Virus record (IMG/VR): IMGVR_UViG_3300034063_001181
Coordinates: 1-24,778 of that record
Length of the DNA: 24,778 nucleotides
Origin: a virus
Reading direction: 5' to 3' (one strand)
Under the pieces are notes generated by a model. It was given only the letters and a program-made list of their open reading frames with translations, was not told the DNA's origin and did not search any database. Numbering within the stretch: the stretch's first letter is position 1; every line of letters starts with the position of its first letter. Below, piece after piece: positions 1-24,778 of the stretch. A program made the translations under genes and the position numbers.

Positions 1-28
1 TAGCGCGAATTTCTGCTAAAGTTGCCAT
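1..28 (-). CDS. 5' end of a gene cut by the window edge, possibly gp32-like ssDNA-binding protein
   Basis: Only the first nine codons are present and read MATLAEIRA. The start is well supported: AAGGAG lies at 36-41 on the minus strand, seven bases before the ATG, and a perfect T4 late promoter box stands at 126-133. From memory, gp32-type single-stranded DNA-binding proteins of marine T4-like phages begin with a similar MxTLAEIRAKL sequence, so gp32 is a reasonable guess. Nine residues cannot prove this. The gene is separated from the 731-residue gene behind it by a strong terminator. Confidence 0.45.
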
Positions 29-85
29 AATGTTTCTCCTTAATGTTATGCCTTTAGTTTGCCTCTTCTTTTTAGCCCACTGACT

Positions 86-123
86 AAAAAGAAAAACTGT
101 GCATAGTCTTAACTATACACAGT
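86..123 (-). terminator. Factor-independent terminator after the 731-aa gene
   Basis: Positions 96-107 and 112-123 form a 12-pair stem with a four-base loop. The single imperfect pair is G-U in the minus-strand RNA but C-A in the plus-strand RNA, so the hairpin favours minus-strand transcription. In that direction it is followed by a T-rich run at 86-95 (four T, one C, five T). It closes the minus-strand operon ending at 164. Confidence 0.8.
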
Positions 124-125
124 CT

Positions 126-133
126 TATTTATA
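126..133 (-). promoter_or_regulatory. T4-type late promoter box (TATAAATA)
   Basis: This is an exact match on the minus strand to the T4 late consensus recognised by gp55 sigma. With T4 spacing, transcription would begin near 120, inside the first arm of the terminator hairpin at 96-123. Transcripts from this promoter would lack the first few bases of the stem, while read-through RNA from upstream would carry all of it. It would drive the gene starting at 28. Confidence 0.65.
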
Positions 134-163
134 ATTGCAAGTTAAAAGATTATAAAAATATGG

Positions 164-2359
164 TTATTTTGCCAAACCAGATAATTTTAGAATATCATCC
201 ACATTTTCATCAATGCCTAATTCTGCCTTACTTTTTGCCAGACCGGCAGCAGTTGTTGGACTTGCGTTGTCTTTGTCATCTATATCCCTAAGTGTTAAAG
301 GAGGTTCGCCGGCTGCTTTTCTATCAACTGCTGGTCTCTCGTAATCTCTAGGATTTTTTGGATCAATACTTTCTACTTTTTGTTTAACATTTCCTAACAA
401 TTCCTTAAGTCTTGCTAAACCATCATCTTGATCTACACTAAGATTAGCCGACTTACCGTGTCTTTCTTCCCATTCTCTAGTAAGTTTTTCCATAAATTGT
501 TTGGCAACCATTTCTGCTTTTTCACCAAGATCTTCACCAAACTTTTCACTTATTTCTTTCTTTACATCTAGTGCAATGTTTTCAACACCGTTAAATGGGC
601 CAACGCTTTCATTTGTAGCGTTATACCTGCTTTTTACTAATTTTGCAACTTCGTGAATCCACTTGTTGTCTTTACCTTCTGCAACAGGTTGCTCCGGTGC
701 TGGTTCAGCAGGTGGTTCTTCTGGAGCGGGTGCTGGTTCAGCAGGTGGTTCTTCTGGAGCGGGTTCTTCTAAACCTAATTCTGCTACTAAATCCGGTTGA
801 TGTTCCTTTGCCCAAATTTTTAATGTATTAACTGGGCTAGCAGTTTCGTCAAAGGCTGCATCTTTTGCATCTTGTCTTAATTTTTCCTCTAATGCATCAA
901 TTTGAGTTTCTGGTAAATTTTCGTAATTAATTCCGTACTCTGCAAAAAATGCAATTGCAGTAGTTCCTTCGGGTCCAAACTCTAAAGGTTGCCCGCTTTC
1001 TTCCATTTGCCTTAGTTTTTCTGCTAATGCTTGAATTTGATCAGGTGCAAGTTTACCTTGTTCTACTGCTTCTGCCCATTGTTCAAATTGTTGCATTGGA
1101 TCGTTTGATTCGTGCATGGAATCATGTGCCATTTGATTAAGAATATCACCGTATTCACTGGTCAATGCTTCTAATTCTTCGTCACCTAAAGGAGTTCCGT
1201 CTGTGTATTCTCCATAAGAAAAATATGCATCGGCGTAATCTGGATGATCCCATCGATGAACTCCGTCAATTTCTAAACTGCTTCGATCAACTGCTTTTCC
1301 ATTTAACGAAATTTCGTTTTCTTTTCCTTCAAGTTCTTCGCCAACGTATTGTTCTAAATTTATTTTGTTTGTTTCTTGCATGATACTATGTATCAATGGA
1401 AAATAATTTGCAAGTTCTTCTTTAAAATCTACTTGTGTAAATTTAGACTTATAGTCTTCCATGGTAACAGGATCTAATTCTGCCATCAATGGTTCTTCTT
1501 GTCCTTCAAAAGACTCAATCCAGGACTCATAATGATGCCTTTTACTTAATGCTTCAATTTGTACTTTTAATTCATGTAGTTTATTAATTGCTCGTTCAGT
1601 GATACCCATTGCATCATCATGCAATTGTTGTTTTTGAACCTGTCTTTGAAAACTTTGTAATTGAGCAATTTGTTCACTCATTCTAATAATGGCTTTACCA
1701 GCAGGATCATGAGGAATGCCACCATGATCTACGTGTTGTGCCATTGCAAATGCACCTGCGGTATGAATAAACGGATACTTAAATCTTTCACCTTCTGAAT
1801 TTTCAATATAAATTGCCTTAATTCTTCTTGGGTTGCTTCTTTCTCCAAGACGTTTTTCTGCCATAGATTCAGTATGTCGAACAATTACCTGGGTACGTCC
1901 TTTAACTGCACGGCTAGTTTTTTTACTGCTTTTTTCAAGCATCCATCTAGATTCATTCATTTTCATAGCGGGTTCTTCCTTTGGACTTTTTGATGCCAAA
2001 TATTGAAAGTCGGTTTTGTCTAAATTTGTCTTTGTAATATCCCTAGTATCAAATCTTAAAAGTCTACGCATTGCAAAAAGTCTCATTTCTTTTAAAAAGT
2101 CATACCAAAGTCGTTTACTGACATCGTCTTTGTTTTCTGTAATTCCTTGACTATAATAAATTTTTAAACTACCTAAGTCATTTATGCTAATGCTTACTCT
2201 TCCAAGATTCGTACCTTCATATATAAAATCAAAATCGAAAAATTTTGCTTCTGCAGGATCGATAGTAACGGCTCCCGTTTCATCACCCATTTCTAAATTT
2301 TGAAATCGACTTCTTACTTTGTCAAACAAATCTTGACTGATTATTTGTATTGGTTTCAT
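164..2359 (-). CDS. Conserved 731-aa protein of marine T4-like phages, function unknown
   Basis: I recognise this as a large protein of T4-like marine phages usually left as hypothetical; its role is unknown. The N-terminal part (about 1-300) looks ordered and contains the stretches FDKVRSRFQNLEMGDE and IKAIYIENSEGERFKYPFIH. Residues about 215-275 are Gln/Leu/Glu-rich and may be helical or coiled-coil. A Pro/Glu/Ala-rich linker near residues 530-560 contains an exact tandem repeat. The C-terminal third is charged and Lys/Glu-rich. A late-type box AATAAATA ends six bases before the first base of the ATG, so the message may start at the ATG itself. It follows gp17 by 11 bp. A structural or head-associated role is inferred only from this late-gene context. 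Confidence 0.85.
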   Translation of the reverse strand: MKPIQIISQDLFDKVRSRFQNLEMGDETGAVTIDPAEAKFFDFDFIYEGTNLGRVSISINDLGSLKIYYSQGITENKDDVSKRLWYDFLKEMRLFAMRRLLRFDTRDITKTNLDKTDFQYLASKSPKEEPAMKMNESRWMLEKSSKKTSRAVKGRTQVIVRHTESMAEKRLGERSNPRRIKAIYIENSEGERFKYPFIHTAGAFAMAQHVDHGGIPHDPAGKAIIRMSEQIAQLQSFQRQVQKQQLHDDAMGITERAINKLHELKVQIEALSKRHHYESWIESFEGQEEPLMAELDPVTMEDYKSKFTQVDFKEELANYFPLIHSIMQETNKINLEQYVGEELEGKENEISLNGKAVDRSSLEIDGVHRWDHPDYADAYFSYGEYTDGTPLGDEELEALTSEYGDILNQMAHDSMHESNDPMQQFEQWAEAVEQGKLAPDQIQALAEKLRQMEESGQPLEFGPEGTTAIAFFAEYGINYENLPETQIDALEEKLRQDAKDAAFDETASPVNTLKIWAKEHQPDLVAELGLEEPAPEEPPAEPAPAPEEPPAEPAPEQPVAEGKDNKWIHEVAKLVKSRYNATNESVGPFNGVENIALDVKKEISEKFGEDLGEKAEMVAKQFMEKLTREWEERHGKSANLSVDQDDGLARLKELLGNVKQKVESIDPKNPRDYERPAVDRKAAGEPPLTLRDIDDKDNASPTTAAGLAKSKAELGIDENVDDILKLSGLAK
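698..763 (-). repeat. Exact tandem duplication of 33 bp (2 copies) in the 731-aa gene
   Basis: Positions 698-730 and 731-763 are identical. The unit encodes eleven residues of an alternating Pro/Ala/Glu linker (PAPEEPPAEPA type). Being in frame and perfect, it looks like a recent slippage or recombination duplication in a flexible linker, and its copy number is likely to vary between relatives. Confidence 0.95.
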
Positions 2360-2364
2360 ATCAT

Positions 2365-2372
2365 TATTTATT
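2365..2372 (-). promoter_or_regulatory. Late promoter box AATAAATA for the 731-aa gene
   Basis: The box differs from TATAAATA at one position and overlaps the stop codon of gp17. T4 spacing (box at -13 to -6) places the start of transcription at 2359, exactly the A of the ATG. No Shine-Dalgarno sequence is seen. Confidence 0.55.
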
Positions 2373-3957
2373 AATAATTGCTAATGTAAATAGGCATGGG
2401 CATTACGAATTCATCATCACGTTCTTCACGCAGTTTATCATAAATTGCCGGATCCCAATCTTGTAACATCATAGTCATTCGTACGGCTAAAAGTAAACTA
2501 CTGACAAGATCGTCGGTTGCCCCAACTTTTCCTTCAAAACTAATTCCTTTTGCTACAAATGTTTTTAACTCAGAAATTAAAGGTTTTGAAAATAGTTTTA
2601 ATCTATCACTTTCGATTAAATGTTTTAATTTTGCACAAGTTGCAATTTTACTTGAATGTGTTGTATTAAATCCTTTTCTAAATCTTCGAACGTGTCCTTT
2701 TTTAATAGGTTCACTTAAAAACAATCCGGGTATACTTTCTTCACCTATTTCTTCAATAGCAACTAAAGCAGCCTCACCTACGGTATTATTTTCTACGCTG
2801 TAATAAATGCTGGCTTGAACTCCTTTTTTAGTGCATTCGTCGTTGATGTAATTGCATAGATCTCTTAATATTCTAACTTGGCCTTGAATTGTAGTTAAAT
2901 TGTGTTGCCATTCACAGACTTGATTAAAACTAGGTATTTCTAAAATTTGAATAGCAGCAGGATCGCCCCCTGTACCTAAACTAGGATCAAGAGAAACAAT
3001 ATAAGTATTCATCGGATTGATCTTCTTGTACCAGCGTGCTTGTCCCATTTTCATAAAAGGATCTTTACCTTCTAAATCAGCAAGTTTAATACTGTTAATT
3101 AGTGTTTCGTCAAATACTAAGAATTCGCATTCATGTTCGCGCCTAAATCTTTCTTCACCAATTCTACTGCGTTCTTCATCGGCCCACTTTTGATCTCGAT
3201 CAGGGTGTTCACTCCAATGTGCTCTAAATGGAAAGAATCCATTTTTTCCTAAGGTAGTCACATTACCAAATTCATCAAATTTTTTGTTGGCTTCTTTCCA
3301 TATTTGTGAAAATTGGTCTTCGTCTGAATTAGGAGTACTGGTAATAATTGCTTTACCACCTGTTGCCAATGTAGGCGAAATAGAAGTCCAAAACTCTGCT
3401 GCAACATTTGGCGGCACGAATGCAAACTCGTCGGCGTATAATAATGATAAACTCATACCACGACCAGTTGTTTCTGTTGTAGTTTGTGCCACTATACGAC
3501 TGCCATTGTCAAATTCTAAACTTTGTTTGTTATAACTGGTTACTCCGCAACGAACATGATTGGGGCAAAGTTCATAGGCATATCTAATACGTTGCATAAT
3601 TTCCTGAGCACCGGTAAATTTGTGTGCAGCAATTAGAATTGTCGAATCTGGTATAAACATTGCGTACCATAATAGATAGCCCGCAGCAGTTGTTGTTTTA
3701 CCTGTCTGACGAGGTAATAAATTAACATTAAATCTATGCTGATGGTAACTATCAATTAATCTTTTTTGATAATCAAAAGGTGAATATTTTAACTTACCTT
3801 TAACAGGATGCTGAATATAGAAAAAGTTTTCTAGAAAAAAATGAGGGCCGTTAATTGGATCTATGCAATTTGTTAAATCTTCAAGATCCTTTTCGGAATA
3901 CTTTTGAGTAATGTGCGCAGCCTTAACTAATTTGTTATCAATATTTTTGCTTGACAT
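2371..3957 (-). CDS. 17: Terminase large subunit (DNA-packaging ATPase and nuclease), gp17
   Basis: This is the motor that pumps DNA into the prohead and cuts concatemers. The 528 residues (T4 gp17 has 610) carry both expected domains. The ATPase shows Walker A PRQTGKTT at about 82-89, Walker B LLYADE at about 172-177 and coupling motif ITSTPN at about 205-210. The RNase H-like nuclease shows VSLDP with Asp324, the VENN motif with Glu389, and GATDD with Asp482/483, matching the Asp-Glu-Asp metal triad of the family. A terminator (3971-3997) separates it from the gene behind, and a late-like box (3966-3973) leaves a predicted leader of only about 3 nt. gp16 lies two genes upstream on the same strand. 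Confidence 0.97.
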   Translation of the reverse strand: MSSKNIDNKLVKAAHITQKYSEKDLEDLTNCIDPINGPHFFLENFFYIQHPVKGKLKYSPFDYQKRLIDSYHQHRFNVNLLPRQTGKTTTAAGYLLWYAMFIPDSTILIAAHKFTGAQEIMQRIRYAYELCPNHVRCGVTSYNKQSLEFDNGSRIVAQTTTETTGRGMSLSLLYADEFAFVPPNVAAEFWTSISPTLATGGKAIITSTPNSDEDQFSQIWKEANKKFDEFGNVTTLGKNGFFPFRAHWSEHPDRDQKWADEERSRIGEERFRREHECEFLVFDETLINSIKLADLEGKDPFMKMGQARWYKKINPMNTYIVSLDPSLGTGGDPAAIQILEIPSFNQVCEWQHNLTTIQGQVRILRDLCNYINDECTKKGVQASIYYSVENNTVGEAALVAIEEIGEESIPGLFLSEPIKKGHVRRFRKGFNTTHSSKIATCAKLKHLIESDRLKLFSKPLISELKTFVAKGISFEGKVGATDDLVSSLLLAVRMTMMLQDWDPAIYDKLREERDDEFVMPMPIYISNY

Positions 3958-3965
3958 AATTTAAT

Positions 3966-3973
3966 TATTTAAT
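3966..3973 (-). promoter_or_regulatory. Late-like promoter box ATTAAATA for gp17
   Basis: The box matches the conserved TAAATA core and overlaps the T-run of the terminator at 3971-3997. T4 spacing predicts a start near 3960, three bases before the ATG. It is weaker than the other boxes because the first two bases are non-consensus. Confidence 0.4.
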
Positions 3974-3997
3974 AAAAATAGCCTCCGAAGAGGCTAT
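3971..3997 (-). terminator. Factor-independent terminator with UUCG loop, before gp17
   Basis: Positions 3978-3985 and 3990-3997 form a perfect 8-bp stem. Read on the minus strand the loop is C(TTCG)G, the exceptionally stable tetraloop common in T4 terminators, and the stem is followed by TTTTATT. It ends the operon containing the acidic protein (4046-4993) so that gp17 can be transcribed from its own promoter. Confidence 0.92.
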
Positions 3998-4045
3998 ATA
4001 ACCAGCAATAATTTTAATCAACAATTAAAATTTGCTAATTGATAT

Positions 4046-4993
4046 TTACTTGCCAGGACGTGGCACCCAGTCGCCTGCGCCTGCACCAAAAGGTTTACGC
4101 GGTGTTGTTGGCTTAGCACCAGACAATCTGTCATGAGCGCGATCGAGATTTTTCTTATTCATCTCGCGCTCTTTATCGGAGGGCTGATTGACCGTCGGAT
4201 CGCCGGTCATCGATCTCATCACATCTCTCATTATTCGTTGACCTTTTTTCTCGCGATAGGACGCAACAGTGCCTTTGCTGAGTTCGCTTAGTTGTTCAGG
4301 ACCCTCATCCTCACTTTGCTCTTCGTTAATAAATCTTTGATATTCTGCCATTAAACCTTCAAATGTAGCAGCCATTGCATTATCCCCAGGTTGTGCTGCA
4401 GGGAACTGTTTTTTCTCTTTGTGCATATCATTACCACTTGGCACAGCAGCACTCATTCCTGCAACTTCAGGATTCGGCTCGTTGTCAAATTCGTCTACTT
4501 TTTCTTTATCGTGATCTTTCATATCATGATCACCGTCGTTATCAACATCGCCTTGATCTTTTGAAACTTCATCATCACTGTTATCATCACGGTCATCATC
4601 ATCAGGATTTAATTTATCAATTACTGAACGCATAGTATCTGTAGGACTTGCTGGTTCTGGAGGTCCCATATCATCACCTGCTGGTTCTAATGCTGTAGGA
4701 GCCGGAGTAGAAACTGATAGTGTGCCCATCGAATCTCCTTTGTCCATACCTGCTAGACTTACAATATCTTTAAGAAGATCACCTAATTCAGCAGCACTGC
4801 CTGCTGTCATATTAATTGTTGCAGGTGTTGATGGCCTATCCATAGGCATCCCCATTTCTGGCATCACCCCACATTCTTCAATTTGACTTTCTTTAATGCC
4901 TTTTGATTTATTTAAAACAGGCATTTCAGACATTACTCTTGGATTAGGAGCATCGAGCTCTGCTAATCTTTTCATCATATCAATCATTTGCAT
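4046..4993 (-). CDS. Acidic 315-aa conserved hypothetical protein, possibly capsid-core related
   Basis: I cannot assign a function. A Met-rich N-terminus is followed by STPATINMTAGSAAELGDLL (about 55-74), a phrase I associate with proteins of marine T4-like phages. Residues about 130-176 are a very acidic tract; within it DVDNDGDHD (about 149-157) has the DxDxDG pattern of calcium-binding loops. The C-terminal part contains LSELSKGTVASYREKK and a basic tail. Several LxE triplets (RLAEL, GLMAE, QLSEL) resemble gp21 protease sites, so a prohead-core role is possible but unproven. The start is supported by AAGGA seven bases ahead of the ATG, and the gene lies 2 bp after the CTS-bearing gene. 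Confidence 0.85.
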   Translation of the reverse strand: MQMIDMMKRLAELDAPNPRVMSEMPVLNKSKGIKESQIEECGVMPEMGMPMDRPSTPATINMTAGSAAELGDLLKDIVSLAGMDKGDSMGTLSVSTPAPTALEPAGDDMGPPEPASPTDTMRSVIDKLNPDDDDRDDNSDDEVSKDQGDVDNDGDHDMKDHDKEKVDEFDNEPNPEVAGMSAAVPSGNDMHKEKKQFPAAQPGDNAMAATFEGLMAEYQRFINEEQSEDEGPEQLSELSKGTVASYREKKGQRIMRDVMRSMTGDPTVNQPSDKEREMNKKNLDRAHDRLSGAKPTTPRKPFGAGAGDWVPRPGK

Positions 4994-4995
4994 AA

Positions 4996-5592
4996 TTATT
5001 TCCTTAGATCAGGTGCTTGTTTAAGAATACTTTTTGTGTTTGTATCTTTGATGGCGGTTTCTAATTTGAATTCTCCGCCACCGGAATTAGGAATTTGTTC
5101 GCCTCTTGCTTTTCGTTGAAGTTTTAATACATCATTCAACTCTTTAAGAAATCCACTATTATATTTGTCACCATAATAATCTTCAAATTTTGGATTCCCT
5201 GCTTCTTTATAATTTGGATCATTTAACAATGCATCTTTTCTTTTTTCTACTGGTTCTTGATATTCTTCACTGGGTTCACCAGGACGACGAACTGCAAGAT
5301 GTGATTTATGTATACTGCATTGTTGAGATATAAATTCTGTTAGTTCAAACTGTGTTGTAGGATAATCTAAAGTTACTTCAAAAATATTAACTTCGCAATT
5401 TTTAACTTGAGGGAAATCCAAAGGAAGTTGCTGTATAGGTGTTTTTCCTGCTTTTTTAAAATTAGATACAGAATATTTTTCTAAACAAGTTTTTAAAGAT
5501 GATTCTTGCTCGGAGGTAAAATCTCCAGCAATTTTAATCCTAAAATCGTATTGCTTTTTTGATTCAGTTAAGTATTCAGCGAATGTTTTCAT
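4996..5592 (-). CDS. 198-aa protein with T4-type capsid-targeting N-terminus, probable internal head protein
   Basis: The protein starts MKTFAEYLTES. This closely matches the capsid-targeting sequence of T4 internal head proteins (MKTYQEFIAE type), which sends proteins into the prohead core and is removed by the gp21 protease after an (I/L)xE triplet; here LTE ends at residue 10. The rest shows KTPIQQLPLDFPQ (about 49-61), which I associate with homologues in marine T4-like phages, then a Lys-rich C-terminus. The inference is that it is packaged in the head and trimmed. A late box AATAAATA at 5600-5607 predicts a 2-nt leader. It sits between gp16 and the acidic protein, 2 bp from the latter. 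Confidence 0.85.
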   Translation of the reverse strand: MKTFAEYLTESKKQYDFRIKIAGDFTSEQESSLKTCLEKYSVSNFKKAGKTPIQQLPLDFPQVKNCEVNIFEVTLDYPTTQFELTEFISQQCSIHKSHLAVRRPGEPSEEYQEPVEKRKDALLNDPNYKEAGNPKFEDYYGDKYNSGFLKELNDVLKLQRKARGEQIPNSGGGEFKLETAIKDTNTKSILKQAPDLRK

Positions 5593-5598
5593 AGTAAA

Positions 5599-6078
5599 TT
5601 ATTTATTCAAATTTTTAAGTTTTGCTAAGATGCTATTTCTATCTGCTACAATATAACCTTCACCTTCTATAGGAGTATTGCCAGGTGTAGAATTCTTTTT
5701 ATCAATGGCTAATTTTTTAATTTGTAAATCTACCATTTTTAATTTTTTATCAATTTTTGCACTTTTTGCTTGAATTGCTGCATTCATCATTTGTGCTGCT
5801 ACTTCAAACATCCTAGCGCCGTATCTTGCTTCGACATTCATTCCTAAATCCATAAGGTCGTCATAGGCTTTTTCTGCTTTGTTAGCCAAATCATCTAATT
5901 CTCGATCACTTATTTCTCCGAGTCCTTTAACCACAGGTAAAGATTGAGAAATTTTGTCAAATTCTTCTAACTTTTCTTGTAAATCAATTGCAACAACCGG
6001 AGTTGAATCTTCAAAAGTTTTTTCTATAACTGATTCTGAAGATTCAATATTTAATAATTCTTCTAGTTTTTTAGTCAT
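5599..6078 (-). CDS. 16: Terminase small subunit, gp16-like
   Basis: gp16 recognises DNA and stimulates gp17 during packaging. The 159-residue length is close to T4 gp16 (164). The central segment from about 60 to 125, which includes AEKAYDDLMDLGMNVEARYG and MFEVAAQMMNAAIQAKSAK, is a long helical, coiled-coil-like region like the oligomerisation core of gp16, flanked by flexible termini. The position upstream of gp17 in the same late block fits. It is preceded by gp4 with an 8-bp gap and followed by the CTS gene, whose promoter box overlaps its stop codon. No clear Shine-Dalgarno is visible, so translational coupling to gp4 is likely. Confidence 0.82.
   Translation of the reverse strand: MTKKLEELLNIESSESVIEKTFEDSTPVVAIDLQEKLEEFDKISQSLPVVKGLGEISDRELDDLANKAEKAYDDLMDLGMNVEARYGARMFEVAAQMMNAAIQAKSAKIDKKLKMVDLQIKKLAIDKKNSTPGNTPIEGEGYIVADRNSILAKLKNLNK
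5600..5607 (-). promoter_or_regulatory. Late promoter box AATAAATA for the CTS gene
   Basis: The box lies over the last codons of gp16. T4 spacing puts the transcription start near 5594, two bases ahead of the ATG at 5592. No Shine-Dalgarno is present in between. Confidence 0.5.
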
Positions 6079-6086
6079 ACATTTAC

Positions 6087-6530
6087 TTATCGATTTTTTC
6101 CAGGATTATGAAATATATCATTTTCATTAATAATTCTAAATTGTATCCCTTGTTGTTTGCACCAATTTGACGCTGCTGCCCATTTTGCCATATTTTTAAC
6201 ATACTGGGCTTGATCGTATGGATTTTTTCCTACTTTTTCTTTAAGTGTTTGTTTTGCAGGTTTAATTTCGATTAATTCTGCATGTTTTTTCATTAACTTA
6301 TCAACATACACGATTAAAAAATCCGGAACATATACAGTTTGCTTTCCTGTTAGGGGATCTTTATAGGGTATCTTTATAGGTTCGCTACTCCATTGTTGGA
6401 TACTAGGATTATTATCACAAAAATTCATAAAAGTAAGTTCCCAACTACTTCTGTATGTAGGAATTTTATTGCCTACATACTTTTCTGGGTTTCTAATCTT
6501 GTATATGCCTTTACTAAATTTTAAACTCAT
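6087..6530 (-). CDS. 4: Head completion protein gp4, PD-(D/E)xK-type nuclease fold
   Basis: gp4 (T4: about 150 aa, also called gp50/65) acts after packaging, when the filled head is made ready to join the tail. The 147 residues carry TnsA-like nuclease signatures: SSWELTFMNF with Glu31, VPDF with Asp70, and ELIEIKP with Glu88 and Lys90, giving the E...PD...ExK arrangement. The C-terminus (WCKQQGIQFRIINENDIF) is also typical. The start overlaps the stop of the gene behind it as ATGA (6527-6530), showing tight coupling. Confidence 0.9.
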   Translation of the reverse strand: MSLKFSKGIYKIRNPEKYVGNKIPTYRSSWELTFMNFCDNNPSIQQWSSEPIKIPYKDPLTGKQTVYVPDFLIVYVDKLMKKHAELIEIKPAKQTLKEKVGKNPYDQAQYVKNMAKWAAASNWCKQQGIQFRIINENDIFHNPGKNR

Positions 6531-6886
6531 GCAATTATATTTCGTAAAATTTCAGGATGAGTATTAAATGCTTGAGAGATTCCAAGACTACTGGTTTTAA
6601 CTCTATTGTAGTTTAAAATTTCTGCTACTAATCCAGATAGTTCGATATCATTTAAATTTTTTAATGTATCGAGAATTTCCATTGGATTATATCCATCTTG
6701 TTTTGATTGCGTAATAAGGATTGTTGATATTAACTCAGAAGAAGATTCTGAAAAATCTTTATTTGTAAAAAATCCTCTAACTGCGGCAAATGTAGTAGGA
6801 TCAATTTCAATAGGTTGTTGATTGTAGTTATTAAATCCAGATACTGTACTGTTATCAGATTTAGCAATAGGTAAGTTTGAATACAT
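6527..6886 (-). CDS. 119-aa conserved structural-type protein, function unknown
   Basis: I associate this sequence with a conserved but uncharacterised protein of T4-like cyanophages and pelagiphages: it starts MYSNLP and contains KQDGYNPMEILDTLKNLNDI followed by LSGLVAEILNYNRVKTSSLG and HPEILRNI. It appears mostly helical, with no signal peptide or membrane segment. The start overlaps the stop of the tube-initiator-like gene as TAATG and the stop overlaps gp4 as ATGA, so all three are translationally coupled. A virion or tail-assembly role is inferred from position only. Confidence 0.85.
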   Translation of the reverse strand: MYSNLPIAKSDNSTVSGFNNYNQQPIEIDPTTFAAVRGFFTNKDFSESSSELISTILITQSKQDGYNPMEILDTLKNLNDIELSGLVAEILNYNRVKTSSLGISQAFNTHPEILRNIIA

Positions 6887-8238
6887 TATGGTCCTCTAGG
6901 TGGAAATATGATTGCAGCAGGATTTGCTCTAATTTTTCCGTCAACACTGGTATTTAAACCTTTAAAAATATTAATTCCAACACCACCGGGTAAATTAAAT
7001 ATTCCCGGTTGAGGTTGAGATGGCGGAGGGGTTGAAAACTTACCAGTGCCTGAACCTAATACGCTTCCTAATACTCCAGACGCAATAGTGTATCCAACTG
7101 GACCTAGTTTTCCTATTCCCTTTTTGTTAACTGCATTTTTTGCTAAAATCGCTGCCAGTTGACCAAGAGGACTCATAGGAGGCTGTCCCCCCATCATTCC
7201 ATATTGCCTTGAAGAAACATTTCCAAATCGTGCACCGGAACCTCGATAACTTCCGCCACTGTTAAAAGAATCAAAAGCACCACGTGCTCCATAAGTTGTT
7301 TGATTTGCAAAACTAAATGGTGCTTTTCCGCCCACAGTTCCGAATATTCTCTGTTTGCCTGACAAATCAAATAACGATTCATTAGGAAATGACTGTTCCA
7401 CTGGTGTTCTTTGTGCATTGGCCAATGTACCCAATCTGCTAGTCGGCGATGTTGCAGCAGAATTACTTTTGTTTCCTGCAATTTGTAACGGACTTGGGTT
7501 CTGATCATAAAAGTATGGAGTCCATCCTAAATTACTATCTCCCATTACTTTTCCTTCTCTATAGAAAACATTCTCGTATGCAACTGTCATTCTATTTTGT
7601 AATATTTTTGTACTATCAGATGAACTTACTGCGTCGTGAGCCCACTCAGTAAGTTTAGGATTTACTAATGTATATTCAGTGAATTTTTGTTGGTGTAATA
7701 CATACAATTTAATAGAATCTAAAAAGTTATCTATCGGCCTTGCATATCTACCATAGGAGTAATCAATACTGCCGTATTTTGTATCTTTATAAGCAGGTAT
7801 TGCATCATTAGATGGGCCATAATTAGAATCAGCGTAAAAATGTTTATAATAGTGTACCCAAAGATTGTGAGTAATATTACTGGAATCGTCGTGAAAATCA
7901 ATACTGATAGGACTATAAGTTAATTTTGTTTGCACTACTGTTTTTCTATTGTATTGATTTAACGTTTCAGTGGCAATTGAAAATTTAGGAAGATCGACTC
8001 TCTTGGCTAACAGTCCTACTTGATAAAATTCTTCCTGTGCTTTCCAATGAGATTCAATAATTGCATCTGGATTGATGTTTATTTGAACAAAATATATAAA
8101 ACCAAATTTTGGAATTCTAGCATAAGAACTATCAATAAACAATCTTCCAGCATGTTGGTAATCTCGTAAAATTACTTGTTTACCGTCAACGCGAAAAGTA
8201 TTTGAACCGGATAAAAAATTTAAAAATGCAGCGCTCAT
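6886..8238 (-). CDS. Tail-tube-fold baseplate protein, gp54/gp48-like tube initiator
   Basis: The first 240 residues resemble the tail-tube fold: LLAKRVDLPKFSIATETLNQ (about 93-112) leads into YNRKTVVQTKLTYSPISIDF and then the HDDSSNITHNLWVHYYKHFY stretch, which pair a long strand-turn-strand with an acidic loop as in gp19, gp48 and gp54. The C-terminal 200 residues are Gly/Ser/Pro-rich and low in complexity. In T4, gp48 and gp54 cap the baseplate and start tube growth; this 450-residue protein probably does the same, but I cannot tell which of the two it replaces. A terminator (8254-8284) and a late box (8244-8251) lie directly ahead, with the predicted transcription start on the A of the ATG. 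Confidence 0.8.
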   Translation of the reverse strand: MSAAFLNFLSGSNTFRVDGKQVILRDYQHAGRLFIDSSYARIPKFGFIYFVQININPDAIIESHWKAQEEFYQVGLLAKRVDLPKFSIATETLNQYNRKTVVQTKLTYSPISIDFHDDSSNITHNLWVHYYKHFYADSNYGPSNDAIPAYKDTKYGSIDYSYGRYARPIDNFLDSIKLYVLHQQKFTEYTLVNPKLTEWAHDAVSSSDSTKILQNRMTVAYENVFYREGKVMGDSNLGWTPYFYDQNPSPLQIAGNKSNSAATSPTSRLGTLANAQRTPVEQSFPNESLFDLSGKQRIFGTVGGKAPFSFANQTTYGARGAFDSFNSGGSYRGSGARFGNVSSRQYGMMGGQPPMSPLGQLAAILAKNAVNKKGIGKLGPVGYTIASGVLGSVLGSGTGKFSTPPPSQPQPGIFNLPGGVGINIFKGLNTSVDGKIRANPAAIIFPPRGP

Positions 8239-8243
8239 GACTG

Positions 8244-8251
8244 TATTTAGT
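8244..8251 (-). promoter_or_regulatory. Late promoter box ACTAAATA before the tube-initiator-like gene
   Basis: The box follows directly on the T-run of the gp19 terminator. With T4 spacing transcription starts at 8238, which is the first base of the ATG, giving a leaderless message. The same CTAAATA form precedes gp18 and gp13. Confidence 0.6.
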
Positions 8252-8253
8252 TC

Positions 8254-8284
8254 AAAAAAAAGCCTGGATTTTACTCCAGGCTTT
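8254..8284 (-). terminator. Factor-independent terminator after gp19
   Basis: Positions 8259-8268 and 8275-8284 form a perfect 10-bp stem around a six-base loop. On the minus strand the stem is followed by an uninterrupted run of T (8260-8254). It insulates gp19, an abundantly made protein, from the baseplate gene downstream. Confidence 0.95.
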
Positions 8285-8300
8285 AAAGAAACAATATAAA

Positions 8301-8951
8301 TTAACCGCCAGTTGCTAGGCCCTGCGCCTGAGGTGGTCTTACTGTTCTTCCTACTTCTAATCCAATACCTATCGCTCCACCGCCAGGGGCTTCTAGTTGG
8401 ATTGCATTATCGTAACAAATTGTTAGTGCAATATCCATAGGATCACTGCTTGAATAATCACCTTGCTGGTAAGTGGCTTGCTTAATCCAACAACCCAAAT
8501 ATTCAAAACTTTCTAATGTTACTGGTTCATATGCGCCGTTGCCGCCGTCGAGAATTTCTACACGCATTCTGAACTTATAATCGACTGCACTTGCAGCACC
8601 ACTTTGTTCGAAGAAATCAAATTGTTTCTGTAGTTGCTCGCCCACTTTTCTTGTAACTACACCGCTAGCATCATCTCTTAGTGTTAGTTTTGCATCTTGC
8701 CATGTATGTCTACCTAAAATCTTAACTGTACTGTTATAAACAGGCAACTTAACTTCATCGAACGAAACATCAGGCCGTGTTACGTTCATGACTTGCTTGG
8801 TTAATTCAGTAGTTGGATTACTTGCTACACCAAATTGATCTAAAGTTACTCTAAATCTATATTTTAGTTTTGGCATTAACATACCTTGAGTGGTTGCGGC
8901 CTGAGTTCCACTCAAAGGTACTGTAAATCTATTTAAACTTGCGATTGGCAT
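8301..8951 (-). CDS. 19: Tail tube protein gp19
   Basis: The major protein of the inner tail tube. The 216 residues include LMPKLKYRFRVTLDQFG (about 25-41), VTRPDVSFDEVKLPVYNSTV (about 53-72), KILGRHTWQDAKLTLRDDAS and a C-terminal LESFEYLGCWIKQATYQQGDY segment, all typical of T4-family tube proteins. T4 gp19 has 163 residues, so this one is longer, mainly in extra N- and C-terminal Gly-rich ends. AAGGAG at 8959-8964 sits seven bases before the ATG, and a TAAATA box at 8972-8979 predicts a short leader that just includes it. It follows gp18 and ends in a strong terminator. Confidence 0.95.
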   Translation of the reverse strand: MPIASLNRFTVPLSGTQAATTQGMLMPKLKYRFRVTLDQFGVASNPTTELTKQVMNVTRPDVSFDEVKLPVYNSTVKILGRHTWQDAKLTLRDDASGVVTRKVGEQLQKQFDFFEQSGAASAVDYKFRMRVEILDGGNGAYEPVTLESFEYLGCWIKQATYQQGDYSSSDPMDIALTICYDNAIQLEAPGGGAIGIGLEVGRTVRPPQAQGLATGG

Positions 8952-8971
8952 TATAATGCTCCTTGTTCTTT

Positions 8972-8979
8972 TATTTACC
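8972..8979 (-). promoter_or_regulatory. Late-like promoter box GGTAAATA for gp19
   Basis: It lies just after the gp18 stop codon. The predicted start near 8966 gives a 15-nt leader that begins immediately before the AAGGAG at 8959-8964. The two leading G are non-consensus. Confidence 0.4.
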
Positions 8980-8981
8980 TT

Positions 8982-11951
8982 TTATAGTCCGGCTGCAATA
9001 TCGCCAGTATTTTTCAATCTCAATGGAATATAGATATATTCAACTGCTTTAACTGGTTCAATAGCAATGTCGACATAAAGTTCATTACGATCAATTCTTG
9101 CAGGTGTGTTATTAGTTTCATCGCAGACTACGATAAAGTCATATAAAGCACGTTGACCTACTAACTCAAGCATAATGCTTTCTGCTGCTGCTTTAATTTC
9201 TCTACGTGTTTGTACATCATTTGGCTCAAACAAGAATGGACGAGCCATAATGTCTAATTGTCTACGTAGGAAACAAACTAAACGAGAAACGTTAATTCTA
9301 TCTAATGCACTGGCATTTCTTGCACGAGTTCTTTGACCGTATGCTAAAATTCCAACGCCTGTTAAGGTTGCGATTGGATTGATTTTGACATCGTCAAGTA
9401 CATCTCTTAGACTTTGATGTAACGCAACGGATCTAAATTCGCCTTCGTCTGTGATATAACCTACAGAAGTTGCATTATCAACGCCACCGCGTCTTGTTCC
9501 TGCTGGAGCAAACCATGGGAAACTCTTTGCATCGCTGTTGATAATTGTTCGTAGCATCATATGACTTGGTGGAACAACAATATTGTTTCCGGTATTGTCA
9601 TTAGTAAATCCGCTTGGGTAATACATTGCCATATATTCGTCAAAACTTACGGCACCAACATCGTTATTATCTAAAGCACCGTTTGTATTATTACCCCACT
9701 CACTTAGTGCTGTGCCTGATGGTTGTAATCTAAATGGTGTATCACCTACAACAAATGCAGTTAATCCGCGATCTGTATTAAATGCAATCATGTTCTGAAT
9801 TGCTTCAGGATATCCAGGAGTTGCAAGTAAGTTAAATGTTAATGTATCAGTATCTCTAATTGCAGTATTTGAATCCAATGTTTCTTTGAATGCATTAACT
9901 ACCTGTGCTCTTTGTGCGTGACGTCCAAACTGAGGACCTCCATCTGCTGCAACAGGATACTGACTTACCCAACGATCTGTTTCATAAGTTGCCATCGATT
10001 GGTTACTAAATCTAGTGTTTAATCCGTTATTTGCAGAAGTATTAATGTACCCTACAACATATTTCTTAACATTAAATCCGCTTCTTCTGGTGTTCCAGAG
10101 TCTCATGCCTCTTGGATATAACGCAGGATCTGGTGCATCTGGGTCTAAATAGCCGCTACTTAGTAGATCTTTAATAGCCGAAGGATCCTTTGATGAACCT
10201 GCTGTTGCCCATCGAGCATCTGCAAACAACCATCCAGTAGGTGTTGACTGATCTGTTACATCTTGTAATACCCACTTACTTCCAACTGAGATTGTGCTGT
10301 CATAGACATATACATCTCGACCGTAGTTTTCGAGATCAGCAGTGCTTACCCAAATATCGCCTGTAACTAATGGTGTACCGTCACTTTGTGTTGTTGGCTC
10401 TGTTGCACTTACAATAGGTCCGTTTGGATCACTGTCAGGGAACGATGATTTATATCCAACCCATGTTGTTCCGTTATGATACATAATGTCAACTTCGTCG
10501 ACAACAGAACTATACCATAAACGACCATCTGCAGGATCAGTTTCTGGTTGAGTTGCTTTTGCTTCGTATACTAATGGTTTCCAATTTGAAATTAAATAAT
10601 CGTAACCGGTATAACCAGTAGGTGCAGCGTATACGTTCGGGGTACCTTGTTGAGTTGTTGTATTATAGACTACAAATCCCATTGCAGCCAACGGTGTATT
10701 TGTTACATCTTCTAAAAGAATGTTTCCACCTTTGGTGTGTGTGATAGTTAATCTATTTGTGTCAGCATCCCAATCAGCAGTAACGTTTGGTACATTGGTA
10801 GAACTTATTGCTGCTGGAATCAAGGAACCAATTTTTACTGTTGATCCTGTTGCCGAAAGATTAATTGTTTGCACTGAACTCCAACTTTCAGTTCCAGAAT
10901 CACTAGTTCGAATTCTAAAACTATAAGATCCGTCACTGTTATTTGCTGTTGTTTCTAAAGTAACCACTGTTTCGCCGGCTGCAGACTTTCTCCATAATCT
11001 AAAGTTTGCTGTTTCGCTAGTAGCATCTTCAGTATTGTAATCTACAAATAAACTACCAACAGCAGCATTTTTGCCTCCGCCTGTAGAATCATAATATTTG
11101 TTTGCAGCATTTACACCATTTAACAGTGGTGCAGGAACTGTGGTCCACTCTTGTGTTGATCCGTTGTAATACTTAACTACCCAATTTGCTCCATTCGATG
11201 CAGTGGTTGTTGTAATCCATGTACTTCCTGTAGCGGTAGATGCATCAAATGTAGGATATGAATAATGTGCAGAAATTGTTAATCGTTTTCCAGAATCATA
11301 TGTGTTAACTAGAGGATCCCAGGTGTTTGAATTATTTTTTCTATAAATTATGTTATTTGTCGCAGTCGAATAAGAAGTTACGATTGCATAATCACCTTTG
11401 CTACCTAAATTAGTAGATGGAGCGATTCCACTAAAACTTGAATCAGGAGAATCGTCATTTAATACAATAGGAGTTTTTACAGTAAATTTCTGTGTTGAAC
11501 TAGACCACTCTTTGATACCAAAAGTAGATGCACCTGTATCAAGCCAATATGTTCCGGAAACTGGATCTCCAGAAGGAATATTACTTGTAGGAACTAGGCT
11601 TGCTAAATCAAGATCGGCTCTAACAATATATGCTCGAGAACTTAGTCCTAAAGTACTATATGCTGCCTGTAGTCCGTATTCGTTAAGTTCGCTTCCATGT
11701 TGCGGATTTCCGCTAGCATCTGTATAGAATACAGGGGTTCCGAATGTGTCAGTTAAATCTCGCTGACTTGTAATTAACCAAACTTTTCCAGCATTTGCCT
11801 GTGTAGTACCTTGTGCTACAGTACCGCTTGGATTAACTTTGTCTTGTGCAGAGGCCACAAAAATCATCGGAACAGTTCCCGGTGCTGCGGGTGTATAAAA
11901 ACTTTCGTCGATGACTTGTACTTGTACGCCTGGTGATTCCAATGTTGCCAT
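8982..11951 (-). CDS. 18: Tail sheath protein gp18 with large decorated insertion
   Basis: The contractile sheath subunit. I start it at the ATG at 11951 (MATLESPGVQVQVIDESFYT), not at an upstream in-frame ATG, because AAGGAG lies at 11961-11966. The C-terminal 380 residues are the conserved sheath core: LYPRGMRLWNTRRSGFNVKK, AYGQRTRARNASALDRINVS, RPFLFEPNDVQTRREIKAA and the closing strands. At 989 residues it is much longer than T4 gp18 (659). The extra length is mostly a Ser/Thr/Asn-rich region from about 100 to 600 containing repeated short modules of the type WYSS...DIMYHNGTTWVGYK, which probably form domains on the sheath surface. Its own late promoter and leader fit high expression. Confidence 0.96.
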   Translation of the reverse strand: MATLESPGVQVQVIDESFYTPAAPGTVPMIFVASAQDKVNPSGTVAQGTTQANAGKVWLITSQRDLTDTFGTPVFYTDASGNPQHGSELNEYGLQAAYSTLGLSSRAYIVRADLDLASLVPTSNIPSGDPVSGTYWLDTGASTFGIKEWSSSTQKFTVKTPIVLNDDSPDSSFSGIAPSTNLGSKGDYAIVTSYSTATNNIIYRKNNSNTWDPLVNTYDSGKRLTISAHYSYPTFDASTATGSTWITTTTASNGANWVVKYYNGSTQEWTTVPAPLLNGVNAANKYYDSTGGGKNAAVGSLFVDYNTEDATSETANFRLWRKSAAGETVVTLETTANNSDGSYSFRIRTSDSGTESWSSVQTINLSATGSTVKIGSLIPAAISSTNVPNVTADWDADTNRLTITHTKGGNILLEDVTNTPLAAMGFVVYNTTTQQGTPNVYAAPTGYTGYDYLISNWKPLVYEAKATQPETDPADGRLWYSSVVDEVDIMYHNGTTWVGYKSSFPDSDPNGPIVSATEPTTQSDGTPLVTGDIWVSTADLENYGRDVYVYDSTISVGSKWVLQDVTDQSTPTGWLFADARWATAGSSKDPSAIKDLLSSGYLDPDAPDPALYPRGMRLWNTRRSGFNVKKYVVGYINTSANNGLNTRFSNQSMATYETDRWVSQYPVAADGGPQFGRHAQRAQVVNAFKETLDSNTAIRDTDTLTFNLLATPGYPEAIQNMIAFNTDRGLTAFVVGDTPFRLQPSGTALSEWGNNTNGALDNNDVGAVSFDEYMAMYYPSGFTNDNTGNNIVVPPSHMMLRTIINSDAKSFPWFAPAGTRRGGVDNATSVGYITDEGEFRSVALHQSLRDVLDDVKINPIATLTGVGILAYGQRTRARNASALDRINVSRLVCFLRRQLDIMARPFLFEPNDVQTRREIKAAAESIMLELVGQRALYDFIVVCDETNNTPARIDRNELYVDIAIEPVKAVEYIYIPLRLKNTGDIAAGL

Positions 11952-11985
11952 TATATGATTCTCCTTAATGGATTTTTCTTTAAAG

Positions 11986-11993
11986 TATTTAGT
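11986..11993 (-). promoter_or_regulatory. Late promoter box ACTAAATA for gp18
   Basis: The predicted start near 11980 gives a leader of about 29 nt that contains AAGGAG at 11961-11966. It faces away from the plus-strand box at 12015-12022, forming a divergent promoter pair. Confidence 0.6.
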
Positions 11994-12014
11994 GGATTTC
12001 AAAAAAAAATCCCG

Positions 12015-12022
12015 GTTAAATA
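12015..12022 (+). promoter_or_regulatory. Late-like promoter box GTTAAATA for the zinc-ribbon gene
   Basis: The TAAATA core is present about 32 bases ahead of the ATG at 12054. The leader would hold the purine-rich AAAAGGG (about 12039-12045) that can act as a ribosome binding site. Confidence 0.4.
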
Positions 12023-12053
12023 CAGAGAAAAGGGCAACAAAAGGGCGTTATTT

Positions 12054-12398
12054 ATGAAATATATTAGGAACCTTTGTAAGGAATGTGGGCAAAGACCAGT
12101 TGCTATTAACTATTATAAAGAAGGAAAACCTTTTTATAGAAAAAAATGTGATCATTGTTCAAGAAAAAGAAAAGATGGAATTCCCAATTGGAGCAAATCT
12201 GGATATAAGAAAAAACAGAGTTGCGACAAGTGCGGATTTACATCAAAACATCAAGAACAATTTAGTGTGTACTATATAGACGGAAATCCTTCAAACTGTA
12301 GATATTCTAATTTAAAAACTGTCTGTGCCAACTGTCAAAAAATTTTGCATAAACTAAAACTACCTTGGCGTCAAGGAGATCTTATTCCCGACTTTTAA
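12054..12398 (+). CDS. Zinc-ribbon / HNH-like protein, catalytic His not evident
   Basis: A 114-residue basic protein with four CxxC pairs (CKEC, CDHC, CDKC, CANC), enough for two zinc sites. I start it at MKYIRNLCKEC, with AAGGG eight bases upstream; the longer in-frame start at 11955 overlaps the gp18 control region. The C-terminal half, YYIDGNPSNCRYSNLKTVCANC, follows the HNH layout (DGN, then N-L, then CxxC), but the position normally holding the first catalytic His pair (HHIDGN) reads YY. It may be an inactive or altered HNH protein acting as a DNA or RNA binder. I recall similar proteins in marine T4-like phages. It is convergent with gp1 and overlaps it by 17 bp. Confidence 0.85.
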   Translation: MKYIRNLCKECGQRPVAINYYKEGKPFYRKKCDHCSRKRKDGIPNWSKSGYKKKQSCDKCGFTSKHQEQFSVYYIDGNPSNCRYSNLKTVCANCQKILHKLKLPWRQGDLIPDF

Positions 12399-13020
12399 TT
12401 AGTGTTTCCAACCGATGAAATAAATCATCTATGGTTCCATTATTTTCAATAATGCTATCAAGAGGGTAACCAATCCACGAAGTTTCTGAAGAATGAATTT
12501 TTAATTCTTCCAATTTTAATTTACTAATGGTCCAATTCATATTTTTAGGTCCTGCATTTACATTTGCAGCATCTTGAAACCACACAGGTTCAGGACCTCT
12601 TTTAATTCGAACAACTTTTCCTCCAGCATTTTTAATTGCTTTCATTTCATTAGGAAATCTTACATCAGAAATCACAATATTATCTTTAGTTTTTCTTATA
12701 CGATTTTCTAAACTAGCAATCCAAATATCATCATGAAACCCTTGACGACATACTTCTGTGCCCCAATATTGTAAAACCCAACGAGGAGTTAAGTGGGGAA
12801 TACTAAGACGTTCGGCCCACCATGGGTCAATTTGTTCTCGCCACTCTCGACCTTCTTTTGTTCTACCTTCTAAAAGAACTCTATCCCAACCAAATACTTG
12901 ACTTACTGAATCTTTCAATGCGTTTGCAAAACTATCTCGCCTAAACTGATGTTCATTTATCAAATAATCTGCCGCAGTATCTTTTCCTGAACCAATAAAA
13001 CCGCAAAATCCTATAATCAT
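12382..13020 (-). CDS. 1: Deoxynucleoside monophosphate kinase, gp1
   Basis: It converts dNMPs to dNDPs for phage DNA synthesis in the cytoplasm. The P-loop GFIGSGKDTAADYL lies at about 7-20, followed by DSFANALKDSVSQVFGW (about 29-45), the substrate-side RTKEGREWREQIDPWW (about 53-68), TPRWVLQYWGTEVCR (about 78-92) and the lid-region DVRFPNEMKAIKNAGG. Length 212 is slightly below T4 gp1 (241). Its control differs from its late neighbours: a sigma-70-like promoter (13042-13070) suggests early or middle expression, and a palindrome overlaps its ATG. Its 3' end overlaps the zinc-ribbon gene in a tail-to-tail arrangement. Confidence 0.95.
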   Translation of the reverse strand: MIIGFCGFIGSGKDTAADYLINEHQFRRDSFANALKDSVSQVFGWDRVLLEGRTKEGREWREQIDPWWAERLSIPHLTPRWVLQYWGTEVCRQGFHDDIWIASLENRIRKTKDNIVISDVRFPNEMKAIKNAGGKVVRIKRGPEPVWFQDAANVNAGPKNMNWTISKLKLEELKIHSSETSWIGYPLDSIIENNGTIDDLFHRLETLIKSRE

Positions 13021-13041
13021 AACATCTCTCCGAGATGTTAT
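13019..13041 (-). promoter_or_regulatory. 10-bp palindrome over the gp1 start codon and Shine-Dalgarno
   Basis: Positions 13019-13028 and 13032-13041 are perfect inverted repeats around a 3-base spacer. In the gp1 message this makes a stem with a GGA loop. The loop is part of GGAGAG, the only purine-rich site near the start, and the last stem bases are the AT of the ATG. It could be a translational operator or, as DNA, a repressor site, because the predicted transcription start of the nearby promoter falls inside it. Confidence 0.7.
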
Positions 13042-13070
13042 AATCTACATTTTTTTAAGAAAAATGTCAA
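13042..13070 (-). promoter_or_regulatory. Sigma-70-like promoter for gp1 (TTGACA, 17 bp, TAGATT)
   Basis: A perfect -35 TTGACA at 13065-13070 is followed after 17 bases by TAGATT (4 of 6 matches to TATAAT) at 13042-13047. It is the only host-type promoter with good spacing that I see in the window, fitting an early-expressed nucleotide metabolism gene among late genes. Confidence 0.6.
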
Positions 13071-13077
13071 ATATTTT

Positions 13078-13836
13078 TTAACCAATGACAAATGTTAACG
13101 GAGTTCCACCTTCTTTGTAGTTAATTAAATCAGTTTCTAATCGTTCAAGATCGGCTTTGCCTTCTCCCTTTAGCGCAGTACCATTTAAAGTTGTTCCTCC
13201 TTGAGGGCTAGCAACTTGACTAAATTTTTCACGGGCTTCACCTATCATAATCTTACAAACTGCAAGACTATAATCTTTTATCCATTGATTAGCATATGGA
13301 TCTTGTAATAAATTAAAATCTGGTCTATAATTATAAACCCATAATAGCACTTCTTCTTCGCTTCTAGGTCGTTGCATTAATGTTAATTTTTTAGTTGTTT
13401 TATTAAATGTAAAGTTAATTTCACTGCCAAACATTTTGCCCACTTGTTTTTGATAACTTGCAAAGGCGTAGTAAGTGGCTAGGCCACCCATGTTTGTTGC
13501 GGTTAATAAGTATGTATTTGAATAGGCTAAGTTAAATGGTTCAAAAAGGGTACCACCTTGTCCACCGCCAGACCTCGAACCAATACTACGACGGAAAATT
13601 TGACGAATTTGCATAACTTCTTGAGGCAATGTATAGTCGTTTCTATCAACTTCTATTGTTAAAAACGCATAACTTTCTTCAACGGCGTTACTACTTCTAA
13701 CTCTAAAATAATTTAATGCACGATCTATTGCAATGTTATAGTGTACAGGATCTAATTCAATATCGATCATGCCGCCACCTAGCATTAACTTGCAATAATC
13801 TATAACTTTTTGGCGTTCGTTTTCGTTCTCAGTCAT
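13078..13836 (-). CDS. 13: Neck protein gp13-like
   Basis: gp13 forms part of the neck that closes the filled head and receives the tail. The N-terminus VIDYCKLMLGGGMIDIELDP (about 11-30), the segment reading IAIDRALNYFRVRSSNAVEE, and YTLPQEVMQIRQIF are built like T4 gp13 (DYCLRKLG...; ALQYY...; LPEEYISV). It is 252 aa against 309 in T4. I start it at the inner ATG at 13836 (MTENENERQ), since the late box at 13842-13849 ends six bases ahead of it, whereas the longer start at 13851 would lie within or before the promoter. gp14 diverges from it across only 29 bp. The family call is strong but rests on motif memory. Confidence 0.82.
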   Translation of the reverse strand: MTENENERQKVIDYCKLMLGGGMIDIELDPVHYNIAIDRALNYFRVRSSNAVEESYAFLTIEVDRNDYTLPQEVMQIRQIFRRSIGSRSGGGQGGTLFEPFNLAYSNTYLLTATNMGGLATYYAFASYQKQVGKMFGSEINFTFNKTTKKLTLMQRPRSEEEVLLWVYNYRPDFNLLQDPYANQWIKDYSLAVCKIMIGEAREKFSQVASPQGGTTLNGTALKGEGKADLERLETDLINYKEGGTPLTFVIG

Positions 13837-13841
13837 AATGG

Positions 13842-13849
13842 TATTTAGC
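13842..13849 (-). promoter_or_regulatory. Late promoter box GCTAAATA for gp13
   Basis: T4 spacing places the transcription start at 13836, exactly the A of the gp13 ATG. It stands back to back, one base away, with the plus-strand box at 13851-13858. Confidence 0.6.
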
Positions 13850-13850
13850 A

Positions 13851-13858
13851 AATAAATA
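13851..13858 (+). promoter_or_regulatory. Late promoter box AATAAATA for gp14
   Basis: One mismatch to TATAAATA. The predicted start near 13864 leaves a 2-nt leader before the ATG at 13866, and no Shine-Dalgarno is present. With the minus-strand box it makes a very compact divergent late promoter. Confidence 0.6.
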
Positions 13859-13865
13859 TACTATT

Positions 13866-15071
13866 ATGCCAAGATTATCACTGTACAGGCCCGAAAAAGG
13901 AAACGATTTTCGTTTTTTAGATAGGGCAATTAACGAACAATTTCAAATTGGGGGTACTGACATTTACCTCCACAAATATCTCGGACCTGTAAATCCAGCC
14001 GAGGGAGAAAGTACTCCCACAACACCAAACAATACAAACCCTATTCCAGAACTAGGAATTCAAGATCTGTTATTCATGGAGAATAGAGATCGCCATTACG
14101 AACCAAACATCTATGTATTAAGAGGAATTTACACGCTACAGGATATTGATTTTAATTTAAGTCAATTTGGATTATTTTTACAAAATGATACCATAATGAT
14201 TACATTTCATTTACGTTCCAGTTTTGAATCATTAGGTCGAAAAATTGTAGCCGGTGATGTAATTGAATTACCGCATCAAAAAGACGAATATGCGTTAGAT
14301 GATAGTCTGGTTGCACTAAAAAGATTTTACGTGGTCAGTGAAGTAACTAGACCTGCATCCGGTTACAGCCAAACATGGTACCCTCATTTAATTCGTGCTA
14401 AATGCCAGCCTCTAGTAGATACACAAGAATTTAAAGAAATTTTAGATAAACCATTGACTGATGCCAATGGGGACGAAGCAGGAGGTACATTGCGAGATTT
14501 ACTGTCTCAACAGCAACAGGCGCTTGATATTAACAATCAAATCATTGCACAGGCACAAGAGGATGTAGATAAAAGCGGTTACGAAACTCAACATTTATAT
14601 GTAGTTCCTTTAACAGAGAATGGTGAAATTGATCTAGCAGATGCTTCAGAAATAGATTTAGATGCCGCAGTTGATAATACTGCATTAGATGCTAGTTTGG
14701 TTTTACATTCTCCTAAAAAGAATTATTATGTAGGTTATCTTACTGGAGACGGTGTCCCTCCAAATGGTGCTCCGTATGGGTTCGGTAATTCGTTTCCGTC
14801 AAGTGCAGAATACGGACAATTTTTCTTAAGAACTGACTATCTACCTAATAGATTGTTTAGGTATGACGGTAGACATTGGGTTAAATTTGAAGATAACGTT
14901 AGGATGACAGTTAATCAAATTGGTGAGACACAAACTACTGATACAACTAAAGTTAGAAGAACACAAAAAACAGGATTTATTAATAATTCCACAACTTCTA
15001 CTATTGCAGGCGAAGTGGTTAAAGAAAGGCAAGCCCTTAGCAAGGCTTTAAAACCTAGGGCTGATAATTAA
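13866..15071 (+). CDS. 14: Neck protein gp14
   Basis: gp14 works with gp13 in the head-tail connector. The start MPRLSLYRPEKGNDFRFLD is highly characteristic of gp14 of marine T4-like phages, as are GGTDIYLHKYLG (about 29-40), QDLLFMENRDRHYEPNIYVL, LSQFGLFLQNDTIMITFHLR and YSQTWYPHLIRAK. At 401 residues it is longer than T4 gp14 (256). The additional part (about 215-345) is acidic and Asp/Ala-rich and then contains the module GQFFLRTDYLPNRLFRYDGR ending in HWVKFED, a display-type motif also echoed in gp15 and gp18. It is read on the plus strand and followed by gp15. Confidence 0.95.
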   Translation: MPRLSLYRPEKGNDFRFLDRAINEQFQIGGTDIYLHKYLGPVNPAEGESTPTTPNNTNPIPELGIQDLLFMENRDRHYEPNIYVLRGIYTLQDIDFNLSQFGLFLQNDTIMITFHLRSSFESLGRKIVAGDVIELPHQKDEYALDDSLVALKRFYVVSEVTRPASGYSQTWYPHLIRAKCQPLVDTQEFKEILDKPLTDANGDEAGGTLRDLLSQQQQALDINNQIIAQAQEDVDKSGYETQHLYVVPLTENGEIDLADASEIDLDAAVDNTALDASLVLHSPKKNYYVGYLTGDGVPPNGAPYGFGNSFPSSAEYGQFFLRTDYLPNRLFRYDGRHWVKFEDNVRMTVNQIGETQTTDTTKVRRTQKTGFINNSTTSTIAGEVVKERQALSKALKPRADN

Positions 15072-15072
15072 A

Positions 15073-15117
15073 ATGTATATCTATATTCGAAAACTAAAAA
15101 AGGAGGCTTCGGTTTAA
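15073..15117 (+). other. 14-codon open frame between gp14 and gp15
   Basis: Starting one base after the gp14 stop, it reads MYIYIRKLKKEASV and ends six bases before the likely gp15 ATG. It covers the AGGAGG that would serve gp15, so ribosomes reading it would occupy that site. It has no ribosome binding site of its own and may be chance; if translated it would act as a coupling leader. Confidence 0.25.
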
Positions 15118-15125
15118 CACCGATG
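15101..15125 (+). promoter_or_regulatory. Hairpin-bridged ribosome binding site of gp15
   Basis: A perfect AGGAGG at 15101-15106 is 16 bases from the ATG at 15123, too far for normal use. The 5-bp inverted repeat TCGGT/ACCGA (15109-15113 and 15119-15123) with a five-base loop can fold the spacer away. T4 genes 25 and 38 are known to use such folded spacers. Confidence 0.55.
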
Positions 15126-16533
15126 TACTATTATCGACTGGTTTTATGACGGGCAAATACGCCGATATCTAACACAGTTTATAAATGTGTTAAGTAATTT
15201 TTCATACAAAGATTCTAAAGGACAACTAGTTCAAGTACCGGTAAGATACGGAGATATGTCCAGGCAGGTAGCACAAATTCTTAAAAAGAACAGCGAAAAC
15301 ACTATCCCCAGTGCTCCATTTATTGCCTGCTATATTAAAGATCTTCAATATGATAGAAATAGATTACAAGACCCGACTCATGTAAGTAAAATTCATATTA
15401 GAGAAAGAGAGTGGGACGAAGATAATCATGAATACTTAAATGTTCAAGGTGCAAATTATACTGTTGAAAGAATAATGCCAAGTCCCTGGACAATTACTTT
15501 TAATGCAGATATTTGGACCACCAATACAGAAATGAAGTTACAATTATGGGAACAAATTTGCGTTTTATTCAATCCCAGTTTTGAAATACAGACCACTGAC
15601 AACTACATTGATTGGACTAGTTTAAGCGTATTGGAATTAACCGGACAAACTTGGTCTAGTAGAACTATTCCGCAAGGGATCAATGAAGATATTGATATTT
15701 TAACTATGACATTCACGGCTCCTGTGTGGATTACACCACCTGCTAAAGTTAAAAAATTAGGAATTATAACAAAAATAATTTCTAACTTATTTTTATCCGG
15801 TGCAAAAGGTAATATTCAAACTTTTTATGAAAAAGACGGCGCAGCAGAATTGTTTAGAGATATTTCACCGGATACGTCTGTTACTGTTACACACGGAAAC
15901 TATAATTTATTAGTGTTAAACAATGTTGCATCTTTAATTAAAACAAATAATAACACTAGAGAAATTGACTTATCTGATGTAATAAACAAACATTCTTGGT
16001 TATCAATGTTAGACAAGTATCCAGGAAAATTTAGAGCAGGACTAAGTCAGTTAAGATTCAGTCAGCCCGATGGCGTAGAAATTGTAGCATACATTAGTTT
16101 AGATCCCACAGATGATAATTCAATGATGTTAAATATTGATCCTGATACAGTTCCTTCAAATACTATAATATCTGGTAGAGGAACGGTTGATGCTGTCATT
16201 GATCCAGAAAAATTTAAACCAACAAATATTGTAACAGGAACAAGATATTTAATTTTAGAAGATATAAATGTCAATAATTATTACGGAACACCGGGATACG
16301 ATGGCCCCGATGCTTGGAAAAATTCAGATAACAGCGATTTCCAAGCACACGCAAATGATATTATAGAATGGAACGGATCCTCGTGGTCGGTTGTTTTCAA
16401 TTCTACTGTAGTTAAAGATGTCATTTATATAACTAACTCATATACAAATACACAATACAAATGGGAAAATAATTCCTGGAGTAAAACATACGAAGGAATT
16501 TATGATGCATCATTATGGAGACTGGTACTATAA
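15123..16533 (+). CDS. 15: Tail sheath stabiliser/terminator gp15, with apparent +1 frameshift near codon 5
   Basis: gp15 caps the tail tube and sheath and joins the tail to the neck. The uninterrupted frame begins at a GTG at 15187 without a ribosome binding site, but the same frame continues upstream as DWFYDGQIRRYLTQFIN, which looks like the missing gp15 N-terminus. The best start is the ATG at 15123 (MYYY), one frame off; one extra base near 15131-15135 would restore MYYYDWFYDGQIRR. The core carries VPVRYGDMSRQVAQILKKNS (about 40-60) and HIREREWDEDNHEYLNVQG, and ends its conserved part at WITPPAKVKKLGIITKIISN. The C-terminal extension (after about 330) holds the WNGSSW and WENNSW modules. 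The Nudix gene overlaps its 3' end by 19 bp. Confidence 0.85.
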
Positions 16534-16955
16534 AAGAAATTATATGCAGTGGCGGGTTATTTTTAGCCAAAGACACTAAAAGATTTTTATTTTTAAACAG
16601 AACTCAAGGAAAGACTGCGGAAACTTGGGGACTTGTCGGCGGTAAAAGAGAACCCAATGACTCAACAATTATTGATACATTAAAAAGAGAATTCAATGAA
16701 GAGATAGGAAAAGTCTCTGGAATAAAGAAAATAATTCCTTTAGAATTATTTACTAGCAATGATCAGAATTTTCAATACAGCACTTATGTAATAATTGTTG
16801 ATAAAGAATTTCAGCCTCAACTAAATTATGAACATTCTGGATACGCTTGGTGTTCATATTCCCACTGGCCAAAGCCGTTACACCAAGGATTAAAAACCAG
16901 TTTTTCAAATAAAATTATTAAGGCTAAATTAGAATTATTATTAGATTTAATTTAA
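16515..16955 (+). CDS. Nudix hydrolase
   Basis: Nudix enzymes cleave nucleoside diphosphates linked to another moiety; in phages they are thought to clear oxidised or signalling nucleotides or act on NAD- or RNA-cap-type substrates. The 146 residues include WGLVGGKREPNDS (about 36-48) and the catalytic helix LKREFNEEIGKV (about 55-66), i.e. the REUxEExGU core. The spacing from the GG to REF is one residue longer than the standard Nudix box, and Asp stands near the usual first Glu. The C-terminal HSGYAWCSYSHWPKPLHQGL is typical of phage Nudix proteins. It overlaps gp15 by 19 bp, and its 3' end overlaps the convergent glycosyltransferase by 9 bp. The substrate cannot be told from sequence. Confidence 0.88.
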   Translation: METGTIKEIICSGGLFLAKDTKRFLFLNRTQGKTAETWGLVGGKREPNDSTIIDTLKREFNEEIGKVSGIKKIIPLELFTSNDQNFQYSTYVIIVDKEFQPQLNYEHSGYAWCSYSHWPKPLHQGLKTSFSNKIIKAKLELLLDLI

Positions 16956-17600
16956 ATCTTTTTGACTAAATGCGTAACTTCCGAGATGCCTTAGTTCCAC
17001 ACTTAATGAAGTGTCGACTTTTATTTTGTAGCCTAGATTATTAATTTTTTTGCAAAGGTTCATATCTTCGCCTAAAAAATCATTAGTTTCCGGACTCCAT
17101 GTAAATTCAAACCAAGGTTTAGGAATTTTCTTAAATATTTCGGTTTTCATTAACACACAACCCATTCCTATTCCTTCGACTTCTACCAATTCATTTTGAA
17201 TTGAAAAATCTAATGGATTGTCCCAATCACCTATTTTACTATATGCTACCCCTTTTGAAGGGAACTGTCGCCTAACATAATTTGCAGCCACTATAGGTTC
17301 ATTATGTGCCATAAGTCTTGCAGCAGTAGTAGCAGGGAAAGTAATGTCACTATCTAACCATAGCATATATTCAGCATTTAAATTTAATGCCAAATTTGCT
17401 AAAGTTTCTCTTTGCTGCAATAAAATTGTACTAAGATCCATAAACACATGAGTGTCAATGTTATTCATAGTATTAAATTTTACTAATTCTGTTAGGCACA
17501 TTGCATGTGCAGAATGTAAAGTATCTCTTGCAGGGATGCAAACTGCAAGTTTACTTTTCTTTAAACTCCACTGTGTGGAAGAAAAAACTGATTGTTTCAT
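16947..17600 (-). CDS. GT-A-fold glycosyltransferase (GT2-like)
   Basis: It probably transfers a sugar from a nucleotide-sugar in the cytoplasm. The Rossmann-type start KLAVCIPARDTLHSAHAMC (about 17-35) is followed by YMLWLDSDITFP (about 78-89), with the metal-binding DSD at 83-85, VAANYVRR (about 104-111), a Gly-rich GIGMGCVLM and FLGEDMNLCKKI with the likely catalytic GED at 177-179. At 217 residues it is a minimal catalytic domain without membrane segments. It is coupled to the upstream 156-aa gene by ATGA overlap. The acceptor is unknown; host lipopolysaccharide, phage fibre or modified DNA are possible. Confidence 0.85.
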   Translation of the reverse strand: MKQSVFSSTQWSLKKSKLAVCIPARDTLHSAHAMCLTELVKFNTMNNIDTHVFMDLSTILLQQRETLANLALNLNAEYMLWLDSDITFPATTAARLMAHNEPIVAANYVRRQFPSKGVAYSKIGDWDNPLDFSIQNELVEVEGIGMGCVLMKTEIFKKIPKPWFEFTWSPETNDFLGEDMNLCKKINNLGYKIKVDTSLSVELRHLGSYAFSQKDLN

Positions 17601-18067
17601 GCTCCTGCGACTTCCGAACTCAATGATTCACCTTTGATTACTAATTCGTGAACGGAATTAACAATGTCTTGTGTTCTTTTTGCACAAAGAATAAAATCAT
17701 TTGGGCTAAGTTTACAAGCCGTGGTCATTGTATCAAATGAAATTTTGTTATTGGTGAGAACTTCAATGGCGCTGGTTCTTGCTAAATTTTCAATAAAAAT
17801 TTCTTTAGACTCTTCATCTGTTTGAACCAATAAGTTTTCGCATTCTTTTTCGTCCATGTCAGAAAGTAATTCAAGTAGTCTTTCTAGTTCAGTATGTTGA
17901 TCTACAGTTCTCAATTCTAATGAATTCAATTCATTAATTCTTTTTAAAAAATTATATAAAACTGCTGAATTGGTTGTTCGATCTGCCCAAATTATGTTAT
18001 CAAGTTCCCATTTACTAGGACAGTTAATTCTTTTAGTTAATAACTCATTAATATTTTCAAATTTCAT
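17597..18067 (-). CDS. 156-aa hypothetical protein, helical, function unknown
   Basis: I do not recognise it. The protein is acidic and looks mainly helical, with a Leu/Glu-rich centre (HTELERLLELLSDMDEKECE, about 58-77) that could be a coiled coil. There is no signal peptide or membrane segment. GAGG four bases before the ATG supports the start and lies next to the stop codon of the 76-aa gene; the stop overlaps the glycosyltransferase start as ATGA. It lies between a fibre-like cassette and a glycosyltransferase, which may hint at a tail or fibre chaperone, but nothing in the sequence shows that. Confidence 0.8.
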   Translation of the reverse strand: MKFENINELLTKRINCPSKWELDNIIWADRTTNSAVLYNFLKRINELNSLELRTVDQHTELERLLELLSDMDEKECENLLVQTDEESKEIFIENLARTSAIEVLTNNKISFDTMTTACKLSPNDFILCAKRTQDIVNSVHELVIKGESLSSEVAGA

Positions 18068-18073
18068 AAAACC

Positions 18074-18304
18074 TCAATATGTAAAAGGATATGCTCTACC
18101 ACCGAATTTAGCACTGAAACTAAATTGTGTGCCAGCCGATTGGCTAATACCGTATGTAGCGTTAGCACCCAATACTGCGCTTAATTTAATATTTTGGCCT
18201 CCGCTAGGAGCGTCGCCGGCAGCACCAGGTGCATAGTTTGTGTAGGCTTGGTTTACTCTTCCAAACGATATTTGAGTACCTGTTGCTGGTAAATTTCCTG
18301 GCAT
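18074..18304 (-). CDS. 76-aa small structural-type protein
   Basis: The 76 residues start MPGNLPATGTQISFGRVNQA and are rich in Gly, Ala, Ser and Asn with few charges. The TGTQISFGRVN phrase resembles the short β-repeat (SGxISLGDVN) found in phage tail-fibre and tail-tip proteins. Late boxes at 18331-18342 and its position directly after the S74 fibre gene support a small virion protein, perhaps a fibre tip or accessory piece. No enzyme motif is present. Confidence 0.75.
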   Translation of the reverse strand: MPGNLPATGTQISFGRVNQAYTNYAPGAAGDAPSGGQNIKLSAVLGANATYGISQSAGTQFSFSAKFGGRAYPFTY

Positions 18305-18330
18305 GATTACATTTCTTTAAGTATGTAGAT

Positions 18331-18342
18331 TATTTATTTATT
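18331..18342 (-). promoter_or_regulatory. Two overlapping late boxes AATAAATA for the 76-aa gene
   Basis: Two copies overlap with a 4-base shift (18331-18338 and 18335-18342), giving predicted starts near 18325 and 18329 and leaders of about 21-25 nt. The boxes lie over the 3' end of the S74 fibre gene. Confidence 0.45.
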
Positions 18343-19188
18343 AATTGTAATTTCTAAAATCTTTTTTTCAAGATCCTTAATCTGTTTTTGTTGTTCTTTA
18401 ATTGCTTCAACTAATAAGGGAATTAATTTTTCATATTGAACAGTTTTATAATTTTCACCCGAAATACTATTACCATTTTCGTCTATATCAAAGGGGGCAG
18501 GCCGAACCGCTTCAGGTAAAACTGATTCTACTTCATCAGCAAATAGTCCCACTAATTTTGAAGACTTCTTATAACCATATTTTTCTGCTAAGTCGTTAGG
18601 TGTGTAGGTAATTCCTGATAATTTTTTAACTTTAGTTATGGGATCTTCTATAACTTTTACATTTTCTTTTAACCTTCGATCTGAGTAAAATGCAGTAATT
18701 TCATTAGTTGCAACAATTTCACCAGTAACGTGTAATGCAACTGCAGGACTTGTATTTCCTATACCTACCTTTCCGTCGTGTCCAATATAAATTCTGGTTT
18801 TACTACCAGATACATATGAATCAGTTGTTGCAATATACATCTTAGTGCCATAAGTACCGTCACTGCGCACATATATGCCTGCTTGTGCATTTGTTCCGTC
18901 GCTACCATCGCTTGCTCCCCAAGTGATTGCACTACCAAAATTGTCAGTAGTTACACCGGGATCTAAATGTAGACCACCCAATGTTAACCCCGGTGTAGTT
19001 TCGTTCCAGTTTGCCGAATTTCCTTCTACATAAAGTTGCGGTGCGCTAATTCTAGTCAAAGTTCTAGAAGCACCTGCTCCAGATAGCGTCATAAAATCAA
19101 GAAAGTTTTGATTTAATTCTGCATGAGTCAAGGCGGATGTTTTATATCCGTCTGCTCCAGCATTTGTACTTCTTAGTGTTACAGCCAT
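18334..19188 (-). CDS. Short tail fibre/spike with C-terminal S74 autoprocessing domain
   Basis: A likely receptor-binding or fibre protein of 284 residues. The start MAVTLRSTNAGADGYKTSAL, then the phrase THAELNQNFLDF, is a common attachment-type N-terminus of marine phage fibres. The middle (about 45-160) is β-rich, ending in IYIGHDGKVGIGNTSPAVAL. The C-terminal domain (about 168-275) is peptidase S74, an intramolecular chaperone that assists trimer folding and then cuts itself off: SDRRLKENV supplies the Ser169/Lys174 dyad, followed by LSGITYTPNDLAEKYGY, LVGLFADEVESVLPEAV and a terminal helix EQQKQIKDLEKKI. Cleavage is expected just before Ser169. AGGA precedes the ATG and a late box lies at 19207-19214. 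Confidence 0.92.
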   Translation of the reverse strand: MAVTLRSTNAGADGYKTSALTHAELNQNFLDFMTLSGAGASRTLTRISAPQLYVEGNSANWNETTPGLTLGGLHLDPGVTTDNFGSAITWGASDGSDGTNAQAGIYVRSDGTYGTKMYIATTDSYVSGSKTRIYIGHDGKVGIGNTSPAVALHVTGEIVATNEITAFYSDRRLKENVKVIEDPITKVKKLSGITYTPNDLAEKYGYKKSSKLVGLFADEVESVLPEAVRPAPFDIDENGNSISGENYKTVQYEKLIPLLVEAIKEQQKQIKDLEKKILEITINK

Positions 19189-19206
19189 AGTTTATTCCTG
19201 TTTTTA

Positions 19207-19214
19207 TATTTATT
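19207..19214 (-). promoter_or_regulatory. Late promoter box AATAAATA for the S74 fibre gene
   Basis: The predicted start near 19201 gives a 13-nt leader that contains the AGGA ribosome binding site at 19196-19199. Confidence 0.5.
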
Positions 19215-19224
19215 TTTTAAAAAT

Positions 19225-19905
19225 TTAAAAAACGGTCCTAACATCGTTAATAGTTTTATACACCGTTTTCCATTTTTCAGAATAATCGCAATTTTCTGTT
19301 TCTTTAAAATACGGTCCGCCATTTGTATAGTGTATTAATTTTGGAATATTTGCAGTTTGATTTTGATTTTCGACTAAAAAATTCCACTCTAAAGGTAAAC
19401 TTCCTATTTCAAATTCAGAATCTAGCCACTTAAATTGATGCAAATCTAAACCTGCGGCTTTTTCAACATAGTCTAGAGTCAATTTTTTACATTTTTTATT
19501 GTTAAAAAACATTACGCTAGACCAATTTTTTTTATCATATTGAAATTGATTTGAGTTTAAAAACTTTTTTCCTGCTTGACAAACTTGATTGTGTTTAACA
19601 CACATGACAGAATATTTTTCATCTATTAAATCAAATAATTCTTTTATGTCGTGATCTACAATTATGTCATTATCTAAAAATAATGTCCAACCTTCATAAT
19701 TATAAAGATGCGGAACTAAAAATCTAGATATACTAAAATCTGTACTTTCTTTTTCTGTTTTCAATCTTGTAAATTCCCTAAGCATGTCTCTGTGCAAGAA
19801 CATAAAATTTACACTAACAGAACTTTTTTGCATAATGCTTTCTGCCAAAACATATGCAGGCATCCTGTTGTTCCTATCATAACCAATACAGATATTGTAT
19901 TTCAT
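19225..19905 (-). CDS. Glycosyltransferase, GT8-like
   Basis: The start MKYNICIGYDRNNRMPAYVLAESIMQ is like the nucleotide-binding strand of GT8-type transferases (IYIGYD...AxxVLxxSI). The metal-binding motif GWTLFLDNDIIV (about 72-83, DND at 78-80) follows; WSSVMFFNNKKC (about 128-139) and the terminal HYTNGGPYF (His192) correspond to the acceptor and metal-binding C-terminal motifs. At 226 residues it is a single domain with no membrane anchor. Its ATG overlaps the methyltransferase stop by 4 bp, so the two are coupled. Sugar and acceptor are unknown. Confidence 0.85.
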   Translation of the reverse strand: MKYNICIGYDRNNRMPAYVLAESIMQKSSVSVNFMFLHRDMLREFTRLKTEKESTDFSISRFLVPHLYNYEGWTLFLDNDIIVDHDIKELFDLIDEKYSVMCVKHNQVCQAGKKFLNSNQFQYDKKNWSSVMFFNNKKCKKLTLDYVEKAAGLDLHQFKWLDSEFEIGSLPLEWNFLVENQNQTANIPKLIHYTNGGPYFKETENCDYSEKWKTVYKTINDVRTVF

Positions 19906-20468
19906 TTTTTAGTTAAACCTAATATATCAAATTCTGGATCAGTGGGTATTGTGTACCTTATGTGAACTATTCGTTTTGTATCGTAAAATTTCTTACATCT
20001 GTTATTCCACCACTCTGGAGATTTTACTAGCACATGTGCGTTTTCACCGTTTGGTAATTTCTTTTTTGCCAGACCGCAAGAGATAACAAGGAAAACAAAT
20101 TTTTTTGCTTTAGAAAAAATAGTTTCTAGTGTTTCGTCAATTATTTCTTCTGGAACATGTTCTAAAACGTCTGTGCTGATTACTCCATCAAATACTCCTT
20201 CTGGTAACACTTCGTATTCTTTTACACCTATATCATAAAAACTTACATTTTCATTTTCTATCCCAAACATTTTATTAATTGGTTCGGGTTTTTTATAATG
20301 CATGGCTTTTCCGCAACCAAAATCTAAAATTGTTTTTGATTTTGTTTTTTCAACTAATAGTTTTAATGTATCTACATATTCAAACTTAAATGATCCGCCT
20401 TGGAAATTTCCGCTGTAATGCATTTTTTGATAATGATCTTTGTATTTTTCAAAAATTTCGTTATTCAT
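19902..20468 (-). CDS. SAM-dependent methyltransferase, class I
   Basis: Motif I ILDFGCGKAMHY at about 47-58 binds S-adenosylmethionine, and motif FDGVISTDVLEHVPEE at about 93-108 is the usual post-II segment of small-molecule or sugar-type methyltransferases. The N-terminus YQKMHYSGNFQGGSF is like that of phage and surface-polysaccharide methyltransferases. The 188 residues make one Rossmann-like domain. Both ends overlap their neighbours by 4 bp, placing it in one operon with the GT29-like/radical-SAM protein and the GT8-like enzyme. It may methylate a sugar or sugar-modified target; the substrate is not shown. Confidence 0.88.
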   Translation of the reverse strand: MNNEIFEKYKDHYQKMHYSGNFQGGSFKFEYVDTLKLLVEKTKSKTILDFGCGKAMHYKKPEPINKMFGIENENVSFYDIGVKEYEVLPEGVFDGVISTDVLEHVPEEIIDETLETIFSKAKKFVFLVISCGLAKKKLPNGENAHVLVKSPEWWNNRCKKFYDTKRIVHIRYTIPTDPEFDILGLTKK

Positions 20469-21988
20469 AGTTTCTTCTTTATTGGTTTTATAGGTTTTGA
20501 ACTAAATGTGCAAGTTCTGCAAGGATCCATTTGTCTAACTCCTTTTAGAATATGCCTTCTATATTTTCTTAACTCTGGAGAAAGTAAATAATTCGTAAAC
20601 GATCTATCATAGATCGTGCCAAATAATTTATTTTTCTTCCAATCGTCGCAACAAATCAAATATGATCCGTCGCATTCTATCATCATCTTTTGAAATAGTT
20701 TATGGCAGTAATTGTATTTGATAACGCTTTCTGTTGGACCGTTTAATACACCAACTCTATTAGTAAAATCTGTAATTTCAAACCACTGTTTAGTGTTGTC
20801 AATTTCTCTAATTGTTGCATTTGGACTATTTTTAATTATTTCTAATAATTCTGATTTATTTTTATTGTTGTCGTCTTTATAACTGTCATAAACTATTCTA
20901 GAAAACAAAGGAATTAAATGCCTATACTTATAGAGTAAAGCACCGTTAGTTAAAATTTGAAGATTTAACACATCTCTATTTTCTGCTAGTAGTAATACAA
21001 TTTCTTCAAAATCTTTATGAACAGTTGCTTCTCCTTTTCCTGAAAGACTAACAGTCACTTTACTTTTTCTTGATTCGACAAACTCTCGAGATCGTTCAAT
21101 AAATTTTTTTACTGTATCTACGGTCATAGATGCATAGTCATTTACATAATCATCAGAACCTATAGGACAAAATGTACATCGTAAATTACAGGCATTGGTT
21201 AAATTTAAATTAATAACTCTAATGTTTTGAATAATTTCTTGGTCTTTTTCTTTTTTCTTTTGTAATTTTTTGGCTATAGATCCAAATTTGACCATAGTGT
21301 ATATTCGTTTTTTATCTGAATTATTAATCTTTATCCAATTTAATTTTGCTTCTTCAATATATTTTTTTACAAGTGTTTCCTCAAAAGATCCGTTATGAAC
21401 CATTACTTCAGATCCCACTGATGGAGTATGCCACGAAGAAGGCATCAATGAATTGTCATTTACTGGATAATCGACTAGGCTTTTAAAAAAATCAAAACCA
21501 ATAATATCTAATGATTTTTGAGTTTTAATTTTTTCTAAAAGGAAAAATATTGTCCACATACCACCAGAAAATCTAAAAGATTTTTTACTGTTGTTTATAA
21601 TTCCATATTTTTCATAAAACTGAAGAATTTCTTCGTCTGAAAAAATTGGAGTATACTCATATTCTTTAATAGTCTTTTCTAACCAACCATCAGTTACATC
21701 AATCCTTGATCCATTTAATAAAATAAGTTTATTTTTCAATTTTTCTTGAATCTCTGGCTCTTGCAATAGACCAATTCTAAACAGTCCAGAAATCCAAACA
21801 TCTACTTTTTTGCCAACAGCAATTTCGTCTTCGGGAGTAGTTTTAATTCCTCGCCCTAATCGTATTACAACATCAAATGAATCAATCAAGTCGGCATATT
21901 GTCCGGTCATAATTTCAACCGAATTTCCAACTATTAAAACACGTTTGTCTTTAAAAAATTCTTGTATTTCTTCAATTGGTTTAAACAT
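20465..21988 (-). CDS. Fusion: GT29 sialyltransferase-like domain plus radical-SAM/SPASM-like enzyme
   Basis: A 507-residue two-domain protein; I start at the ATG at 21988, which overlaps the previous stop by 8 bp, rather than at the in-frame TTG at 22000. The N-terminal half resembles sialyltransferases: KRVLIVGNS...DSFDVVIRLGRG (about 15-47, sialylmotif L), FRFSGGMWTIFFLLEK...IIGFDFF (about 138-168, motif S) and VHNGSFEE (about 197-204, His...Glu). The second half starts at about 256 with LNLTNACNLRCTFCP (Cys267, 271, 274: CxxxCxxC for the 4Fe-4S cluster) and GKGEATVHKD. It ends with YCHKLFQ...IECDGSYLICCDDW and CRTC, an auxiliary-cluster SPASM-like tail. No frameshift lies between the halves. 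The reaction is unknown; a modified glycan is a guess. Confidence 0.88.
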   Translation of the reverse strand: MFKPIEEIQEFFKDKRVLIVGNSVEIMTGQYADLIDSFDVVIRLGRGIKTTPEDEIAVGKKVDVWISGLFRIGLLQEPEIQEKLKNKLILLNGSRIDVTDGWLEKTIKEYEYTPIFSDEEILQFYEKYGIINNSKKSFRFSGGMWTIFFLLEKIKTQKSLDIIGFDFFKSLVDYPVNDNSLMPSSWHTPSVGSEVMVHNGSFEETLVKKYIEEAKLNWIKINNSDKKRIYTMVKFGSIAKKLQKKKEKDQEIIQNIRVINLNLTNACNLRCTFCPIGSDDYVNDYASMTVDTVKKFIERSREFVESRKSKVTVSLSGKGEATVHKDFEEIVLLLAENRDVLNLQILTNGALLYKYRHLIPLFSRIVYDSYKDDNNKNKSELLEIIKNSPNATIREIDNTKQWFEITDFTNRVGVLNGPTESVIKYNYCHKLFQKMMIECDGSYLICCDDWKKNKLFGTIYDRSFTNYLLSPELRKYRRHILKGVRQMDPCRTCTFSSKPIKPIKKKL

Positions 21989-22898
21989 TGTTATTTGCAA
22001 CTATTTTAGCTTTTGGAGGGTTAAAATAAATGTTTTTATATCGTTCTCTTTTTGCATTTATGTATTCTAAATACTTTAAAAGTTTTTCTTTCCAATCTGT
22101 TTCAATTTCAGGAAAAAACATTCCACTCCTATGATCATTAAAAGTTTTGTTTACCCATGTCATTGGAAAATCTTCAAAAAACAAAAATTTGTTAATATGA
22201 TAAAAACTAGCGATTGGAGTTTTTTGATATGAATCTATTGGCTCGATATATTTTCCAAGTGCAACCCCATATACTGCACTTTCGGACAACATAGATGTAT
22301 ATACTACTTTGCTATCTTTTAAAATAGAATATAAATTTGCCTGTCTATGTAATACATTTAATTCTCCAAAGATATCTGTAATTTCACCAACAACTTTAAA
22401 TGTAGTTAACGGATGGGGTTTAACCCATAAATTATCACCGTAAAGTTTTTTTATATATTTTAATTTTTCAAAACTTACTCTATCGGCAATTTTATTAGAA
22501 CCGGGCAATACAATCAGTGCTTGTCGTGCTTCTTTTGAGTGCTCACCAATATTTAGGTATTTATTTGACTTATTTTCAATAACTCTGTTGGAAAAATATT
22601 TTATAAAATCGACTTTTATTTCTGTATCAGTACTGTGATATGCATCAAGCATTTGCTGGTGTCTTAATTCTAATTGTAATGGATGTACTGTGACTCCTCC
22701 TGCATATTCTGTGTATTGTAAAGTTCTAAAATTTGGTAATTCAGAAGCAATGATATCATAATCTAATTTAAATTCGTATTTTCTTTCTTGGCAAAGTTGA
22801 TGCAAATACATTTCAAATTCATTGGTATTAAGATTTGGGGATTTTATCATAAAAACCAATTTTCTTTTACTTTCCACAGGGTCATTCATCTTCATCAT
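21981..22898 (-). CDS. GT-B-like transferase of surface-polysaccharide type
   Basis: This 305-residue protein shows the second-half signature of GT-B-fold capsule and sialic-acid-type transferases: QALIVLPGSNK (about 126-136), LYGDNLWVKPHPLTTF (about 152-167) with the HP motif, then YTSMLSESAVYGVALGK (about 200-216), the donor-binding SE...A..G.. loop. The first 120 residues show no motif I know. It overlaps the fusion gene by 8 bp and starts 15 bp after the stop of the repeat-protein gene, so it belongs to the same likely operon. The family assignment is moderate; polysialyl-, KpsC- and CDP-glycerol-type transferases share these motifs. Confidence 0.72.
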   Translation of the reverse strand: MMKMNDPVESKRKLVFMIKSPNLNTNEFEMYLHQLCQERKYEFKLDYDIIASELPNFRTLQYTEYAGGVTVHPLQLELRHQQMLDAYHSTDTEIKVDFIKYFSNRVIENKSNKYLNIGEHSKEARQALIVLPGSNKIADRVSFEKLKYIKKLYGDNLWVKPHPLTTFKVVGEITDIFGELNVLHRQANLYSILKDSKVVYTSMLSESAVYGVALGKYIEPIDSYQKTPIASFYHINKFLFFEDFPMTWVNKTFNDHRSGMFFPEIETDWKEKLLKYLEYINAKRERYKNIYFNPPKAKIVANNNV

Positions 22899-22913
22899 AG
22901 GTTAATCTTTCTT

Positions 22914-24778
22914 TTATAAATAGAAATCTGTTTCGTAATCGGTGGTAACTGAAGTTGTTTCATTAATATTTGTTATATAAACCGTATTTTCTTCATATAC
23001 AGTATTAGCAAAGGTCGATTCTTCGTACGCCGTTGTTTCATCGTATACTGTATTTTCATTATAAATTGTAGTATCTAAATAGTTGGTAACTGCAACTGTG
23101 TTTTCATCTATAGAAGTTGTTTCGTCATAAACTGTATTTTCGGTATAGTTTGTAGTATCTAGATAGTTAGTTGTTACCACAATGTTTGTATTTACTACCG
23201 TTGTTTCATCATAGGCCGTATTTTCTGAGTAGTTTGTAGTTGCAATAACGGCTGTAGTTTCGTCATAAACTGTATTTTCGGCATAATTGGTTACCGCAAT
23301 AATATTGGTTGTTTCATCAACTGCCGATGTTTCGTCATAAACTGTAACTTCTGAGTAGTTTGTGGTTGCAATAACGGCTGTAGTTTCGTCATAAACTGTA
23401 TTTTCGGCATAATTAGTTACCGCAATAATGTTAGTTGTCTCATCAACTGCTGATATTTCGTCATAGACGGTGTTGACTTGATAGTTTGTAGTCACAGCAG
23501 TATTTTCGTCGTAAACTGTGCCTTCATTATAGACCGTTGTATCTAAATAATTTGTTGTGGCTCCAACGTTAGTTGTCTCATCATACACCGTGGTGTCATT
23601 GTAACTGGTTACTGCAATAATATTGGTTGTTTCATCAACGGCTGATATTTCATCGTAGACTGTGTTGACCTGATAATTTGTAGTTACCGCAGAGTTTTCT
23701 TCAAACGCAGTGACTTCGTCATAGATAGTCGTATCTAAGTAGTTTGTAGTTACTCCAATATTAGTTGTTTCATCGTATACTGTAGTATCGTTATAATTGG
23801 TAATTGCAATAATGTTAGTTGTCTCATCAACTGCTGATGTTTCATCGTAGACTGTGTTGACCTGATAATTTGTAACTACAATTGTGTTTTCATCATAGGC
23901 TGTAGTTTCATCGTAAACTGTATTAACTTGATAATTTGTAATTACAACGGTGGTCTCATCGTAGACTGTGCCTTCGTCATAGACAGTTGTATCTAAGTAA
24001 TTTGTTGTAGCAGCAATATTGGTTGTTTCGTTATAAACAGTCGTATCATTATAACTGGTAATTGCGATAATGTTTGTTGTTTCATCGACGGCCGATGTTT
24101 CGTCATAGACTGTGTTGACCTGATAATTTGTGGTTACAGCAGAGTTTTCTTCAAATGCAGTGACTTCATCATAGACAGTATTGACTTGATAGTTTGTAGT
24201 TACTCCAATATTGGTTGTTTCATCATATACTGTAGTGTCGTTATAATTGGTAATTGCAATAATATTAGTTGTTTCATCAACGGCTGATGTTTCGTCATAG
24301 ACTGTGTTGACCTGATAATTTGTAGTTACCGCAGAATTTTCATCAACAGTTGTTGTTTCATCATAAACTGTGTTGACCTGATAATTTGTAGTTACCGCAG
24401 AATTTTCTTCAAATGCCGTAACTTCGTCATAGGCAGTCGTATCTAAGTAGTTTGTCGTTGCTCCAACGTTAGTTGTCTCATCGTAGACAGTTGTATCGTT
24501 ATAACTTGTTACCGCAATGATATTGGTTGTCTCATCAACTGCTGATGTTTCGTCATAGACAGTATTAACCTGATAGTTTGTGGTTACAGCAGAGTTTTCA
24601 TCTATGATTGTTGTTTCGTTATAAGCCGTTGTATCTAAATAATTTGTAGTTACTCCAACGTTAGTTGTCTCATCGTAGACAGTTGTATCGTTATAACTTG
24701 TTACCGCAATGATATTGGTTGTCTCATCAACTGCTGATGTTTCGTCATAGACAGTATTAACCTGATAGTTTGTGGTTA
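22914..24778 (-). CDS. 3' part of a giant low-complexity repeat protein (Thr/Asn/Tyr/Asp/Glu/Val)
   Basis: The frame is open from the window edge to the TAA at 22914, 621 codons, with no start inside; an internal GTG at 23588 is only a Val within the repeats. It is built from variants of TTNYxxNTVYDETT and AVDETTNIIAVT. Reading every codon I find only A, D, E, F, G, I, L, N, Q, S, T, V and Y: no Lys, Arg, His, Cys, Trp, Pro or Met. It is therefore strongly acidic, likely β-rich and uncleavable by trypsin. The final 30 residues (NTVYEENTVYITNINETTSV...DFYL) are degenerate and form the C-terminus. No known domain fits; a fibre, whisker or surface-coat protein is possible. It is followed after 15 bp by the glycosyltransferase operon. 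Confidence 0.85.
   Translation of the reverse strand, partial: TTNYQVNTVYDETSAVDETTNIIAVTSYNDTTVYDETTNVGVTTNYLDTTAYNETTIIDENSAVTTNYQVNTVYDETSAVDETTNIIAVTSYNDTTVYDETTNVGATTNYLDTTAYDEVTAFEENSAVTTNYQVNTVYDETTTVDENSAVTTNYQVNTVYDETSAVDETTNIIAITNYNDTTVYDETTNIGVTTNYQVNTVYDEVTAFEENSAVTTNYQVNTVYDETSAVDETTNIIAITSYNDTTVYNETTNIAATTNYLDTTVYDEGTVYDETTVVITNYQVNTVYDETTAYDENTIVVTNYQVNTVYDETSAVDETTNIIAITNYNDTTVYDETTNIGVTTNYLDTTIYDEVTAFEENSAVTTNYQVNTVYDEISAVDETTNIIAVTSYNDTTVYDETTNVGATTNYLDTTVYNEGTVYDENTAVTTNYQVNTVYDEISAVDETTNIIAVTNYAENTVYDETTAVIATTNYSEVTVYDETSAVDETTNIIAVTNYAENTVYDETTAVIATTNYSENTAYDETTVVNTNIVVTTNYLDTTNYTENTVYDETTSIDENTVAVTNYLDTTIYNENTVYDETTAYEESTFANTVYEENTVYITNINETTSVTTDYETDFYL
23317..24778 (-). 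repeat. Higher-order coding repeat array, spacing 126 + n x 66 nt
   Basis: The DNA anchor tcaac(t/g)g(c)(c/t)gat (codons for AVDE, third-position variants; tcgacg at one site) begins at 23317, 23443, 23635, 23827, 24085, 24277, 24535 and 24727. Intervals are 126, 192, 192, 258, 192, 258 and 192 nt. All differ by 66 nt (22 codons), so the array grows or shrinks by a 22-residue module of the type NSAVTTNYQVNTVYDExxxx. Confidence 0.88.
24461..24778 (-). repeat. Exact direct repeat of at least 126 bp, period 192 bp
   Basis: Positions 24461-24586 are identical base for base to 24653-24778; the second copy runs off the window edge, so the true length is unknown. Identity at third codon positions, in contrast to the drifted older copies at lower coordinates, points to a recent duplication or gene conversion. 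Confidence 0.95.

Follow-up and report, generated by a model that had tools for sequence, protein, structure and literature searches.

The stretch of viral DNA analysed here, which we call the window, is the whole linear IMG/VR record IMGVR_UViG_3300034063_001181 (24,778 bases), and it ends inside a long repeat protein. We confirm that the repeat ORF encodes a real protein under selection. We also lean, with modest confidence, towards reading this protein as a structural component of the fibre locus of a large T4-like phage: a beta-prone chain organised on a register of threonines, and the acidic variant of an undescribed class. This reading draws on what can be observed directly, namely the reading frame, the selection acting on it, the grammar of its repeats, a conserved locus in which a fibre end is followed by the repeat protein and the partner gene, and a C-terminal signature.

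The window contains structural genes, including terminase, tail tube, a 1006-aa sheath, a sheath stabiliser and an S74 tail-fibre protein, and its source is a large T4-like myovirus. Over two thirds of its length, the sheath shares 47-48% identity with its counterparts in the jumbo phages Atu_ph07 and Phosso. At the other end of the window, a 33-bp tandem repeat (696-764) within the ORF at 164-2359 encodes a Pro/Ala/Glu-rich linker.

The reading frame and its composition

A six-frame check of the repeat region finds a single open frame of 620 codons, on the minus strand (22914-24776), while the other frames contain 17-88 stops. The original prediction had the coordinates right, and the strand is minus. 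The frame is open to the contig edge; that is, we see the C-terminal 620 residues, ending in TTDYETDFYL, and the N-terminus lies past the edge. The translation of this sole open frame uses 13 residue types (T157 V80 N77 Y64 E59 D53 A42 I36 S22 Q10 L8 G7 F5) and, as had been claimed, lacks Lys, Arg, His, Cys, Trp, Pro and Met throughout. Its 112 acidic residues (Asp+Glu, 18%) are accompanied by no basic ones, and the claim that it has no trypsin site is likewise borne out for the visible part.

A second record, IMGVR_UViG_3300002835_011140, is identical to the window base for base across 14,482 nt and lengthens the repeat frame by 25 codons, again without Lys, Arg or His. Since the two records may stem from related samples, this confirmation is only partly independent. 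All contigs with the acidic array end inside it, and the array is visible without basic residues over at least 645 residues. Because trypsin would leave the acidic form uncut over that length, routine virion proteomics would miss the protein.

In order to assess selection on the frame, we compared repeat copies by codon position. Copies at a lag of 150 aa differ at 27, 29 and 141 sites in codon positions 1, 2 and 3, respectively (p=7e-29), and copies at a lag of 64 aa at 33, 37 and 131 (p=1e-20). The compared segments were picked by DNA identity at fixed lags, so the test is not biased toward the frame. The repeats of two relatives described below, L003 and L004, likewise diverge mostly at codon position 3. 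Divergence concentrated in this way indicates purifying selection on the reading frame, and it argues against both an artefact and a repeat that matters only as DNA.

Repeat grammar, relatives and the broad class

Six residues, x-T-x-(Y/I/V/W)-x-(E/V/A), make up the basic unit of the protein, and some 4-residue units are interspersed. Self-identity of the window protein is 0.35 at lag 6, compared with 0.02 at lag 2 and 0.03 at lag 3, and further high peaks occur at even lags. The 64-residue period reported originally does exist, but as a superperiod, like that of 150 aa, rather than as the basic unit. Using a parser that permits units of 4 to 8 residues and mildly favours 6 and 4, we count 97 units of six residues and 15 of four in the window phage, 100 and 9 in L003, and 38 and 6 in L004. 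Thr fills position 2 in 246 of the roughly 270 units, and position 4 almost always carries Tyr, Ile, Val, Trp, Ala, Leu or Phe; Tyr or Trp occupies about half of the large-residue positions. The protein is beta-prone by composition, and this property, combined with the even register, would place Thr and the large residue on the same face of an extended strand.

The fraction of successive T-x-large-residue motifs separated by 4 or 6 residues is 0.61 in the window protein versus 0.13 when shuffled, 0.85 in L003 and 0.71 in L004. Scanning with a degenerate pattern for alternating T-x-(Y/F) retrieves many further phage proteins, some longer than 1,700 aa (e.g. STSTVFDTTTTFVTSFETTYITTF). For this broad class the fraction of gaps of 4 or 6 is 0.66-0.93, and for the acidic family 0.61-0.85; their shuffles give 0.12-0.18, and four control proteins from fibres and sheaths 0.00-0.05. 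Retrieval of the broad class used a period-4 pattern of 17 residues, which locally favours gap 4; gap 6 and the remainder of each protein were unselected by it, and phage DLP6 entered through another domain. In DLP6, L228 and L241 the Thr-register stretch forms the tail of a baseplate wedge protein. The class includes phrog_30374 and KVP40.0254, and those of its members that are annotated are listed by PHROGs under unknown function.

L003 and L004 are two more IMG/VR phages that carry the acidic form, and only in them is the N-terminus seen, whereas the second contig takes the window's own frame upstream by its 25 codons. Their proteins begin with a short aromatic peptide, MRF(G/A)FW-x-L-x-x-W-x-T..., and the repeats start within about 20 residues; the N-terminal wedge domain is absent from both. 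The claim of a protein without positive residues applies to the visible part of the window protein and does not extend to these relatives, which have Arg or Lys in the N-terminal peptide and, in addition, Trp in the repeats. A fibre gene lies upstream in both relatives, while the window ends inside the array: in L004 the repeat start codon overlaps the fibre stop (ATGA), and in L003 the repeat ORF starts about 11 nt past the fibre gene.

The acidic form appears to have few members. A scan for the MRF(A/G)FW motif returned L003 and L004 alone, exact-peptide and degenerate scans of IMG/VR gave no additional acidic members, and the genome collection search confirmed none. No homolog was found in Atu_ph07, Phosso or the metagenomic LR756508, by a profile search of all three in full and an ORF scan of part of the last two. 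The only tblastn match of the repeats in GenBank phages, in phiRM10, lies antisense to a hexapeptide-repeat gene and was rejected, and a synthetic Thr/aromatic tblastn query gave no matches, probably through masking. PDB sequence searches returned no significant match, the phrog_30374 profile does not match the window protein, and its sole PHROG match, phrog_18915, is weak (E 2.4e-5) and falls inside low-complexity repeats. The original view that the protein belongs to no named family holds insofar as no Pfam family exceeds threshold, but the protein does not stand alone, since it shares relatives, grammar, locus and C-terminus with others.

The C-termini of the closest-locus members are TDFYL (window), TDFYV (L214), TNYYM (L203), TSYYVS (L223) and TSYYF (L289), which gives a common signature T-x-(F/Y)-Y-(L/V/M/F). 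Among the 25,948 positions examined in Thr-register ORFs, the tripeptide (F/Y)Y(L/V/M/F) turns up just 9 times. L003 and L203 also have in common a Y-V-x-x-G-Y-x-x-A-G-Y insert (47.6% identity over 21 aa); an insert of the YVDSGYVAAGYV type breaks the repeats in L003 (around 9165-9225) and in the L203 repeat ORF. The repeat grammar by itself is insufficient to establish common descent, as it can converge. From the shared locus, termini and insert, however, we infer that the window protein and the broad class descend from a common ancestor, so that the former would be the acidic outlier in a widespread, as yet undescribed, class of phage proteins built on a Thr register.

The partner gene and its locus

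Directly downstream of the window repeat ORF, after a gap of about 16 nt, lies a 305-aa gene (21981-22898, minus strand) of the phrog_26179 family, which we refer to as the partner gene. Relatives of its product in L203 (48% identity), L289 (37.5%), L223 (36%) and L214 (34%) are each encoded directly after a Thr-register ORF; in all, a partner-family gene comes right after Thr-register proteins in ten loci besides the window. A partner HMM built from these sequences and run against 10,296 ORFs (3.7 Mb) added L216, L230, L217, L195, L211 and L311, all directly after Thr-register ORFs; its sole other match was in Cr30, where the upstream ORF is short and Thr/Tyr-rich. In the reverse test, cultured phages were picked by their partner gene only. 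About 200 nt upstream of that gene, a Thr-register ORF is present in KVP40, VS2, D479 and D527; Quill_5.2 has a weaker upstream one by a looser criterion, and DLP6 has the partner gene without an adjoining Thr-register ORF. A Fisher test of the association gives p=6e-28; this value is inflated and serves purely as a description, since the loci had been retrieved on account of one of the two genes and some of them are relatives of each other. The pair spans T4-like, podovirus and jumbo-phage-like contigs.

The fibre C-terminal domain of L003 and L004 also precedes Thr-register ORFs in L203 (47%) and L214 (40%), and in Quill_5.2 the Thr-register gene comes after a fibre gene. In the vibriophages, which are schizotequatroviruses, the pair is found close to queC and genes for nicotinamide metabolism rather than beside annotated tail genes. 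Both genes of the KVP40 pair (L313 3106-4774, KVP40.0254 to KVP40.0256) are annotated as hypothetical.

The family alignment of the partner shows invariant K-x-H-P and S-E motifs, which we take to recall GT-B transferases of capsule synthesis. Since the partner matches nothing in Pfam, NCBIfam or PDB, it is by this likeness of motifs that we read its product as possibly a GT-B-like sugar transferase. Capsule_synth and polysialyltransferase models were also tried and do not match the window.

The neighbouring window genes, all on the minus strand, are a two-domain gene (20465-22000), a weakly matching methyltransferase (19902-20468), a glycosyltransferase family 8-like gene (19225-19905), the tail-fibre gene with its Peptidase_S74 chaperone domain (18334-19188) and an Anp1-like glycosyltransferase (16947-17600). 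The two-domain gene joins a VLIVGNSVE-type N-terminal domain, which has no Pfam match and which we judge to be sialyltransferase-like, to a radical SAM/SPASM enzyme. L223 has relatives of both this enzyme and the family 8 gene; there, the counterparts of the two domains are separate neighbouring genes, downstream of the partner gene. Adjoining the window fibre gene is a small 76-aa protein (18074-18304, minus strand) with a 49% homolog in L294. Beside the L003 fibre genes, L071 encodes a 1311-aa protein (7920-11855, minus strand) with several apparent glycosyltransferase-like segments, whose end resembles the window Anp1-like gene (34%).

Proposed role and comparison with known systems

In the structural reading that we favour, a Thr followed two residues later by a large residue, every six (sometimes four) residues, would line up Thr and Tyr/Ile/Val/Trp on one strand face. 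The chain may be anchored to the virion close to the fibre by its short aromatic end or ends, forming a beta-structured, probably oligomeric filament that could serve in adhesion or as a surface shield; the partner product may modify it, perhaps by glycosylating the Thr row. A virion location is suggested by the adjacency of the fibre gene and by DLP6, L228 and L241, in which the Thr-register stretch is joined to a baseplate wedge domain. More broadly, and only as a tentative possibility, the pair might be a two-gene module carried by unrelated phage groups, in which a Thr-register beta filament is served by a dedicated Thr-row transferase and some variants have lost their basic residues to become all-acidic.

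AlphaFold2 reaches no confident fold for the window protein, with a mean pLDDT of 26 (alignment of segments) or 33 (single sequence). These values leave a simple monomeric solenoid without support; an oligomeric assembly would account for the failure of a single-chain prediction, although the failure is itself no proof of one. The left-handed hexapeptide pattern is [LIV]-[GAED]-X2-[STAV]-X, and the unit fits it in register, provided that aromatics are allowed at the first position. We nevertheless consider a single-chain beta-solenoid, whether a left-handed hexapeptide helix or similar, to be improbable, because 4-residue units are frequent, about half of the large-residue positions hold Tyr or Trp, and neither a Pfam hexapeptide profile nor the predicted fold matches. 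The lack of a confident fold would also suit a disordered, mucin-like glycan carrier, that is, an unfolded Thr scaffold coated with sugars by the partner and the neighbouring transferases to form a hydrophilic coat; the Thr-rich chain is in keeping with it, as are several nearby genes that resemble glycosyltransferases, both in the window and in L223. We find this rather unlikely, since a disordered scaffold has no need of strict even spacing, of 6/4 units or of constant Tyr/Ile/Val/Trp under purifying selection, and the protein is not Pro- or Gly-rich.

The schizotequatrovirus pair near queC and nicotinamide genes means that a host-directed role may exist, for example as an anti-defence or surface-blocking protein that acts outside the virion and is modified by the partner enzyme. 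The 6E351A region numbered 0314-0326 has been named an anti-defence island (PMC12028318), in a numbering that may differ from the GenBank tags p0314-p0326; the virion proteomics of 6E351A in that study relied on trypsin, and the 6E351A protein MYOV011v1_p0320 does have Lys/Arg. That the window protein is such a factor is unlikely, given that the gene comes after a fibre gene in L003, L004, L203, L214 and Quill_5.2, and that in DLP6, L228 and L241 a baseplate wedge protein carries the same repeat as its tail. Finally, the high acidity, the absence of basic residues and the scarcity of close sequence relatives in IMG/VR would fit an acidic polymer that binds cations or acts as an adhesive and is independent of the Thr-register class; we regard this as very improbable, because locus, partner gene, C-terminal signature and insert are all common to that class.

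If the scaffold is a fibre, it would add a repeat design based on a Thr register instead of known fibre folds. Gene families of unknown function travel together, and cultured phages, KVP40 and Quill_5.2 among them, make the pair testable. Among the papers searched, nothing relevant turned up about phage fibres that are Thr-rich or built from hexapeptides. As an analogue we considered the hair-like whiskers on the tail of phage CBB (PMC5259590), to which we found no sequence link.

Among known systems, left-handed beta-helix repeats resemble the window protein in being hexapeptides with a small residue or Thr and a large residue two apart, but differ from it in their core positions, which in the window are aromatic, and in lacking its 4-residue units. 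The phrog_30374 proteins (KVP40.0254, AAQ64323.1, 'hypothetical protein'; 6E35.1a, 'putative cell wall mannoprotein') share with it a T-x-large motif every 4 or 6 residues and a downstream partner gene; unlike it, they are about 200 aa long, with their own N-terminal domain and with Lys/Arg in the repeats. The baseplate wedge protein of Stenotrophomonas phage DLP6 (AMQ65900.1; L308 12049-15915) has a 573-aa C-terminal tail of the same grammar, of which we found no mention in the DLP6 paper (PMC5349666) for the terms searched; this tail differs in being fused to a wedge domain and in having Arg and Lys. The 574-aa Thr-register protein of L203 is linked to the window by the similarity of its partner and C-terminus, and to L003 and L004 by its upstream fibre domain and, in the case of L003, by its insert, yet it contains about 10% K/R/H and is built from STTTTWNTSK-type repeats.
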